Shown here piece by piece: positions 1-64,000 of a stretch of DNA of 64,000 nucleotides (position 1 is its first letter; every line of letters starts with the position of its first letter). The stretch is from Chloroflexota bacterium (GTDB lineage: Bacteria > Chloroflexota > UBA11872): positions 1-64,000 of the forward strand of contig JAPOXD010000022.1 of assembly GCA_026707285.1 (NCBI GenBank), in the 5' to 3' direction. The position numbers were made by a program, and so were the translations under genes. Below the pieces are notes generated by a model that saw only the letters and a program-made list of their open reading frames with translations, did not search any database and was not told the origin of the DNA.

Positions 1-2
1 AT

Positions 3-43
3 GTGTAAACCATGTCCCCGAACGGGTGTAAACCATGTCTCCG
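3..43. repeat. Tandem direct repeat, possible insertion-sequence end
   Basis: Two 18-nt copies (3-20 and 26-43) starting GTGTAAACCATGTC differ at one position and have a 23-nt period. They are followed by TCTGCACACC. From memory, such paired units occur at the termini of IS481-type elements; no transposase is visible in this window, so the element would lie to the left or be a solo remnant. Two copies are too few to call a CRISPR. Confidence 0.45.
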
Positions 44-83
44 GTCTGCACACCCTGCTAGGGGGAGGGAGTCGGGCGATGGC

Positions 84-89
84 TATACT
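84..89 (+). promoter_or_regulatory. Putative -10 box of mtnA
   Basis: TATACT lies 30 nt before the mtnA ATG. No good -35 hexamer is seen 16-18 nt upstream. The same hexamer recurs at a similar distance before other genes in this window (5838 and 39854). Confidence 0.4.
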
Positions 90-118
90 CGCGGGCCGTT
101 GCCCGAGTTGCCCGCCCC

Positions 119-1173
<1,055 letters not shown>

Positions 1174-1174
<1 letters not shown>

Positions 1175-2061
1175 TGGCCGGCGTGGTCGGTGGAGACGCG
1201 CGCGCCCGCGTCGGGGTCATCGGCGGCAGCGGCTTCTACCAGATGCCCGGCCTGGAGGACCGCCGCGAGGTCGAGATCGACACGCCGTTCGGCGCTCCGA
1301 GCGACCACCTGGTCGTGGGCGTGCTCGACGGGGTCGAAGTGGCCTTCCTGCCGCGCCACGGCCGCGGTCATCGGATTTCGCCCACGGCCCTCAACGTGCG
1401 CGCCAACATCTGGGCGCTCAAGTCGCTGGGCGTCGAGTGGGTGCTGGCCGTGAGCGCCGTGGGCAGCATGCGCGAGCGCATCCCGCCGCTGGACGTGGTG
1501 ATTCCCGACCAACTCATCGACCGCACCCGAGTGCGGCCCTCCACGTTCTTCGACGAGCCGGGCCTGGTCGTGCACGTGGGGATGGCCGAACCATTGTGCC
1601 CACATGTCCGGAGCGTCCTGGCCGATGCGGTGGGGGGCGCGGGGGGCAATGTCCATCACGGCGGCGCCTACGTGTGCATCGAAGGTCCGCAGTTTTCGAC
1701 CCGCGCGGAGTCCGAGTTGTACCGCTCGTGGGGAGTGGACGTGATCGGCATGACCGCGCTGCCCGAGGCGCGCCTGGCCCGCGAGGCCGAGCTTTGCTAC
1801 GGCGTGATGGCCATGGTCACGGACTACGACGTCTGGCACGAGAGCGAGGAGCCGGTGACGGCCGCGATGGTGGTGCAAAACCTCATGGCCAATGCCGAAC
1901 TGGCGCTGCGCGCGGTGCGCACGGCGATTCCGGAGGCGGTGCGGCAGCCGCGAGACTGCGAGTGCGGCTCGGCGCTCGCCGCGGGCATCATCACCGCGCC
2001 GGAGGCCATCGACCCCCGCGTGCGGCAGCGGGTGGCGCTGCTGGTGGAGCGGTATCTGTGA
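1174..2061 (+). CDS. mtnP: S-methyl-5'-thioadenosine phosphorylase
   Basis: Phosphorolyses methylthioadenosine to adenine and methylthioribose 1-phosphate, the substrate of MtnA. The N-terminal phosphate loop VGVIGGSGFY, FLPRHGRGH, NVRANIW, the ECIEGPQFSTRAES-like block (CIEGPQFSTRAES) and MTALPEARLAREAELCY are classic for the PNP/MTAP family. The GTG at 1174 overlaps the mtnA stop; GTG 1183 is an alternative. About 295 aa, normal length. The C-terminal CECGSALAAGI also fits MTAP. It is followed by a palindromic repeat and the PfkB kinase gene. Confidence 0.95.
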
Positions 2062-2090
2062 ACGACCCGCCGGCGTGGGTGGTGGGGACT

Positions 2091-2134
2091 ACCCCTCACC
2101 CCAGCCCTCTCCCTCGAGGGGAGAGGGAGCCGGA
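2091..2134. repeat. REP-like palindrome between mtnP and the PfkB gene
   Basis: CCCTCACCCCAGCCCTCTCC runs into a TCGA-centred palindrome (cctctccc/gggagagg). Related copies lie at 2915-3006 (inside the next gene) and 25681-25722 (between atpD and atpC). The purine-rich right arm sits about 10 nt before the GTG at 2141 and may serve as its ribosome binding site. Confidence 0.7.
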
Positions 2135-2140
2135 CCCGTC

Positions 2141-3151
2141 GTGAGCGTCGTCATCGTCGGCACCGTCGGCATCGACGACATCGCGACGCCGACCGGGCAG
2201 GTCACGCGGGTCCTGGGCGGGTCGGGGACGTATGCCGCCCTGGCGGCGCGGCTCTTCGCGCCCACCGCGCTGGTGAGCGTGGTGGGCACGGACTTCCCGA
2301 AAGCCCATCGGCGCTTACTGGAAGGGCGAGGCGTCGACCTGGCAGGCCTCGACGTGGTGGAGGGCGAGACGTTCCGCTGGGGCGGGCGCTATCACGAGGA
2401 CCTCAACACGCGCGACACGGAGTTCGTGGAGCTGAACGTCGTCACCGCATTCACCCCGCGCATCCCCGCGACGAACGCGGACTACATCTTCGTCGGAAAT
2501 ATCGAGCCCGGAATCCAGCTGAGCGTCATGGAGCAGCTCGACCCGGCGGCGTATGTGGCCACTGACTCGATGGACCACTGGATTCGCGGCCAGTCGGACG
2601 AGCTGGCCGAGGTGTTTCGCCGCAGCGCGCTGGTGGTGCTCAACGACCAGGAAGCGCGGATGTTCAGCCGCGAGACCCGAGTGCCGAAGGCGGTTGGGCC
2701 CATCCTGGCGCTCGGCCCGCAAGCCGTGGCCGTGAAGCTGGGCGAGTACGGCGCGGTGCTGGCGCACGGCGGCGAGTGGTTCTCCGCGCCGGGCTATCCG
2801 CTTCCCGAGGTCGTGGATCCGACGGGCGCGGGCGACGCCTTTGCTGGCGCCATGCTGGGCAGCTTGGCCGAGGCGGGGGCCTTCGGCGGGGGGCGCGGAG
2901 GTGACGGCGGGGACGACCCCTCACCCCCGCCCTCTCCCACAAGGGGCGAAGGTGTCGGCGCGGATGACCCCCACCCCAGCCCTCCCTCTGCTAGGGGGCG
3001 GGGGCACGCCGACCTGCGGCGGGCAATCGTTTATGGCAGCGTCGCGGCGTCGTTTACAGTTGAGGCGTTCGGCGTCGAGCGCCTGGCCGCGGTTACGCGC
3101 GAGGATGTGGAAGCCCGTTACGCCGAGTTCAAGGAGCTCGTTGCGTTCTAG
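2141..3151 (+). CDS. PfkB-family (ribokinase-like) kinase with an in-frame repeat insertion
   Basis: A 336-aa ribokinase-fold kinase, GTG start at 2141. The N-terminus has [14 protein letters not shown] and VSVVGTDF; the C-terminal anion hole and catalytic base are in [14 protein letters not shown]. Residues about 249-288 are a Gly/Pro/Ser-rich stretch encoded by two copies of the window's palindromic repeat, after which the family's last helices resume in frame ([17 protein letters not shown]). Substrate is not certain. Lying between mtnP and ahcY/metK, it could phosphorylate adenosine released by AhcY; that is inference from context. The insertion falls in a loop after the active site, so the enzyme may remain active. 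Confidence 0.85.
2915..3006. repeat. Two REP-like units inside the PfkB coding sequence
   Basis: Unit one (about 2915-2953) reads CCCCTCACCCCCGCCCTCTC; unit two (about 2965-3006) reads CCCACCCCAGCCCTCCCTCT and ends in a G-rich arm. Both match the intergenic element at 2091-2134. The whole low-complexity insert is about 120 nt, a multiple of three, so the reading frame is kept. Confidence 0.75.
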
Positions 3152-3192
3152 GCGCCGGATGGCGACTGGACTCGCGCGACAAGGAGAATCGC

Positions 3193-4464
3193 ATGGCCGC
3201 ATCGGATAGCTCGTTCGAGATCGCCGACGCCGGGCTCGCCGGACTCGGCATCCGCCGCGTCCAGTGGGCGGACCAATCCATGCCGGTGCTGGCGAGCATT
3301 CGCGACCGCTTCGCGCGCGAGCGGCCCCTGGACGGTCTGCGCATCGGCGCCTGCCAGCATGTCACCACCGAAACCGCCAACCTGATGCGCACGCTGCAGG
3401 CCGGGGGCGCCGAGGTGGCGCTGTGCGCCTCGAACCCCTTGAGCACCCAAGACGATGTCGCGGCCGCCCTCGTCCACGAATACGGCGCCGCCACCTACGC
3501 CATCAACGGCGAGGATTCCGAGGTCTACTACGACCACATCGAATCGGTGCTGAACACGCGCCCGCAGCTCACAATCGACGACGGCGCCGACCTGGTCTCG
3601 ACCCTGCACACGGACCGCACGGACGTCATTGGCGACGTGCTGGGCGGTACCGAGGAGACCACCACCGGCGTCATCCGCCTGCGGGCCATGGCGGAGCAGG
3701 GCGTGCTGAAGTACCCCATCGTGGCCGTGAACGAGGCCATGACCAAGCACATGTTCGACAACCGCTACGGCACCGGGCAGTCCACCATTGACGGCCTGGT
3801 GCGCGCCACCAACATCCTCCTGGCCGGGCGCAACGTCGTGGTCGGCGGCTACGGCTGGTGCGGGCGCGGGCTGGCCAGCCGCGCGGCCGGCATGGGCGCC
3901 CACGTGATCGTCACCGAGGTCGACCCCGTGCGCGCGCTGGAGGCGCTGATGGACGGCTTCCGCGTCATGCCGATGCAGGAGGCGGCGTCGGTGGGGCACG
4001 TGTTCGTGACCGTGACCGGCGACAAGCACGTGATCGACCGGCCCCACTTCGAGGCCATGCCCGATGGGGCGATCCTGGCCAACTCGGGGCACTTCGACAT
4101 CGAGATCAATATCGAGGCGCTGGAAGACATGGCGGTGGAGGTCGATGAAGCCCGGCCCTTCGTCGACGAGTATCGGCTGGCCGACGGCCGCCGCATCTTC
4201 CTGCTGGCCCAGGGGCGGCTCATCAACCTGGCGGCCGCCGAGGGGCACCCGGCCAGCGTGATGGACATGAGCTTTGCCAACCAGGCGCTGGCGATCGAGT
4301 ACCTGGCGTCAAACGCCGGCGACCTTGCGCCCGACGTGTACGACGTATCCGGCGACATCGACCGCCGGGTCGCCACGCTGAAGCTGGAGGCGATGGGCGT
4401 GGCTATTGACACGCTGACCGAGGAGCAGGCCGCCTACCTGTCCGGCTGGCAGGAAGGGACCTAA
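3193..4464 (+). CDS. ahcY: Adenosylhomocysteinase
   Basis: Hydrolyses S-adenosyl-L-homocysteine to homocysteine and adenosine, with bound NAD. At 423 aa it is the shorter form common in archaea and many bacteria. Visible family blocks are [13 protein letters not shown] near the N-terminus, [20 protein letters not shown], the NAD-binding [19 protein letters not shown], and the C-terminal [16 protein letters not shown] clear AAGGAG ribosome binding site lies 6 nt before ATG 3193. It sits between the PfkB kinase and metK, so the cluster covers making AdoMet and disposing of its by-products. Confidence 0.96.
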
Positions 4465-4517
4465 CCGATCAGCCCGCGGCCGCTACGGGCGGCGCCCGGC
4501 AATTGGGGGAGAGCAGC

Positions 4518-5732
4518 TTGAGCAATACGTTCATGCAGGCGCCACGCCTGCTGTTCACGTCGGAATCGGTGACCGAGGGCCATCCGGACAAGCTCTGCGA
4601 CCAGGTGTCGGACGCCGTCCTCGACGCGTTCCTGGCCGCCGATCCCGAAAGTCGGGTGGCGTGCGAAGCGGCCACGACGACCGGCCTGGTGCTGGTGCTC
4701 GGCGAGATCACGTCCAAGGCCCCCGTCGACGTGCGCCGCGTCGTCCGCGACACCGTGCGCGAGATCGGCTATACGGCCTCCGAGTTTGGGTTCGACGGCG
4801 AGACCTGCGGCGTGACGGTGGCCCTCAATGAGCAGTCGGCCGATATCAAGCAAGGCGTGGACGAGGCGCTGGAGGTGCGGGCCCTCGACGGCGACTACGA
4901 CGATGTCGAGGCCTTGGGCGCGGGCGACCAGGGGATGATGTACGGCTTCGCCTGCGACGAGACGCCGGAGCTGATGCCGGCGCCGATTGCGCTGGCGCAT
5001 CGCGCCGCGCGGCAACTGGCCCAGGTCCGCAAGGACGGCACGCTGACCTGGCTGCGGCCGGACGGCAAGTCGCAGGTCACCGTGGAATACCGCCACGGGC
5101 GGCCGGCGCGAGTCGATAGCGTCGTGATTGCGGCGCAGCACGATCCCGACATCGACAACGACGCCATTGCGGCCGCCATCGAGGAATCGGTGATCCGCGA
5201 GGCGATCCCCAGCGAGTTGCTCGACGCCGATACCCGCATCATCGTCAACGGCACCGGACGCTTCGTGGTCGGCGGGCCGATGGGCGACGCGGGGCTCACC
5301 GGGCGCAAGATCATCGTGGACACCTACGGCGGCATGGCGCGCCACGGCGGCGGGGCATTCTCCGGCAAGGACCCGACGAAGGTGGACCGCTCGGCGAACT
5401 ACGCGCTGCGCTGGATCGCCAAGAACGTCGTCGCGGCCGGCTTGGCGACGCGCTTCGAGGTGCAGGCGGCCTACGTGATCGGCAAGGCCGAGCCGCTATC
5501 GCTCAACATCGAGACCTACGGCACCGGCACGGCGCCCGACGACCGCATCGAGGCGGCCATCCGTGACACGTTCGACCTGCGGCCGGGCGCGATCATCCGC
5601 GACCTGGACCTGCGGCGCCCGCTCTACCGCCAGGTCGCGGCCTACGGCCACTTCGGCCGCGACGACCTTCAGGACATTCCCTGGGAGCAGACCAACCGCG
5701 CCGCCGACCTGGCGCGGCTGGCGGGGCGATAG
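4518..5732 (+). CDS. metK: S-adenosylmethionine synthetase
   Basis: Makes AdoMet from methionine and ATP. Family signatures are [20 protein letters not shown], the hexapeptide-like [12 protein letters not shown], and [19 protein letters not shown] with the lysines that bind triphosphate. Length about 404 aa, slightly over typical. The start is unclear: TTG 4518 has GGGGGAGAG 5-8 nt upstream and is preferred, while ATG 4533 ([13 protein letters not shown]) gives the more standard N-terminus. The frame also opens at TTG 4503. Last gene of the methyl-cycle cluster. Confidence 0.96.
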
Positions 5733-5837
5733 TCGTCACTCGCGGGGCACGTCGCGCTGCGGCGTGCGGCGGGCAGGTGGCGGGCCCGATGGTTGACGTG
5801 AAACCTTCGTCACGCGGCACGGTCGGGCGGCGCTGCC

Positions 5838-5843
5838 TATACT
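5838..5843 (+). promoter_or_regulatory. Putative -10 box of the secreted propeller gene
   Basis: TATACT, 64 nt before the favoured TTG 5902 start. A GTG in the same frame at 5848 would lie inside the promoter region, which argues against using it as the start. A TTGACG at 5793 is too far upstream to be its -35. Confidence 0.4.
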
Positions 5844-5901
5844 GAAGGTGCTGTCACCAGGCGGGCAAGCGATTCAGGATCAGGGCCGGAGAGTCGCGAC
5901 T

Positions 5902-7803
5902 TTGACGCCGGGGCCTCGCACGGGGCGACCGGCGAGCTTGAGCACCCCGATCCGTCTGGGCGGCACCCTGCTGCTCGCGGCGCTGCTGGCGCTGGGAATC
6001 ATCGGCCCGGTTGGGTTGCTGGCGCAGACGGCGACGGGGTTTGACTCCGTGCGCGTCGTCAGCTCGGTGCGAAAGACGGATGCGGCGAACCCGGCGCTGA
6101 GCCACAACATTCCCCGGCTCGAGGTGACGATCGGCGGGCAAACGCTCACCGCCGACTTTGCGGCCTTCTACGACTCCAGCGGCGGCTTGACGCGCTGGGG
6201 GCTCCCGACCTCCGAAGTGTTCCAGGAGGAAACCGGCGCGCTGACCCAGTACTACCAGCGGGGCGTGGTGGACTTTCATCCGCGGGCCGACCTCGGCGGC
6301 ATCTATGTGATGGAACGGCGGCTGGCCTGGGACTACTTCGGCGGCGGAATCGCCGGCAGCGTGGACATGGGCGTGGAGCCCGGGACCATCAACCACAACT
6401 CGGGCGAAGAGCACGGGCCGTGGGGGCACAAGGTCTCCAACTTCTCGGTGGGCGGGGTGTGGACGGGGTTTCTGAACTTCTTCCGGACCTACGGCGGCGT
6501 GGACGCCTTTGGCTTTCCCAAGACGGAGGCGCGGATCGATACGAACCGGCCCGGCACGCTGCACATCCCGGCGGCTACGACCGGCTTCATCCGGCAGTAT
6601 TTTCAGGCGGCGGTCCTCGAGCATCACCCGGGAGCCGGCGTGCGGCTGCGGCTGCTGGGCGACGATCTGCGCAACCGCCTCTATCCCAATGACACTTGGC
6701 AGCGAATCTCGGCTTTCAACGCGGCGGCGCCGCTCACCGACGGCGCGGAGTACCAGGTTGAAGTCGTCGACCTGACGCCGCCCCCGCCGCCAACGCCGAC
6801 CGCCGGGGCCGTCACGCCGGGAACTACGACTCCCGCCGCCACGCCGGCGGCGACCACGCCGAGCCTCACCAATGAGCTGGTGGTGGTGGGCACGACGGAC
6901 GCGGGGCTGGCGGTCTACGACGGCACGTGGCACACGATCAGGGCCACTGACACCGACCTCGTGGACGACCGAATCCAGGCGCTGCACGTGGATGGCGACG
7001 GTCGCATATGGGTCGGCACGCCGGCGGGCGCGAGCAGGATCGGGCGGGATGGCAAGGGGGTCGTCTACACGCTGGCGAACACCGGCCGGGGCCTGGGCTC
7101 GAACGACGTGCAGGCCATTGCCGGGCGCCGCGGGAGCAACGTACTCCTTCTGGGGCACCCGGATCAGGGCGTGAGCGTCTTGACCGGGACGGCGTGGGAC
7201 CGGTTGCGGCCGGACAACTCGGAGCTTCCGGATCTCGACGTGCGCGACATCTTCGTGGTGGATGAGAGCCTCGGGCGGGTGTGGTTCGCCACTCGCCAGG
7301 GCGCGGCCCTTTACGACCACCAGACGGATACGTGGCAGCGCCTCATCACCCGCGCGATGATCCCCGAGGTGATCCGGGACAACATCACGTCGGTGACCGT
7401 CGACAGCGGCGGGCGCCTCTGGCTGGGCTTGCTCAACGAGGGCGTGGTGCACTCGACCAATCTCGTCACCTGGGTCCAGGTGGGGACGACCGAGGGGCTT
7501 GGGAGCGAGGAAGTGCGGGACCTGCTCGTCGCCTCGAACGGCGACGTGTGGGTCGCGACGGCGAGCGGCGTGAGCCGCGTCGTCGACGGGACGGTCACCA
7601 CCTACACGACGGGCAATTCGGCTCTGCCCGCCGATGGAACCAACGCGCTGGCGGAAACAGCCGATGGGCGCGTGTGGGTGGCGACAGACGGCGGGTTGGG
7701 GGTGTTCGACGGAACGACGTGGACGACCTTCACCACGGCCGGCGGCCTGTCCAGCAACGCGACGACGGCAATCGCGGTGGTACCGGCGGTCGCCGGGACG
7801 TAG
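5902..7803 (+). CDS. Exported protein with sequence-repeat module and ligand-type beta-propeller
   Basis: About 633 aa. A basic N-terminus and hydrophobic stretch (LLLAALLALGIIGPVGLLAQ) form a signal peptide or anchor. Residues about 40-290 hold repeats of the kind WGLPTSEVF and GGVDAFGFPKTEA, each paired with a Q-Y-F/R-G-V and HPGAGVRLRLLG type segment. A Pro/Thr-rich linker follows (about 294-323). The C-terminal half has Reg_prop-like propeller blades: GRIWVGTPAG, GRVWFATRQGAALYD, GRLWLGLLNEG, GDVWVATASGVSRV, GRVWVATDGGLGVFDG. TTG 5902 is chosen because GGAGAG lies about 10 nt upstream. Ligand and function are unknown. A similar repeat module begins the metallopeptidase at 36881. Confidence 0.75.
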   Translation: MTPGPRTGRPASLSTPIRLGGTLLLAALLALGIIGPVGLLAQTATGFDSVRVVSSVRKTDAANPALSHNIPRLEVTIGGQTLTADFAAFYDSSGGLTRWGLPTSEVFQEETGALTQYYQRGVVDFHPRADLGGIYVMERRLAWDYFGGGIAGSVDMGVEPGTINHNSGEEHGPWGHKVSNFSVGGVWTGFLNFFRTYGGVDAFGFPKTEARIDTNRPGTLHIPAATTGFIRQYFQAAVLEHHPGAGVRLRLLGDDLRNRLYPNDTWQRISAFNAAAPLTDGAEYQVEVVDLTPPPPPTPTAGAVTPGTTTPAATPAATTPSLTNELVVVGTTDAGLAVYDGTWHTIRATDTDLVDDRIQALHVDGDGRIWVGTPAGASRIGRDGKGVVYTLANTGRGLGSNDVQAIAGRRGSNVLLLGHPDQGVSVLTGTAWDRLRPDNSELPDLDVRDIFVVDESLGRVWFATRQGAALYDHQTDTWQRLITRAMIPEVIRDNITSVTVDSGGRLWLGLLNEGVVHSTNLVTWVQVGTTEGLGSEEVRDLLVASNGDVWVATASGVSRVVDGTVTTYTTGNSALPADGTNALAETADGRVWVATDGGLGVFDGTTWTTFTTAGGLSSNATTAIAVVPAVAGT

Positions 7804-7910
7804 GGCTGGCCCGACCGGCACACCCGAGTCTGTAGGCGCTCACGTCCGTCCACGTCTCCACTAGGGGGCAAGTGCTAGCCCTGCCCCATCGAAAGACCCT
7901 CGCATAGCCC

Positions 7911-8000
7911 TGTAGGGGCGAGTCGCAGACCGGCCCGCCGCCAAGCATCCAGGTTCAACTGGACTGGTTTCCGGCCTCCGCCGGAATGACGACGGGTTTA
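7911..8000. repeat. Dispersed composite repeat, copy 1
   Basis: Begins TGTAGGGGCGAGTCGCAGAC, then CCAAGCATCCAGGTTC and the palindrome TTCCGGCCTCCGCCGGAA followed by TGACGACGGG. A close copy lies at 34359-34440. It fills most of the 242-nt gap between the propeller gene and the XRE gene. No coding evidence is seen in this gap. Confidence 0.7.
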
Positions 8001-8045
8001 GCTCGAGGGGCTCTACCAGCAGAAAGGGCCGTGAGCAGAGCGCTG

Positions 8046-8741
8046 CTACGTGCGGTGGGCCTGGTCTTGGCGGCTCTGGCGGTCGCGGAGGCGCGCGAGG
8101 CGCACGAACTCCAGCGTCATGCGGCGCGACTCGGCCGACAGCACGAGATCGTCGGCGAGATAGTGGCTGAGGCTGACCTCGAATAGGAGGTCGTCGACTT
8201 GCGGCTCGCTCATGCCGTAGCCGTCGCGGAGCACGGCGACCACGTCTGGGGCGCCGGCGGGGCGCTTGCCGGCTTCCAGGGCGCTCACCTGGGAGGGGCG
8301 CACGCCGGCGCGGCGGGCCGCCTCGCGCAGGTTCAACCCCTGGGTGCGCCGATAGTCACGCAGGCGTTCGGCAAGTAATGCGGAATCCACATTCAGCGTG
8401 CCGTTGACCGCGTCGATGGCGCCCGGACTGAGGGAGGCGCTGACGGTCTGCGAGATCGAGCGAATGGCGGATTCGGCCACGCGGGCAATCGATTCTTCCG
8501 CCAGGTGGCGTCGCGTGCGAGCCAGGTCTTCGGGCACATAGCCCGCCAGCACCAAGAGCTCGCGCGGATCCACGTCCAGCCCGCCGGCAATAGCTACCAG
8601 CGTGGCGACGGTTGGACTCTTGTAGTCGCCGCTCTCGAGCCGTGAAAGATATGAGGGCGCAAGCCCGCAGCGCGCAGCGAGCTCAGCCTTCGACAACCGT
8701 CGCTGCTCGCGGAGCTGACGGACGGCTTCAGCGATTCCCAT
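8046..8741 (-). CDS. XRE-family regulator with two helix-turn-helix domains
   Basis: A 231-aa predicted DNA-binding protein with two Cro/C1-type HTH domains. HTH1 is near the N-terminus (LSKAELAARCGLAPSYLSRLESG) and HTH2 is in the middle (NLREAARRAGVRPSQVSALEAG). The segment between them (ELLVLAGYVPEDLARTRRH) resembles RodZ/XRE-type C-terminal helices. The ATG at 8741 starts directly before HTH1 and has a TATACA box about 14 nt upstream; the frame is open to 8798. Target genes are unknown. It is transcribed in the same direction as the HAD gene upstream but with a 91-nt gap. Confidence 0.8.
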   Translation of the reverse strand: MGIAEAVRQLREQRRLSKAELAARCGLAPSYLSRLESGDYKSPTVATLVAIAGGLDVDPRELLVLAGYVPEDLARTRRHLAEESIARVAESAIRSISQTVSASLSPGAIDAVNGTLNVDSALLAERLRDYRRTQGLNLREAARRAGVRPSQVSALEAGKRPAGAPDVVAVLRDGYGMSEPQVDDLLFEVSLSHYLADDLVLSAESRRMTLEFVRLARLRDRQSRQDQAHRT

Positions 8742-8832
8742 GAGGGGTAGGCAATGTATATGGCGCGAGCCAGCGCGCCAAGTCACAGCAGTAACCATTG
8801 TGCCACAACAGGCACCGCGGGCGGGCTCGAGC

Positions 8833-9669
8833 TCAGACGTCTCCGAGCAGCCGGCGGATCAGGCCGACATCCACATCGCGCAGGGTACAGACTTCCTGGC
8901 GTGCGACGGCGGTGCGGGGATCGGTTCGCCCATCGCGGTTGACCCAAATGGTCGCGATGCCACAGGTGCTGGCGCCGACAATGTCGTTCGTCACGCTGTC
9001 GCCCACGAACACGCACGCGGATGGTGCCACGCTGAGCGTGTGCAACACGTGGCCGAAGAACGCCGGCGACGGCTTGCCGGCGCCAAAGTCGCTGGAGACG
9101 AAGATTCGCTCCGGCAGGGCGTCGATTCCGGCCCCGGCGAGCTTGCGCAACTGGTTGTCGCGGACGCCGTTGGTCACGACGGCGATGCGGCACTCGCGAG
9201 AGAGTCGCTCGAGGCAGGGCACGGCATCCGCAAACGTCGGGTGGGTCTGCGCGCGCAAGGGCGGGAAGGCGTCGGCCAGCTGCTGGGCGAGGCGCTGGTT
9301 GTCAATGCCAAACCGCTCCAGCGCCGCTTGCCACGAGCCGAGCCGGTAGGCCCCCCGCCACGACCGCAAGTGCGCCAGCTCAGGGCCATCGCCGGGAAAC
9401 TCGGACCACAGCGCTTCCCACGAGCTGATGCCCACGCGGTTGCAGAACCCATGGACCGGGGAGGTGTGCCAGAGCTTGCGAGCCTCTTCGCGCAGGGCGG
9501 TTGCCAGTTTCGCGGCGGCAACGTCGTACTGGCTGGAGGCGATGCGCGCCGTCTCCACGATGCAGCGCATGGCCACGGGTTCTTCGGGCATGAGGGTCTC
9601 GTCGAGGTCGAACAACACGACCGGGGCGTCGCGGTTCGCCGGCTGACCCCGGGGGGCGCGAGCAGTCAC
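8833..9669 (-). CDS. HAD-superfamily hydrolase (YjjG-like)
   Basis: A 278-aa haloacid-dehalogenase-type phosphatase, probably acting on a small phosphorylated metabolite. Motif I FDLDETL carries the nucleophile and acid aspartates, motif II is VVTNG, the lysine of motif III lies in FGAGKPSP, and motif IV is VFVGDSVTNDIVGA. An alpha-helical cap sits between motifs I and II, as in subfamily IA. GTG start at 9669. The gene ends 22 nt downstream of acnX on the same strand, so they may be co-transcribed. Substrate cannot be read from the sequence. Confidence 0.85.
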   Translation of the reverse strand: MTARAPRGQPANRDAPVVLFDLDETLMPEEPVAMRCIVETARIASSQYDVAAAKLATALREEARKLWHTSPVHGFCNRVGISSWEALWSEFPGDGPELAHLRSWRGAYRLGSWQAALERFGIDNQRLAQQLADAFPPLRAQTHPTFADAVPCLERLSRECRIAVVTNGVRDNQLRKLAGAGIDALPERIFVSSDFGAGKPSPAFFGHVLHTLSVAPSACVFVGDSVTNDIVGASTCGIATIWVNRDGRTDPRTAVARQEVCTLRDVDVGLIRRLLGDV

Positions 9670-9691
9670 GGAGAACGCTTGGCGCCTGAAA

Positions 9692-11422
9692 CTAGACGAG
9701 GGCGGCAGCCGAGCGGGATCGGCGGCCGGTTTCGGCGATGCGCACGCACTCGGGCATCGGGGCCAGGATCACCTCGCACTGCAGCAGGTTGGGGGCGTAA
9801 GAGCCGGTCTTGACGGCGGGGGTGGCCATGCGCGTCGACTCGCGCCAGAGGGCGTTGCTGGGGCAACTGTCGGTCATCACCCGGCCGCCGGCGGCTTCGA
9901 TCTCCTCGGCGTAGCCCAGGCGGCGCGCCTGCGCCTCGATGGCGTAGGACATGGACACCAGCAGCGTGACGCCGTTGCGCACCGTTTTGCCGCGGAGCTC
10001 CTTGGCCAGCTCCACCACCTCCTGCAAGGTCGCGTGGGGGCAGCCGAAGTAGACCAGGTCGACCTCGTCGGCGGTGGCCGTGGTGAGGGTGTCGTAGACC
10101 GCGGCCAGCTCGTCAGCGCCGAAGGTCAGCGTCTCGTCGGGCTCACGGCCCTTGAGCGCGGCCTCCAGCGTGGGCGCTTCGGGCGTGACGCCGACGACGT
10201 GCAGCATGGGGGCGCCGCCGGACGTGGCCAGCGCGGCGCAAAGCTGGCGGGCCGACTCGATCCGCGGCGACGGCAGGCCGGTGAACGCCGGAATGCGGAG
10301 CCCGCCGACCTTGCCGGCGAAATAGCCCAGGCAGCCCCAGTCGGCGTCTGAGGTCAGGTCGACGTCGACCTCGATGACGAAGTCCGCGCCGCGGCCCTCG
10401 GACCGCAGCACGCCGAACTCGGGCACGAAGCCGGTGGCCATCGCGGCGGCCGCGCTCTCGTTGCCATTGCGCGTGGTGCGCGCGGCGAGGAACGAGTTCA
10501 CGAATACCACGGCGTGCGACTCGGTCCAGGCGCAGACCTGGCCGCTGAGGGGCACGTTGCCCACCAGGTAGGGCGCGCAGGTCCAGGTCATCGAGACGCC
10601 GGCCTGGCGCCCGAGGTCCAGCAGCTCGCGCTGGGCCGGCACCTGCCGCAAGTCGGGCTGGAACTGCTCCAGGCGCTCGAGGTCCATGAAGCTGGCGTGG
10701 GCCGTGGCGGTGACGCCCCCCACGTCGTCGATGAGGCAGCCCTTGGTGTAGTTGATGTAGCCCTCGATGAGCTCGAAAGGCAGCTCGCCCAGCGTGCGGT
10801 TGGGCACGAACAGGCCGCCCGGCAGCACGTTGTCGACCTCGATGAGGCGCTCGGCGCCGACGGCCTCGCCCCACTCCACAAGCAGGCGCAGGTGCTCGGC
10901 GCGCGAGTCGCCGCGAGCGCCGTCCAGCATGGCCTGCTGGTCGGGCGTCAGGTCGATGGTGGTCCGGGCAGGGGCGTTCGACACCGCTTCGCGCCGGGGT
11001 GGCGCGGGGCGTTCGGTGGACACGTCGACCACGCCGCGGTCGGCGTCAACGCGCACGATGTCGCCGGTTTGCATGGCGACGAAGGGGTCCACGTCGAGGT
11101 CGGTGACCAGCGGCAGGCCGAGCGCCACGCAGGCCAGCGTGCTCAGCTCGTCGAGCTCGGTGTTGATGAACGCCAGCGGCGCGTGGCCGGCCATCTTGGC
11201 CAGCCGCAGCATGAGCGAAGTGCCGGAGCTGCCCTTGGTGGAGCGAAAGACGAGCACCTTGCCGGCAATGTTGACGCCCTCGAAGGGGTTGCCGACCTCG
11301 ACGATCTCGCCCGACGCGGGGTCGAAGCCGCCCCAGAACGAAATGCGCGTGTCGGCCACCAGCGCCGGACCCTCGGCCACGCCGCCTACGATCTGGCGGC
11401 AGTTATAGGTGTGCGTGGGCAT
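9692..11422 (-). CDS. Aconitase X, fused small and large domains
   Basis: A 576-aa fused AcnX (DUF126 plus DUF521). Residues about 1-140 form the swivelling small domain with GLPLVTDLD and the STKGSSGTS loop. The rest is the large domain, with cluster or active-site candidates in NYTKGCLIDDVGG, MTWTCAPYL and MTDSCPSNALW. Characterised relatives include bacterial cis-3-hydroxy-L-proline dehydratase and archaeal phosphomevalonate dehydratase (two separate subunits). No proline-catabolic or mevalonate genes are adjacent, so the substrate is open. ATG 11422 has GGGAG just upstream. Confidence 0.85.
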   Translation of the reverse strand: MPTHTYNCRQIVGGVAEGPALVADTRISFWGGFDPASGEIVEVGNPFEGVNIAGKVLVFRSTKGSSGTSLMLRLAKMAGHAPLAFINTELDELSTLACVALGLPLVTDLDVDPFVAMQTGDIVRVDADRGVVDVSTERPAPPRREAVSNAPARTTIDLTPDQQAMLDGARGDSRAEHLRLLVEWGEAVGAERLIEVDNVLPGGLFVPNRTLGELPFELIEGYINYTKGCLIDDVGGVTATAHASFMDLERLEQFQPDLRQVPAQRELLDLGRQAGVSMTWTCAPYLVGNVPLSGQVCAWTESHAVVFVNSFLAARTTRNGNESAAAAMATGFVPEFGVLRSEGRGADFVIEVDVDLTSDADWGCLGYFAGKVGGLRIPAFTGLPSPRIESARQLCAALATSGGAPMLHVVGVTPEAPTLEAALKGREPDETLTFGADELAAVYDTLTTATADEVDLVYFGCPHATLQEVVELAKELRGKTVRNGVTLLVSMSYAIEAQARRLGYAEEIEAAGGRVMTDSCPSNALWRESTRMATPAVKTGSYAPNLLQCEVILAPMPECVRIAETGRRSRSAAALV

Positions 11423-11478
11423 GGAGCGGCTCCCGAAATGGCCGGCTCATTAGTTGTAACAGGCTGAGCGTCAGGGTT

Positions 11479-12060
11479 TCACGCGGAATCGTCGGGAGGT
11501 TGCCAGCGGGCCTTCGCGGCGGGCCACTCGTCGTCCAGGATGCTCATGAAAGCGATGTCGGCCCAGCGGCCGTCGATTCGCATGTGGCGGCGGAGGACGC
11601 CGTCGACGCGGAAGCCGGCCTTCTCGTAGGCGCGGACGGCGCGGCGGTTGGACGGCTCGGGGTCGATGGTGACCCGCTTGAGGCCCTTGGTCTCGAACAG
11701 GTAGCGCAGCAGGGTCCGCAGGGCCTCGGTGCCCAGGCCTCGGTCGCGGGCATCGGGTTCGCCGACGAAGATGTCGATGCCGGCCGACCACGGGGCGCTG
11801 GGGCGATCCTGGAAGTACTCGATCCCGCCGATCGGGCGGCCCCGGTCTTCGATGACGAACGTCCAGCCGGGCAGGCCGGCGGATGCGGCCTCGTCGCTCG
11901 GCGTCTCGGCGGAGTCGTCGGGCGGGCGGCCGAAGAAGGCCACGACCTCGGGGTCGCTGAGCCAGCGGGCGAAGGCGGCCGCATCGGCGGGCGTGACGGG
12001 CCGCAGGCGGAGGCGGGGCCCCTGGATGGGTTCGTGGTCGGCGGGGTCGGGGAGCGGCAT
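11479..12060 (-). CDS. GNAT-family N-acetyltransferase
   Basis: About 193 aa, RimJ/RimL-like. The N-terminus LRLRPVTPADAAAFARW, the acetyl-CoA loop DRGLGTEALRTLLRY, and NRRAVRAYEKAGF are typical. Relatives acetylate ribosomal protein termini or aminoglycosides; the target here is unknown. The ATG at 12060 places the core at the normal distance from the start, but the frame is open to 12126. It lies 57 nt upstream of acnX on the same strand. Confidence 0.8.
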   Translation of the reverse strand: MPLPDPADHEPIQGPRLRLRPVTPADAAAFARWLSDPEVVAFFGRPPDDSAETPSDEAASAGLPGWTFVIEDRGRPIGGIEYFQDRPSAPWSAGIDIFVGEPDARDRGLGTEALRTLLRYLFETKGLKRVTIDPEPSNRRAVRAYEKAGFRVDGVLRRHMRIDGRWADIAFMSILDDEWPAAKARWQPPDDSA

Positions 12061-12277
12061 GGCGGCGGGGCGCGACGGATTGCGGGAGACATCATCGGAT
12101 ATGGCGAGAATCCCCCGCACAGCCACAGGCGGTATCGCCGCGGGCGCCCACCAGGAGCGCCCCTACACGCGCTGATGAGAGCGAGGGGCGACCAGTCGAT
12201 GGTTCGGGCGCGCTTTACGAGCCGTACAGACGCATTGCCGCCGTCCGGGCGTGAAGGGGCTACAGTGCGGACACTGC

Positions 12278-12283
12278 TAGACT
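12278..12283 (+). promoter_or_regulatory. Putative -10 box of the plsY-like gene
   Basis: TAGACT, 46 nt before the ATG at 12330. The same hexamer is the proposed -10 for the atp operon (19361) and the Asp-box propeller gene (16958). No clear -35 is seen here. Confidence 0.35.
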
Positions 12284-12329
12284 CCGAGCCTGCCGGTGCG
12301 GCGTCGACGCCTCGGCGTGAGCAGGTGCC

Positions 12330-12947
12330 ATGACCGCTTTCTGGCTCGTATTGATGGGCTACCTGATCGGATCGATTCCGATCGCGTATCTGGCTGCCCG
12401 CCTGCGCGGCCACGATTTGCTGGACGAAGGGGCGGGGGGCGTAAGCGGGTCCGCCGCCATCGAGCGGCTGGGTCCGGTGCCGGGCGCGGCGGCTGGATTC
12501 CTGGATGCGCTCAAACCCGTGCTGGTGGTTGCGGTCGCGCAACGATTCGAGAGCTATGAGGTGTCCGCCGCCGCGGGCGTGGCGGCAGTCGGCGGGCACA
12601 TCTGGCCCATCACCCTGCGCTGGCGCGGGGGGCGGGGCATAGGTCCGGCCGGCGCGCTGCTGGCGGCGCTGGGGGCCTGGCAGATGTGCCTGGCGTTTGC
12701 CGGCCTGGTGCTGGGACGGGCCCTGCTGCGCGACTCGGCGCCCGGCGCGCTGGTGGGGTTCTTTGCCACGGCGGTGCTGCTGAGCCTGACCGGTCAATCG
12801 CTGACCATCGGCGTCACGGCGTGGGTGGTCGTGGGCGTGGTGGTGGTGGGCCGCTTGGTCGGGTATCGCAAAGTGCGGACCGAAGAGGACGTGGGATTGG
12901 CCCGGCTGATGGCCCGCCGCTTCCTCCTCGATCGTGACGAGCCCTGA
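12330..12947 (+). CDS. PlsY-like acyl-phosphate:glycerol-3-phosphate acyltransferase, divergent
   Basis: A 205-aa polytopic membrane protein. Motif 1 (LIGSIPIAYLAARL) and motif 3 (GHIWPITLRWRGGRGIG) of PlsY are recognisable. The canonical motif 2, glycine-rich with Asn and Thr (GSGNxGATN), is replaced by GVSGSAAIERLG, and motif 3 has Arg in place of the usual GGKG lysine. True PlsY starts phospholipid synthesis at the inner face of the membrane. These changes suggest either altered activity or a paralogue. It overlaps the DegV-family gene by 14 nt, so they form an operon of lipid-linked functions. Confidence 0.8.
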   Translation: MTAFWLVLMGYLIGSIPIAYLAARLRGHDLLDEGAGGVSGSAAIERLGPVPGAAAGFLDALKPVLVVAVAQRFESYEVSAAAGVAAVGGHIWPITLRWRGGRGIGPAGALLAALGAWQMCLAFAGLVLGRALLRDSAPGALVGFFATAVLLSLTGQSLTIGVTAWVVVGVVVVGRLVGYRKVRTEEDVGLARLMARRFLLDRDEP

Positions 12948-13806
12948 CTTCCGGCGACCGGTCGCGGTCGTCACCGACTCCAGTGCGTGCCTGCCGCCCG
13001 ACGAGGTCGAGCGGTTGCGCATCGGCGTGGCGCCCATGGTCTTGGTGTGGCATGGGCAGCAACTGCGCGACGGCGTCGACATCTCGCAGGCGGAGTTCTG
13101 GCAGCGCCTGACCACCGACCCCGAGTTGCCCACGACGAGCACGATGGCGCCGGGCGAATACGAGGGCGTGCTGGAAGACGCGGCGGCTTGGGCTCGCGCG
13201 GCGGTATGCGTGTGTCTGCCGCGACCAATCTCGACGATGGCCGAGGCGGCCCACCTCGCGGCGGGGCGCATCGCCGACCGGCTGTCCGTCCATATCGTCG
13301 AAGCCGGCGGCGCCGGGATGGCGGCGGGCTTCCCCGCATTGCTGGCCGCGCGTGCGGCGGCCGGGGGCGCGGCGGCGACCGAGGTGGTGGAGACGGCGGA
13401 GCGGGCGGCGGCGCACAGCGCGATCGTCGCGGTGCTCGATTCGCTGTCCTACCTCGCCCGCGGCGGACGGGTTCCCGGAATCGTGGCGCGCGTGGCCGAC
13501 GCGCTGCCGTCGACGTTCGTGTTGCGATTCGGGGACAGCACGATCGGCGTGCGGGCGCGCTTCGGCTCGCGCGCGCGGGCGGTGCGGGGCCTGGTGCATC
13601 ACGTATCAAAGGAGGCGCAGGGCGCCGGGTATGTGGGGATCACGGTGCACCACGGCTCGGACGAAGCGGAGGCGCACGAGCTGGCGGCGCACGTGCAGCG
13701 CATCATTCGGCCCGACGACCTCTTTGTGACGGGCTTTACGCCGGTGATGGGGGCGCACGTCGGGCCGGGGCTTATCGGACTGGCGTACTGCGCGCTGCCC
13801 GCGTGA
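12934..13806 (+). CDS. DegV-family fatty-acid-binding protein
   Basis: A 290-aa DegV/EDD-fold protein. The N-terminal VAVVTDSSACLP, the TSTMAPGEYEGVLE loop, and SLSYLARGGRVPG are the family's marks. Characterised members (FakB type) bind a fatty acid and present it to a DhaK-like kinase, giving acyl-phosphate that PlsX/PlsY can use. That agrees with its GTG start lying inside the PlsY-like gene. No FakA kinase is in the window, so the partner must be elsewhere. Function by family, not by direct evidence. Confidence 0.88.
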   Translation: MTSPDFRRPVAVVTDSSACLPPDEVERLRIGVAPMVLVWHGQQLRDGVDISQAEFWQRLTTDPELPTTSTMAPGEYEGVLEDAAAWARAAVCVCLPRPISTMAEAAHLAAGRIADRLSVHIVEAGGAGMAAGFPALLAARAAAGGAAATEVVETAERAAAHSAIVAVLDSLSYLARGGRVPGIVARVADALPSTFVLRFGDSTIGVRARFGSRARAVRGLVHHVSKEAQGAGYVGITVHHGSDEAEAHELAAHVQRIIRPDDLFVTGFTPVMGAHVGPGLIGLAYCALPA

Positions 13807-13822
13807 CGGGCGTTCGACTGCG

Positions 13823-14791
13823 CTAGAACGAAGCGCCCGCGCCGGCGATGAAGAGGCCCGCGTCGTCGTCGGGTCCCGCGTCCACGATGTCGTCCAGCGT
13901 CGGTGAGTCGCGCTTGGGCAGCGTCACGTCCTCGAGGTCCAGCACCGCATCGATGAGGTTGATGGCAAACCAGGCGTCGACACCGTCCATGGTGAAGGCC
14001 TCGGGCACGGCGCGGGCCGTGTCCCGCATGATGCCCAGCCCATCCGTGTAAGGCTCGAACGAGACAATCCGCTCCAGCCGAACGCGAAAGCTCTTGTCGC
14101 CGCCCTTGAAGTAGATGTGCTTGGTGGTGATGCCCAGGATCCCGTCGTCGGTGCGCTCCATTTCGGTTTTCTCGATGGGGCGGCCCCGGAAGGCGCCCGG
14201 ACGCACGTAGACGCCCTTGGCCACCCGGACGCTCACACCCATGGACTGGCCGCGGAATTCTCGGCGCGTGACCTGCCGCAGGTAGCCCACCTCGTCGAAT
14301 AGCCAGATCAACGCTTCGCTCTTCATTAGATTGAAGGGCACGCGGCCAAACGCCGCCCGCGCCGCGCGGCGGTCGTAGCGGGGGATGACGCCGTGCTCGC
14401 CGATGACGGCGAGCAGCGCCAGCTTGCGAAAGAGGTCGTAGTGGCCTCGCCGGTCGAGCCGGCTTGGGCTGAGGCTGAACTGGTCGCGATAGCGGCTCAA
14501 CCCGCGCCGTTCCCGGCCGGTGAGCACGTGGTCTTCCATGGCGGCTTCGACCGCGTCGCCCCAGGCATCGGCCAGCGTGTCCGCCAGGTCGGCGTCGGAC
14601 ATGGCGATGAAGCCTGCTGCGGCGGTCTCGCGAATCCTGGCGGGCAGCGTTTCCAAGGCGTCGCCGCGCAGGGCCGCCTGGACGCACAGATCGCGGATGG
14701 CCGCCGCGGCGCGGGCGTTCTTCTTGGCGCAGGCCCCATGCTGGCGGCGCAAGAAGCCCGCCGGCTCTCCGCAGTACCGACAATCGCCCAT
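13823..14791 (-). CDS. Zinc-ribbon protein with PH-like C-terminal domain, function unknown
   Basis: About 322 aa, not assigned to a named family here. The N-terminus has a CRYCGEPAG pair followed by H-x3-C (RRQHGACAKKN), a likely zinc site. A helical middle follows, then a beta-rich region (MGVSVRVAKGVYVR ... GITTKHIYFKGGDKSFRV ... IVSFEPYTDGLGIMRD) that looks like a bacterial PH-like fold, ending with DAWFAINLIDAV. No signal peptide or membrane segment. ATG 14791 has GGAG at 8 nt; GTG 14830 is an alternative close to a CATACT box. It is divergent from the glycerate kinase gene. Confidence 0.7.
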   Translation of the reverse strand: MGDCRYCGEPAGFLRRQHGACAKKNARAAAAIRDLCVQAALRGDALETLPARIRETAAAGFIAMSDADLADTLADAWGDAVEAAMEDHVLTGRERRGLSRYRDQFSLSPSRLDRRGHYDLFRKLALLAVIGEHGVIPRYDRRAARAAFGRVPFNLMKSEALIWLFDEVGYLRQVTRREFRGQSMGVSVRVAKGVYVRPGAFRGRPIEKTEMERTDDGILGITTKHIYFKGGDKSFRVRLERIVSFEPYTDGLGIMRDTARAVPEAFTMDGVDAWFAINLIDAVLDLEDVTLPKRDSPTLDDIVDAGPDDDAGLFIAGAGASF

Positions 14792-14835
14792 GGGTCGGAC
14801 TCCGTTGCCCGCTCGGGTGGCTCGGGCCACCGCTC

Positions 14836-14889
14836 AGTATGCACCGCCTCCGATGCATGAATTCCCCGTGGCGCGGCGGTGCGTACACT
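14836..14889. promoter_or_regulatory. Divergent -10 boxes
   Basis: CATACT on the minus strand (14836-14841) would drive the zinc-ribbon gene, and TACACT on the plus strand (14884-14889) the glycerate kinase gene. The plus-strand box lies downstream of the ATG at 14839, which casts doubt on that ATG as the kinase start. Confidence 0.35.
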
Positions 14890-16248
14890 CGACCGCACCG
14901 CGCATTTACCGGGGGCCGGACGCTGGACTCGAAGCTGCGCGCGCAGCTGCTGGAGATCGGGCGCGCGGGGATTGCCGCCGTGGACCCGGCGGCGGCGGTG
15001 ACGGCGATCGTGCGCGCCGACGCCGAGGCGCTTCACGTCGGCGACGCCGCCCTGCCGTGGGCGGGCATCGACCGCGTCGTGATCTTGGGCGCGGGCAAGG
15101 CGAGCGCTCGGATGGCCGCGGCCCTCGAAGCGCAACTGGGCGACCGCGTCAGCGGCGGGCTTGTCATCGTCAAGGACGGCCACGGCGCGCCGACGGCTAC
15201 CGTTGAGATTGTGGAGGCCTCCCACCCCTATCCGGACGAACGGGGTGAGCGCGCGGCGGGTCGGCTGCTGGAATTGGCGCGGCAGGCCGGACCGCGCGAT
15301 GTCTTGCTCTGCTGCATCTCGGGCGGCGGGTCGTGCCTGACGCCCGCGGCGGCGCCGGGCGTATCGCTGGAGGCGCTGCAGCGGCTCACCGATCAGCTGC
15401 TGCGCAGCGGCGCGACGATCAATGCCATCAACGCGGTGCGAAAGCATCTGTCGGTGATTCACGGCGGGCGGCTGGCGGCGGCGGCGCACCCGGCGCGTGT
15501 GGTGGCGCTGATCCTGAGCGACGTCGTGGACAATCCGCTGGACGTGATTGCCTCGGGACCAACGGTGCCGGATCCGACGACCTATGCCGACGCGCTGCGC
15601 GCGCTGGACGACCACGGCCTGTGCGAGACCGCGCCCGCGCCGATCCGCGAGCATCTCCAACGCGGTGCGGCGGGACACGAAGCGGAGAGTCCCAAGCCCG
15701 GCGACGCGCGGCTCGCGGGCGTGCGCAACGTGATCATCGCCGACAACGCGCAGGCGGCGGAGGCGGCCGTGCGGGCGGCGCGCGCGCGCGGCTTCGACGC
15801 GCTGCACGTCACGTCGGCGGTGGAAGGGGAGGCCCGGGAATTCGCGCTGACGCTAGCGGGAACGGCCCGGGACATCGCCCGCCACGGGCGGCCGGTGAGC
15901 CGGCCGGGATGCGTGGTGTTCGGCGGCGAGACCACGGTGACCGTGCGCGGCGAGGGCACGGGCGGCCGGAACCAGGAGATGGCCCTGGCGGCGGCCATCG
16001 CCTTGGAGGGGACGACGGGCGCGGCGGTGATGGCGCTGGCGACCGACGGGACCGACGGCCCGACGAGCGCCGCCGGCGGCCTGATCGACGGCGGGACGGT
16101 GGCCCGCGCGCGCGCCGCGGGCATCGACGCCGCCCGCGCCCTCGACGACAACGACTCGCACGCGTTCTTGTCGGCCGCCGGCGACCTGATTGAAACGGGT
16201 CCCACGCACACGAACGTCAACGACCTCTACGTTGCGATTGGCTGGTAG
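14839..16248 (+). CDS. Glycerate 2-kinase (GckA/MOFRL type)
   Basis: Phosphorylates D-glycerate to 2-phosphoglycerate. The N-terminal DUF4147 domain shows VVILGAGKASARMAAALE, EASHPYPDERGERAA, CCISGGGSCLTP and NAVRKHLSVIHGGRLA. The C-terminal MOFRL domain shows VVFGGETTVTVRGEG, GGRNQEMALAAA and ALATDGTDGPTSAAGG, ending THTNVNDLYVA. The family N-terminus begins near CTG 14923 (LDSKLRAQLLEIGRAG), which has GGGGG at 7 nt and lies after a TACACT box; the in-frame ATG at 14839 adds an unmatched arginine-rich extension. The LysM gene follows 3 nt after its stop. Confidence 0.9.
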   Translation: MHRLRCMNSPWRGGAYTRPHRAFTGGRTLDSKLRAQLLEIGRAGIAAVDPAAAVTAIVRADAEALHVGDAALPWAGIDRVVILGAGKASARMAAALEAQLGDRVSGGLVIVKDGHGAPTATVEIVEASHPYPDERGERAAGRLLELARQAGPRDVLLCCISGGGSCLTPAAAPGVSLEALQRLTDQLLRSGATINAINAVRKHLSVIHGGRLAAAAHPARVVALILSDVVDNPLDVIASGPTVPDPTTYADALRALDDHGLCETAPAPIREHLQRGAAGHEAESPKPGDARLAGVRNVIIADNAQAAEAAVRAARARGFDALHVTSAVEGEAREFALTLAGTARDIARHGRPVSRPGCVVFGGETTVTVRGEGTGGRNQEMALAAAIALEGTTGAAVMALATDGTDGPTSAAGGLIDGGTVARARAAGIDAARALDDNDSHAFLSAAGDLIETGPTHTNVNDLYVAIGW

Positions 16249-16251
16249 CCG

Positions 16252-16923
16252 ATGTCGCAAGAACCTGCGCCGCCCCCGGACGTCGAATGGGTGAAGGTTT
16301 CCGGCCCGGACGCGCTGGCGCCGCTGGACCGGCATTGGATACGCCTCTTGCGCGTGGCGCTGCTGGCCGCGGCGGTGCTCATCGCCTGGCGCATCCTGGC
16401 GTGGCAGGAAGACTCCTACCAGCTCGCCGCCGCCGGGGCGCCGGCCGCGCAGACGAATGCCGGGTCGATGGTCACCGCGCCGCCGATTCCCGAGACTCCG
16501 GTGCCGACGGCCGTGCCGGTGGTGGTGATATCGCCGACGCCCACGCCCACGGTTGCGCCCACGCCCACGCCAACGCCGCCGCCCACGCCGACGCCCAAGA
16601 CGCATACGGTCCGGCCGGGGGAGTACCTGTCGGTAATCGCCGGCTTCTACGGCGTGAGCATGGGCGCGATTCTGGAGCTCAACAACATCCCGAACCCCGA
16701 CAATCTGCCGGCGGGGCAGGTGCTGCTCCTGCCCCCGGACGCGGAAGTACCCGCCGAGGCCGAGCTCCCGGCGACGTATATCGTGCAGCCCGGCGAAACG
16801 CTGAGCAACATTGCCGTGGCGCTGGGCGTGACGATCGAAGATCTCATGGCCGCCAACCAGATCCAGGACCCCGACCTCATCTTTCCCGGGCAGGAGCTCA
16901 ACGTGCCGGGCGGCGGGTCGTGA
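16252..16923 (+). CDS. Membrane-anchored double-LysM protein
   Basis: A 223-aa protein with a short cytoplasmic N-terminus, one hydrophobic segment (about residues 31-47, LRVALLAAAVLIAWRIL), a Pro/Thr-rich spacer (about 85-115), and two LysM domains: THTVRPGEYLSVIAGFYGVS and YIVQPGETLSNIAVALGV, each ending in a P-x-G-x-x-L motif. LysM binds peptidoglycan-type glycans, so the protein probably bridges membrane and envelope. It follows the kinase by 3 nt but the functions look unrelated. Confidence 0.85.
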   Translation: MSQEPAPPPDVEWVKVSGPDALAPLDRHWIRLLRVALLAAAVLIAWRILAWQEDSYQLAAAGAPAAQTNAGSMVTAPPIPETPVPTAVPVVVISPTPTPTVAPTPTPTPPPTPTPKTHTVRPGEYLSVIAGFYGVSMGAILELNNIPNPDNLPAGQVLLLPPDAEVPAEAELPATYIVQPGETLSNIAVALGVTIEDLMAANQIQDPDLIFPGQELNVPGGGS

Positions 16924-16934
16924 GGCGGGTAGGA

Positions 16935-16963
16935 TTGTTGCGGGCGGCGGGCGCCCGTAGACT
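16935..16963 (+). promoter_or_regulatory. Promoter TTGTTG-N17-TAGACT
   Basis: TTGTTG (16935-16940), exactly 17 nt, then TAGACT (16958-16963), 129 nt before the Asp-box propeller ATG at 17092. The same two hexamers at the same spacing precede the atp operon (19338-19366). Confidence 0.55.
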
Positions 16964-17091
16964 GGCGGGGCTCGTCGAGCGACCGTTGGCGTCGACTCTG
17001 GCGCCGGAGCACCACGCCTTACCCACCGGATGTTGAACATCCGCACTTACGCCTGCCGGACGGGGCCTTGAGAAAGAGGAGACAGACGTAG

Positions 17092-19104
17092 ATGGCAGCG
17101 ACAAGCGACGACGTGCCACGCGTCAACGAGTGGCAGCGTGTCGGCGGCCGCGCCGGCGGCACCATCACGGCCATCGCCGGCGCCGATCAGGGCGAGGGCG
17201 CGCGGCGGCTCTTCGCCGGGACGATGTCCGGGGTCTATGTGTCCGACGATGGCGGCGACTCCTGGCGGATTTCCAACCGGAGCCTCACCAGCCCCTACGT
17301 GCAGGCGTTGGTGGCCTCACCCGCGGTGAGCGAAGACGGCACCGTCTTCCTGGGCGTGGTCGGCGGCGGCGCCTTCAAGTCGTTCGACCGCGGCGACACG
17401 TGGAACCAGCTGGCCTTCTGGAGCACCATGCCCAACGTGGTGGCCATCGGCTTGTCCCCGGCCTACGACACGGACCGCATGGCCTTCCTGGGCAGCGACG
17501 CCGACGGCGTGTTCCGGTCGACGAATGGCGGGCGGAGCTGGAATCCGTCCAGCAGCGGGCTCACCGGGCTTTCGGTGCAGGCCGTCGCGGTCTCGCCGAA
17601 CTTCACCAACGACCAGATGGTCTTCGCGGGCATCGTGGACGGAGGGCTGTGCCGCTCCACCGACGCCGGTCGCACCTGGACGCAGCTGGGCAAGTCGACC
17701 GTCGGCACCGCCACGGTGCAGGCGGTGGCGCTGTCGCCCGCGTTCACGGACGCTCGGGTGGTGGTAATCGGCACCGAGGAGCATGGCCTCTGGCGCTCGA
17801 CGGACGGGGGGCGTCGCTGGACCGCCATTGAGGACGTGGCATCGCAGTCGATTAACGCCGTCGCCATGTCCCCGAACTTCGGCGAGGATCAGCTCGTCGT
17901 GGCCGGCACGGGCGACGCCGGGGTGCTGGTGAGCAACGACGCCGGGGAGACCTGGACGCTGCAATCGGTCGGCGACGAGGTGGGCGCCGTGCTGAGCGTG
18001 TCGGTGACGGTCGACGACGGCGCGACGACCATCTGGGCCGGCACCTATGAGACCGGCCTCTATCGGTCGACGGACCTGGGCGAAACGTGGGAAGCGGCCA
18101 ACAACGGCATCACGAGCCAGAATTGGGTCACGCTGGCCCTCAGCCCGGCCCTGGCCCGCGACGGAACCATGTTCGCCGGCGGAACCGGGACGGGTGTGTT
18201 CCGGTCGACCGACGGCGGCGAATCGTGGGCGCCGGTCACCGAGGACTACGCCGAGGCCGACGTGACGGGCCTGGCCGTTTCGCCGAACTACCAGCGCGAC
18301 CGCATCGCGTTTGCCGCGACCAGCATCGGGCTGCTGCGCACGACGGACGGCGGCGACGAGTGGCGCGAGATGGACCGCGGCATCGACACCGAGGAGATTC
18401 GCGCGGTTGGCGTGTCCTCCACGTATGCGCGCGATCGGACGGTGTTCGCGGGCGGCCCGCTGGGCCTGGGATACAAGAGCACCGACAACGGCAATTCGTG
18501 GACGCAAATCGACTACGAGTTCGACGGCGAGACCATTGCGGCCATCGCCACCGGCCCCGACTTTGCCAACGACCAGACGGTGTTCATCGGAACCCTGGGC
18601 GAGCGCACGGCGGCGGTGCACCTGAGCCGGGACGGCGGGGCGACCTTCGAGCGGTTCGTGGAGCATGACTCCGCGTCGCCGTGGATCGCGCTGGGGATTC
18701 CGGCTTCCTACACCCCGGACGATCAGTGGTGGATGTTCGCCACGGCGGGCCAGGTGTTCAAGCCGGCGGAGCGCATTTCGGATACCTGGAGCGGCACCTT
18801 CCCAGCGAGCCGGCGTTCAGCCGTGCTGGCGGTGGTGCCGGCGCCGGTGCCGGACGACGAGCGAGTGTTTGCCGCCACCAGCGCCGGGGTCTACCGCAGC
18901 GCGACGGGCGGCGCGTCGTGGCAGCCGATCAACGAGGGCCTGACCAACCTGGCGGTGCTCACGGTCGTCGCGTCACCGCACTTCGCCGAGGACCAGAGCG
19001 TGTACGCGATGGCGCTGGGCGGCGAGATCTGGCGCTGGGTCGACGAGCCGCCGGAGGCGGAAGACGCCGACGAAGAGGCGGACGCGGCAGGCGACGGAGA
19101 GTAG
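17092..19104 (+). CDS. Asp-box (BNR-type) beta-propeller protein
   Basis: A 670-aa protein made almost entirely of repeated blades with Asp-box motifs, S-x-D-x-G-x-x-W: SDDGGDSWRIS, STNGGRSWNPS, STDAGRTWTQL, STDGGRRWTAI, SNDAGETWTL, STDLGETWEAA, STDGGESWAPV, STDNGNSWTQI and SATGGASWQPI. Between them are A-V-S-P-N-F/Y-x-x-D segments. The fold is that of sortilin/Ycf48-type propellers. No signal peptide is visible and the C-terminus is acidic. The AG-rich site GAAAGAGGAGA precedes ATG 17092. Catalytic sialidase residues cannot be assigned, so a binding or scaffold role is more likely. Confidence 0.8.
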   Translation: MAATSDDVPRVNEWQRVGGRAGGTITAIAGADQGEGARRLFAGTMSGVYVSDDGGDSWRISNRSLTSPYVQALVASPAVSEDGTVFLGVVGGGAFKSFDRGDTWNQLAFWSTMPNVVAIGLSPAYDTDRMAFLGSDADGVFRSTNGGRSWNPSSSGLTGLSVQAVAVSPNFTNDQMVFAGIVDGGLCRSTDAGRTWTQLGKSTVGTATVQAVALSPAFTDARVVVIGTEEHGLWRSTDGGRRWTAIEDVASQSINAVAMSPNFGEDQLVVAGTGDAGVLVSNDAGETWTLQSVGDEVGAVLSVSVTVDDGATTIWAGTYETGLYRSTDLGETWEAANNGITSQNWVTLALSPALARDGTMFAGGTGTGVFRSTDGGESWAPVTEDYAEADVTGLAVSPNYQRDRIAFAATSIGLLRTTDGGDEWREMDRGIDTEEIRAVGVSSTYARDRTVFAGGPLGLGYKSTDNGNSWTQIDYEFDGETIAAIATGPDFANDQTVFIGTLGERTAAVHLSRDGGATFERFVEHDSASPWIALGIPASYTPDDQWWMFATAGQVFKPAERISDTWSGTFPASRRSAVLAVVPAPVPDDERVFAATSAGVYRSATGGASWQPINEGLTNLAVLTVVASPHFAEDQSVYAMALGGEIWRWVDEPPEAEDADEEADAAGDGE

Positions 19105-19135
19105 GCGGCGGGCGCGGGCGGGCTGGGGTGTTGCG

Positions 19136-19249
19136 TTACCCGACGATCGAGTAGAGCCAGGTGCCCAGCACGAGGCTCAGCGTGGCCAGGGTGAGCAGCA
19201 CCGCGAGCCCGGTGCGTGACACTCGCCAGGAGGTCGGCCGCTCGATCAT
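19136..19249 (-). CDS. Small single-pass membrane protein
   Basis: A 37-aa ORF: a short basic N-terminus (MIERPTSWRVSRTG) and one hydrophobic helix (LAVLLTLATLSLVLGTWLYS). The ATG at 19249 has AAGGA about 9 nt upstream; the open frame extends further to 19456 but without good features. It is divergent from atpZ and just after the propeller gene on the opposite strand. Unknown function. Confidence 0.45.
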   Translation of the reverse strand: MIERPTSWRVSRTGLAVLLTLATLSLVLGTWLYSIVG

Positions 19250-19337
19250 TGGCAGTGGTCCTTGGGTGGATTGGGAATGGGTCGCTGGGTGCACTTTAGG
19301 CACGCGTGGCGGCGAGGGCAAGAGGGCGCGGCGCGCG

Positions 19338-19366
19338 TTGTTGGGCCGGGACGCCTCTGCTAGACT
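19338..19366 (+). promoter_or_regulatory. atp operon promoter TTGTTG-N17-TAGACT
   Basis: TTGTTG (19338-19343), 17 nt, TAGACT (19361-19366), 60 nt before the atpZ ATG. It matches the promoter proposed at 16935-16963. Confidence 0.6.
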
Positions 19367-19425
19367 TGCCCGGCTCGCGAGGGTGTGAATGTTTTCACAA
19401 AGTCCTCGGATCGGACTGAGTCGCG

Positions 19426-19635
19426 ATGGGCCTGCTGCGCGCGGCGGCGCTGGCACTCCAGTTCGGCTCGCTGGTCGGGGCGATGTTCATTGTCGGCATC
19501 CTCGGGGGTCGGTGGCTCGATGAGCGGTTGGACCTCAGCCCGCTCTTTTTGCTTGTGGGATTGATGCTCGGTCTCGTCGGCTCGGCCTACGTCTTCTACC
19601 GGATCATGACCGCGTTGTCGCGCGGGGATCGTTAG
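19426..19635 (+). CDS. atpZ: AtpZ/AtpI-type F1Fo ATPase accessory protein
   Basis: A 69-aa membrane protein with two hydrophobic helices (residues about 10-28 and 38-62). GGRWLDERLDLSPLFLLVG matches the ATPase_gene1 (AtpZ) family. It is the first gene of the ATP synthase operon, 3 nt before atpB. Members help Mg/Ca supply or c-ring assembly together with AtpI, but no AtpI is visible here. Confidence 0.85.
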   Translation: MGLLRAAALALQFGSLVGAMFIVGILGGRWLDERLDLSPLFLLVGLMLGLVGSAYVFYRIMTALSRGDR

Positions 19636-19638
19636 CGC

Positions 19639-20478
19639 ATGGCCGGCGTTAATCCACCTCCGGTCGAGGCTGTCAGGTTCGCCGGAAACGGCGAGGACGT
19701 TTCCCCCCACATCAGCGCGGCGGCCGAGCCCCTGGGCCACTTTGGGCCCTTCACCTTCACCAACTCCATGCTGATGATGTTCATCACCATGGCCCTGCTG
19801 CTGGTGGTGGCCTGGCTGGCGTCGCGGCGAATCCGCCAGGATCCGGAGGGGGCGCTGGTGCCCGAGGGCCTGCAAAACGCGGCCGAGGCGGTGGTCGAGT
19901 TCCTCGACGAGTTGGTGCAGTCGACGGTGGGCAAGACATACGCCCAGCGCCTGCTGCCGATCGGGGCCACCTTCTTCATCTTCATCCTGGTCGCCAACTG
20001 GTTCAGCTTGTTGCCGGGCATCGGCACCATCTGGCTGCGCGTCCCGGACCCGCACGACCCGGCGTACGAGATCGCGGCGCCGATTTTCCGACCGGCGACC
20101 GCCGACATCAACATGACGCTGGCGCTGGCGATCCTGGCGTTCCTCGTCATCCACGGCTCCGGCATCCGGGCGCACAATCCAGTGGGCCACATCAAGGAGA
20201 TGTCCCAGGTCGCGCTGCTGGCGCCGGTGTTCATCCTGATCGAGCTGTTCGTGGTCATTTCGCTGTCGTTCCGACTCTTCGGCAACCTGTTTGCCGGGGA
20301 GGTGGTGCTGAACGGGCCGATCCTGGCGGGATTCGCGCTAGGGCATATCCCGCTGATCGGGGTGGTGTTCCTGGTCCTTGAGTTACTGTTCGGGCTGGTT
20401 CAGGCCGTAATCTTTTTCATGCTCAGCATGGTGTTCACGGGACAAGCCGTGGCTGAGTCGGGTCACGAGGCGCACTAG
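19639..20478 (+). CDS. atpB: ATP synthase Fo subunit a
   Basis: The 279-aa proton-channel subunit of Fo. It has several transmembrane helices, and the helix LSFRLFGNLFAGEVVL carries the essential arginine (Arg212) that faces the c-ring. The conserved NPVGHIKE and the C-terminal LLFGLVQAVIFFML also fit. The N-terminal extension before TM1 is short. ATG 19639 is 3 nt after atpZ. Confidence 0.95.
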   Translation: MAGVNPPPVEAVRFAGNGEDVSPHISAAAEPLGHFGPFTFTNSMLMMFITMALLLVVAWLASRRIRQDPEGALVPEGLQNAAEAVVEFLDELVQSTVGKTYAQRLLPIGATFFIFILVANWFSLLPGIGTIWLRVPDPHDPAYEIAAPIFRPATADINMTLALAILAFLVIHGSGIRAHNPVGHIKEMSQVALLAPVFILIELFVVISLSFRLFGNLFAGEVVLNGPILAGFALGHIPLIGVVFLVLELLFGLVQAVIFFMLSMVFTGQAVAESGHEAH

Positions 20479-20502
20479 ACGCCGCGAGGAGGGGTTGGAC
20501 GC

Positions 20503-20733
20503 ATGGAACAAGCTGCAAACCTGGCACCGTTGGGCGCCGGGTTGGCAATTGGCATCGGCGCCATTGGGCCGGGCCTGGGAATTGGTCTTGGGGTGCAGGC
20601 GGCCATGAACGCCATCGGTCGTAATCCAGAGGCCGCCGGCGACATCCGCAATACGATGATCGTGGGTCTCGGCTTGGCCGAGGCCATCGGCATCTACGCG
20701 TTCATCATCGGCATCCTTTTGGCGTTCGGCTAG
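20503..20733 (+). CDS. atpE: ATP synthase Fo subunit c
   Basis: A 76-aa two-helix proteolipid. The loop is RNPEAAG and the ion-binding glutamate is Glu60 in GLGLAEAIGIYAF. The position that is Gln in sodium c-rings is Ile27 here (IGPGLGIG), and Glu60 is followed by Ala rather than Ser, so protons are the likely coupling ion; this is inference from motif. GAGGAGGGG precedes the ATG, which lies 24 nt after atpB. Confidence 0.96.
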   Translation: MEQAANLAPLGAGLAIGIGAIGPGLGIGLGVQAAMNAIGRNPEAAGDIRNTMIVGLGLAEAIGIYAFIIGILLAFG

Positions 20734-20771
20734 GACGGCGACCGCTGCAAGCGTAGGCGGAGGCGACGCTG

Positions 20772-21281
20772 ATGGACGGGTTAATCAACTCACTGGGGAT
20801 CAGCGGCTGGAACATTCTCTTCCAGCTGGTGAGCTTCGTGATTTTCTTGTATCTGATGCGGCGTCTGCTGTTCGGGCCGATCACGCAGATGCTGCGCCGG
20901 CGCCGCGAGCGGATCAGCGAGAGCCTGCAGGAGGCGGAATCCCTGCGGGGGCAGGTCGAGCGCGAGCGAGCGGAGTTTCAGGCCGAGCTCGCCGACGCCC
21001 AGGCCGAGGCCCAGCGGATCCGCGACGAGGCCGCCCGCAGTGCCGAAGCGCTGCGCACGCGCGAGGTCGAGCGCGCGCGCGAGGAAGCGGAGCGGCTGCG
21101 CAGTGACGCCCGGGCGGAGATCGACCGATCACGCGCGCAGGTCCGCGAGGAGCTCCGCGCCGAGACGGCGGAGCTGGTGCTGAGCGCCACGGCCAGCGTG
21201 CTGGATCGGTCCATCGACGACCCCGAGCACCGCCGCCTGGTGCAGGAAGCCCTGGCGGACGTGGACGGGAGCGCCCGGTGA
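20772..21281 (+). CDS. atpF: ATP synthase Fo subunit b
   Basis: The 169-aa peripheral-stalk subunit. One N-terminal transmembrane helix (ILFQLVSFVIFLYLM) is followed by a long Arg/Glu-rich coiled coil. It joins Fo to the delta subunit at the top of F1. Only one b-type gene is present, so the stalk is probably a homodimer. Its TGA overlaps the atpH GTG (GTGA). Confidence 0.94.
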   Translation: MDGLINSLGISGWNILFQLVSFVIFLYLMRRLLFGPITQMLRRRRERISESLQEAESLRGQVERERAEFQAELADAQAEAQRIRDEAARSAEALRTREVERAREEAERLRSDARAEIDRSRAQVREELRAETAELVLSATASVLDRSIDDPEHRRLVQEALADVDGSAR

Positions 21282-21820
21282 GACAGGGCGCAGCCGCGCG
21301 CCGACGCCGCGCCCGCACCTATGTGCAGGTGGTGGTGGCCGCGGCGCAGCGCGAGGACTCCTGGGACGACTGGGAGAGCGACCTGCGCACCCTGCGGGCC
21401 ATTGCGGAGGACGATTCCGTGCGGACGTTCTTGGAGAATCCGGGCACGCCGCTGGCCGAGCGACTGGACCTGGTCGACCGCGTGGCCCGACCATCCGTGA
21501 GCGTGAACGGCCTCGGACTGCTGCACGTGCTGGTGACGAGCCGGGACGTGGACGCGCTGCCGGAGATCGAGCGCGGGTTCTTGCGAGTCGCCGACCGCGA
21601 GCGCCGCCTGGACCGCGTGCACGTGACCACGGCGGCGCCGTTGCAGGAGACCGAGACGGAAGAGTTGCGCCAGCGGCTGGCCCAGCCGGGCCGCCGGCTG
21701 CACCTCACCACCACGACGGATCCCGCCCTGTTGGGCGGCTTCGTGGTGCGACGCGGCGACAATGTTTTGGATTTGAGCGTGCGCGCCCGGCTGCAATCGC
21801 TGGGCCGAGCGTTGCGCTAG
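21278..21820 (+). CDS. atpH: ATP synthase F1 subunit delta
   Basis: A 180-aa subunit that links the b stalk to the alpha subunits. ARTYVQVVVAAAQ at the N-terminus and the C-terminal DPALLGGFVVRRGDNVLDLSV are typical of AtpH. GTG 21278 overlaps atpF by 4 nt. Confidence 0.93.
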   Translation: MRQGAAARRRRARTYVQVVVAAAQREDSWDDWESDLRTLRAIAEDDSVRTFLENPGTPLAERLDLVDRVARPSVSVNGLGLLHVLVTSRDVDALPEIERGFLRVADRERRLDRVHVTTAAPLQETETEELRQRLAQPGRRLHLTTTTDPALLGGFVVRRGDNVLDLSVRARLQSLGRALR

Positions 21821-21835
21821 GCGCGAGGGACGCGA

Positions 21836-23368
21836 ATGTCTATCAGCCCGCAAGAAATCGCAGACGCCCTACGGCGAGAGATCGAGGGTTTTCAGGCCAG
21901 CGCCCATCAGGCCAACGTGGGCAACGTGCTCGAGGTCGCCGACGGCGTCGCGCAGGTCACGGGCATCTCCGAGTGCCTGGCGGGCGAGCTGCTGGAGTTT
22001 CCCGGCGGCGTGATGGGCATGGCGCTCAACCTGGAAGAAGACACCGTGGGCGCGGTGATCCTCGGCGACTACCTGACCATCGAGGAAGGCGACGAGGTGC
22101 GCACCACCGGCCGCGTGGCCGAGGTGCCCGTGGGACCGGAGCTGCTCGGGCGCGTGGTCAACGCGCTGGGCGAGGCGGTTGACGGCAAAGGCCCAATCAC
22201 CGCCAGCGCCACGGACGTGATCGAGAAGGTGGCCCCCGGCGTGGCGCTGCGCCAGGACGTGGATACGCCGGTGCAGACGGGCATCAAGGCCATCGACGCC
22301 ATGATTCCGATCGGCCGCGGCCAGCGCGAGCTCATCATCGGCGACCGCCAGATCGGCAAGACCGCCATCGCCCTGGACACGATCATCAACCAGCGCGGCG
22401 GCGACCTGATCTGCATCTACTGCGCCATCGGCCAGAAGGAGAGCGCCGTGGCGCAGGTGGTGGCCCTGCTGCAGGAATACGGCGCGCTGGAGCACACCAT
22501 CGTCGTTGCCGCCACCGCCAGCCAGCCTGCCGCGCAGCAATACATTGCGCCGTTCGCCGCCTGCACGATGGGCGAATACTTCCGCGACCGCGGCCAGGAC
22601 GCGCTGGTGATCTTCGACGACCTCACCAAGCACGCCTGGGCCTATCGCCAGGTGTCGCTGGTGCTGCGCCGCCCGCCGGGCCGCGAGGCCTATCCGGGCG
22701 ACGTGTTCTACCTGCACTCACGGCTGTTGGAGCGGTCGGCTCGCATGCACGACGACCAGGGCGGCGGGTCGCTGACGGCGCTGCCGATCATCGAGACGCA
22801 GGAAGGGGACGTGAGCACCTACATCCCCACAAACGTCATCTCGATCACCGACGGGCAGATTTACCTCGAGGCCGACCTGTTCAACGGCGGCATCCGACCG
22901 GCGATCAACGCCGGGCTGTCCGTGTCGCGGGTGGGCGGCGACGCGCAGATCCGCGCCATGAAGCAAGTGGCCGGCCAGTTGCGGCTGGGCCTGGCGCAGT
23001 ACCGCGAGGTGGCGGCGTTCGCGCAGTTCGCCTCCGACCTGGACCGCGCCACGCGCAACCAGCTCGAACGCGGGGCGCGCTTGACCGAGCTGCTCAAGCA
23101 GAAGCAGTTCGAGCCGGCGCCGATCGAGGAGCAAGTCTGCATCATTCACGCCGGCACCTCGGGCGCGGTGGACGCCGTGCCGACCGACCAGGCCGCGAAC
23201 TTCGAGCAGGAGCTGCTCGACTTCCTGCGCTCGGGCCATGCCGAGCTCTTGGGCCGAATTCGAGAGTCTAAGGAATTGGGCGACGACGACGAAACCGCGC
23301 TGGACGCGGCGATCGCCGACTTCTCGGCCAACACGTTCTCGGGCCGCGCCGCGATGGCCGGCAGCTAG
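21836..23368 (+). CDS. atpA: ATP synthase F1 subunit alpha
   Basis: The 510-aa non-catalytic nucleotide-binding subunit. The P-loop [13 protein letters not shown] starts at residue 169, as in other Atp[14 protein letters not shown] (here [13 protein letters not shown]), the arginine-finger region [21 protein letters not shown] and [10 protein letters not shown] are all present. ATG 21836 lies 15 nt after atpH. Three copies alternate with beta in F1. Confidence 0.97.
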
Positions 23369-23371
23369 CCG

Positions 23372-25656
<2,285 letters not shown>

Positions 25657-25680
25657 GCGCGGCGTCGGCCAACGGAATGC

Positions 25681-25722
25681 ACCCTCACCCTAACCCTCTC
25701 CGTTCAAGGGAGAGGGAACCTG
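25681..25722. repeat. REP-like palindrome between atpD and atpC
   Basis: CCCTCACCCTAACCCTCTCC then TTCA then GGGAGAGGG; same family as 2091-2134 and 2915-3006. The stem could stabilise the mRNA 3' of atpD or lower expression of atpC. The rest of the 167-nt gap has no clear feature except the GAGGAGG ribosome binding site of atpC at 25812. Confidence 0.65.
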
Positions 25723-25823
25723 ACGGTGGCCGAGGAACGGGAAGCCACCCGACGCCGTTAAGAGTTGTGCACGACCAAGCCGTCTGCTCAAGGCGCTCTG
25801 ATATTCTCGACGAGGAGGCGTAG

Positions 25824-26246
25824 ATGGCTGGGTTGACCCTCACGGTCGTCTCGCCGGAGCGGGAAGTTCTGCGCGAGGACGACATCGAAATGGTCGTTGC
25901 GCCCGGAATCGACGGCGAGCTCGGGCTGATGCCGCGCCACGCCCCGCTGGTGACCCAACTGCAGGCCGGCACGCTGCGCTATCGCAGCGGCGGCGATGAA
26001 CGCTTCCTCACCATCCTGGGCGGATTCCTCCAGGTCATGCAAGACACGGTGACGGTGCTCGCGGACGGCTCGGAGCGGTCCGACGAGATCGACGTGGAGC
26101 GGGCCGAGCGCGCCCGCGCCGAGGCGCTGCGCGAGCTCGAGGAGGCGCGCGTGGGCGGAGACGACGCGACGGTGATCCGCGCCCGGCTGGCCCTGCTGCG
26201 GGCGCTGGCGCGCATCCGCACCGCGCAACGGGCAGGGCGCGGCTAA
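25824..26246 (+). CDS. atpC: ATP synthase F1 subunit epsilon
   Basis: A 140-aa subunit: an N-terminal beta-sandwich (LTLTVVSPEREVLREDDIEM, PGIDGELGLMPRHAPLVT) and a C-terminal helical hairpin (RAEALRELEEARVGGDDATV) that can brake ATP hydrolysis. GAGGAGG lies 5 nt before ATG 25824. It is 10 nt before murA. Confidence 0.94.
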   Translation: MAGLTLTVVSPEREVLREDDIEMVVAPGIDGELGLMPRHAPLVTQLQAGTLRYRSGGDERFLTILGGFLQVMQDTVTVLADGSERSDEIDVERAERARAEALRELEEARVGGDDATVIRARLALLRALARIRTAQRAGRG

Positions 26247-26256
26247 GGCCGGCCCC

Positions 26257-27588
26257 GTGGCCGCAGCCCTGGCCGACGCCGCCACGACCACGCCCGCCAC
26301 GCGGGTCGCGATCACCGGCGGCCGGTCGCTGCGGGGCGCCTATCGCGTGCCCGGCGCCAAGAACGCGGTGCTGCCCATGATGGCCGCGTGCCTGCTGACG
26401 GAGGAAACTTGCGTCATCGAGGACATTCCGCTCATCACCGACATCATGGTCATGGCCGAGCTGCTGCGCGGACTCGGAGCGCAGGTGGAGATCGACACCG
26501 AGCGCCGCTCGGTCGCCATCACGGCGGGCGGCGTGCACTCGACCCGTCCCGATCCGCGCCTGGTGCGCGCCATGCGGGCGTCGTTCCAGGTGACCGGACC
26601 GCTCCTCTCGCGCTTCGGGCGCGTGGACTGCCACGCGCCGGGCGGTTGCCAGCTCGGCACGCGCCCGGTGAACGTGGACATCGAGGGCTTCGAGGTCCTG
26701 GGGGCTTCCATCGCGCTGGGCGGCGGCGTCTACCAGGCGGTGGCCGACCCGCTGGTCGGCGGCCAGGTCTACCTGGACTACCCGAGCCACACGGGCACGC
26801 AAAACCTGTTGATGGCGGCCACGCTGGCCAGCGGCTACACGACCATCGTGCACGCGTCGCGCGAGCCGGAGGTGATCGCGCTGGTGCACTTTCTGCGCAG
26901 CATGGGCGCCGAGATTCACGGCGAGGGCACGAGCACGATCGGCGTGCAGGGCCAGTCGCGGCTCTTCGGCACGGTGGCGCGCGCGATCCCGGACCGGATC
27001 GTGGGCAGCACGATGGCGGTGGCGGCGGCCATCAGCGCCGGCGACGTGGAGCTGCTCAACGTGCGGCCCGACCACCTGCAGCCGGTGCTGGTGAAGCTCG
27101 CCGCCATGGGGGTGACGCTGCACGAAACCAACCGCTCGGTGCGGGTCACGGGCAGCCCGATGCTCAGCGCCACGGCCATCCAGTGCATTCCGTTCCCGGG
27201 CTTTCCCACCGACGTGCAGGCGGCCATGGGGACGCTGATGACCCAGGCCCACGGCGAGAGTTCCATCATCGAGCGCGTCTACGACGGCAACCTGGGCTAC
27301 GTCGGGCAGCTCCAGCGCATGGGTGCCGACGTGACGGTTGAGGGCCCGACGGCCCGCATCCGAGGCCCGTCGCCGCTCACGGCCTGCGAGGTGCGGCTGT
27401 GGACCGACATCCGCGCTGGCGCGGCCCTGCTGCTGGCGGGGCTGGTGGCGCAAGGTACGACGGTGCTCGACGACGCGGAGATCATCCAGCGCGGCTACCA
27501 GGACCTCCCGGGCGACCTGCAAGAGCTTGGCGCCGATATCACGGTTGAGCGCCGCCCCCGCCCGGCGGCCACGGCGACGGTTGGCTAA
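26257..27588 (+). CDS. murA: UDP-N-acetylglucosamine 1-carboxyvinyltransferase
   Basis: Transfers enolpyruvate from PEP to UDP-GlcNAc, the first step of peptidoglycan synthesis. 443 aa, GTG start. The conserved lysine is in VPGAKNAVLPMM, and the catalytic cysteine (Cys131, the fosfomycin target in typical MurA) is in PGGCQLGTRPV. FPTDVQAAMGTLMTQA (FPGFPTDVQAAMGTL) and IRAGAALLLAGLVA are present. It supports a peptidoglycan wall in this organism. It abuts mreB directly (TAA then GTG). Confidence 0.96.
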   Translation: MAAALADAATTTPATRVAITGGRSLRGAYRVPGAKNAVLPMMAACLLTEETCVIEDIPLITDIMVMAELLRGLGAQVEIDTERRSVAITAGGVHSTRPDPRLVRAMRASFQVTGPLLSRFGRVDCHAPGGCQLGTRPVNVDIEGFEVLGASIALGGGVYQAVADPLVGGQVYLDYPSHTGTQNLLMAATLASGYTTIVHASREPEVIALVHFLRSMGAEIHGEGTSTIGVQGQSRLFGTVARAIPDRIVGSTMAVAAAISAGDVELLNVRPDHLQPVLVKLAAMGVTLHETNRSVRVTGSPMLSATAIQCIPFPGFPTDVQAAMGTLMTQAHGESSIIERVYDGNLGYVGQLQRMGADVTVEGPTARIRGPSPLTACEVRLWTDIRAGAALLLAGLVAQGTTVLDDAEIIQRGYQDLPGDLQELGADITVERRPRPAATATVG

Positions 27589-28614
27589 GTGTTCCGATCC
27601 CTAAGCTCGCAGCGGCTTGGGGTCGACCTCGGCACCGCCAACGTGCTGGTCTTCCTCGTCGGCGAGGGTGTGATCATCGACGAGCCGTCGGTGGTCGCCG
27701 TGTCGGTGCAAGACCGCCGCATCGAGGCCATCGGGCACGCGGCTCGCGAGATGGTGGGGCGCACGCCCGGCAGCCTGCGCGTCATGCGCCCGCTGCAAGA
27801 CGGCGTGATCGCCGACTACCTGGTCACCGCGGCCATGCTGCGCTATTTCATCGAGAGAGCCGCCGGCCGCCACCGCCTCTTCCGGCCCGAAGTGATGGTG
27901 GCGGTGCCCACGGGCGTGACCACGGTGGAGCAACGCGCGGTGATGGACGCGGGCATCGCGGCGGGGGCCAAGCGCGTGCACCTGATTCCGGAGCCACTGG
28001 CGGCGGCGATCGGCGCCAACGTGCCCATCTCCCATGCCTCGGGAAGCATGGTGGTGAACCTTGGCGGGGGGACGACGGAGATCGCGGTGATCTCGCTCAA
28101 CGACATCGTGGCCGACTGTTCGGGGTCGCTGCGCGTCGGCGGCAATCGCCTGGACGAGGCCATTCGCACCTACATCAAGCGCAAATACAACCTGATGACG
28201 GGCGACCGAACGGCGGAATCGATCAAGATGCGCATCGGCAGCGCCATTGTGCTGGAACCCGCGGAAACCATGGAGGTGCGCGGGCGCGACCAGATGCAGG
28301 GCCTGCCGCGGACCGTGACGATCACCTCGGACGAGATCACGGAGGCCATCGCGGAGCCCGTCGACCAGATCATCCGGGGCGTTCGCAGCGTGCTCGAGGC
28401 GACCCCGCCCGAGCTTGCCGCCGACATCATCGACAAAGGACTGGTGATGACCGGGGGCACGGCGCTGCTGCGCAACCTGGACAAGCTGGTGGCGCGCGAG
28501 ACCGGCGTGGCCGTGCACGTGGCGGAGACGCCTCTGCTGTGCACCGTCCGCGGCACGGGGATCGCCCTGGAGCACTTCGACGTGCTGCAAAAGATCGTAA
28601 TCTCGCACCCGTAG
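27589..28614 (+). CDS. mreB: Rod-shape-determining protein MreB/Mbl
   Basis: A 341-aa bacterial actin. Phosphate 1 loop GVDLGTANVLVF, IPEPLAAAIGA, phosphate 2 VVNLGGGTTEIAVISL, and the adenosine loop GLVMTGGTALLRNLDKL are intact. It polymerises under the membrane and directs sidewall synthesis. GTG start immediately after the murA stop. MreC, MreD and RodA are not next to it, unlike the usual mre cluster; the placement next to murA recalls mbl in Bacillus. Confidence 0.93.
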   Translation: MFRSLSSQRLGVDLGTANVLVFLVGEGVIIDEPSVVAVSVQDRRIEAIGHAAREMVGRTPGSLRVMRPLQDGVIADYLVTAAMLRYFIERAAGRHRLFRPEVMVAVPTGVTTVEQRAVMDAGIAAGAKRVHLIPEPLAAAIGANVPISHASGSMVVNLGGGTTEIAVISLNDIVADCSGSLRVGGNRLDEAIRTYIKRKYNLMTGDRTAESIKMRIGSAIVLEPAETMEVRGRDQMQGLPRTVTITSDEITEAIAEPVDQIIRGVRSVLEATPPELAADIIDKGLVMTGGTALLRNLDKLVARETGVAVHVAETPLLCTVRGTGIALEHFDVLQKIVISHP

Positions 28615-28635
28615 CACCGGCCCAGCGAGGCTGAG

Positions 28636-29613
28636 ATGACACTAGTTCTTCAAACGTTTCCCATGCCCCCGGGACCGCAGGCCGAGCTCGAACGCGACTA
28701 CGAGGTGCGCCAGGCGCCGTTTGCCGACGGCGACGAGCTGGCGGCGGCGGCGGTGGGCGCCGTGGCCGTGATCGCCGGCACCGAGTCGTGGACGCGCGAG
28801 CTGCTGGAGGCCAACGCCGGCACGATGCGCTGCATCTCACGCGTGGGCACCGGGGTGGACAGCATCGACTTGGCCGCCGCCACCGACACCGGGGTGGCGG
28901 TGCTCAACGGCCCGGGCGAAATGTCGCTGACCGTGGCTGAATACGCCGTGGGCATGATGTGGACCCTCGCGCGACGCATCTTCGAGGCGGACGCCTCGGT
29001 GCGCACCGAAGGCTTCGCCAAGCGCATCGTGCTGCTGGGCAACGACCTGGCGGGCAAGACGGTGGGCATCGTGGGGTTCGGGGACATCGGACGCCGCGTG
29101 GCGACGATCTGCCAGCACGGCTTCGGCATGCGCGTCCTGGCGCACACGGCCAATCCGGATCCGGCGCGGCTCGAAGCCGCGGGGATCGACGGGGCATTCG
29201 TGTCGCTGCCCGAGCTGCTGCGCCAGTCCGACTTCGTGACGCTGCACACACCGGTGACCGACGAGACCATGGAGATCATCGGGCGCGAAGAGCTGGCCCT
29301 GATGAAGCCCGGCGCGTTCCTGATCAACAGCTCCCGCGGGCGGCTGGTGGACGAGGCGGCGGTGGTGGAGGCGCTGCACGACGGGAGCCTGGGTGGCCTT
29401 GGGTCGGATGTGTTCGCGGTCGAGCCGCCGCCGGAGGACCACCCGTTTTTCCGCACGCCGCGCACGATCCTGACGCCGCACTTCGGATCCCATAGCCACG
29501 AGTCGATGTTCCGCATGGGCGACCGGGCGGTGCGCAATCTGCGGGAGTTCATGGCCACCGGCCGGTGCGAGCGGACGGTGAATCCGGAGGTCTACGAGCG
29601 CCTGTCACGATAG
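28636..29613 (+). CDS. D-isomer 2-hydroxyacid dehydrogenase (phosphoglycerate-dehydrogenase-like)
   Basis: 325 aa. N-terminal substrate domain with RVGTGVDSIDLAAATDTG; NAD domain GKTVGIVGFGDIGRRVATI; catalytic Arg in NSSRGRLVDEAAV; Glu in SDVFAVEPPP; His in ILTPHFGSHSHES. It lacks the ACT or ASB C-terminal domains of some SerA proteins, so serine synthesis, glyoxylate/hydroxypyruvate reduction or another 2-ketoacid reduction are all possible. ATG 28636. Confidence 0.85.
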   Translation: MTLVLQTFPMPPGPQAELERDYEVRQAPFADGDELAAAAVGAVAVIAGTESWTRELLEANAGTMRCISRVGTGVDSIDLAAATDTGVAVLNGPGEMSLTVAEYAVGMMWTLARRIFEADASVRTEGFAKRIVLLGNDLAGKTVGIVGFGDIGRRVATICQHGFGMRVLAHTANPDPARLEAAGIDGAFVSLPELLRQSDFVTLHTPVTDETMEIIGREELALMKPGAFLINSSRGRLVDEAAVVEALHDGSLGGLGSDVFAVEPPPEDHPFFRTPRTILTPHFGSHSHESMFRMGDRAVRNLREFMATGRCERTVNPEVYERLSR

Positions 29614-30177
29614 CGCGGCAGGTCAGGAAACCGGGGGCGGAGCCGCAGCTGGGAGACCCTGGCCTGGACTTGCAGGGGCTGGCCCTACAGCGTTTTGGCG
29701 GATACGCAAGAGACTCAATCGCGAGTGCCGCCAGAGGGTGAAATAGACGCGGGCTCGCATCGTTTGATGCGAGCCCACAGCGCAATCCGTGTCCGTGATC
29801 ACGCCCGGTCGTCTGGCGGACCCGGGGACTAGAGTCCCAAGCGAGCGAACTCGCGAATGCGGGATCTCACGTGTCGGAAACAGGCATCCGGGTCCGGCGT
29901 GACCTGCGGCCCCGCGACGACTCGCCCGTCACGCCGCGGGGCGCAACCTGTCAATTTGCCAGCGTCCCATCTCGACGCGAATGTCTCGCATCACGCCACC
30001 TTTGGCGGTGCTGGCCCGTCGATCAATCGCTGATCGGCGGACCAGGGACGACCCGAGCAGCGCTGTTAACGCTGCGTGTACATCGTATACGAACTATCGG
30101 GCTCGGCGCAAGACCGGCGCGTCCGTGGCAGCAGCCCATGTACGGTGGAGACGCGTCCCCGCGCTACTCGTCGGCCG
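29614..30177. other. 564-nt intergenic region with a perfect hairpin
   Basis: No coding sequence is supported. It holds a partial copy of the dispersed AGGGGCTGGCCCTAC repeat (about 29670-29693), a perfect 11-bp hairpin (29751-29776) and, near 30080, GTGTACATCGTATACGAAC, an imperfect operator-like palindrome. Short ORFs here are low-quality shadows. Confidence 0.6.
29751..29776. terminator. Perfect 11-bp hairpin, possible bidirectional terminator
   Basis: GGGCTCGCATC pairs with GATGCGAGCCC around a GTTT loop. Neither side has a T-run, so factor-independent termination is uncertain. It lies between two genes that converge (hydroxyacid dehydrogenase and folE). Confidence 0.4.
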
Positions 30178-30795
30178 CTAAGTCTGCTGGCCGATTGCGT
30201 GGAGAAACTCGGCGCGCGTGGCGGGGTTGTCGCGGAAGGCGCCGCGGGTCACGGTCGTCACCATGCGGCTGCCGGGCTTGCGGACGCCGCGCATGGTCAT
30301 GCACAAGTGCTCGGCCTCGACCATCACCGCCACGCCGCCGGTGTCGAGCACGCGCTCGATGGCGTCGGCAATCTGGCTGGCCAACCGCTCCTGCACCTGG
30401 AGCCGCCGGGCCAGGTGCTCGACCACGCGCGCCAGCTTGCTGAGGCCGACGATGCGGTCGTGGGGCAAGTACCCCACGGCAACCGTGCCAAAAAACGGCA
30501 GCAGGTGATGCTCGCAGAGCGAATGGAACTGGATGTCCCGCACCACCACCATCTCGTCGTGCCCATGCTCGAAGGTGACCTCGAGATGCTCGTCGGGGTC
30601 GGTCTCGTGCCCGTTGAGCAGCTCGTCGTACATCCGCGCCACGCGGGCCGGCGTGTCGAGCAGGCCGTCGCGATCCGGGTTCTCGCCGACGGCGGTGAGG
30701 ATTTCGCGCACGGCGGCCTCAATGCGCGCGTGGCGCTCGGCAAGCTGCGCGCCGGTGAGTTGGGGCGCTTCGGCGCCGTTGGTGGATGCGGTCAT
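30178..30795 (-). CDS. folE: GTP cyclohydrolase I
   Basis: Converts GTP to dihydroneopterin triphosphate, the first step of folate synthesis. About 205 aa from ATG 30795 (MTASTNG); the frame is open upstream to 30930 but that part is an arginine-rich non-homologous stretch. Zinc and catalytic residues are in FHSLCEHHLLPFFG (Cys, two His) and EHLCMTMRGVRKPGS (Cys). VGLSKLARVVEHLARRLQVQERL is conserved. It stands alone, without other fol genes nearby. Confidence 0.95.
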   Translation of the reverse strand: MTASTNGAEAPQLTGAQLAERHARIEAAVREILTAVGENPDRDGLLDTPARVARMYDELLNGHETDPDEHLEVTFEHGHDEMVVVRDIQFHSLCEHHLLPFFGTVAVGYLPHDRIVGLSKLARVVEHLARRLQVQERLASQIADAIERVLDTGGVAVMVEAEHLCMTMRGVRKPGSRMVTTVTRGAFRDNPATRAEFLHAIGQQT

Positions 30796-31075
30796 GCGAT
30801 TGGTCCTGTGGATGTGGTGGTGGCGCGTGGTCGCGCGATGGCGTCGGGCGCATCGTTGGGCCCGCCGAAGCGATTGGCGCGGCCGCCAAGCCCGACGCTG
30901 TGAGTATACGCAGGCGCCCGGTCGGGTCATGCACAGTGCCGGTCGCCTGCGGCGGGCTCAATCGCTCGGGCGACAGGCAGTGCCATTCGTCGCGGAGGAT
31001 CGCACCAACCGCCTGGATAAGGTCCGATGCGGCGTCGACCCCGGCGCGCATCGGGGCCCCGTCGCCAGGGAATGA

Positions 31076-32845
31076 CTAAGGCGTGTCGGTCGACAGCGAT
31101 TCCAGCGTAGTCCTGGTCAGCACGGCATCCGCGCCGGCACGGCTGACCCCAAGCACGTATCCACCGGGGGCCCCACCGGCCACATCCTCGACGATCACGA
31201 AATAGCTTCCCGCGTGAGCCGCTCGATAGACGACTGCCGCATCGAGCCCGAATAAGCCGCCCCCGCTATCGTCGTCGACAATGACCTGCGCGGCGGACGC
31301 CCCCAGGTAGTCGATGGTGAGAAACGTGTCCGCGAGGGCCGACTGCGCCGTGATCGAAACCGTCTCGCCTCCCGCGAGCCGGATGACGAAGTAATCGATG
31401 TCACCGGGAAAGTCGATGTTGGCGAGGACGGACTCCCCCACGCGAAGTTCTTGGCCGTCATCCTCGTCGTGGAGCGGTATCAGCGGTCGGTTGCTTGCCA
31501 GCGTAAAGCTGCCGGAATCCTCCGATAGCTGCCACGCAACGACGAAGTGAGGCTCGTCGTATTCGATGGTGAATGACCCGGCCTCGGCCCCAGTGAATGC
31601 GTCGTCAACGAAGAGCGCCTCTCCCCCAGCGGCGTCGTAGACCGTGATCCCGCCATCGTTGACGCCGGTGAGCCGGAGTTCGACGCTGGTCCCCGGCGGC
31701 TCGCTGATGACGAAGGCTCGCTCGTCCCAAAAGTGCGCCAGGTGAACTTGATGACGGGCGCTCCCCCCGGCCAGGGGCACCTGCCGTTCGCCAAGCCTTG
31801 AGGGGGCCTCGCCAGCGATCAGGTCCCGCACCAGCGGCAGAAGGTCCCCTGATGATGCGGCGAGGCCGAAATCTCCCTCGGTGAAGCCGAAACCGCTGAG
31901 GCCGATGATTTCGCCTGTGGCCGAAACGAGCGCTCCGCCGCTCTGACCGCCAGCGATCGTGGCGTCGGTCTGGAAGAAGGTGAGGGCGCCCGGCTCCCAC
32001 TCGCGTAGGCGGGAGAGCAGCCCGCGAACCAGCGTTGGCTGCGGAAAGGCCTCCACCTCTCCGGGGTAACCGATCAGGAACATGTCGGTGCCGATGGCCA
32101 GCCCCTCGCCATCCACCAGCGCCAGGGCGCTGACCGGGGCGTCGATAGGGCCGATGACCGCCACATCGGCCAGCAAATCCCAGCCCTTGATCGGCGCGTC
32201 CTTGAATTCCGACCCATCGGGAAACACGACGCGCACGGCGGTGTAGGGCCAGACCACATGCGCATTCGTCACCACGTAGCCGCCATCCACCAATACGCCG
32301 CTGCCGGTGCTAAGCGCCGTCTCCACGAACGCGATCGTCGGTGAGACCCTGGCGAAGATTTCCGCGGGCGTCGGCGGTCCGGGCGTCGCGGTTGGCGTTG
32401 GCGTCGGCGTCGGCGTTGGTTCCAGCGTGGGAGTCGGCGTCGGTGTCGGAGTTGGCGGTCCAGGCGTCGCGGTTGGCGCCTGCGTTGGGGTAGGCGAGGG
32501 TTCCAGCGTGGGGGTTGGCGTCGGCGCCGAGGCTGAGCCGGCTCCATCCGCCACGGCGGTGGGCGCCGCCGCGTCGGGGGGTGGCGGGCTGTCCGGCGAG
32601 TTGCATCCAGCGCCTGCTAGGGCGAGAGCAGCGATCGCGAGGAGCAGGGCCGTCAGGCAGAGCCTGCGCGGGGCTTTCTGGCGGCGGGGCTCCCGGTTGT
32701 TGCCGCGGTCCGCGTCCTGCGCGCGATACGGAGGCGTGTGGTCCCGGAATCGTGTAGCTATCGCGCGCCTTGATTCTGTAGGAGACGAGCGGCTGAGGGC
32801 AAGATAGCAGGGACGAATCGCGGCGCTTCCCGGGATGACGCGCAT
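31076..32845 (-). CDS. Exported trypsin-like serine protease with PPC-type domains
   Basis: About 589 aa if ATG 32845 is used. A hydrophobic signal (LTALLLAIAALALAGAGCNS) ends in a cysteine, perhaps a weak lipobox. A long Pro/Thr linker follows. The protease domain carries the triad: His in VVTNAHVVWP, Asp in LLADVAVIGP, Ser in TIAGGQSGGALV. The C-terminal half has two pre-peptidase-like beta domains (about 100 aa each, IDYFVIRLAGGETVSI and SYFVIVEDVAGG). HtrA-like core without a PDZ domain. The N-terminal region before the signal is unusually long, so the true start is uncertain. Likely an envelope or extracellular protease. Confidence 0.85.
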   Translation of the reverse strand: MRVIPGSAAIRPCYLALSRSSPTESRRAIATRFRDHTPPYRAQDADRGNNREPRRQKAPRRLCLTALLLAIAALALAGAGCNSPDSPPPPDAAAPTAVADGAGSASAPTPTPTLEPSPTPTQAPTATPGPPTPTPTPTPTLEPTPTPTPTPTATPGPPTPAEIFARVSPTIAFVETALSTGSGVLVDGGYVVTNAHVVWPYTAVRVVFPDGSEFKDAPIKGWDLLADVAVIGPIDAPVSALALVDGEGLAIGTDMFLIGYPGEVEAFPQPTLVRGLLSRLREWEPGALTFFQTDATIAGGQSGGALVSATGEIIGLSGFGFTEGDFGLAASSGDLLPLVRDLIAGEAPSRLGERQVPLAGGSARHQVHLAHFWDERAFVISEPPGTSVELRLTGVNDGGITVYDAAGGEALFVDDAFTGAEAGSFTIEYDEPHFVVAWQLSEDSGSFTLASNRPLIPLHDEDDGQELRVGESVLANIDFPGDIDYFVIRLAGGETVSITAQSALADTFLTIDYLGASAAQVIVDDDSGGGLFGLDAAVVYRAAHAGSYFVIVEDVAGGAPGGYVLGVSRAGADAVLTRTTLESLSTDTP

Positions 32846-32963
32846 GGACGGCGCCAGAGCTCTGCGCCGCCCTTCGGGGAACCGCTCGTCGGCTGTGCGA
32901 TTCCCACTGGCGCGCCCGTCATAATCGGACCGCTTCCCCGAGGCCCCCACGATTGTCGCGCCC

Positions 32964-34283
32964 ATGCGCCCTGCGTCCGTCAAGGCCGTGACCTACAGCG
33001 CGATGTGGGCGTTCTTTCTGCCGTTGGCGGCCTCGCAGGTGCTGCAGCAGGTACGGCATCCGCTGCTCGACGCGGGCATTGCGCGCGGTCTCGAGCCGGC
33101 GGCGTCGCTGGCCGCCTTTGGCGTGGTCAGCGGCGTGGTGCAGATTCTGGGCGCGGCGGGCATCGCGGTGCAGAGCGCCTACCTGGTGCTGGTGCGCGGG
33201 CGCCAGTCCTACCACTTCATGCGCCGCTATACGGCGGTCTACACCCTGGGCATCGTGGGGCTGACGCTGGTCACGGCGCTGCCGGGCAGCGGGCCGTGGT
33301 TCTTCGAGCAACTGATGGGCACGCCCGCGGCGCTGACGCCGCGCGTAGTGCAGATGATGCAGATCGCCGCGCTGGTGCCGGTCTTCAACCTGGCGCGGCT
33401 CTTCTACGTAGCGCAGTTGGCCCATCTGCGGCAGACGCGCGTGGTGTGGGTGGCACCGGCGGTCAGCATCGCATTGCTGTCCGTCCTGGCGCTGGGCGTC
33501 ATCCCCAATGTGCCGGTGGCGGCAAGCGTGGCGGGCGCGACGGTCTGGCTGGTGATCGCTGCCGTCGAGGCCGTGGTGCTTGGGTGGCTGGCCCACCGCG
33601 CGTCGCAACGCGCGCCCTACGGCGATGACCCGGGCGGACAGCCGCCCCTCGACGTACGCCAGGTGACCTGGTTTGTCCTGCCCCTCATCGCCACCCAGTT
33701 CTCACTCGCGGCGGGCCTGCCGCTCACCAATGCGGGACTGCTGCGGCTGACCGATCCAGAGACGTCGGTGGCGGCCCTGCGCGTCGCCATGAGCCTCATC
33801 ATGGTCAGCATGGCCGCGCTGGCCACGTTGCGGCAGGTGGTCCTGGTGATGGCGCAGGACCCCGGCGATCATGCGCGCGTGCGCGCCTTCGTGGTCGGCA
33901 TTTCGGCTGGTCTGACCGCGCTCATGGCGCTCATCGCCTTCACGCCCGTGGGACGGTTTGCGCTGGAGGTGGTGATCGGCGCGCCGCCGCACGTTGCCGA
34001 GGCGGCGCTGCCGGCCCTGCAGATTTTCGTCGCGGTGCCCGCCGTGATGGGGCTGCGGCAGTTCTACTCCGGCCTCACCATGCACCAGCGCCGCACGTCG
34101 CTGGTGGCGGCAGCCGCCATCGGGCGGCTGGTGCTCATGGCCGTCCTGCTGTTCATCGTCGCGCCCGCCGCCGCGCTTGCCGGCGCCTGGGTCGGGGCCA
34201 TGGCCCGCACGGTGAGCATGGCCAGCGAGTCGGCGGCGGCCTATGCGATTGGCCGGCGCTACGTCGGCCGGGCGATTCGGTAG
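32964..34283 (+). CDS. MOP/ANKH-like polytopic membrane transporter
   Basis: A 439-aa protein with about 12 hydrophobic segments in two halves, starting with FFLPLAASQVLQQVRHPLLD. The pattern of paired halves (AAFGVVSGVVQILGAAGIAV; VLPLIATQFSLAAGLPLTN) recalls the MOP flippase superfamily, including MATE and ANKH-type proteins. Substrate is unknown. ATG 32964. It is divergent from the serine protease gene, 118 nt apart. Confidence 0.65.
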   Translation: MRPASVKAVTYSAMWAFFLPLAASQVLQQVRHPLLDAGIARGLEPAASLAAFGVVSGVVQILGAAGIAVQSAYLVLVRGRQSYHFMRRYTAVYTLGIVGLTLVTALPGSGPWFFEQLMGTPAALTPRVVQMMQIAALVPVFNLARLFYVAQLAHLRQTRVVWVAPAVSIALLSVLALGVIPNVPVAASVAGATVWLVIAAVEAVVLGWLAHRASQRAPYGDDPGGQPPLDVRQVTWFVLPLIATQFSLAAGLPLTNAGLLRLTDPETSVAALRVAMSLIMVSMAALATLRQVVLVMAQDPGDHARVRAFVVGISAGLTALMALIAFTPVGRFALEVVIGAPPHVAEAALPALQIFVAVPAVMGLRQFYSGLTMHQRRTSLVAAAAIGRLVLMAVLLFIVAPAAALAGAWVGAMARTVSMASESAAAYAIGRRYVGRAIR

Positions 34284-34358
34284 CGCCCCGCGTCTAGGTC
34301 GCGGATGACCCCCTCCAGCTACCCCCTGTTGGAGACCTTTGCGGAATCCGGTTGGGGC

Positions 34359-34440
34359 GTGTCTCAGACCCGCCCGACGCCAAGCATCCAGATTCGACCG
34401 AACTGGATTCCGGCCTACGCCGGAATGACGAAGGGGTTAC
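34359..34440. repeat. Dispersed composite repeat, copy 2
   Basis: GTCTCAGACCCGCCCGACGC then CCAAGCATCCAGATTC and the palindrome TTCCGGCCTACGCCGGAA then TGACGAAGGGGTT. It matches 7911-8000 over most of its length. It lies in the 192-nt gap between convergent genes. Confidence 0.7.
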
Positions 34441-34475
34441 GCAAAGGTCTCAGCAAAGAATTGGCGGCCACGGAC

Positions 34476-35435
34476 TCAGCCCCCACGGTCCTTCCGCAGC
34501 GCTTCGATGAGCGCATCGTTGCGAGCGGCGACGTAGCGCTCGAACTCGCCGGCTTCCCACGTAAATAGCCCCCGGCCCTCGCGCGCCCCCGTATGACCGG
34601 CAGCCACGGCTTTCTCCAGAAACGCGGGCGGCTCGTCGCTGGCGTCGAGGTCCGGCCCCAGGTAGGTGAAGATCTGGCGATACACGTCCAGCCCCGCCAT
34701 GTCGGCCTGGCGCATGATGCCGAGCACCGGAATGCGCCGCGCCAGCACGCCCTTGATGAGCACGTCGATTTCCTCGGCGGTGGTGACGCCCTTGTCGATC
34801 AGGCTCAGGGCTTCGCGCGCGAGGGCGAACTGCAACCGGTTCATCAGGTAGCCCGGCAGCTCCTTGCGGATGTGCACCGGCTGCTTGTCGATCGATTCGA
34901 GCAGCTCGCGCAGGCCGTTGATGGTGACCGCGTCGGTCGCTTCGCCGGGCGCAATCTCGACGATCGGGATCAGGTGCGGCGGCAGCATCCAGTGGGCCAG
35001 CGCCACGCGCTCGGGGTGGGCGCAGCCGCTGGCGATTTCGCTGATGCTGATGCTGGACGTGTTGCTGGTAAGGATGGCGGGCGGTGGGCAGAGCCGGTCG
35101 AGCTCCGCGAACACGTCCTGCTTGACCTTCAGGTCCTCGGCCACGGCTTCCGCGCCAAAGTCGGCCCCGTCCGCGGCGTCAGCGAGGGTTTCGGCGGCCC
35201 GCAGCCGTCCCACGACCACGTTCACCTCGTCGTCGGCGATCACGCCGGCGCGCACCAGGTCCTGCGCATCCACCCGCGCCTCGGATATGGCCGCCTCGGC
35301 GCGCCCGGCTGCCGCGTCGTACAACGAGACATGGAAACCGCCGCGCGCCAACTCGAGTGCGATCCCATGACCCATGCGTCCGGCGCCCGCCACCACGGCC
35401 CGGCGCCCATTGCCCGCTGTTGAATCAGTCGTCAC
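34476..35435 (-). CDS. 3-hydroxyacyl-CoA dehydrogenase
   Basis: About 319 aa. NAD-binding AVVAGAGRMGHGIALELARGG at the N-terminus, then AVAEDLKVKQDVFAELD, SNTSSISISEIA, the catalytic-His region RVALAHWMLPPHLIPIVEI and the C-terminal GYLMNRLQFALAREALSLID. It oxidises 3-hydroxyacyl-CoA (or acts on a related hydroxyacid such as L-gulonate or carnitine). GTG 35435 is chosen because GGGGGACGGG lies just upstream. No thiolase or enoyl-CoA hydratase lies near, so a full beta-oxidation role is not shown. Confidence 0.85.
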   Translation of the reverse strand: MTTDSTAGNGRRAVVAGAGRMGHGIALELARGGFHVSLYDAAAGRAEAAISEARVDAQDLVRAGVIADDEVNVVVGRLRAAETLADAADGADFGAEAVAEDLKVKQDVFAELDRLCPPPAILTSNTSSISISEIASGCAHPERVALAHWMLPPHLIPIVEIAPGEATDAVTINGLRELLESIDKQPVHIRKELPGYLMNRLQFALAREALSLIDKGVTTAEEIDVLIKGVLARRIPVLGIMRQADMAGLDVYRQIFTYLGPDLDASDEPPAFLEKAVAAGHTGAREGRGLFTWEAGEFERYVAARNDALIEALRKDRGG

Positions 35436-35496
35436 GGTCCCGTCCCCCGCTGCGTTCCACCGGCACCATGAGCATAAGCCCCACGGGCCGGGGAGA

Positions 35497-35502
35497 TACA
35501 CT
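35497..35502 (+). promoter_or_regulatory. Putative -10 box, near-leaderless
   Basis: TACACT, 15 nt before the ATG at 35518. A transcript starting 6-8 nt further would have a leader of under 10 nt. Confidence 0.4.
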
Positions 35503-35517
35503 GCCGGAGTTGGCCGC

Positions 35518-36462
35518 ATGACATCCACAGACACCACCGGGACGCCTTCCGCAGCCGGAGCGACGGACGGCCTGCTGGCCCCCATTGCCGCGGCCTTTGC
35601 GATTGCCGCTCGTCCCGGAGTGCTCGGTCTGGGTTTGGGGGCGGGAGCGGCGATCGGCGCGCTCGGCGGCTGCGCCGTCGCGCTGGCCTACATCCGCTCG
35701 CCCGCGGCCATCCCGTTCTTCGTCATCGCGGCCGCGCTCATCGTCGTCGCCTGGTCCATTGCCGCGGGCGCCGTGGCGGCTTCGAGCCGGCGGGACGCCA
35801 CGCTCGCGGCGGGGCTGCGACGAGCCTTGGGGCGAGCCGTAACGCTCGTGGCGGCGGCGATTCCGGCCGCGCTGGTCGTGGGCGTGCTGCTGGCGGCGCA
35901 GTTGGGCGTGTTCGCCCTCACGCAGATGGGCGCGCGCGGGCCGCTGGGCGAGCTTCCGGACCGGCCGTTGGCGCTGATCGCGCTGGTCTACACGCTGATC
36001 TTTGCCATGAACGTGATGGTCATCGTCCCCACCGGCGCCCTGCTGTGGCTGGTGGTGCCGCACGTGATGGGCGGCGCCGGACCCGTCGAGGCGCACGCAC
36101 GGGTGCGCGCCGCGTGCTGGGCGCGTCCCGGCCTGGTGCTGCGCACCATGGTGGGCGTGATCACCATGGCCAGCGCCGCCGCCGCCGCGCTGCTCGGCAT
36201 CGCGGCGCTGGGTTTGGTGGTGGCGTCGTTCGCCCAGATCCTGGGTGCGGGCGAGACCTTCCTGCTGCGATTCTCCGAGCCGCTGGTGTCGGATATGTTC
36301 ATGACGGTGACGGTCGACAACCTCGCGGCGGTGGTCGTGATGGCGACCGGCTTCGGCGCCGCCATCGGCGCGGCCACCGGTCCCAGCAGCATGCTAGGGG
36401 TCGCGGGCGGGGCCTATCTGGCGCGGCACATCGGCGAAGTCGAGCCGACGCCGACCGCCTAG
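35518..36462 (+). CDS. Polytopic membrane protein, function unknown
   Basis: About 314 aa, with roughly six hydrophobic helices and no soluble domain. Helical blocks include VLGLGLGAGAAIGALGG, IPFFVIAAALIVVAWSIAAG, LVYTLIFAMNVMVIVPTGALLW and MVGVITMASAAAAALLG. It is not recognised as a named family; the overall look is of the DUF6159/stator-like or DUF975-like integral proteins. ATG 35518 follows a TACACT box. Its stop overlaps the opposite-strand zinc-ribbon gene by 4 nt. Confidence 0.65.
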   Translation: MTSTDTTGTPSAAGATDGLLAPIAAAFAIAARPGVLGLGLGAGAAIGALGGCAVALAYIRSPAAIPFFVIAAALIVVAWSIAAGAVAASSRRDATLAAGLRRALGRAVTLVAAAIPAALVVGVLLAAQLGVFALTQMGARGPLGELPDRPLALIALVYTLIFAMNVMVIVPTGALLWLVVPHVMGGAGPVEAHARVRAACWARPGLVLRTMVGVITMASAAAAALLGIAALGLVVASFAQILGAGETFLLRFSEPLVSDMFMTVTVDNLAAVVVMATGFGAAIGAATGPSSMLGVAGGAYLARHIGEVEPTPTA

Positions 36463-36650
36463 CCGCAGGCGCCGAAGCCGCAGGCCGGGCAGACCAGACA
36501 GAGCCCCTGCGCGCGCAGCGGCGCGGCGCAGTCGGGACAGGTCGGCGCGGGCCGCCGCATCACGGGCGGCGCTGCCGGCGGACGCGGGCGCACATCCCCG
36601 ATGCGGGGAGGGGAAAGCGTCGCCACCGGTGGGTCTTTCAGGGGAGCCAT
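36459..36650 (-). CDS. Small zinc-ribbon protein
   Basis: A 63-aa peptide: a Pro-rich N-terminal half and a C-terminal ribbon CPDCAAPLRAQ...CLVCPACGFGACG. The CPxC...CxxCG-x-x-x-CG end resembles the zinc ribbon at the C-terminus of adenosylcobalamin-dependent ribonucleotide reductases, but no reductase gene is here. ATG 36650 lies 6 nt after a TATAGT box on the minus strand, so the mRNA is probably leaderless. Confidence 0.6.
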   Translation of the reverse strand: MAPLKDPPVATLSPPRIGDVRPRPPAAPPVMRRPAPTCPDCAAPLRAQGLCLVCPACGFGACG

Positions 36651-36656
36651 GGAGGC

Positions 36657-36662
36657 ACTATA
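36657..36662 (-). promoter_or_regulatory. Putative -10 box for a leaderless transcript
   Basis: TATAGT on the minus strand, 6 nt before the ATG of the zinc-ribbon gene. Confidence 0.4.
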
Positions 36663-36880
36663 GCAGCTTGTTCGGTGTTTGTCTGGTATTACGCGAAGCG
36701 ATCGCCCCGATCCCAGAGGGCGTCAGCCTGCATCAGATGGACGGCAGCGGCGTGTGGAGTGGTGCACATAGGCAGGTTCTCAGCGTGACGATGCTTACAC
36801 TGCGGTCCAGATGCGTTCGGGGCGGGGCCGATGTGTCGCGCTAAGCGCCAATCTGTCGTTTGAAGGGCAAGCTAATCGAG

Positions 36881-39760
36881 ATGTATGGACGCCTGATGCC
36901 TAGTCGATCACGTGGGCGCCGGATGGGGCTGGCGGCCGTAGTCGCGGCGTTCACGGTGCTGCTGGCGCTCACACCCCAAGCCCGCGCGTTGGACTGTGAC
37001 GGCGTCGACCTCGGTGACGGCTGCCTCTTCACGATCACCGGCGGAGACACGCCTGAAACCGACGACGGCTACGCGGTGACCAATGTCCTCGGTGTACCAA
37101 TGTGGGACTTCGTGCGCGACAAGAGCGCGCAGGACATCGGCTACCCCATCAGTCAGCGCTGGGTCGAGGGCCCCTTCACCTTGCAGGCCTTCCAGAAGGT
37201 GATCCTGCAGTGGGATCCCGGCAAGCAGCGCATGAACTACTACAACACGCTGGACGTGCTGGCGAACCGCTATCCCGACGTCGAGTTGCCGTTCGTGCCG
37301 TCGCACCAGGTGCTGGAAGCAGATCGGGACGCGGACTTCGCCACCATCACGCGCAACCACCTGGCGCTACTGGACCAGAACGAGGCGATCAAGGACCAAT
37401 TCCTGAGCGAGCCCAATTGGCTGAATCTCTATGGGCTGCCGATCCGCTACGAGGAGCGGGAGGTCGATGGCCGGGCGGGCGGGGTGCAGATGCTGCGCGC
37501 CCAGCGCACGGTCTTCGTGGTCTGGAACGTGCCGGCCCCCGGCACCACCGTCGGCCGGGTGAATCTGCAAAACGTGCCGGACAAAGTGAAGAAGCTCAGC
37601 AACGTGATCATTCCCGAGGCGGCGAAGGTCCCGGCTACTCGTGACGGCAGAATCAACGCGGCGATCGAAGAAATCGCATGGGTTCAGGACGGCCTCGGAC
37701 ATGGTGAGGCAGTTCGAGTCGAGCAACTCCGCGAACTCGCCACATTGTCCCCGCCGGCCTTCTGGGCGCTCGTGCGGAACCGCGGCATCCATGCGACATC
37801 GGCATATAGCCGGGACCTAGAACCGACACGCACGGTTGGGGAAATCATTGGGCGGATCGGGTTCATAGCGCATACGAGTCCGGTAGCCGCCGAGATGCTC
37901 GCGACCATGCCGTTTCTCGACACGTTCGACGGGATTGATCTTGTGCCCTTGTCTACGCTGCTGATGATTGTGCTGCTTGCACCGGACGAACTGGAACCGA
38001 CCATCTCGCATTTGGCGTCGGTCGGGGGACTCACGGACGAACAGCGAACGTCCTTGCCGTTGCTCCATCTCAAGCTGAGGCATCCGGAGGCAGCCCGAGC
38101 GCTGGAAGCGCTGCCTTGGATTCAGGACGGGATTTCGCCACCGCCGCAAGACAATGACGGCAGTCCAATCGGACATAGCAACGAAGCTCACATGCTTACA
38201 TTTCTGATGGAATGGCAGCTGCGAGGATATCGGAGCCATCTTTCGGCGCTGCTAAGCCGCCCATGGTTTCAAGACGGCCTCGATCAACGCGAGCATGCGA
38301 TCGTATTCAATGTGATGTCGGAGATAACCTCCTTCGAACGACGGGCAGCTCTACAGATATTGAACATGCCATTTCTGCAAACTATAGGCGAAGGCGACTT
38401 GACCATCGTCGACATTCTCAACTCTGTCGCAGTCGAAGGCGATCTACAAGGCTTGTTGTCTCGGGCGGCGCTGCGCGATGGCATTCGGGACGGCCAGATA
38501 CCGCTCGTCGCGCTGGAGTATCTCAGTCTACGCAACCCAAGCGCGGCAGCGGCCATTCGGGCTGTGCCGTGGCTTCGGGATGGCATTTCAGTCACTGAAG
38601 TGGGACCTGTAGTAGCGCTGCAAAAGCTGGCGCTTGAATCGACGCAACTCTTGAAAGCAATCCTGGACAAAGACTGGGTGCTAGACGGCATCAATCCCGA
38701 CGAGCTATCCATAGTTAAGAGTCTTACGTATATGGTTAGCAGAGACGAATCCAGGGCTTTGAGTATCGTGCAAATGCCCTTTCTCGAAACTGTCGAAGCG
38801 GCGGACGACTCAGCCGTCGACCAATTGGCGCAATTCCATCACAACTCGACCCTTATGAGCTACTTGAATCACGTCCTCTCGCACCCGAACCTGGGCGGCG
38901 GCGCAAGAGATGAGCACGTGCCGCCCGTGACGGCGCTGCTCAGCGTCGCCTATCACGCCGATCCGGAGTCGCGCAGCTACCTATACAGAACGCTCCTGGA
39001 TCCCGACGCAGTAACCATTGAGCAACGGGTCATCACGCTGCCCCTTTCGGGGGACGTGCTATTGGCAGTAGTCCGCACACGAGACGGGGCGGCGAACAGC
39101 ATGGACTGGCTGGAGCGGTCGCTTCGCAGCCACGAGCACTTTATGGGCGTGGCTCTCCCGGGCAACTATGTCTCCATTCTAGTCGCGGATGTAGGGCGCG
39201 GAGGGGGTGGGCCAAGCGGCATTCTGTATTTCTCCGCAACACATCGTGAACCCGTCGGGGTAATTGCTCACGAGTCGGCGCATATCTACATGGCGTTTGC
39301 CCCACGTTGGCTGGCGGAAGGTGGGGCTACCTTCTTGGAGTGGATTGCGGTAAACCAGGGAGCGCCGCCGCACAATTTCAGGATTGGCGTCGACTCCTGT
39401 GAGTCCGCCCGAAGCCTGTCCGAGCTTGAGCAAAAGACGCCAAGCGTCATTGACTCGGGCTCAATCTGCCACTACAGCATGGGGTTTGGGCTGTTCTATG
39501 ACCTGTACAACAGCTTGGGAGATGCCGAATTCCGGCGAGGGTTTCGAGAACTGTATCTGAGGCTGCTTGCGAGCCCCACTTACTTCACCAGCTCCGAGGA
39601 ACGGAATCGCCTTTTGGATCGAGATCCCTCCGCATCCGAATGCAGTGGCGCGGAACGGATCCGTTGCTTCCTGCGAATTCAGTTTGTGGCGGGGGCGGCA
39701 GATCCGGCGATTGCGGCTATAGCGTCGGACGTAATCGACCGCTGGTACTACGGGCCGTAA
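36881..39760 (+). CDS. Exported gluzincin-like metallopeptidase with WxxDG/MPFL helical repeats
   Basis: About 959 aa. Signal peptide with GLAAVVAAFTVLLALTPQARA near the N-terminus. A GYPIS/FQKVILQWDP module (about residues 60-130) resembles that of the 5902 protein. Residues about 250-680 contain repeats around aromatic W-x-x-D-G motifs (Trp267, 413, 462, 564, 599) alternating with MPFLDT, MPFLQT and MPFLET helices. The C-terminal domain has HESAH (His797-His801), matching HExxH, and a Glu in RWLAEGGATFLEW (Glu813). This suits a zinc peptidase. The coding region is less GC-rich in its second half than the neighbours. ATG 36881 is chosen; ATG 36896, 36923 and TTG 36860 also fit. Repeat family not recognised. 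Confidence 0.75.
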   Translation: MYGRLMPSRSRGRRMGLAAVVAAFTVLLALTPQARALDCDGVDLGDGCLFTITGGDTPETDDGYAVTNVLGVPMWDFVRDKSAQDIGYPISQRWVEGPFTLQAFQKVILQWDPGKQRMNYYNTLDVLANRYPDVELPFVPSHQVLEADRDADFATITRNHLALLDQNEAIKDQFLSEPNWLNLYGLPIRYEEREVDGRAGGVQMLRAQRTVFVVWNVPAPGTTVGRVNLQNVPDKVKKLSNVIIPEAAKVPATRDGRINAAIEEIAWVQDGLGHGEAVRVEQLRELATLSPPAFWALVRNRGIHATSAYSRDLEPTRTVGEIIGRIGFIAHTSPVAAEMLATMPFLDTFDGIDLVPLSTLLMIVLLAPDELEPTISHLASVGGLTDEQRTSLPLLHLKLRHPEAARALEALPWIQDGISPPPQDNDGSPIGHSNEAHMLTFLMEWQLRGYRSHLSALLSRPWFQDGLDQREHAIVFNVMSEITSFERRAALQILNMPFLQTIGEGDLTIVDILNSVAVEGDLQGLLSRAALRDGIRDGQIPLVALEYLSLRNPSAAAAIRAVPWLRDGISVTEVGPVVALQKLALESTQLLKAILDKDWVLDGINPDELSIVKSLTYMVSRDESRALSIVQMPFLETVEAADDSAVDQLAQFHHNSTLMSYLNHVLSHPNLGGGARDEHVPPVTALLSVAYHADPESRSYLYRTLLDPDAVTIEQRVITLPLSGDVLLAVVRTRDGAANSMDWLERSLRSHEHFMGVALPGNYVSILVADVGRGGGGPSGILYFSATHREPVGVIAHESAHIYMAFAPRWLAEGGATFLEWIAVNQGAPPHNFRIGVDSCESARSLSELEQKTPSVIDSGSICHYSMGFGLFYDLYNSLGDAEFRRGFRELYLRLLASPTYFTSSEERNRLLDRDPSASECSGAERIRCFLRIQFVAGAADPAIAAIASDVIDRWYYGP

Positions 39761-39853
39761 GCCGTCGCTCGATAGCCGAGGACACCGCCGAGGCAGAGTG
39801 TCCGTGATCGTGGGGCAGGAAGTGGCAAACCCAAGTCACTCCGCACCCGCGCC

Positions 39854-39859
39854 TATACT
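39854..39859 (+). promoter_or_regulatory. Putative -10 box of the M20 peptidase gene
   Basis: TATACT, 30 nt before the ATG at 39889, the same spacing as at mtnA. Confidence 0.4.
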
Positions 39860-39888
39860 GCGGCGCTCCCTTCGCTGAGGATCCGCCC

Positions 39889-41034
39889 ATGTCCGCCCTG
39901 GTTTCGCGCCTGGCCGATCTCGTGGCGATCAACAGCGTCAACGCCAGCCTGCCCGGAGGCCCGGGCGAACAGGCCATGGCGGACTACGTGGCGCAGGCCG
40001 CGCGCGCCATGGGCGCGGAGGTGGAGCTGTATGAGGTCGAGCCGGGCCGTCCCAACCTGCTGGCCCGAATCGACCGCGGCCGCCCACGCACGCTGATGTT
40101 CGAGTGCCACCTGGACACGGTGGGGCTGGCGCCGATGCCCGACGCGCTGAATCCGCGCATCGAGGGCGGGCGGCTCTATGGACGCGGCTCCGCCGATCCC
40201 AAGGGTTCGCTGGCCGCCATGCTGAGCGTGCTGGAGAGCGCCGCCGCGGACCCGGCGTTCCCGGTCGATGTCTGGCTGGCGGGGTCCATGGACGAGGAGA
40301 TCACCATGCGCGGATCCCGGGCGCTGGCCGAGCGCCGGCCCGCCGTTGACGCGGTGATCGTGGGCGAGCCGACGAACTTGCAGCCCATCGTGGCGCACAA
40401 GGGCGTGCTGCGGTGGCGCGTGCGCACCACGGGCGTGGCGGCGCACAGCGCGACGCCGGAGCGCGGGCGCAACGCCATCTTCGACATGCAGACGGCAATC
40501 GGCGCGCTGCGCGCGGGCATCGAGCCCGGCCTCGCGCGGTCGTCGCATCCGCGCCTGGGTCCCGCGACCTGGAGCGTGGGCGTGATCGAGGGCGGCGAGG
40601 CGGTGAACGTGGTGCCGGACGCCTGCCAGATCGACTGCGACCGGCGGCTGCTGCCCGGCGAGGAGCCGGACGCGGTGCTTGCCGAGGTGGACCGGGCGCT
40701 CGATGAGGCGCGTCGGGTCGACGCCGGACTCCGGGTCGAGCGCGAGGCGCCCTACGTCCACGTGCCGCCGATGGAGACCGACGCTGATGAGCCAATCGTG
40801 CGCGCGACCGTGCAGGCGCTTACCGACGCCGGTCGCGATTCGACCCTGGCCGCCGTGGCCTACGCCACCGACGCCTCCATGCTGGCGTCCATCGGCGGGC
40901 TGCCCGCCGTCGTGCTGGGACCGGGGGACATTGCGCAGGCGCACACGAACGATGAATGGATCGAGTTGGCCGAGCTCGAGGCGGCCGTGGGCGTCTATCG
41001 CGGAATCTGCGAGGCCTTTGCCGATGCGGTCTGA
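39889..41034 (+). CDS. M20-family peptidase/deacylase (ArgE/DapE type)
   Basis: 381 aa. Metal-binding FECHLDTVGLAP (His and Asp), GRGSADPKGSLAAML, the catalytic Glu pair in AGSMDEEITM, and metal-ligand Glu in VGEPTN are typical of ArgE/DapE/CPG2. The dimerisation domain begins at HKGVLRWRVRTTGVAAHSA. ArgE, DapE or a dipeptidase are all possible; the neighbourhood does not decide. ATG 39889 follows a TATACT box. Confidence 0.85.
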   Translation: MSALVSRLADLVAINSVNASLPGGPGEQAMADYVAQAARAMGAEVELYEVEPGRPNLLARIDRGRPRTLMFECHLDTVGLAPMPDALNPRIEGGRLYGRGSADPKGSLAAMLSVLESAAADPAFPVDVWLAGSMDEEITMRGSRALAERRPAVDAVIVGEPTNLQPIVAHKGVLRWRVRTTGVAAHSATPERGRNAIFDMQTAIGALRAGIEPGLARSSHPRLGPATWSVGVIEGGEAVNVVPDACQIDCDRRLLPGEEPDAVLAEVDRALDEARRVDAGLRVEREAPYVHVPPMETDADEPIVRATVQALTDAGRDSTLAAVAYATDASMLASIGGLPAVVLGPGDIAQAHTNDEWIELAELEAAVGVYRGICEAFADAV

Positions 41035-41052
41035 TCGAGCGCGCCCGCAATC

Positions 41053-41058
41053 TACAAT
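41053..41058 (+). promoter_or_regulatory. Putative -10 box of lpdA
   Basis: TACAAT, 31 nt before the ATG at 41089. Confidence 0.4.
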
Positions 41059-41088
41059 GCCGTCCGCTCGGAAGACCCTGACGATGCC

Positions 41089-42507
41089 ATGCCGGTAACG
41101 GCGGATGTGTGCGTGCTCGGCGGCGGTCCGGGCGGCTACGTGGCGGCGCTTCGAGCGGCCGCGCTAGGCGCAAGCGTCGCCCTTGTCGAGGCCGAAGAGG
41201 TCGGCGGCGTGTGCCTGCTGCGGGGCTGCATTCCGTCGAAAGCCCTGCTCCGCAGCGCCGAGGTCTATCAACTCGCGCTCCACGCGGGCGCGTTCGGCGT
41301 CAACGTATCGGGCGTCGAAGCCGACTATGCAGCCATGCGAGCGCGCAAGGACCGCATCGTGCGTCAGCTCGTGCGCGGGGTGGGTGGCCTGCTGGACGCC
41401 GCGGGGGTCACGGTGGTGCGCGGCTTCGGCACGCTGGCGGGCGCGGGCGTCGTCGAGGTGGACATGGGCGATCGTGGCGACCTAGTCATGGCGCCCAAGG
41501 TCATCATCGCCAGCGGCTCGTCGTCGGTGATGCCGCCGGTTCCCGGCACGGATCTGCCGGGCGTGATCGACAGCGACGGCGCGTTCGAGCTGGAAGAGCC
41601 GCCCGCGCGGATCGTCGTGGCCGGAGCCGGCGCCGTGGGCGTCGAGTGGGCCACGCTCTTCGCGCTCCTCGGGAGCGAAGTCACGCTGGTCGAGATGCTC
41701 CCGACGGTGGTCCCCAACGAGGACGCCGACGTGAGCGCGGCCCTGCGGAAGATCCTGGTGCAGCAGGGCGTGACCGTGCGCGACGGCACCCGCATCGAGT
41801 CCATCGCCGAGCGCGAGGGCGGGCTTCGGGTGAGCCTGGCGAAGGACGACGAAACATTTGAGGTGGACGCCACGCACGTGCTCATGGCCACCGGACGCCG
41901 GGCCAATTCGCTGAACCTTGGACTCGACCGCATGGGCGTGACGCACAGCGGCCAGGGGATTCCCGTGGACGGCGCCATGCGCACCAACCGGCCCGACATC
42001 TTCGCCATCGGCGACGTGACCGGGCAGCGGTTGCTGGCGCACGTGGCCTCGCACCAGGGCGTGGTCGCGGCGGAGAACGTGATGGGCGGCTCGGCGGTCT
42101 ATCACGACGACGTCGTGCCGGCGTGCACCTTCACCCATCCCGAGATCGCCAGCGTGGGGCTCACGGAAGCCGACGCGCGGGCGCAGCACGGCGACGTGGT
42201 CGTGGGACGATTCCCCTTCCAGGCGCTGGGCCGCGCCAGGGCATTTGGAGACACCGACGGCTTCGTGAAGCTGGTGGCCGACGCCGCGAATGGACGGCTG
42301 CTGGGGATGCACGTGATCGGTCCGGGCGCCAGCGACATCATCGCCGAGGGCGCGCTGGCGTTGCAGCTCGAAGCGACGCTGGACGACTTGCGCGAGACCA
42401 TCCACGCCCACCCGACCTTCCCCGAAGCCACCGCCGAGGCGGCGTGGCAGGCCATCAACCAGCCGCTGCACCTGCCGCAGCGGCGGGCCCGTGCGCGCTC
42501 CTCCTGA
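41089..42507 (+). CDS. lpdA: Dihydrolipoamide dehydrogenase
   Basis: A 472-aa FAD flavoenzyme that reoxidises lipoyl groups of 2-oxoacid dehydrogenases or the glycine cleavage system. FAD motif VCVLGGGPGGYVAALRAA; redox-active disulfide GGVCLLRGCIPSKALL; NAD motif IVVAGAGAVGVEWATLFALLGS; FAD motif 2 MRTNRPDIFAIGDVTG; C-terminal catalytic His in HAHPTFPEA. No E1 or E2 genes are adjacent, so the complex it serves is unknown. The redox motif has LLR between the usual residues (commonly LNV), a modest variation. Confidence 0.9.
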   Translation: MPVTADVCVLGGGPGGYVAALRAAALGASVALVEAEEVGGVCLLRGCIPSKALLRSAEVYQLALHAGAFGVNVSGVEADYAAMRARKDRIVRQLVRGVGGLLDAAGVTVVRGFGTLAGAGVVEVDMGDRGDLVMAPKVIIASGSSSVMPPVPGTDLPGVIDSDGAFELEEPPARIVVAGAGAVGVEWATLFALLGSEVTLVEMLPTVVPNEDADVSAALRKILVQQGVTVRDGTRIESIAEREGGLRVSLAKDDETFEVDATHVLMATGRRANSLNLGLDRMGVTHSGQGIPVDGAMRTNRPDIFAIGDVTGQRLLAHVASHQGVVAAENVMGGSAVYHDDVVPACTFTHPEIASVGLTEADARAQHGDVVVGRFPFQALGRARAFGDTDGFVKLVADAANGRLLGMHVIGPGASDIIAEGALALQLEATLDDLRETIHAHPTFPEATAEAAWQAINQPLHLPQRRARARSS

Positions 42508-42510
42508 GGT

Positions 42511-42625
42511 GGATTCCCGCTTCCGCGGGAATGACGGCGTTCCCTTCGATGGATTTGTAGGGGCGCCCCTTGTGGGCGCCCGCGCCGCCCATGGCCAGGG
42601 CAGCCACAAGGGCTGCCCCTACATC
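42511..42625. repeat. Palindromic repeat block upstream of a kinase gene
   Basis: GATTCCCGCTTCCGCGGGAATGACGG, part of the dispersed repeat pattern (kept short here: GATTCCCGCTTCCGCGGG), then TGTAGGGGCGCCCCTTGTGG and its inverse CCACAAGGGCTGCCCCTAC. It fills the whole gap between lpdA and the kinase gene and ends 12 nt before the ATG. Confidence 0.65.
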
Positions 42626-42636
42626 GAAAGACTCGG

Positions 42637-43653
42637 ATGAGCAACGCGAAACCGCCGGCCGTAATCGCAGCCGGCGAAGTCATGGTCGAGCTGGCCGGTC
42701 CCAAGCCGCTGGCGCGCGCGGAAACGATCAAGCGGTCGAACTCCGGCGACGTGCTCAACGTGGCCGTCGCGCTGGGCCGGCTGGGCCTGCCGTGCGCGAT
42801 CCTCACCAAGGTCGGCGACGATCCGTTTGGCGACTACCTGCTCGACGACTGGGCCGGTCTCGGTGTTGACCAGCGCTACGTAACGCGCGGCGGCGGGCCG
42901 ACCGGCCTCTATGTCGCCGAGCACGCCGCCGACGCCAGCTACCAGATCTGGTACTGGCGAAAAGGCAGCGCCGCGTCGACGATCGCGCCCGCCGACGTGG
43001 ACCGGGTGGACCTGGACGGCGTGCGGCTGGTGCACTTGAGCGGCATCTCCCAGGCCATTTCGGCGTCGTCGCGCGCCGCGACGCGGCGCCTGGCAGAGCG
43101 TGCGCGCGAGCGCGGCATCCTGGTCTCGCTGGATATCAACTTCCGCCCGCAGCTCTGGTCGGGAGAAGCCGCGGCGGAAGCGATGCACGAGGTGCTGCCC
43201 GACGCGGACCTCGTGTTCTGCGGCGCGCCGGACGAGTCGCTGGCCGTGGCCGGCCTGCCCGATCCCGAGGACGCGGCGCGTTATTTCCTGGACCACGGGG
43301 CGGAGGTTGTGGCGGTGACGATGGCGGAGAACGGCGCACTCGCGGCAGATGCCGACGACGTCGTGCGCCTGCCGCACGTGGCGCGGCGCATCCAGGGACC
43401 CCAGGGCGCCGGCGACGCGTTCGTCGGCGGCTTCCTGGCGGGACGACTGTCGGGCGCGGGCCTTGCGACCTGCACGCGCTTCGGAACCCTGGTCGCCGGC
43501 CTGAAGGTCGAAAAACCGGGACCGCTGCACGGCCTGCCCCAGCGCCCGGAGATCGTGGCGCGCGCCGCCGAGCTTGGGTGGGACGACGTGCGGCAAACGC
43601 TAGACAAACTGGAATCAGGCTCTGACCGGAACGCATCGGAGGTGACGGGATGA
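42637..43653 (+). CDS. PfkB-family sugar kinase, 2-keto-3-deoxygluconate kinase-like
   Basis: 338 aa. VIAAGEVMVELAGPK near the N-terminus, NVAVALGRLGLPCAILTKVG, DINFRPQLW, and the C-terminal GPQGAGDAFVGGFLAG with the catalytic Asp. The SLDINFRPQLW block is like that of KDG kinases. It probably phosphorylates KDG or a similar ketose for lower Entner-Doudoroff flux; the KDPG aldolase is not seen. ATG 42637. ATGA overlap with the YbjQ gene. Confidence 0.8.
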   Translation: MSNAKPPAVIAAGEVMVELAGPKPLARAETIKRSNSGDVLNVAVALGRLGLPCAILTKVGDDPFGDYLLDDWAGLGVDQRYVTRGGGPTGLYVAEHAADASYQIWYWRKGSAASTIAPADVDRVDLDGVRLVHLSGISQAISASSRAATRRLAERARERGILVSLDINFRPQLWSGEAAAEAMHEVLPDADLVFCGAPDESLAVAGLPDPEDAARYFLDHGAEVVAVTMAENGALAADADDVVRLPHVARRIQGPQGAGDAFVGGFLAGRLSGAGLATCTRFGTLVAGLKVEKPGPLHGLPQRPEIVARAAELGWDDVRQTLDKLESGSDRNASEVTG

Positions 43654-43973
43654 TCGTGGTGACCACGTTGGAGATTTCCGGGCGGGAGATCACCGAGACC
43701 CTGGGAATCGTGCAGGGCAACAGCGTGCGAGCTCGCGGCATCGGCCGCGACCTCATGGCAGGGCTCCGCTCAATCAAGGGCGGCGAGGTGCGCGAGTATG
43801 CCGAGCTCCTGGCGCAGGCCCGCCACGAGGCGGTGGAGCGCATGGTCGCCCACGCCGAGTCGCTGGGCGCCGATGCCGTCGTGGGCACACGCTACAACGC
43901 CGCCGACGTGATGCAGGGCGTGGCCGAGCTATTGGCCTACGGGACGGCCGTCCGCACCAGCGCCAAGGGCTAG
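43650..43973 (+). CDS. YbjQ/UPF0145-family protein
   Basis: 107 aa. TTLEISGREITETLGIVQGN, GEVREYAELLAQARHEAVERM and GADAVVGTRYNAADVMQG are typical of UPF0145, a small oligomeric heavy-metal-binding-like family of unknown function. ATGA overlap with the upstream kinase, so coupled. Its stop overlaps the opposite-strand amidase gene by 4 nt. Confidence 0.9.
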   Translation: MIVVTTLEISGREITETLGIVQGNSVRARGIGRDLMAGLRSIKGGEVREYAELLAQARHEAVERMVAHAESLGADAVVGTRYNAADVMQGVAELLAYGTAVRTSAKG

Positions 43974-45403
43974 TTCACGGGCAGGTCAGGCTCGGGCGGC
44001 CACCCAAGTGCAGGCGCGTCGCCGCTGCGCTCGTAGGCCATGGCGATGCGCACGGCGGTTCGCTCGCGGTATTTCGGGGCGACGATCTGCAAGCCCACGG
44101 GCATGCCGTCGGAGCCGCGTCCGCAGGGGAGGCACACCACCGGCTCGTGCGTGCAGTTGAAGCACCGCGTGAAGCGGCCCATCCAGGTGAAGTCGGTGAG
44201 CGCTTGGGCGATCGGCACAGGTGAGCGCGGAAGGGCGGGCACCACGAGAGCGTCCACCTGGCTGGTGGCGCGGCGGTAGCTTGCCAGCGCGTCGTCGCGC
44301 ATGGCGCGCAGGCGACCGAGCTTCGCCGCGGTGTCCCGGGGATCCAGACTCAGGACTTCCAGCCCCGCCGCCAGGCGCTCACGCAGAGCTTCGCCGACCC
44401 GAGAAAGGTCACCGCCGGTCGCCGCCGAGATCGAGGCGTGGGCTTCGAGAATCATGATGCCCCAATGTGACTCGATCACTTGCGGTAGCGACGACAGCTC
44501 TACCGCCACCAACTCGGCGCCGAGCCGGGCCAGCGCGTCGATGGCGCCTCGCACGATGCGCTCGATCTCGGGGTCGATCTCCTCGAAGAAATAGCTCGAC
44601 GGTACGCCGATGCGCAAGCCGTCAAGTCCGGCGTCGGCGTCCTGCACGAGGTGCGTCAGGCTGTTGGCCTCGCCGATGCGCGCCTCGTCGTCCGGGTCCA
44701 CCATGGCGCGCAGCATCAGCGACGCGTCCAGGGTAGTGCGGGCCATGGGTCCCGGCGTGTCGAACGTCGGCGCCAGCAGCCGCACGCCGTCCAGGCTGAT
44801 ACGGCCGTAGGTCGGCTTGATGCCGACCACGCCACAGGCGGCGGCCGGCATGCGAATCGAGCCGCCCGTGTCCGATCCGAGCGCGGCAAACATCATGCCC
44901 GCCGCGACCGCGATGCCGGACCCGCTGCTCGAGCCGCCGCTGACCCGCGACGTATTCCACGGGTTGAGGCCCGGTCCGAACTGGGAGATCGCGCCGGTGG
45001 GGTGCAGGGCCATCTCGTCGCAGTTCAACTTGGCGATGATGACTGCGCCGGCGCGCTTGAGCTGACGCACGAGCGTGCTGTCCCGCTCGGCGATATGGCC
45101 GTCGAAGACGTGGGAGCCGGCAGTGGTCGGCGCGCCCGCCACGTCGGCCAGGTCCTTGATGCCGATCGGAACGCCGTGCAACGGCCCGCGGTAGGTCCCG
45201 CCGACGATCTCGCGTTCCGCCCGCCGCGCGGCCTCCAGCGCCTGGTCCCCAAGGATGGTCGTGGTGGCGTTGAGCGCCGGACCCAGCCGCTCGGTGCGCG
45301 CCAGGCAGGCGCGGGTCACCTCGACCGGGCTGACCTCGCCATTGGCGATGCGCTCACCGATCTCGACCAGGGTGAATTGCCACAGGTCCGTGGCGTCAGT
45401 CAC
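43970..45403 (-). CDS. Amidase-signature hydrolase (GatA-like)
   Basis: 477 aa. The Ser-cisSer-Lys triad is visible: Lys in PIGIKDLADVAG, cis-Ser in VSGGSSSGSGIAVA, and nucleophile Ser in GSDTGGSIRMPAA. It hydrolyses an amide bond; no GatB or GatC gene lies near, so it is not obviously the Glu-tRNA amidotransferase subunit. GTG 45403 lies inside the end of the nitroreductase gene (8-nt overlap), so the two are co-translated. Confidence 0.88.
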   Translation of the reverse strand: MTDATDLWQFTLVEIGERIANGEVSPVEVTRACLARTERLGPALNATTTILGDQALEAARRAEREIVGGTYRGPLHGVPIGIKDLADVAGAPTTAGSHVFDGHIAERDSTLVRQLKRAGAVIIAKLNCDEMALHPTGAISQFGPGLNPWNTSRVSGGSSSGSGIAVAAGMMFAALGSDTGGSIRMPAAACGVVGIKPTYGRISLDGVRLLAPTFDTPGPMARTTLDASLMLRAMVDPDDEARIGEANSLTHLVQDADAGLDGLRIGVPSSYFFEEIDPEIERIVRGAIDALARLGAELVAVELSSLPQVIESHWGIMILEAHASISAATGGDLSRVGEALRERLAAGLEVLSLDPRDTAAKLGRLRAMRDDALASYRRATSQVDALVVPALPRSPVPIAQALTDFTWMGRFTRCFNCTHEPVVCLPCGRGSDGMPVGLQIVAPKYRERTAVRIAMAYERSGDAPALGWPPEPDLPVN

Positions 45404-45977
45404 TCGCGTCGTCCCAACCGAGCCAGTCGACCTCGGGCGCCGTCCGCTCGCGCGTGTCGGGTGGCGCGTTGGGGGATGGATAGCCGAGGTAGATGAACCC
45501 GACGAGGCGGTCCGTGTCGCCTATGCCAAGCGCCTTGCGGGTGGCGACGTAGTCGCATATGGCGCCGGTGCGCCACTTGGCCGCCAGGCCTTCGGCGTGG
45601 GCCGCCAGCAGCATGTTCTGCACCGCGCAGCAGCAGGCGGCGTAGTCCTCCAGGTCCATCACCGGGTCGTCGGCGCGCGGGTGGCTGACGACGATGACGA
45701 CGGGCGCGCGCGTGAGCTTGGCGCGGGCGCCCTTGATCTCGCCGGCGGCGATCGGATCGTTGGCGTCGAGCTCGTCGCGCAGGCCGTCGCTGATGGCCTC
45801 GCCGACCGTCCGACGCGCGTCCCCGGCGAGCACATGAAACCGCCAGGGTTCGGTCATGCGATGGTTGGGCGCCCACACGGCCACGTCGATCAGCCGCTGA
45901 ATGGCGGCCTGCGACGGCACGTCAGCCGTCAGGGCGTTGATGCTGCGGCGATCACGCAGCGCCGTAAGGGTATCCAC
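45396..45977 (-). CDS. Nitroreductase-family flavoprotein
   Basis: 193 aa. RRSINALTADVPSQAAIQRL and VAVWAPNHRMTEPWRFHVL are the FMN-binding N-terminus; AVQNMLLAAHAEGLAAKW and GIGDTDRLVGFIYLGYP the C-terminal helices. It reduces nitro or quinone compounds, or acts in a dehydrogenation; substrate unknown. GTG 45977. Overlaps amidase start; divergent from the phosphofructokinase gene by 124 nt. Confidence 0.85.
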   Translation of the reverse strand: MDTLTALRDRRSINALTADVPSQAAIQRLIDVAVWAPNHRMTEPWRFHVLAGDARRTVGEAISDGLRDELDANDPIAAGEIKGARAKLTRAPVVIVVSHPRADDPVMDLEDYAACCCAVQNMLLAAHAEGLAAKWRTGAICDYVATRKALGIGDTDRLVGFIYLGYPSPNAPPDTRERTAPEVDWLGWDDASD

Positions 45978-46101
45978 GAATCCTCGAATGCTTGGGGCTG
46001 GCCGTCACGGGGCAATGGTAGCCATTCGCACAGCACGCGGGCGCGTCGGCGGTACTCTGGGGCGGCGATCTTTGGTCTGGCCTGGGTCGAGGCGGCGCGA
46101 A

Positions 46102-47133
46102 ATGCAGATCGGCGTCCTCACCGGCGGCGGCGACTGTCCGGGGCTCAATGCCGCCATTCGCGGCGTGGTGCGTCAGGCGGCGCGGCAGGGCTGGACCGCG
46201 CTCGGCTTTCGCGACGGCTGGGCCGGCGTGCTCGCGGGAGAGGCCGAGCCGCTGACGATCGAAGCCACGGACGCCATGCTCGCCGAGGGCGGAACGATGC
46301 TCGGCTCGTCGCGCACCAACCCGCTGCGCGATCCGGAGTCGTTCGCCAAGGCCCGCGCCGTGTTCGACGACCTCGAGCTGCACGGGCTGGTGGTCATCGG
46401 CGGGGACGACACGCTGTCCGTCGCGGGCGCCATGGCCGCCGAGGGCGACGCCGTGGTGGGCATTCCCAAGACGATCGACAACGACGTCCCCGAAACCGAC
46501 GTGTGCATTGGCTTCGACACCGCCGTCACCACGGTGTCCAACGCCGTGGGGCGGGTGCGGACCACCGCCGTCTCGCATCGACGGGTGGTCGTGGTGGAGA
46601 CCATGGGCCGGGACGCCGGCTGGCTGGCGGCGGAAGGCGGCCTGGCGGGCCGGGCCGACTACATCGCTGTGCCGGAGCGGCCCATCGAGCTCGCGACCTT
46701 GGTGTCGCACGTGGAAGGCCGCGCCGCTCGCGGCTTGTCGTTCAGCGTGATCGTCGTGGCCGAGGGCGCCGAGATCGTGGACCTGGAGGTCGATCCGGCG
46801 GAGGTCCACGCCTCGGACGAGTTTGGCCACGTGCAGCTCTCGGCGCGCGGCTTGGGATACGCGGCCGCCGCCGCGCTGGAGCGCGCGCTGGGGCGCAGCG
46901 TTCCCGCGGTGGTCCTGGGGTATACGCAGCGCGGTGGCCCGCCGACGCCGTTCGACCGCGTTTTAGGCACGCGCTGCGGAGTTGCAGCGGTCGACTACCT
47001 GGCGTCCGGCGAGCATGGCATGCTCACCGCCCTGCAGCGCAACCGCATCGTGCCGGTACCCTTGGCCGATGTGGCCGGGCGCACGCGCCGCCTGGACGCG
47101 AGCTACCTGGCCTTGCTGGACTTGTTCGACTAG
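46102..47133 (+). CDS. Phosphofructokinase with pyrophosphate-type signature
   Basis: 343 aa. The N-terminus IGVLTGGGDCPGLNAAIRG is the PFK loop; MGRDAGWLAAEGGL and catalytic PKTIDNDV are clear. At the two specificity positions it has Asp103 (GGDDT, where ATP enzymes have Gly) and Lys123 (PKTIDND, where ATP enzymes have Gly). This pair is the established marker of pyrophosphate-dependent PFK. It may therefore run glycolysis reversibly and save ATP. ATG 46102 fits the family; the frame is open upstream. Confidence 0.85.
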   Translation: MQIGVLTGGGDCPGLNAAIRGVVRQAARQGWTALGFRDGWAGVLAGEAEPLTIEATDAMLAEGGTMLGSSRTNPLRDPESFAKARAVFDDLELHGLVVIGGDDTLSVAGAMAAEGDAVVGIPKTIDNDVPETDVCIGFDTAVTTVSNAVGRVRTTAVSHRRVVVVETMGRDAGWLAAEGGLAGRADYIAVPERPIELATLVSHVEGRAARGLSFSVIVVAEGAEIVDLEVDPAEVHASDEFGHVQLSARGLGYAAAAALERALGRSVPAVVLGYTQRGGPPTPFDRVLGTRCGVAAVDYLASGEHGMLTALQRNRIVPVPLADVAGRTRRLDASYLALLDLFD

Positions 47134-47275
47134 CGCGATTTCGTATCCCGGCGCGGCGCGTGCGAGAATCTCTAACCATTTCGGCTCGGCAGAGCCCATC
47201 GTCCGAACGCCCGTGCGTCGCCGGCGCGCAGTCCCAGCCGGCGGATCCGCCGCAGCGGGCGCGGCGCCGAATGCC

Positions 47276-48343
<1,068 letters not shown>

Positions 48344-48401
48344 GGCGGTAGACGCCGGAGATTGCCGTGCGGCTCACCGTGTCGGCCTGCCGCCGAATGC
48401 C

Positions 48402-48842
48402 CTAGTCGTTGCTGACTGTCACTTCACCTGTGCGGCCGTCGTAGGTCAACAGAAAGTGCTGCAGGAACGTCCGGCCGAGAAGCGCCTGATGGGGTTGCCC
48501 GCCAGCCGCAAGATGAACACCCGCGAACCGGCCATAGATTGTGAACGGCAGGAGCGGGATATGGATTTGTGCGACATGCACATTGAATTCGCTAGGACCG
48601 CTGACGCCACTCATCAGCCTCCGATCAACAATTGGCAGACCCAATTGGAGAGCGAGGCCGGCGTCAATACAGCTCTCAACCGCCCCCGTATCAACTAGGG
48701 CCAAATACACCGAGGATTCGAGAGTCGGCGACGGTCCGTCTGGGCGGAAGGATGCGTCGAAGCCAATCTGAACTCCGCGCGTCGGTCCGGAATCGAGTAG
48801 GAACTCTGGAAGACCCGGAAACCCGCAACTAGCTATCGGCAC
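48402..48842 (-). CDS. Retropepsin-like aspartic protease domain protein
   Basis: 146 aa. The catalytic-type aspartate is in LALVDTGAVESCID (DTGA), and the C-terminal LLGRTFLQHFLLTYDG matches the ILG-type psi-loop of retropepsins, so it would act as a homodimer. It has no signal peptide. It overlaps the small upstream gene by 14 nt on the same strand. The role is unknown; a physically linked regulator or a two-gene module are possible. Confidence 0.75.
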   Translation of the reverse strand: MPIASCGFPGLPEFLLDSGPTRGVQIGFDASFRPDGPSPTLESSVYLALVDTGAVESCIDAGLALQLGLPIVDRRLMSGVSGPSEFNVHVAQIHIPLLPFTIYGRFAGVHLAAGGQPHQALLGRTFLQHFLLTYDGRTGEVTVSND

Positions 48843-49077
48843 TGACCGGGTGAAAGAGAATCGACGCTGGCAGCGTTAGCGGCGGCTCACCAATCCGGCG
48901 AAGCAAGAACGGTCCGCGCCCAAAATTCCGCACGGCGATATCAGCGGCCTCCTGGAAGTCGTCGTACGTTCCGAACACCTCTTCATCGTGAACAATGCCC
49001 CATTGGCCGAAGTGATCGGCTTCAAGGACATTCCGCATGCGCTCGTAGGCGACAATCTCCTCAGACAGCTTCGCCAT
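48829..49077 (-). CDS. Small protein paired with the retropepsin
   Basis: 82 aa. EIVAYERMRNVLEADHFGQW, VHDEEVFGTYDDFQEAADIAV and FLLRRIGEPP form an alpha/beta pattern similar to DUF5678-like small proteins that often precede aspartyl-protease-like genes. ATG 49077. The 14-nt overlap with the retropepsin gene suggests coupled translation and a joint function. Confidence 0.65.
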   Translation of the reverse strand: MAKLSEEIVAYERMRNVLEADHFGQWGIVHDEEVFGTYDDFQEAADIAVRNFGRGPFLLRRIGEPPLTLPASILFHPVSADS

Positions 49078-49256
49078 GAGTTGGTCCTCCCCTCACACTC
49101 CGAGGGACACTCCCGCTGAACTGGCGACGGGGGCGGGAGACTGTGTCCAGCATACGAGACTGTCAATTCCCTGACCGCCACGGATATGCTCGCCCGCCAG
49201 CCGTGAGTTCGGTGTTGGCGAGCCGTGTGTTCGGGAAACGGCCCCGGCGGAGTCCC

Positions 49257-50255
49257 TTAGCTCGCCAGGTATTCCCGCAGCGGACGTGCCGCCTGCGAGC
49301 GCTGGAGCTTGCGCAGCGCTTCGACCTGCAGCTGGCGGATGCGCTCGCGCGTGAGCCCGAAGTGGGCGCCGATTTCGTCCAGCGTCCAGGGCTCGTTGCC
49401 GTCCAGGCCGAAGCGCAGCGTCAGGATGGTGCGCTCGCGGTCGGGCAGGATGGCGAGGGCGCGGTCGACGTCGTCGCTGAGCGACTCCACGAGCAGTCGC
49501 CCGTCCGGCGCCTCGGGCTCGGGATCCTCCACGAAGTCCGACAGCGGCTCCTCGCCGTCTTCACCCACAGGCTGCTCCAGCGACATGGGCGAGCGTCCGG
49601 CGCGCACGATCTCGACGATGCGATTGGGATCGAGCTTCAGCACGTCGCCCAACTCCTCGGCCGTGGGGTTGCGCTCCAGCTGCGTGGCGAGGTCCGGCGC
49701 GATGCGGCGAATCTTGCGCAGCGTCTCGACGACGTGAACCGGCAAGCGCACGGTGCGCGAGTCGTTGGACAGCGACCGCGTGATCGCCTGCCGGATCCAC
49801 CAGGTGGCGTAGGTGCTGAACTTGAAGCCGCGGCGCCAGTCGAAACGCTCGACGGCCTGCATCAGGCCCAGATTGCCCTCCTGGATCAGGTCGAGCAGCG
49901 GCAGGCCGCCGGTGGCGTAGCGCTTGGCGACGTTGACCACCAGGCGCAGGTTCGCGCGGGTCAGGTGTGCGCGGGCTGTGTCGTCGCCGGCCTCGACGCG
50001 CTTGGCCAGCGCCACTTCCTCGGCGGCCGTGAGCAGTGGCACGCGGTTGATCTCGTTGAGATAGAGACGCAGCGTGTCTTCGATTGACGCACCGACGCCG
50101 GGTTGGGGCACCGGGCTCGGCTCGGACGCCCAACCCCCACTGCCGCCCGACGACGCCTCATCGCCGGCCGTGCTGTCACGCGGCTCGAGTTGCGAGAGCG
50201 CATCTTCCCAAGCGTTCGGGGCGGGAGAGGCCGACACGTCAGTCGCGGGTGCCAC
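49257..50255 (-). CDS. RNA polymerase sigma factor, RpoD/SigA type
   Basis: 332 aa. Region 1.2 EDTLRLYLNEINRVPLLTAAEE; region 2 LIQEGNLGLMQAVERFDWRRG and FSTYATWWIRQAITRSL (2.4); region 3 LPVHVVETLRKIRRI; region 4 LREREREI-type HTH, here WTLDEIGAHFGLTRERIRQLQ. The N-terminal region 1.1 is replaced by a short Ser/Pro-rich segment. It fits a group 1 or 2 sigma-70 factor. GTG 50255 with GAGGAAC upstream. Divergent from the Fe-S operon. Confidence 0.93.
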   Translation of the reverse strand: MAPATDVSASPAPNAWEDALSQLEPRDSTAGDEASSGGSGGWASEPSPVPQPGVGASIEDTLRLYLNEINRVPLLTAAEEVALAKRVEAGDDTARAHLTRANLRLVVNVAKRYATGGLPLLDLIQEGNLGLMQAVERFDWRRGFKFSTYATWWIRQAITRSLSNDSRTVRLPVHVVETLRKIRRIAPDLATQLERNPTAEELGDVLKLDPNRIVEIVRAGRSPMSLEQPVGEDGEEPLSDFVEDPEPEAPDGRLLVESLSDDVDRALAILPDRERTILTLRFGLDGNEPWTLDEIGAHFGLTRERIRQLQVEALRKLQRSQAARPLREYLAS

Positions 50256-50319
50256 CGGGGGTTCCTCGGTTCACAGCAGGTGTCCGCAAGTGCGCGGGCA
50301 CCGGTCACTCGATGAAGGC

Positions 50320-50360
50320 ATTCTACACGTTTTTACAGATAAGTCTGCACAAACTGTGCA
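50320..50360. promoter_or_regulatory. Sigma-factor -10 box and TGCACA/TGTGCA palindrome
   Basis: On the minus strand TAGAAT (50320-50325) lies 65 nt before the sigma gene start. Just upstream is a perfect 6-bp inverted repeat, TGCACA-AAC-TGTGCA (50346-50360), in an AT-richer stretch between the divergent sigma and SufR-like genes. It looks like a dimer-binding operator. Confidence 0.45.
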
Positions 50361-50453
50361 AATTCCTACCTTCGGGGCGAGGATTTCGGTTGTTTGCCCC
50401 CTAGCGGCGGTGGTAGCTTCGATTGACGGCATCACACCCCCGGGGCCTGCCAG

Positions 50454-51068
50454 TTGCGCACGTTAAGCCCCCGCGATGAGATCCTGCGGACGCTCAAAGT
50501 CGGCGGGGCCATGTTTGCGCCCGATATCGCCGACCGCGTGGGGACCGGCACGTCCGCCGTCCGACCGCATCTGGAGAGCCTGGCGGCCGACGGCTTGGTC
50601 ACGGCGAACCCCGTCCGCGGACGGCCGGGTCGGCCGCGCTATCGCTATCACCTGACGGCCAAGGGCCACGAGACCTTCGAGCGCACCTACGACGACCTCG
50701 CGTCCTGCATGGTCGACGCGGTGCTGGAGCTGGGCGGCGAGTCCCTGCTGAACGCCGTTCTGGAACGGCACGAACGACGGCAATTGGACAAATACATCCC
50801 CCGTGTCCGCGGCCTGCCGTTCGATCTCCGCGTGCACGAGGTGGCCCGCATCCTGGACGAGTGCGGCTATATGGTCGAGCTCGAGACCACGGACGACGGC
50901 TACCGCCTCCGCGAGCACAACTGCCCGGTCTCACGCGTGGCCGAGGGCTGCACCGCCGCCTGCGAATCGGAATTGCGCTTCATCCGCAAGCTGGTGCAGG
51001 CCGACGTCGAGCAGTTGGTGGTTTCGCCAAAGGGCGACCAGGCATGCTGCTATGCCATCCGCCGATGA
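50454..51068 (+). CDS. SufR-like Fe-S-sensing transcription regulator
   Basis: 204 aa. An N-terminal winged helix (ILRTLKVGGAMFAPDIADRV, SAVRPHLESLAADGLV) and a C-terminal effector part with cysteines Cys157 (EHNCPVS), Cys170 (TAACESEL) and Cys198 (KGDQACCY). The 157/170/198 spacing (12 and 27 residues between) matches the cluster cysteines known for cyanobacterial SufR. TTG 50454 is the best start; no strong ribosome binding site. It overlaps the cysteine desulfurase gene by 17 nt, which fits a repressor that senses Fe-S status and controls its own operon. Confidence 0.8.
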   Translation: MRTLSPRDEILRTLKVGGAMFAPDIADRVGTGTSAVRPHLESLAADGLVTANPVRGRPGRPRYRYHLTAKGHETFERTYDDLASCMVDAVLELGGESLLNAVLERHERRQLDKYIPRVRGLPFDLRVHEVARILDECGYMVELETTDDGYRLREHNCPVSRVAEGCTAACESELRFIRKLVQADVEQLVVSPKGDQACCYAIRR

Positions 51069-52269
51069 GGACGGCCGCCGCGGCGTAGAGGCTGCCGGGC
51101 GCATCTATCTCGACCACGCGGCGACCACGCCGGTCGATCCCGACGTCATGGCCGCCATGCTGCCGTTCTTGACGACGCACGCAGGCAATGCCAGCAGCCT
51201 GTACCTGGAGGGCCGCGAGGCGCGCGCCGCGCTGGACGACGCCCGCGAGGCCGTGGCCGACGCGCTGGCCTGCGACGCGGCGGAGGTCGTCTTCACCGGC
51301 AGCGGCAGCGAGGCTGCCAACCTGGCGATCCGCGGCGTGGCCTGGCGCGCCCACGAGGCAGGACGGCGCCATCTGGTGACCAGCGCCGTCGAGCACCACG
51401 CGGTGCTGCACACGGTGCAACAGCTCGAGCGGCGGCATGGATTCGAGGCTACCTATCTGCCGGTGGACGCCGACGGCCGGGTCGATCCCGCCGACGTGCT
51501 CGCCGCCGTCCGCGACGACACGGCGCTGGTTTCGGTGATGTACGCGAACAACGAGGTGGGCACGGTGCAACCCGTGGCCGAGATCGCCGCCGCCCTGGAG
51601 AACCATCCGGCGCTGGTTCACACCGACGCCGTGCAGGCCGCCGGCAGCCTGAGCCTGGCCACGCCCGAGCTGGGCGTGGATCTGCTTTCGCTGACTGCCC
51701 ACAAGGTGTACGGACCGAAAGGCGTGGGCGCCCTGTACGTGCGGCGCGGCGTGCGGCTGGCGCCGCAGATCGTCGGCGGCTCCCAGGAGCGCAATCGCCG
51801 CGCGGGCACCGAGAACGTGGCCGGCGCCGTGGGCTTTGCGGCGGCGCTCACCCGCGCGGATGCCGAGCGCGCCGCCAGCAACGCGGCGAATGCGCAGTTG
51901 ACCGGCATTCTCATTGAGGGCCTGACGGAACTTCCTCAAGTGAGACTGACCGGGCCAACCGAGGGTCGTCTGCCGAATTCCGCCAGCTTCGTCATCGAGG
52001 GCGTGGACAGCGAGGCGCTGCTGCTGCGGCTCGACGCGGCGGGGATCGCGGCCTCCAGCGGCTCCGCCTGCACCTCGGCATCGCTGGAGCCGTCGCACGT
52101 GCTGCTGGCCATGGGCATCCCGGCGGACATCGCGCGCAGCAGCCTGCGACTCACGACGGGACGCTCGAACACCGACGCCCAGATGCGACGCGCCGTGGAC
52201 ATCATTGCGGACACGGTGGGACAACTGCGGCGCAGAGCCGATGCCGTCGCCGCGGTTTCGATGACGTAG
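51052..52269 (+). CDS. iscS: Cysteine desulfurase (IscS/NifS family)
   Basis: About 405 aa, PLP-dependent. YLDHAATTPVDPDVM at the N-terminus, TGSGSEAANLAIRG, the PLP-lysine block SLTAHKVYGPKGVGALYV, and the sulfur-carrying loop SSGSACTSASLEPSHVL with the catalytic cysteine. Class I (IscS-type) loop. ATG 51052 (MPSADEDGRR) overlaps the regulator. It supplies sulfur to the IscA-like protein downstream; no scaffold SufBCD or IscU is in the window. Confidence 0.94.
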   Translation: MPSADEDGRRGVEAAGRIYLDHAATTPVDPDVMAAMLPFLTTHAGNASSLYLEGREARAALDDAREAVADALACDAAEVVFTGSGSEAANLAIRGVAWRAHEAGRRHLVTSAVEHHAVLHTVQQLERRHGFEATYLPVDADGRVDPADVLAAVRDDTALVSVMYANNEVGTVQPVAEIAAALENHPALVHTDAVQAAGSLSLATPELGVDLLSLTAHKVYGPKGVGALYVRRGVRLAPQIVGGSQERNRRAGTENVAGAVGFAAALTRADAERAASNAANAQLTGILIEGLTELPQVRLTGPTEGRLPNSASFVIEGVDSEALLLRLDAAGIAASSGSACTSASLEPSHVLLAMGIPADIARSSLRLTTGRSNTDAQMRRAVDIIADTVGQLRRRADAVAAVSMT

Positions 52270-52305
52270 ACTTCCGATGACCCAAAGTTCTTGGAGACGC
52301 GCGGG

Positions 52306-52716
52306 ATGATGGATTCGCTGCCGATGGCCGCCAACGCGCCGGTGCTGGCGATCACCGAGTCGGCGGCCGCGCAGTTCGGGCGCATGCGCGCCAAGCGCAA
52401 CAAGCCCGAGGCCGTGCTGCGCGTCCGCGTGGTGCCCGATTCAGGCTGCGGCGACTTCCGCTACGCCATGGGGATCGAGCCCGGTCCGCGCGACGGCGAT
52501 ATGTCCATCGACGCGCACGGCATCACGGTCATCGTCGACCCCGCCAGCGTCGGACTGCTGCGCGGCTCGACCCTCGACTACAGCGACGCGCTGATCGACG
52601 GCGGCTTCAAGCTGCTCAATCCCAACGCCCAGAGCGCCTGCGGTTGCGGCCAGTCGTTCACCACCAGCGGTCGGGCCGTCACCAGCGAGCACAAGCGCGG
52701 GGCGCTCTCGCTCTAA
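52306..52716 (+). CDS. A-type Fe-S carrier (IscA/ErpA-like)
   Basis: About 136 aa. LAITESAAAQFGRMRAKR, then the three conserved cysteines in PDSGCGDFRY and QSACGCGQSF. It is an HesB/IscA-fold carrier that moves 4Fe-4S clusters to apoproteins. ATG 52306 is favoured, with TTGGAG 9-13 nt upstream. The second half has SAGCCY-type replaced by CGDFRY, a less usual spacing for the first cysteine. Ends 100 nt before a terminator hairpin. Confidence 0.85.
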   Translation: MMDSLPMAANAPVLAITESAAAQFGRMRAKRNKPEAVLRVRVVPDSGCGDFRYAMGIEPGPRDGDMSIDAHGITVIVDPASVGLLRGSTLDYSDALIDGGFKLLNPNAQSACGCGQSFTTSGRAVTSEHKRGALSL

Positions 52717-52816
52717 GGGCCGATTCCGGGTCGATTCGGCGGTCAACTGGCTTGACCGGCGTCCGGCCCTCGCGGAAGATCAAGGCAATCTCCCCAGTCA
52801 TTTCGATGGCTGGGAT

Positions 52817-52849
52817 AGAGGCTGCCTACGGGCAGCCTCTCTTCGTCTT
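52817..52849 (+). terminator. Rho-independent terminator after iscA
   Basis: A perfect 10-bp stem, AGAGGCTGCC and GGCAGCCTCT, loop TACG (52827-52830), followed by CTTCGTCTT. It would end the sufR-iscS-iscA transcript. Confidence 0.65.
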
Positions 52850-52908
52850 GCCGAACGTCGTCGACCCACGGCCGGCCGGGCCGTCTGGGTGATCCACCAC
52901 CGTACGCT

Positions 52909-52936
52909 TTGACCCAGGGATATTGCGCGGTACTAT
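52909..52936 (+). promoter_or_regulatory. Promoter TTGACC-N16-TACTAT
   Basis: TTGACC (52909-52914), 16 nt, TACTAT (52931-52936). The strongest-looking classic promoter in the window, about 75 nt before the ATG of a small CxxC protein. Confidence 0.6.
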
Positions 52937-53010
52937 CAGACAGCGCACGCCCTACGTGCGCAGCCAGGTCAATGCTGACCTGGGGCATTCCCGCGAGGAA
53001 GGGGGAACGC

Positions 53011-53223
53011 ATGACCCACTACGTTGGTCCACGAGCGACCATCTCTGCCCGCACGGGCGAGCACATTTGCCCGCGTTGCGTCGGCCGTGGATTTCGCCGC
53101 TACGACGGAGGCGGGCGTCCGCTTGCGCGCGCGAGCTACGCCGGTGCAGCGTTCTGGCGCTCATGCTCCCAGTGTCACGGCACGGGTCACGTGCCGGAGG
53201 GTGTGGCGTCGCTCGCGGCGTAG
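53011..53223 (+). CDS. Small protein with DnaJ-type CxxCxGxG motifs
   Basis: 70 aa. Two motifs, CPRCVGRGF and CSQCHGTGH, separated by about 30 residues, make one zinc site as in the DnaJ/PSI zinc-finger. No other domain. ATG 53011 is preceded by GGAAGGGGGA; a TTGACC/TACTAT promoter and a strong terminator bracket the gene, so it is an independent transcript. Function unknown. Confidence 0.65.
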   Translation: MTHYVGPRATISARTGEHICPRCVGRGFRRYDGGGRPLARASYAGAAFWRSCSQCHGTGHVPEGVASLAA

Positions 53224-53245
53224 CGCTCCAATCGCGGTGATCCGC

Positions 53246-53284
53246 GAGCGCTCCGGCTCCCCGGCCGGAGCGCTCGTTTCATTT
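53246..53284 (+). terminator. Strong hairpin terminator
   Basis: A perfect 12-bp stem, GAGCGCTCCGGC and GCCGGAGCGCTC, loop TCCCCG, followed by GTTTCATTTG. It ends the small CxxCxGxG gene and lies just before the convergent SDR gene. Confidence 0.7.
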
Positions 53285-53297
53285 GCCGGACTTGGCG

Positions 53298-54038
53298 CTA
53301 GAGCGAGATTCCGCCGTCGATCACCAGCACTTCGCCGGTGGTGAAGGTGGACTGCAGCAGGTGGATCACCGACTCGGCGATGTCCTCGGCCACGGCGGCG
53401 CGCTGGAGGGGCGTCTTCTCCACCGCCGCGTCCAGGAACTCGCGCCGGTCGTCCACCCAACGCGTGTCGATGATCCCCGGCGCCACGGCGTTCACGCGCA
53501 CTTCCGGAGCCAGAGCCCGCGCCAGCGACCGGGTCATGGTGTTGAGCGCGCCCTTGGACGCGGCGTAGGGAATCGAGCTGCCGGCGCCGGTGTTGCCCGC
53601 CACCGATGACACGTTCACCACCGCGCCCGCGCCGGCGGCGCGCATGTGCGGTACGCAGGCGCGCGTGGCGTAGAACGCGCCGAATAGATTCACGCCCATT
53701 ACGCGCTGCCAGGCGGCCTCGGTGAGCGCATCGAGATCCGGGTGGTCCACGAACACGGTGGTCCCGGCGCTGTTCACCAGGTAGTCGACGCGGCCCAGCG
53801 CCGCCGCCGCCTGCTCCACCATGGCGACGACGGACGAGTTCGACGCCACGTCGGCCTGCAGCGCCACGGCCTCCACGCCTTCGGCCTCGCAGTCGCGGGC
53901 GGTGGCGGCGGCCTCGTCCGCCGAGCGGGAGTAGTTGACGGCGACGCTCACACCCAGCCGTGCCAGGCCGAGCGCGGTGGCGCGACCCACTCCCGTCCCG
54001 CCGCCGGTGATGATTGCCGCCCGACCCTCGATCGACAT
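53298..54038 (-). CDS. Short-chain dehydrogenase/reductase (FabG-like)
   Basis: 246 aa. Cofactor motif TGGGTGVGRATALGLA, an NSAG (usually NNAG), the active-site Ser in VVNVSSVAGNTG and YAASK, with PG-IIDT near the C-terminus. A classical SDR, probably NAD(P)-dependent on a 3-oxoacyl or sugar substrate. GGAGGGG lies 3 nt before the ATG. It is divergent from the double-GNAT gene. Confidence 0.87.
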   Translation of the reverse strand: MSIEGRAAIITGGGTGVGRATALGLARLGVSVAVNYSRSADEAAATARDCEAEGVEAVALQADVASNSSVVAMVEQAAAALGRVDYLVNSAGTTVFVDHPDLDALTEAAWQRVMGVNLFGAFYATRACVPHMRAAGAGAVVNVSSVAGNTGAGSSIPYAASKGALNTMTRSLARALAPEVRVNAVAPGIIDTRWVDDRREFLDAAVEKTPLQRAAVAEDIAESVIHLLQSTFTTGEVLVIDGGISL

Positions 54039-54115
54039 GCGCCCCTCCTGCTTGCCTGCCGGTAAAGGCGCTATTGTGGCACCGCTCTCCGTGGCATCGG
54101 GATCGCGCCGCCGAC

Positions 54116-55171
54116 ATGGAATCGACCCACACCCTCAAGACGGGCGAGCGACTCGACGTCACCACGCTCGGACCCGGCGACGGCCGCGGCGACTCCGCCG
54201 TGAACCGCGCGTTGTGGTGGTTCATCGTGCAGCCCTTCGACCCGTGGACGTCGCCGGGTGAGAACGAGCTCGTCGCGCGCGCCCTCCGCGGCGCGACCGA
54301 CGACTCCCTCCACGACGTCCTGATCGTCGGACGCATCGACGGCGAGATCGTGGGCACGGTGTGGCACGGCACCAGCCGCAACACGCGCGAGGTCGGCGGC
54401 TACGGCTTCGTGCGCACCGACCCGGCCCATCGCGGCAAGGGCGTGGCCCAAACCCTCACCAGGCTGTCGGTGGAGCGCTTCTGGGCGGACGGCGGGCTCG
54501 TCATCTACCTGGGCACGGTGGCGCCGGACGCGGCCCACGTCTACGAGAAACACGGCTACGTCCGCTACAACGGCATCGCCATGCGTGCGCTGCGGCCCGG
54601 TTCCGACCCGGAGACGTTCGACGACGACTACTTCGCGCACGACGGCTCGGCGCCGCTGGCGCGCGACGCGGGATGGGGCGATATCGGCGGCTACCCGGCG
54701 CTGATGCTGTCGCCCGAGCCGCGGGACTGGCGCATCCGCGACTTCACCGAGGCCATCTTCTACGACCTGCCGGAGGTGCAGTCGGGATCGTGCCTGCGGC
54801 CGTTCGTCAGCTCCATGCTGCGGCGGGAGACGCACCCGGCCAACCGGTTCAAGGTGCTGGTGACCCGTCGCGACCGCCTCGTGGCCGCCGCTGGCCTCTT
54901 CACGCCAACGGCCGCGCCGCTTGACGGCAGCGCGACCCTGGAGGTGCTGTGCCATCCGTCTTATACCGGCGAGCTGTCGTCGTTCCTGGGCGCGGTGCTG
55001 GCGGAGGGCCGCGAGGCCGGCGTGCGCACCGTGCGCGCCTATGCCTCGGGCGAGAGCCGCACCGCCGCGCTGGCCGCGGTGGGCTTCTCGACCGAGTCCA
55101 CCCTTTCGCGCCACCTGCAGTGCGGCGACCGCGCCGTCGACGTGACGGTGCTGCGGCGCGACCTGGCATAG
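54116..55171 (+). CDS. GNAT-superfamily acetyltransferase, two-domain
   Basis: About 351 aa. The N-terminal GNAT half has VRTDPAHRGKGVAQTLTRL (acetyl-CoA loop) and HVYEKHGYVRYNG. The C-terminal half begins near residue 195 (RDWRIRDFTEAIFYDL) and ends with CHPSYTGELSSFLGAVLAEG and VGFSTESTLSRHL, a second degenerate GNAT-like unit. Substrate unknown. ATG 54116; the frame is open upstream but overlaps the SDR promoter region. Confidence 0.75.
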   Translation: MESTHTLKTGERLDVTTLGPGDGRGDSAVNRALWWFIVQPFDPWTSPGENELVARALRGATDDSLHDVLIVGRIDGEIVGTVWHGTSRNTREVGGYGFVRTDPAHRGKGVAQTLTRLSVERFWADGGLVIYLGTVAPDAAHVYEKHGYVRYNGIAMRALRPGSDPETFDDDYFAHDGSAPLARDAGWGDIGGYPALMLSPEPRDWRIRDFTEAIFYDLPEVQSGSCLRPFVSSMLRRETHPANRFKVLVTRRDRLVAAAGLFTPTAAPLDGSATLEVLCHPSYTGELSSFLGAVLAEGREAGVRTVRAYASGESRTAALAAVGFSTESTLSRHLQCGDRAVDVTVLRRDLA

Positions 55172-55182
55172 CTACGGCAGAG

Positions 55183-55503
55183 ATGAAGTTCCACAAGGTC
55201 GGCGACGAGAAGATTCTGCCGCCGCCCGGCGAGATGGTCACCGTGATGGTGGACTGGTCGGAGGTCGTGATCGCCAACGTCGACGGCGAGTACCACGGCA
55301 TCCAGGGCGTGTGCGAGCACGCCGGCGGGCCGCTGGGCGCGGGCTATTTGGTCGGCTGCCAGCTCACCTGCCCCCTCCACGCCTGGACCTACGACGTGAC
55401 GGACGGCTGGCTGATCAGGCCCCCGTGGGGCCAGCGCGCCCAGACCTACGAGGTGCGCGTGCGCGACGGCCAGGTCGAAGTGGCGGCGCGGGAGGAGAGC
55501 TAG
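55183..55503 (+). CDS. Rieske-type 2Fe-2S ferredoxin-like protein
   Basis: 106 aa. The cluster motifs CEHAGGPLG (C-x-H) and CPLHAW (C-x-x-H) are spaced about 17 apart, as in Rieske ferredoxins. It carries electrons for an oxygenase or reductase that is not identified here. ATG 55183 lies 11 nt after the GNAT gene. Confidence 0.88.
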   Translation: MKFHKVGDEKILPPPGEMVTVMVDWSEVVIANVDGEYHGIQGVCEHAGGPLGAGYLVGCQLTCPLHAWTYDVTDGWLIRPPWGQRAQTYEVRVRDGQVEVAAREES

Positions 55504-55526
55504 TCGGGCGCCGCCGCCCCGGCCAT

Positions 55527-55725
55527 CATTCCGAGCCGCCCAAATCTGTCACTCCGAGCCCCCTGCCTGTCATTCCGAGCCGGAGGCGAGGAATCTAAGG
55601 CCGTCGCGCCTACCCCGTCGTCAAACCGGACTTGAGCCGGCAAATTGGTCCGGTCGGCCGGTTTTTCATCCCCAACGCGGCGATCGAGGATCGAGATTCC
55701 TCGCTGCGCTCGGAATGACACATGG
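55527..55725. repeat. Dispersed inverted repeats of the CATTCCGAGC type
   Basis: Three partial copies of CATTCCGAGCC (55527, 55548, 55570), the last running into GGAGGCGAGGAATCTAAGG. An inverted arm, GATTCCTCGCTGCGCTCGG, lies at 55694-55713. A related inverted pair is at 63385-63475. The 228-nt gap after the Rieske gene contains nothing else that can be supported. Confidence 0.65.
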
Positions 55726-55731
55726 GACTGT

Positions 55732-58700
55732 CTAGGCGCGCGTCAGCCGAATTTCGACCGGCATCCCATTGAGCGTGTGTGCAGCCTCGGCGGCGTCGGC
55801 TGTGGCCTCGCCGTCGTTGACCGCCACCGCCAGCACCTCGCCGGCGATCCAGGCCTGATGCTCCGTAAGGGTCTGTTCCACCTCACCATCGCCACCGATC
55901 CAGAGCCGAATCCGGTCTGAGACCTCGAGTCCCGCGTCGCGGCGCAGGCCCTGGGTGGCGTGCACCAGCTCGCGCGCCAGGCCCTCGCGGCCCAACTCGT
56001 CATCGACGTCGGTCGCGACGGCCACGATCACGCCGTCCTGCTCGGCGACGCCGAAGCCCTCGCGCGGCGTGCGCCGCACGTTCAAGTCTTCTGGAGTCAG
56101 CGTCTCGACGGCGCCGCCCAGGTCCAGCGTCAGCTCGCCGCGCTCATCCAGCTCGCGCACGGCCTCCGCCGCGTCGCGTGCGGCCAGCGCGGCGGCGGCC
56201 TGCTTCACGCGCGGGCCGAAGCGCGGACCCAGCCGCCGATAGTTGGGCTGGATCTGGAACTCGACCAGCTCGTGCTCCGACGCCATGCGCTCCAGCGTCT
56301 TGACGTTCAGCTCGTCGAGGACGTGCGGCTCGAGCGCCTGCACCGCGTCCCAGGCCGCGTCGTCGGGCACCTGGATCAGCGCCGACCGCAGCGGCTGCCG
56401 CAGCTTGACGTTGGCGGCGTTGCGCGCCGCGCGTCCGGCGCGCACCACCCGCTGCACCTCGGCCATGGCGGCGTCCAGCCCCGGGTCGCGCCGGTCGTCG
56501 CGGGCCTGCGGCCAGTCGGTCAGGTGCACGCTTTCCGGGGCGCTCGGGTCCACGCCGCACACCAGGTTCTGATAGATGTCCTCGGTCCAGAAGGGCATCA
56601 CCGGCGCCAGCAGGCGCACCAGCGTGGTCAGCACCTCGTAGAGCGTCTGGTAGGCGGCTTGCTTGTCGACGTCGTCCTCGGATTTCCAATACCGCCGGCG
56701 CCCGCGCCGCACGTACCAGTTCGAGACGTCCTCGATGAACCGCCGCGCGGCGCGCTGGCCGCGGTGCACGTGGAAGGTGTGCAGGGCGTCGGTCATGGTG
56801 TCGATCAGCGTTTGCAGCTGCGACAGCACCCAACGGTCCAGGTCCGGCCGCTCGGCCAGCGGCACCTCGGGCTGCGTCGGGTCGAACTCATCCAGCCGGG
56901 CGTAGGTGACGAAGAACGCGTAGACGTTCCACAGGGTCAGCATGCGCCGCTTGACCTCGCCCGCCGGGCCGTAGCCGAAGTTGATGTTGTAGAGCGGGTT
57001 TTGCCCGGCGTAAAGCCAGCGCATCACGTCCGCGCCCATGCGCTCGGCGGCCTCGCCGAACTCGATGGCGTTGCCCCAGCTCTTGTGCATAGCGCGGCCG
57101 GTCTCGTCGTTCAGCTTTTCGTAGACGAAGACGGATTGATAGGGCGAGCGGTTCTCCAGCGTCACGCTCATGAAGAGCATGGAGTAGAACCAGAGCCGGA
57201 TCTGCTCGCGCATCTCGGTGATGAAGTCGGCGGGATACCAGCGCTGAAACTCCTCGCTGCCCTCCAGGTAGCCCAGCGTGGAGAACGGCACGATGCCGGC
57301 GTCGAGCCAGGCGTCGCCGACTGCGTCGATGCGGTGCACGGGCGCCTCGCAGCCCTCGCAGCGGATGACCACGTCGTCGATCCAGGGTCGGTGCAGCTCG
57401 CGCAGTCCGTCCAGGCCCGAAACCGCCCGCTCCTCCAGCTGGGCCTTGGAGCCGACGACGGTCAGGTGGCCGCAGTCCCGGCAGGGATAGAACGGCAGCG
57501 GCAGGCCCCAATAGCGCCGCCGCGAGATGTTCCAGTCGCCCATGTTGCGCAGCCAGTCGGCCATGCGCGCGCCGGCGTAGTCGGGGACCCAGTGCACCGT
57601 GGCGGCCGCGTCCAGCATGGGCTGGCGCACCTCGTCGGCGCGGATGAACCACTCGTCGTCCACGCGGAAGACCAGCTCCTCCTGGCAGCGCCAGCAGTGG
57701 GGATAGCGGTGCTCGAAACGGTGCGCCCGGTAGAGCAGCCCGCGCCCGCGCAGGTCGTCGATGACGTCGTCCGCGACCTGGCGCGCGTCGCGTCCGGTGA
57801 GCCGGTCGTAGCCCTCCACGTAGACGCCGTTTTCGTCGATGGGAACGAGCACCGGCAGGTCGAGCTCCTGGCTCAGGCGGAAGTCGTCCTCACCGGCGCC
57901 GGGCGCGATGTGGACGATGCCGGTGCCCTCGTCGGCGCCCACGTCCTTCCAGGGAATGACGCGGTGCTCGGTGCCGGCGACGGCGGGCAGGTGGTCGAAC
58001 GGCCCGTCGTAGGTCCAGCCGAGCATGTCAGCGCCCTTGATGCGGCCGACGATCTCGTGCGGGTCGTCGCCGAGCGCCTCTTGCAGCGTGGCTTCAGCGA
58101 GGAAGTAGCGCTTGCCGTCCCCCATCTCGACCTCGACGTAGGTCAGCTCGGGATCGACCGCGGCGGCGACGTTGGCCGCCAGCGTCCAGGGCGTGGTGGT
58201 CCAGACCAGCAGCCAGGCGTTGTCGCGTCCGTGCAGCGGCAGCCGCACGTACAGCGCGTCGTGCGTGATCTCCTGGTAGGTGTCGATCAGCTCGTGCTGC
58301 GAGAGCGCCGTGCCGCAACGCGCGCACCAGGGCATGGCGCGCTGGGCCACCTCGATCCAGCCGCGCTCGTGACAGCGCCGCAGGAAGCCCCAGATGTGCT
58401 CGATGTTGCTGTCGGAGTGGGTGTAGTAGGAGTCGTCCCAGTCCATCCACTGGCCCAGGCGCACCGACTGCGAGGTCTGGATGGCGGAGTAGGTGTCGAC
58501 GCGCTCGCGGCAGGCGTCGGCGAAGGCCTCCAGCCCGAAGGCCTCGATGTCGCGCTTGGTCTCGAAGCCCAGCTCCTTCTCGACCTCGACCTCGAGCCAG
58601 AGCCCCTGGCAGTCGAAGCCGTTCTGGTAGCGCTGGTGATAGCCGCGCATGGCGCGGTAGCGCTGGTAGACGTCCTTGTAGGTGCGGCCCCAGGCGTGAT

Positions 58701-58890
58701 GCACGCCCATGGGGTTGTTGGCCGTGATGGGACCGTCGATGAATGACCAGCGCGGCCCGTCGGCGTTCTTGGCGCGCAGCTTCTCAAACGCGCCCTGCTC
58801 CGCCCAGAGGTCCAGGATGCGGCGCTCCATGGACGGAAAGTCCAGCTCGTCCGGCAGCGGCTGGAAGGGGGAAGTGGAGTTGCGAGACAT
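55732..58890 (-). CDS. ileS: Isoleucyl-tRNA synthetase
   Basis: 1052 aa, a class I synthetase of the larger, IleS type 2 (archaeal/eukaryotic-like) length class. The HIGH motif is GVHHAWG (His64, His65) and the KMSKS region reads GRAMHKSWGN. CP1 editing domain has WTTTPWTLAANVAAAVDP and DEGTGIVHIAPGAGEDDF; the zinc knuckles are WCARCGTA and CWRCQEEL. The anticodon-binding domain is C-terminal. These active-site variants look like those in IleS of Chloroflexota and related phyla; that is from memory. It begins 4 nt after the end of alaX, and both are downstream of a T-box leader. Confidence 0.95.
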   Translation of the reverse strand: MSRNSTSPFQPLPDELDFPSMERRILDLWAEQGAFEKLRAKNADGPRWSFIDGPITANNPMGVHHAWGRTYKDVYQRYRAMRGYHQRYQNGFDCQGLWLEVEVEKELGFETKRDIEAFGLEAFADACRERVDTYSAIQTSQSVRLGQWMDWDDSYYTHSDSNIEHIWGFLRRCHERGWIEVAQRAMPWCARCGTALSQHELIDTYQEITHDALYVRLPLHGRDNAWLLVWTTTPWTLAANVAAAVDPELTYVEVEMGDGKRYFLAEATLQEALGDDPHEIVGRIKGADMLGWTYDGPFDHLPAVAGTEHRVIPWKDVGADEGTGIVHIAPGAGEDDFRLSQELDLPVLVPIDENGVYVEGYDRLTGRDARQVADDVIDDLRGRGLLYRAHRFEHRYPHCWRCQEELVFRVDDEWFIRADEVRQPMLDAAATVHWVPDYAGARMADWLRNMGDWNISRRRYWGLPLPFYPCRDCGHLTVVGSKAQLEERAVSGLDGLRELHRPWIDDVVIRCEGCEAPVHRIDAVGDAWLDAGIVPFSTLGYLEGSEEFQRWYPADFITEMREQIRLWFYSMLFMSVTLENRSPYQSVFVYEKLNDETGRAMHKSWGNAIEFGEAAERMGADVMRWLYAGQNPLYNINFGYGPAGEVKRRMLTLWNVYAFFVTYARLDEFDPTQPEVPLAERPDLDRWVLSQLQTLIDTMTDALHTFHVHRGQRAARRFIEDVSNWYVRRGRRRYWKSEDDVDKQAAYQTLYEVLTTLVRLLAPVMPFWTEDIYQNLVCGVDPSAPESVHLTDWPQARDDRRDPGLDAAMAEVQRVVRAGRAARNAANVKLRQPLRSALIQVPDDAAWDAVQALEPHVLDELNVKTLERMASEHELVEFQIQPNYRRLGPRFGPRVKQAAAALAARDAAEAVRELDERGELTLDLGGAVETLTPEDLNVRRTPREGFGVAEQDGVIVAVATDVDDELGREGLARELVHATQGLRRDAGLEVSDRIRLWIGGDGEVEQTLTEHQAWIAGEVLAVAVNDGEATADAAEAAHTLNGMPVEIRLTRA

Positions 58891-58894
58891 GCCG

Positions 58895-59617
58895 TCAGTC
58901 CGCCAGGGCGATTTCGAGACGCCGGTTGATGCGTCCCTTGTTGACCGCGTTGACGATTCGCACCGGCCCGACTTCGGCGGTGTTGGCCACGTGCGTGCCG
59001 CCGTCCGCCTGGCGGTCCAGGTCCACGATCTCCACGATGCGGATCTGGCGGATGTGCTCGGGGACCAGGTTCACGTGAGTGCGAATCAGGTCCGGGAGCT
59101 GGAAGGCCTCCTCGCGAGGCAACTCGTAGACCTTCACCTCGCGCCCGTCGGCGAGCGACGCGTTGAGCTGGTCCTCGATCTGCTGCTTGATCTCGTTGAT
59201 GCGGATGCCTTCGAGCGAGAAGTCCATGCGGGCGCGGTTTCCGTCGTCGGCGATGTTGCTGCCAGTCACGTCGGCGTTCCAGCCGGTCCAGACGATGCCC
59301 GAGAGCGCGTGCAGCGCCGTGTGCAGCCGCATGAAGCGAAAGCGCCGCTCCCAGTCGAGGATGCCCGTAACCTGGGTGCCCGGTTCGGGCGGCTCGCCCT
59401 GGACCGCGTGGGCGATGTCTCCGGCGCGCCGTTGCACGCCGGTCACCGGCCAGACCTCGGACCCGGCGCGCAGCTCGCCGGTGTCGCCGGGCTGCCCGCC
59501 GCCGCGCGGATAGAAGGCGGTGCGGTCGAGCACCACGCCGTCGGGACCGGCCCGCTGCACCACGGCCTCGAAGGTCCGCACGTAGCTGTCGGTGCTGTAG
59601 AGATCCTCGGTCGCCAT
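58895..59617 (-). CDS. AlaX-like alanyl-tRNA editing protein
   Basis: About 240 aa. AlaRS-editing (SAD) fold: zinc ligands in HTALHALSGIV and in GGTHVANTAEVG, and RRGGGQ-type FYPRGGGQPGDTG near the N-terminus. It deacylates mischarged tRNA(Ala). The usual Cys before GGTH is Asp here (QADGGTHV), as in some free-standing AlaX. ATG 59617 is the sensible start, as the earlier frame runs into the terminator. Expression would depend on the T-box upstream. Confidence 0.85.
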   Translation of the reverse strand: MATEDLYSTDSYVRTFEAVVQRAGPDGVVLDRTAFYPRGGGQPGDTGELRAGSEVWPVTGVQRRAGDIAHAVQGEPPEPGTQVTGILDWERRFRFMRLHTALHALSGIVWTGWNADVTGSNIADDGNRARMDFSLEGIRINEIKQQIEDQLNASLADGREVKVYELPREEAFQLPDLIRTHVNLVPEHIRQIRIVEIVDLDRQADGGTHVANTAEVGPVRIVNAVNKGRINRRLEIALAD

Positions 59618-59663
59618 CCTCACTCGCCGTCCCGTCGCGCTCCTTGGCGTTTCGCGCCGCAAC

Positions 59664-59945
59664 AAAAAACCCGTCCCCTCCGGGACGGGCTCAAGACCCG
59701 CGGTGCCACCCGCGATTGTCCGGCCAACGCCGGACCACTCAACCGCCGCCCACCGTGGTGGACGACCGCGCCGCTAACGGGGCGCTACCCCGACCGGGTC
59801 TACTAGCTCGCGGTGGCGAGCGTTCGGCCGGCAGCTCGGGAGGGATGCCAGCGGCGGCGGCCCCGCGCCCGGCTCACACCCACCCGGGCTCGCTCGGCGG
59901 TCCGATCGCCGCGACGTGTCTCCGTCAACGCCGATGTTTCTTCAA
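59664..59945 (-). promoter_or_regulatory. T-box riboswitch leader of alaX-ileS
   Basis: On the minus strand, the diagnostic GGGTGGCACCGCGG sits at 59700-59713. Next comes a terminator, CCCGTCCC-GGAG-GGGACGGG with TTTTTT at 59664-59690, that competes with it. Upstream are stem III (GTCCGGC-GTTG-GCCGGAC, 59718-59735), GAGTGG (59735-59740), and a Stem I with an AG-bulge-like AGCGAG (59889-59894) and GGTGTGAG loop. A candidate specifier is ATC (Ile) at 59844-59846. Uncharged tRNA(Ile) would favour readthrough into alaX-ileS. The specifier assignment is tentative. Confidence 0.85.
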
Positions 59946-59950
59946 GGGTG

Positions 59951-59979
59951 AGTGTCGCCGGGGATTTGGGGTGGGTCAA
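59951..59979 (-). promoter_or_regulatory. Promoter of the T-box leader
   Basis: On the minus strand TTGACC (59974-59979), 17 nt, GACACT (59951-59956). The transcript would start near 59945, exactly where the leader structure begins. Confidence 0.5.
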
Positions 59980-60035
59980 GAGGTTGGCGTCGCAAGACTG
60001 CTAGTCACCGTCCGCTGTGGCCGACCGTCTCGATA

Positions 60036-60078
60036 CAAAAAACACCGGGTTGAGGCCCGAATGAGGCCTGACCCGGTG
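60036..60078 (-). terminator. Terminator after the toxin gene
   Basis: On the minus strand CACCGGGT ... ACCCGGTG encloses an inner AGGCC/GGCCT hairpin, then TTTTTTG (60037-60042). It ends the DUF6941-antitoxin-toxin operon, 119 nt after the toxin stop. The GC-rich structured segment between (60079-60196) has no coding evidence. Confidence 0.7.
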
Positions 60079-60196
60079 GAGGTGGCCGAATTGTTGGCCG
60101 CCGTTGGTTTCCGGAGCAACAAGCGTGACGGATCCAGAACTCCCGGCCCCGGCGTTCGGACAACTTGGGTCGGCGGACTGCGTGAGTTGCGTGGCG

Positions 60197-60487
60197 CTAT
60201 CCGAAGAGGTCGGAATGGGTTCCGGTCCGAGCGAGAATCAGTTCCTCATGCCCCATGGCCCACACAAGAAGCCAGTCAGGTTCGATATGGCATTCCCAAT
60301 AGTCGGACCAGCTGCCGCGCAGCCGATGTGGGCGATGCCGCGGAGCTAGCTCAACCCCATCCCGCAGTTGCCGGACAACCGCCCACAGCTTTTCCAGGTC
60401 TTTGCCACGTCGCTTGGCGCGCTTCACGTCGCGCTGGAATCTTGTCGTGAGCGCGACGTTCACGCTAGCTGTCCGGCGCTTCGGCAA
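60197..60487 (-). CDS. YafQ-type mRNA interferase toxin
   Basis: About 96 aa, or 88 from GTG 60463. The RelE/ParE fold has TTRFQRDVKRAKRRGKDLEKLW at the N-terminus, DYWECHIEPDWLLVWAMG, and the C-terminal RTGTHSDLFG, which is characteristic of YafQ. Such toxins cut mRNA at the ribosome. It follows the antitoxin directly: the antitoxin stop (60465) is 1 nt from GTG 60463 or overlaps the longer TTG 60487 frame. A terminator lies downstream. Confidence 0.85.
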   Translation of the reverse strand: MPKRRTASVNVALTTRFQRDVKRAKRRGKDLEKLWAVVRQLRDGVELAPRHRPHRLRGSWSDYWECHIEPDWLLVWAMGHEELILARTGTHSDLFG

Positions 60488-60716
60488 ACCTTTCGCAATC
60501 CGAAATCAGCTCACCAAGGCTGCTGTAGCGAACGATGCCCTCGCCGCGCTCAATTTCCTTGAGCACCTGAGCCGTCTCGGGATTCGGCGTTCGTGGCTGT
60601 ACTGGCACGGCCAGAGAAATGCGGATATTGGTGATTTTGATTTGGGGCGTGACGACTTCGGGGCTGGGTAGCGACAGTGGTGATTCGTGGGTTTTGATAC
60701 TCAGACTTGCCGTCAT
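60465..60716 (-). CDS. RelB/DinJ-like antitoxin
   Basis: 83 aa. The C-terminal half (TPNPETAQVLKEIERGEGIV, RYSSLGELISDCERF) matches the toxin-wrapping tail of RelB/DinJ antitoxins. The N-terminal 45 residues are unlike a typical ribbon-helix-helix, and are rich in Pro, Ser and beta-forming residues. It sits 3 nt after the DUF6941-like gene and just before the YafQ toxin gene. Confidence 0.7.
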   Translation of the reverse strand: MTASLSIKTHESPLSLPSPEVVTPQIKITNIRISLAVPVQPRTPNPETAQVLKEIERGEGIVRYSSLGELISDCERFAEAPDS

Positions 60717-60719
60717 GGC

Positions 60720-61139
60720 CTATGCCTCCTGTGAGCGATTGCTCGACCTCTCCGTTAGCCGAAATGAGACCGTCGCTTTCTCGTCGTCGCCGATGAGGAT
60801 ATGGAAAGCATAGTCCCCGGCATGTGGAAAGGTGATAGGTGGGATCGGAAATGGAATGTATACGGAGTGCGGAGCAGCGCGGACGCTTGGCTGACTAACC
60901 TCAAGATCTCCCTCGATCGCCAAGAGCTGATTCGCATCGGCATCGAGCAAACTGATCCGGCATTGTCTCGTTTGCCCGAATTCGGCAGGCGAAGCCGTAA
61001 GCCCGATGACCAAAACCATCGCCGGATGGACTGCAGGGAAGCTGGCAGCGTAAATGTTGTCGAACGCGCCCAGAACATTGAGTTTGCCCTCTTGCGAGAT
61101 GTTTGCAGAGTCAGCGAGAAGAGCTAGCGGGACGTCCAT
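60720..61139 (-). CDS. DUF6941-like protein
   Basis: 139 aa. The N-terminus LALLADSANISQEGKLNVLGAF-like (LADSANISQEGKLNVLGAFD) and the C-terminal HAGDYAFHILIGDDEKATVSF resemble the DUF6941 family of small beta-rich proteins of unknown role, which occur widely with variable neighbours. It is the first gene of an operon with the RelB/YafQ pair (3 nt gap). A perfect TATAAT lies 45 nt upstream on the minus strand. It belongs to a less GC-rich islet, so it may be horizontally acquired. Confidence 0.65.
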   Translation of the reverse strand: MDVPLALLADSANISQEGKLNVLGAFDNIYAASFPAVHPAMVLVIGLTASPAEFGQTRQCRISLLDADANQLLAIEGDLEVSQPSVRAAPHSVYIPFPIPPITFPHAGDYAFHILIGDDEKATVSFRLTERSSNRSQEA

Positions 61140-61183
61140 TGGCCCCCAAGTGATGTGCCCCAGTCACGGGCGAAAGGAGCGGA

Positions 61184-61189
61184 ATTATA
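61184..61189 (-). promoter_or_regulatory. Perfect TATAAT -10 box
   Basis: Minus-strand TATAAT, 45 nt before the ATG of the DUF6941-like gene. No good -35 is visible 16-18 nt upstream. It is the only exact TATAAT promoter-like site noticed in the window. Confidence 0.5.
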
Positions 61190-61299
61190 CGGGTTCGCGC
61201 CAAGGGCCGCCCGTAGACAGGAGTCGCCCATTGCTCTTGGCTCTCGTCCCGCGCTGTCCTTCAGGGTCAGTCTCGCCGGTGACCCCGTGCGCAACTCAG

Positions 61300-61450
61300 T
61301 GGGAAAACCCACCAAAGCCGAGCAGGCCAGATTATGCCGCGCGGAGCGAGATTCTCAGCGGGGCGAGCCATCTCGCGAACCTCGGCGGAGTTCGTCACCA
61401 GCACGGTGCCGAGAATATACGGCATAGCCCCTAAGGCTGTATGGCCTTGG
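61300..61450 (-). pseudogene. VapC (PIN domain) C-terminal remnant
   Basis: Minus-strand frame with ALGAMPYILGTVLVTNSAEV followed by REMARPAENLAPRGI, resembling the C-terminal AAxA...LGxxLVTxNxxEF...ENW part of VapC toxins. There is no catalytic N-terminal part and no adjacent antitoxin. The 442-nt gap between the DUF6941-like gene and the glycoside-hydrolase-like gene otherwise has no supported feature. Confidence 0.4.
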
Positions 61451-61581
61451 TGCGTTAAGGCGAATCGAGGCACTTCGCGGAGTCACGCATGCCTTGCTGG
61501 AGCTTGCCGGTGCCGCCTGTCTGCGGGACGTAGGCCTATAGTTTCAGCACAGGCGTAAGCCACGCGGAAAGACAACACCCC

Positions 61582-63279
61582 ATGCAGCCATTCGAGCTCT
61601 CGGCCGAGCATTTGGCCGCGGTGGAGCGGCGGCGGCGGATCGTGGTGCGGTATGACATCACCGGCGATCCTAAGGACTTCGTGGGCCAGCCGCCTCCGCC
61701 GGAGCAGCTGACGAAGTGGTGGGACGCGCAGCTGAGCCTGCAGGACATGCCGGGCACGCAGATCGATACGATCATCTGGTGGTCGGAGGGCGGGCTGGAG
61801 GCCTCGTTCGAGAGCGACGTGCGACCCGTCGGGGAGTGGATCCAGAACTGGGTCGCGGCCGGCGTCGAGATTCCGTCCCTGGCCCTGGAGCAGGCGCGGC
61901 GCCGCGGCATCGAGTCCTTCTATCAGCTCGCCATGAACGGCTACGACGTGGGCTGGGACGGGACCAAGATCGTGCCCATGTCGATTCCGATGAAGGCGGC
62001 GCATCCCGAGTGGCTCATGTGGCCCTACGGCCCCGTCGAGGGCGGCTACATGAACTACGCCGAGCCGGGCGTGCGGGACTACGTCGCCGAGATCGTGCGC
62101 GAGGTGGCCTGGCGCTTCGACCACGACGGCATCAACCTTGACTTCGCGCGCCTGGACATCTTGATGCCGGCGGGGCAGCAGTGGGAGCTGCGCGAGCACC
62201 TCAACGACCTGATGCGCACGGTGCGGGCGGTGCTGCTGGAGCGGGAGCGCGTGCGCGGGCGGCCCTATCTGCTGAGCGTGCAGATCCCGCCCGACGTGGT
62301 GAGCTGCCACGCCACCGGCATCGACATCGAGACCTGGGTGCGCGAGGGCCTGGTGGACCTCCTGATCCTCGGCTGCCGCACCTTCGACGTCGACGTGCGC
62401 GACTTCCGGCGCCTGACCGCGGGCCATCCGGTGAAGCTGTTCCCGTGCATAGACGCGCACCACTCCAGCGACGGCTATTTCCACCCGTCGCTGGAGGTGC
62501 AGCGCGGCGCGGCGTCCAACTGGCTGCACCAGGGCGCCGACGGCGTCTGCACCTTCAACTACCCCGACCGCACGCCGGAATCGGCCCGGCGCGCCGGCAC
62601 CTACATCGAGCTGATGGACACCGACTACTGGTGCGGCTGCATGCAGGCGCAGCGCGAGCTGGGCGCGCCAGAGACGCTGCGCCGCACCGACAAGGTGTTC
62701 TTCGCCGAGCGGCGCGGCGGCGGGCATTTCATGATTCCGCCGCCCGAGGACTGGAGCACGCCGCGGGCGATGTTCCTCAACACCAACCTGCTGGCGCCGC
62801 TGCCGGCGCTGCTGCCGAACATCCCCACCGGCACGCCGCAGCCCAAGGAGGAGTGGCCCGGACCGCCCAACCAGTCGAGCGACTACCGCGACCGCAAGGT
62901 GGACACCTTCGTGCGCGTGTGGGTGGGCGACGACGTGAACGCGGAGGCGGAGGCCGTGCGCTCAATCACCGTGCGCGCGGTGCTGTCCGACGAGGACGGG
63001 TCGGACGGCGAGCGGCTCGATCCGGTGCTGCTGGCGACGAAGTACCGCGACCTCTACAACCGCCCGCCGCTGACCGACGTGGTCGAGCGCATCGAGCTGC
63101 GGATCAACAACATCCTGCTGCCGCCGCCGACCGTCGAGGACGGCTGGCTGGTCTTCGAGGCCAAGCCGGCGTTCCTGGCGCACGGCGAGAACCTGGTGGG
63201 CGTGTGGGTCAACCCGCCGGACGAGATCGCCGAGCGGCTCACATTGGAGAAGCTGGAGATCCACGTCGGATATCGGTAG
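61582..63279 (+). CDS. Glycoside-hydrolase-like protein, function unknown
   Basis: 565 aa. No signal peptide. N-terminal region resembles a TIM-barrel: the strand DHDGINLDFARLDI carries acidic residues as in GH families, and IIWWSEGG, LFPCIDAHHSSDG and WLHQGADGVCTFNYPD follow. The C-terminal third (FVRVWVGDDVNAEAEAV, LRINNILLPPPTVEDGWLVF) is a beta-sandwich. The family looks like uncharacterised GHL proteins. Catalytic residues cannot be fixed. ATG 61582. It lies beside a truncated amidohydrolase, on the opposite strand. Confidence 0.65.
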   Translation: MQPFELSAEHLAAVERRRRIVVRYDITGDPKDFVGQPPPPEQLTKWWDAQLSLQDMPGTQIDTIIWWSEGGLEASFESDVRPVGEWIQNWVAAGVEIPSLALEQARRRGIESFYQLAMNGYDVGWDGTKIVPMSIPMKAAHPEWLMWPYGPVEGGYMNYAEPGVRDYVAEIVREVAWRFDHDGINLDFARLDILMPAGQQWELREHLNDLMRTVRAVLLERERVRGRPYLLSVQIPPDVVSCHATGIDIETWVREGLVDLLILGCRTFDVDVRDFRRLTAGHPVKLFPCIDAHHSSDGYFHPSLEVQRGAASNWLHQGADGVCTFNYPDRTPESARRAGTYIELMDTDYWCGCMQAQRELGAPETLRRTDKVFFAERRGGGHFMIPPPEDWSTPRAMFLNTNLLAPLPALLPNIPTGTPQPKEEWPGPPNQSSDYRDRKVDTFVRVWVGDDVNAEAEAVRSITVRAVLSDEDGSDGERLDPVLLATKYRDLYNRPPLTDVVERIELRINNILLPPPTVEDGWLVFEAKPAFLAHGENLVGVWVNPPDEIAERLTLEKLEIHVGYR

Positions 63280-63302
63280 GCGCGGGATTTCGCGGGGCTC
63301 CA

Positions 63303-63475
63303 TGCGGGCCGGGCGGGTCTGAGACCCGCCCCTACATCAATGTGAATTCGGCGCCCGATCCCGTGTCGTTCCGAACGCCCCTACCCGTCATTCCGAACGA
63401 AGTGAGGAATCTAAGGACGCTGTGCGTTCTTCCCGCCCCTTAGATTCCTCGCCTGCGGCTCGAATGACAAAGAGG
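63303..63475. repeat. Dispersed repeat block
   Basis: GGGCGGGTCTGAGACCCGCC (a self-complementary unit), CCCTACATC, then GTCATTCCGAACGAAGTGAG and, inverted, GATTCCTCGCCTGCGGCTCG. The last two form an inverted pair about 50 nt apart and are related to those at 55527-55725. The 222-nt gap has no coding evidence. Confidence 0.65.
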
Positions 63476-63501
63476 GGACGGTTCGAGTGCGAGGCTGACC
63501 G

Positions 63502-64000
63502 TCAGGCGGCGACCAGCCGCCGGTCGCGGGCGACCTCGCGTCCGCCGAGGTAGACGGCGATCGGGTCGGCCACGCAGCAGATGTTCTCGCCCACGTCGTC
63601 CTCGACCACCAGCACGTCGGCGGCAAGTCCCGGCTTGAGCGCGCCGGTGACGTCGCCCAGGCCGATGGTGCTCGCGGGGGCGTAGGTGGTGATGTTGATG
63701 GCCTCGACCGGCGAAAGGTCGAGCGTGACCGCGGCGGCGATGATGGTGAGCGCGAACTCGTCGTGCTTGGTGGTCATCACGCCCGCGTCGCTGGAGACGA
63801 CCATCGGCGTGCCGCTGGCGCGCATGGCGCGGTGGTAGCGACCCCGCTCGTGCAGCTCCTCGCGGTCCGACTCGGACATCTCGTCCAGGTGGTCGACGCC
63901 GCGCACGTAGTCCCGGCTGCCCGCGCCGACAGTCATATGCACCGACTGCGTGGCGGGCTGGATGCGGGCCGCGGCTTCGGCGTCGAAGCGGAAGGCGCCG
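63502..64000 (-). CDS. Amidohydrolase-family protein, cut by window edge
   Basis: The C-terminal part of a metal-dependent amidohydrolase: MVVSSDAGVMTTKHDEFALT, SPVEAINITTYAPASTIGLG, and the C-terminal LKPGLAADVLVVEDDVGEN with the composite beta-domain. Metal-binding Asp is likely in SSDAGV. The frame stays open to position 64000, so the N-terminal HxH half lies outside the window. Substrate unknown. Confidence 0.8.
   Translation of the reverse strand, partial: GAFRFDAEAAARIQPATQSVHMTVGAGSRDYVRGVDHLDEMSESDREELHERGRYHRAMRASGTPMVVSSDAGVMTTKHDEFALTIIAAAVTLDLSPVEAINITTYAPASTIGLGDVTGALKPGLAADVLVVEDDVGENICCVADPIAVYLGGREVARDRRLVAA

Follow-up and report, generated by a model that had tools for sequence, protein, structure and literature searches.

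The window, that is, the whole 64,000-nucleotide stretch of Chloroflexota DNA that was analyzed, carries on its forward strand the gene for a putative exported metallopeptidase (Table 1); the use of an alternative TTG start at position 36860 would add 7 amino acids. The encoded protein consists of four parts: a signal peptide (residues 1-36), an N-terminal module (approximately residues 36-253, hereafter the N-module), a solenoid (residues 255-703), and a peptidase domain (residues 705-959). When residues 1-36 were inspected by eye, the classic pattern of a Sec signal peptide was observed, with a basic start, a hydrophobic core, and ARA before LDC; judging from this pattern, the protein is likely exported from the cytoplasm, as the original prediction had it. 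The whole protein matched only PF01433 (Peptidase_M1) in Pfam, at an E value of 0.17, which is far under the cut-off; no match was obtained in NCBIfam, and nothing credible was found by phmmer against PDB. Since relatives were absent from IMG/VR and from plasmid and phage records, a mobile or viral origin was rejected. The drop in GC content described for the second half of the gene was confirmed: GC3 was 0.85 for residues 1-255, 0.65 for the solenoid, and 0.63 for the peptidase domain, compared with 0.87-0.90 in the neighboring genes. Lower GC3 was common to every N-module-bearing family member checked within the genus, and hence foreign origin was rejected as the sole cause of the drop.

Table 1. 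Features of the metallopeptidase gene and its locus (positions are those of the window).
Feature	Position	Strand	Remark
Single-gene cassette (gene, approximately 186 bp upstream, and approximately 80 bp downstream)	36695..39840	+	Absent at the site in three congeners
Whole ORF, 959 aa from ATG at 36881	36881..39760	+	
Predicted signal peptide, residues 1-36	36881..36988	+	Basic N-terminus, hydrophobic core, ARA|LDC, read by eye
N-terminal exported module, approximately residues 36-253, 218 aa	36986..37639	+	Without Pfam or PDB match
Repeat block missing from the same-locus gene of G004, approximately 980 bp	37635..38613	+	L162 aligns with 36456-37634, then 38614-41034
Predicted WxxDG alpha-solenoid, residues 255-703	37643..38989	+	AlphaFold2 model of the region alone; no Foldseek match
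Unit motif WVQDGL (Trp267)	37679..37696	+	
Degenerate unit motif (as read) MPFLDT (343)	37907..37924	+	
Unit motif WIQDGI (Trp413)	38117..38134	+	
Unit motif WFQDGL (Trp462)	38264..38281	+	
Degenerate unit motif (as read) MPFLQT (496)	38366..38383	+	
Unit motif WLRDGI (Trp564)	38570..38587	+	
Unit motif WVLDGI (Trp599)	38675..38692	+	
Degenerate unit motif (as read) MPFLET (632)	38774..38791	+	
M1-like gluzincin domain, residues 705-959	38993..39757	+	PDB profile match ERAP2; Foldseek 6kp0
HESAH, residues 797-801, predicted zinc site	39269..39283	+	Both His and the Glu invariant over 19 intact members
Glu813, predicted third zinc ligand (HExxH-x11-E)	39317..39319	+	
Tyr865 of CxYxxG, putative equivalent of the catalytic Tyr of M1 by alignment	39473..39475	+	Invariant in A5

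In the solenoid region, the W-[IVFL]-x-D-G-[IL] motif was located at residues 267, 413, 462, 564, and 599, exactly as claimed, and the MPFL[DQE]T motif was present at residues 343, 496, and 632. The two had been described as alternating, which is roughly so, although along the protein they follow each other as W, M, W, W, M, W, W, M. The MPFL[DQE]T motif occupies the same structural position and was read as a degenerate WxxDG motif, in which W is replaced with F and DG with T. The repetition exceeded that expected by chance: the best ungapped 30-residue self-match of the protein scored 80 versus 22-35 in 30 shuffles. When a repeat HMM made from the other bacterial family (f5) alone was used, five units were matched in the protein with i-E values of 3e-11 to 2e-4; in the control, 1 match at E<=0.001 was obtained among 500 shuffles. 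The repeat unit is approximately 35 amino acids long, and tandem copies in relatives are spaced 33-35 amino acids apart (for example, at 213, 248, 281, 316, 349, and 384 in L039). Its core consensus is LPLTELALESPELAAAIASLPWVQDGLT, followed by a few residues that include a conserved Glu. W, D, G, W, D, E, and one Leu were invariant across 12 aligned repeat doublets, and the Trp, Asp, and Gly positions are conserved across two bacterial families.

The solenoid modelled alone by AlphaFold2, from 16 sequences, had a mean pLDDT of 90.6 and a pTM of 0.84, and the fold comparisons below rest on that model. Each unit was predicted to comprise three helices, namely a long one, a short one, and one of 4 residues at PWxxDG. 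Hence, both elements anticipated earlier, a helical solenoid and a gluzincin domain, were predicted, the solenoid with high confidence. The repeat family, which the earlier reading had not recognized, gave no match in Pfam, PDB sequences, or Foldseek searches against PDB or BFVD. Specifically, the best Foldseek match of the solenoid in PDB was to unrelated GPCRs (E value, 0.72; probability, 0.09), a designed PPR gave an E value of 5 and a TM of 0.16, and no similar structure was found among the viral models of BFVD. The repeat profile found nothing credible in PDB sequences, family members did not match the Pfam HEAT, ARM, TPR, PPR, and Sel1 HMMs at E<=1, and no relevant literature was found on the WxxDG motif or on solenoids in Chloroflexi. 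The predicted structure resembles HEAT/ARM, TPR, and PPR solenoids in its stacked helices, approximately 35 residues per unit, and superhelix, whereas the third, 4-residue helix at the conserved PWxxDG distinguishes the WxxDG unit from them. By all the tests available, the modelled WxxDG repeats would thus represent a new alpha-solenoid family. Within the phylum Chloroflexota, the scope in which the distribution was counted and for which every statement of restriction here holds, the repeat was found in 22 of 400 genomes, all 22 belonging to two families of one class. Repeat number varied among homologues, a point raised in the original prediction.

The zinc site reported as HESAH...WLAEGGATFLE was also observed, with HESAH at residues 797-801 and Glu813 eleven residues after the motif. 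When the profile A5, consisting of 19 intact peptidase domains, was searched against PDB, ERAP2 was matched at an E value of 3.4e-11; there were 86 matches at E<=10, and those listed were M1-family enzymes. Likewise, Foldseek of the full model gave 6kp0 at an E value of 1e-4, and all among the 50 matches listed were M1 enzymes. The domain shares with the M1 aminopeptidases (ERAP1/2, PSA, APN, LTA4H, and M1dr) the catalytic profile, the HExxH, the WLxEGxA third-ligand helix, the CxYxxG...LG..F..G helices, and the presence of an alpha-helical repeat domain beside the catalytic domain. In contrast to these enzymes, the spacing from HExxH to the third-ligand Glu is x11 (x11-x21 over 23 intact members) and not x18, the GAMEN exopeptidase loop was not found in the aligned members (GGGGPSG occurs here instead), and extra conserved cysteines are present. 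Furthermore, the helical domain is not HEAT and precedes the catalytic domain, which ends the protein, so that a C-terminal HEAT domain IV is absent. Two-domain M1 enzymes likewise lack domain IV. The absence of GAMEN and the x11 spacing indicate an M1-like domain rather than an M1 aminopeptidase; the domain is M1-like in fold and probably in chemistry, with two defining features of M1 aminopeptidases failing. The layout HExxH ... W-x-x-E-G-x-A is also that of Peptidase MA-like gluzincins (Pfam Peptidase_MA_2 and similar), and the protein shares it; no match to these Pfam families was obtained at E<=10.

We gathered 45 ORFs with the peptidase domain, among which HExxH and the third ligand were kept in 23 and the zinc site was lost in 22; the Cys-x-Tyr element was present in 19 of the 23 intact members. 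Loss of the HExxH in close homologues, which had been named as counting against the original prediction, therefore occurs in the family at large, but both same-locus relatives retain the motif. The third ligand and Tyr are likewise kept in the window protein and these two relatives, and the domain identity is just 56-60%. The dN/dS values were 0.10-0.19 in the four inactive pairs tested and 0.14 in one intact pair, indicating purifying selection. In L049 (G015), which is 68% identical to the intact L045, REVAR replaces HExxH, both zinc His being changed to Arg; the sequences suggest that the active site was lost fairly recently. The repeat proteins L127-L134 (G008-G016, genus g2) form a conserved group in which paired WPTxCVELNDIVExHLGN modules are combined with a peptidase domain that lacks HExxH.

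These observations bear on the strongest rival explanation, namely that the protein is mainly a binding protein or adhesin that recognizes a partner through a surface built by the solenoid and the peptidase fold, any catalysis being incidental or of secondary importance. It is favored by the loss of HExxH in 22 of 45 members, by the purifying selection on the tested inactive pairs, which is about as strong as in the intact pair, by the recurrence of the pseudopeptidases carrying the WPTxC module, which one genus has in seven or more genomes, and by the fact that protein-protein interaction is a common role of pseudopeptidases (PMC11266112), whereas the preservation of HExxH, the third ligand, and the Tyr at the present locus, at such low identity, argues against it. 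We regard this explanation as unlikely for the window protein; a binding role with optional catalysis and a catalytic role may perhaps coexist in the family.

The N-module, a part absent from the original prediction, showed no match in Pfam and PDB, and its own structure model was poor (pLDDT < 50). An identity with LGFP repeats was unsupported, as 12 diverse N-modules did not match PF08310. Homologues were found at loci L020-L029, L065-L094, and L139-L157; the identity was 70-76% at several other sites of the genome, with more distant copies elsewhere. All of the 41 class genomes carried the module, each with 1-21 copies, as did 71 of the 400 phylum genomes. In those proteins, it precedes other, unrelated payloads, which were assigned by Pfam to LRR, RCC1, M23, CAP, GSDH, and beta-lactamase, and by eye to glycosidase-, sortase-, HtrA-, and cytochrome-like proteins. 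A sorbosone-dehydrogenase-like protein, L028:2807-4594 (+), bears the exported module at its C-terminal rather than its N-terminal end. In the N-module tree, payload type required 5 changes and genome 19; the copies thus track payload type and not genome, which suggests that the fusions are mostly old. By the same counts, concerted homogenization of N-modules within a genome was unsupported.

The repeats and the peptidase domain were found joined behind three or more different N-terminal modules, the others being FVLGFKTLRDLIGHE in the second bacterial family, the paired WPTxCVELNDIVE, or an unrelated start. Several variant arrangements were also observed. In L125:1583-4519 (-) of G004, the order is reversed, the N-module being followed by the peptidase domain and then, at the C-terminal end, by four or more WxxDG repeats. 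In L138:2672-5617 (+) of G036, a single WxxDG unit precedes an apparent NHL beta-propeller, so that the repeat is present there without the peptidase. The repeat-only ORF L135:7329-9152 (-) and L054, in genus g13, are repeat-only or interrupted, with stops in the aligned frame, and are probably decaying copies.

At the locus itself, whose cassette behavior the original prediction had not noted, the flank DNA was 87-93% identical across five congeners, and the distance between the left and right flank motifs was 3154 bp in the window versus 12 bp in G001, G002, and G003. The gene was present in 3 of 6 congeners and the site was exactly empty in the other 3; besides the window, the filled sites were those of G004 and G005. 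A draft MAG assembly could misjoin repeats, yet three filled and three empty sites were found at one position. The same-locus gene of G004 lacks the repeat block given in Table 1, and the N-terminal part of that of G005 differs over 36690-37654. In their flanks, G003 (empty) and G004 (filled) were about equally close to the window and G005 (filled) was further; this pattern makes two or more gain or loss events likely.

The substitution rates differed along the locus. In comparison with G004 and G005, the dS was 0.18-0.41 for the flanking genes and 1.2-1.7 for the payload, a value near saturation that reads as much above the flanks and not as a time; the N-module at the locus had a dS of 0.48. 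The low-GC3 family pair L020/L142 (G000-G003), which are vertical-looking orthologues, had a dS of 0.27 at equal GC3, indicating that low GC3 alone does not explain the payload dS, and this explanation was unsupported. The simplest reading is that the payload was exchanged with divergent donors. Apart from the gene, a multicopy element of approximately 122 bp lies at 34331-34452, with a second partial copy at 7909-8000; when 33000-36440 was used as the query, approximately 40-60 matches per congener genome were obtained, most of them at 34331-34452.

The nearest named records to the protein were the MAGs RHO3_bin_74, COS2_bin_4, RHO3_bin_23, and SB0662_bin_61. The RHO and COS codes would correspond to Rhopaloeides odorabile and Coscinoderma matthewsi, two sponges in a reef-sponge MAG study (PMC8163846). 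ANK, LRR, TPR, HEAT, and WD40 proteins are discussed as mediators of the interaction between sponges and their symbionts (PMC6306507; PMC8163846). The present protein resembles these as a repeat protein in Chloroflexota near sponge-code MAGs, and LRR and RCC1 proteins of the genome bear the same N-module; it differs from them in two ways, as the WxxDG repeat belongs to no catalogued type and is joined to a peptidase. We hypothesize that its target might belong to the sponge.

A second explanation is that a polymer-degrading symbiont secretes the protein as an ordinary nutritional protease, with the solenoid as a mere spacer. The glycosidase-like and other hydrolase payloads behind the N-module are consistent with such a lifestyle, as is the degradation of dissolved organic matter proposed for sponge Chloroflexi (PMC6306507). 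However, conservation of Trp, Asp, and Gly over two bacterial families, persistence of inactive copies, and a payload turnover much faster than that of the neighbors would all be unexpected for a spacer or a generic protease, and we consider this explanation somewhat less probable than an adhesin. A secreted toxin-like effector, in which a constant N-terminal module delivers C-terminal payloads that vary, in the manner of polymorphic toxin systems, would match the constant N-terminus, variable C-terminus, and cassette turnover, but is very improbable because the cassette is one gene only, without a small immunity-type gene, and the payloads are LRR, RCC1, M23, CAP, and beta-lactamase-like proteins with no nucleases or pore formers.

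Taken together, these findings suggest, with a probability of roughly 0.58, that the protein is an exported, surface-tethered, M1-like zinc peptidase whose solenoid binds a partner or gates substrate and whose gene is exchanged as a one-gene cassette. The computations themselves show the architecture, the fold class of both halves, the repeat distribution, the catalytic residues, the presence or absence of the cassette, and the divergence of the payload; export, tethering, catalysis, the part played by the solenoid, and the target are inferred from them. The signal peptide would direct the protein out of the cytoplasm, and the N-module would most likely hold it on the cell envelope, because the module recurs on many unrelated exported proteins. 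The solenoid, as a curved scaffold of helices placed immediately ahead of the catalytic domain, may bind a specific partner; alternatively, it may restrict which peptides reach the zinc site. This job is likened to that of the C-terminal HEAT domain of classical M1 aminopeptidases, domain IV, which mediates binding of the substrate C-terminus and closes over the active site (PMC10343166). By this analogy, domain IV is a working counterpart of the solenoid in outline, and the solenoid is no member of that domain family. No gating contact between the solenoid and the active site could be read in the predicted models.

For catalysis, His797, His801, and Glu813 are the putative zinc ligands, Glu798 would be the general base, and Tyr865, which does not vary among the 19 intact members and whose position in the sequence corresponds to that of the M1 Tyr, may stabilize the transition state, a role taken from M1 enzymes (PMC10343166). 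M1 enzymes close their cleft and hold the N-terminus of the substrate by means of GAMEN and one residue from the N-terminal domain (PMC10343166); without GAMEN, an open cleft would be expected here, and thereby endopeptidase or non-aminopeptidase cleavage. Catalysis may not be the conserved function, as approximately half of the family has lost the zinc site. The one-gene exchange and the payload rearrangement would be as for a surface protein with an ever-changing target.

More tentatively, and as a possibility that we hold well below the reading above, the WxxDG repeats may be a new alpha-solenoid class, apparently found in one Chloroflexota class only, that provides a surface protein system with its variable portion for recognition. 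Such a system would diversify by swaps of the N-terminal anchor, gain and loss of repeats, loss or retention of the peptidase, and exchange of entire one-gene cassettes among strains; it would probably be directed at a host or competitor target that itself changes. A solenoid without a Pfam or PDB counterpart would constitute a new structural repeat class, and a helical domain before an M1-like catalytic domain would be a second route to a selectivity domain in gluzincins. The N-module, nameless in Pfam, would annotate a large share of the exported proteins in the class. Furthermore, the matched intact and inactive copies, in bacteria with their nearest named relatives among sponge MAGs, could be used to test cutting versus binding by symbiont repeat proteins.

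Follow-up and report, generated by a model that had tools for sequence, protein, structure and literature searches.

A DUF5678-like gene and a retropepsin-like protease gene paired in a Chloroflexota genome and across bacterial phyla

The two genes and their products

The window analyzed here is a stretch of 64,000 nucleotides from a Chloroflexota bacterium. On its minus strand lie two small genes, S and R. S (48829..49077) begins with ATG and encodes a protein of 82 aa, and R (48402..48842) begins with GTG and encodes a protein of 146 aa. The two frames overlap by 14 nt (48829..48842), where S ends and R begins. This arrangement had been described in an original prediction made from the letters of the DNA, and the list of open reading frames confirms both frames and their overlap. 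The pair is flanked by a gene that we take from its translation to be nadA (plus strand, end at 48343) and by a gene that we read in the same way as a sigma-factor gene (minus strand, 49257-50255). Codon differences from the sister genome G003 (dN 0.049 and dS 0.27 for S; dN 0.053 and dS 0.36 for R) point to purifying selection on both genes. The GC3 of S (0.68) and R (0.62) is well under the values of nadA (0.93) and the sigma gene (0.89), in keeping with a recent arrival of the pair in this genome. Elsewhere in the window, GC falls to 0.593 at 38001-40000 and to 0.614 at 60001-62000 against about 0.70 in the remainder, and these intervals may contain other acquired stretches.

Sequence and predicted structure together identify R as a probable single-domain retropepsin-like aspartic protease. 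The DTGA and LLG motifs named in the prediction are both in place: the first lies in ALVDTGAVESCID, where D51-T52-G53 (codons at 48684..48692) are the predicted catalytic residues, and the second in ALLGR, where L121-L122-G123 (48474..48482) form the hydrophobic-hydrophobic-glycine motif. In an alignment of 53 R proteins, D51-T52-G53 is invariant in all 53, G123 and R124 are invariant as well, and L121 is kept at 90% or more. Matches of R to curated families are weak. For example, it reaches 25.4 bits with PF13975 (E=2.2e-5; curated cut-off 28.2) and 24.2 bits with PF13650 (E=5.5e-5; cut-off 24.3), or 24.3 bits with the frame joined. The Pfam model RVP also matches weakly, and among NCBIfam models TIGR03698 (E=2e-4, 21.6 bits) is far under its curated cut-off of 57.35 and TIGR02281 far under its own. 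A profile of the 53 R relatives searched against the PDB finds HIV-1 protease (E 7.7e-5) and Ddi1 (E 6e-4). The AlphaFold2 model of R has a pLDDT of 95.3 and comes structurally nearest to Rickettsia APRc (5c9f; Z 10.7, rmsd 2.5, 116 aligned), followed by EIAV protease (1fmb; Z 10.4). These matches agree with the stand-alone bacterial retropepsin that had been proposed. The structures of S and R were each predicted separately as a single chain. Because each chain of R has one catalytic Asp, R should need to form a homodimer for activity, with each chain giving one such residue.

By eye, neither R nor S has a hydrophobic N-terminal segment, in keeping with the proposed lack of a secretion signal, and R has no membrane segment. 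None of the 53 R proteins matches PHROGs. PF05618, which we take to be the Pfam model for the RimB/RloA family, does not match R in the Pfam search at E<=10.

S is best described as a divergent relative of DUF5678, judging from its family. The S of the window itself matches nothing in Pfam, NCBIfam or PHROG, and finds no DUF5678 match in Pfam at E<=10 or E<=1. Calling it DUF5678-like was nevertheless fair, as 40 of 68 aligned S relatives match DUF5678 (PF18929) weakly (best 3e-5), and in genome searches the DUF5678 model exceeds its cut-off at S genes in G008, G009, G027 and G099. Two phage families in PHROGs are weakly matched by 8/68 and 6/68 S proteins, and PADLOC gives no meaningful match to S. 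No DNA-binding domain is recognizable among the 68 S proteins in Pfam, nor in PHROGs or PADLOC. The model of S (pLDDT 83.4) consists of a helix (2-22), two strands (26-30 and 33-38), a second helix (41-52), a third strand (58-61) and a low-confidence tail. Against the PDB, Foldseek finds nothing under E 0.7 and the top Z is 3.7, so that no fold relative is claimed. The strongest conserved block of S is FGRGPFLLR (residues 52-60; 48898..48924). The pattern used in the scan for S lies in this block, and its conservation in the S alignment is therefore partly selected.

The C-terminal tail of S (residues 64-82; 48832..48888) is predicted with low confidence (pLDDT 48-55 for residues 71-82), yet it contains a conserved LPAS-x-x-Y stretch, whose mean of 2.5 bits over residues 69-76 is on par with the folded helices. 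A tail that is conserved but modeled with low confidence counts in favor of an inhibitor-like S. It could also belong to a substrate or propeptide-like ligand, in which case R would cut the tail of S and cleavage would be the signal. Retropepsins accept extended hydrophobic peptides of the kind found in this tail. However, the tail is retained in S copies without R, and it is different in an NPWTP subgroup of S that still has R, and we regard cleavage of S as an improbable role for the pair.

Pairing of S and R

The most direct measure of the pairing comes from R matches that were not chosen for S. S lies directly upstream in 56 of 62 such matches, and because of this we conclude that S and R are a real two-gene unit. 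This total has three sources. In a profile search of 41 genomes of the window's class, 36 of 40 R matches have a same-strand S upstream, the exceptions being G004:C43, G017:C426, G013:C98 and G010:C89; the 36 include both halves of one broken gene, and at G014:C24 an insert of about 1 kb lies between S and the half of R that was matched. Among 50 genomes from many groups, a set chosen for holding an S locus, 10 of 56 R matches lie away from known S loci, and all 10 have a divergent S directly upstream. On viral contigs, S is upstream at 10 of 12 R loci (L270 and L271 are without it). By our own arithmetic, an S placed at random would fall into such a 400-nt stretch in about one case in ten thousand.

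Searches that start from S give a similar picture. Among the 61 genomes nearest to the window's, 20 contain S and 19 contain R. Class-wide, 33 of 45 strong S matches are paired and 12 are without R. A scan of genome contigs with a profile of 8 S proteins (a divergent profile of 25 was too diverse) has an R match at 63 of 79 S loci, complete at 54 and partial or split at 9; counts of this type cannot reveal the loss of S. A start codon offers the 14-nt overlap in 32 of 59 examinable pairs, and any of 13 other offsets in 6 at most. The distances of S and R correlate over 54 pairs (r=0.66; none of 2000 shuffles gave as high a value), as is expected if the two genes travel as a unit. Tandem S-S-R and S-R-S-R arrays are also present among the loci. 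The dN/dS of both genes, the order and strand kept across phyla and the recurring 14-nt register thus indicate more than a chance association. An in-frame S-R fusion at L069 was dropped as evidence, since the closely related L074 has no fusion and the joined frame may stem from a frameshift or an assembly error within the overlap.

The unit appears to have no third member. In the first 30 flank clusters listed, no family beyond S, R and antisense frames occurs in more than 6 of the 79 loci. These flanks also bear on an origin in a retroelement. Pfam names the family of R gag-polyprotein putative aspartyl protease, and the pair could accordingly be a remnant of a domesticated element of the gag-pol type, with no dedicated joint function. 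Such a remnant is already disfavored and seems very improbable, as the first 30 clusters show neither a reverse transcriptase nor any other third gene in common, none of the 68 S proteins has a Gag-like match in Pfam, and both genes are under apparent purifying selection.

The original prediction spoke of a conserved two-gene module, and a comparison of neighborhoods bears this out, as the pair recurs in other genomes, in the same order and on the same strand, across phyla. The 79 S loci come from Chloroflexota/Dehalococcoidia, Acidobacteria, Alpha-, Beta-, Gamma- and Deltaproteobacteria, Binatia, Dadabacteria, Spirochaetia, Latescibacterota, Rhodothermales, Eremiobacterota and others. Three frames of 411-469 aa (L275, L276 and L277) have an S-like match near the C-terminal end, and no retropepsin was seen downstream of them.

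The order of a DUF5678-like gene followed by a retropepsin gene extends beyond the subfamily of the window, because DUF5678 genes outside the S family and S-like genes precede other retropepsin subfamilies. In the window's class, a retropepsin of another subfamily follows DUF5678 genes outside the S family in 6 of 6 loci read (L185-L189 and L191). In a second set, a retropepsin follows in 6 of 7 DUF5678 loci (L245, L246, L247, L249, L250 and L252, but not L251), a count that excludes the S locus L248 and includes L247, which is also one of the 10 extra R loci above. In 9 of 20 weak-S regions (L281-L286, L289, L290 and L292), the S-like gene is followed by a protease of the DTGF type. R itself weakly matches the TIGR03698 / clan AA DTGF proteases, which in the class likewise follow an S-like gene, and differs from them in having DTGA instead of DTGF.

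At one of these loci (L246, 1105-2775, minus strand) DUF5678 is located at the C-terminal end of an aspartate-semialdehyde dehydrogenase (PF18929 E 9.9e-8), directly upstream of a retropepsin (RVP) gene, which suggests that a metabolic enzyme can carry DUF5678 as one of its domains. This locus counts against a role of the pair in conflict and is better explained if S is an adaptor. S would then recruit substrates to R, or be a tag that R recognizes, with no inhibition involved; DUF5678 on larger proteins would mark them for cleavage, and the whole would be ordinary regulated proteolysis as for PerP. A natural fusion of S to DUF6998 (L121, 3986-4693; PF22522 E 5.9e-35) agrees with an adaptor, as does the involvement of other protein factors with known bacterial A2 peptidases, as described in the introduction of the RimB paper (PMC11957791). 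On the other hand, most S proteins stand alone and have genes that pair one-to-one with R, a housekeeping adaptor would not usually be mobile or carried by phages (see below), and no shared substrate gene is found near the 79 loci in the first 30 flank clusters listed. We consider the adaptor unlikely, although it is the least unlikely of the alternatives to regulation of R by S.

Mobility and genomic context

The distribution of the pair argues for its movement between phyla. A tree of 52 joined S-R pairs mixes phyla; Alphaproteobacteria account for 9 changes, at least 6 of them forced by supported branches. Within the genus of the window, the site between nadA and the sigma gene is without S and R in 3 of 6 genomes (G001, G002 and G005), G003 has both genes, and G004 keeps S and has lost most of R. 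The window's genome contains a second, divergent S-R pair (L057, 1107-1797, contig C53), which is also present in G003 and G004; the gene downstream of it is presumably dihydrodipicolinate synthase-like.

The pair is present on contigs of temperate phages. A profile search finds S on ten IMG/VR contigs, and complete S-R pairs occur on the viral contigs L254 and L258-L261, of which L254, L259 and L261 also carry RecT-like, exonuclease or integrase genes. On a further contig (L257), a lone S adjoins terminase and portal genes. Searches with single sequences find no S or R match in PLSDB plasmids or GenBank phages, and the single-sequence query with R finds none on the viral contigs, where profiles later found the viral loci. 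A lone S-like protein is encoded on a 441-kb viral contig (L262, 3770-4243).

Some loci have neighbors of the defense type, in single cases drawn from the 16 loci without R plus a few others. In L090, S and R lie between a BPTD_3080 restriction endonuclease gene (NF046055) and a type III methyltransferase gene. L103 has the same kind of operon, in which S is followed by an overlapping TIGR04255 gene in place of R. The same S-TIGR04255 order is found in L081, flanked on either side by homologous large genes that NCBIfam does not type there. Downstream of other S copies without R are HicAB (L079), a HipA-like kinase (L118), an NYN protein (L098) and GmrSD_N (L120).

By our own count, R is broken and S intact at 9 loci, and R is without a recognized S at 3 (G004:C43, G017:C426 and G013:C98). 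Asymmetry of decay was rejected as proof of addiction, since R is 1.8 times longer than S.

A possible role for the pair

Cytoplasmic bacterial retropepsins are widespread in databases, and few have a known role. A type II toxin-antitoxin system is one arrangement that the pair resembles: two small, overlapping and co-directed genes, with the partner upstream, sporadic and mobile, and HicAB and HipA-like genes near S in single loci. It differs in that S has no recognizable DNA-binding domain. To our knowledge, a protease would be unusual as the effector of a type II system.

Some bacterial retropepsins (APRc, RimB and RloA) are already known. APRc (RC1339) of Rickettsia conorii has, like R, a single-domain retropepsin fold with D-T/S-G and hydrophobic-hydrophobic-Gly motifs, and is 16% identical to R in the aligned part. 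The APRc paper reports dimers and Asp-dependent activity, discusses APRc with transmembrane helices and as the soluble part of a larger protein, and does not contain the words operon and partner (PMC4140852); R, in contrast, appears by eye to have no membrane segment. RimB and RloA of Pseudomonas work with partner genes, according to the abstracts of two papers (PMC11957791, PMC12239564). Their partners are RimA/RimK or RloB/RloC, as opposed to the DUF5678-like S of R, their targets are glutamate-rich, and RloA is secreted. The open-access literature searched yielded nothing on the S-R pair, on the function of DUF5678 or on a retropepsin toxin-antitoxin pair, and the sole paper with the word DUF5678 is unrelated by its title and abstract. 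The pair seems undescribed so far.

The strict order of S and R, the kept overlap, the one-to-one pairing over divergent versions and the absence of a third gene make S the probable protein partner of R. Our preferred reading, which we hold at slightly less than even odds (a probability of about 0.45), is that S is a dedicated protein regulator of R, most likely inhibitor- or antitoxin-like, within an autonomous mobile operon. An inhibitor is ranked first since a retropepsin that is free in the cytoplasm has to be controlled, most simply by a partner that is translated ahead of it from a shared message. It is envisaged that S and R would form an autonomous, horizontally mobile operon of two genes, that S would be made first from a message shared with R, and that the 14-nt overlap would couple the translation of R to that of S. 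R would work in the cytoplasm as a homodimer. S would bind R and hold it in check, possibly via its conserved flexible tail, and R would be released or aimed once S disappears, is titrated away or is altered, as might happen under stress or phage attack; both this trigger and the target of R are conjectural.

Several observations count against an antitoxin-like S. S also occurs without R (12/45 of the strong class-wide matches) and keeps its tail in that state; it is without a recognizable DNA-binding domain, and the 9 and 3 cases of decay are not a clear asymmetry. The lack of a match in GenBank phages and PLSDB plasmids with the queries used counts in the same direction. Mobility, phage carriage, restriction-modification neighbors, the place of the pair in a restriction-modification operon and the occurrence of S with other partners favor a role in conflict. 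With regard to the two roles suggested in the original prediction, a regulated cytoplasmic protease or a toxin-antitoxin-like pair, the evidence leans towards an accessory conflict-type module.

A broader form of such a role would make S a sensor or antitoxin domain of an exchangeable kind, joined by bacteria and phages to various effectors, and the S-R pair an unnamed defense or toxin-antitoxin system, executed by a protease, in many phyla. The effectors would be a retropepsin most often and, in single cases, TIGR04255, a protein with an NYN domain or DUF6998 fused to S. Both the exchangeable domain and this range of effectors are doubtful. Regulation of R by S, as preferred here, is open to study with S and R as a pair, which could reveal a conflict system with an HIV-protease-like effector. 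A strict and mobile partnership with one small family would also be a first functional lead for DUF5678.

The window's genome encodes a third retropepsin-like protein of 118 aa (L142, 1444-1800, contig C23). No S was noticed beside it, and its neighbors are genes that we take to be antitoxin genes of the HigA and Phd types.
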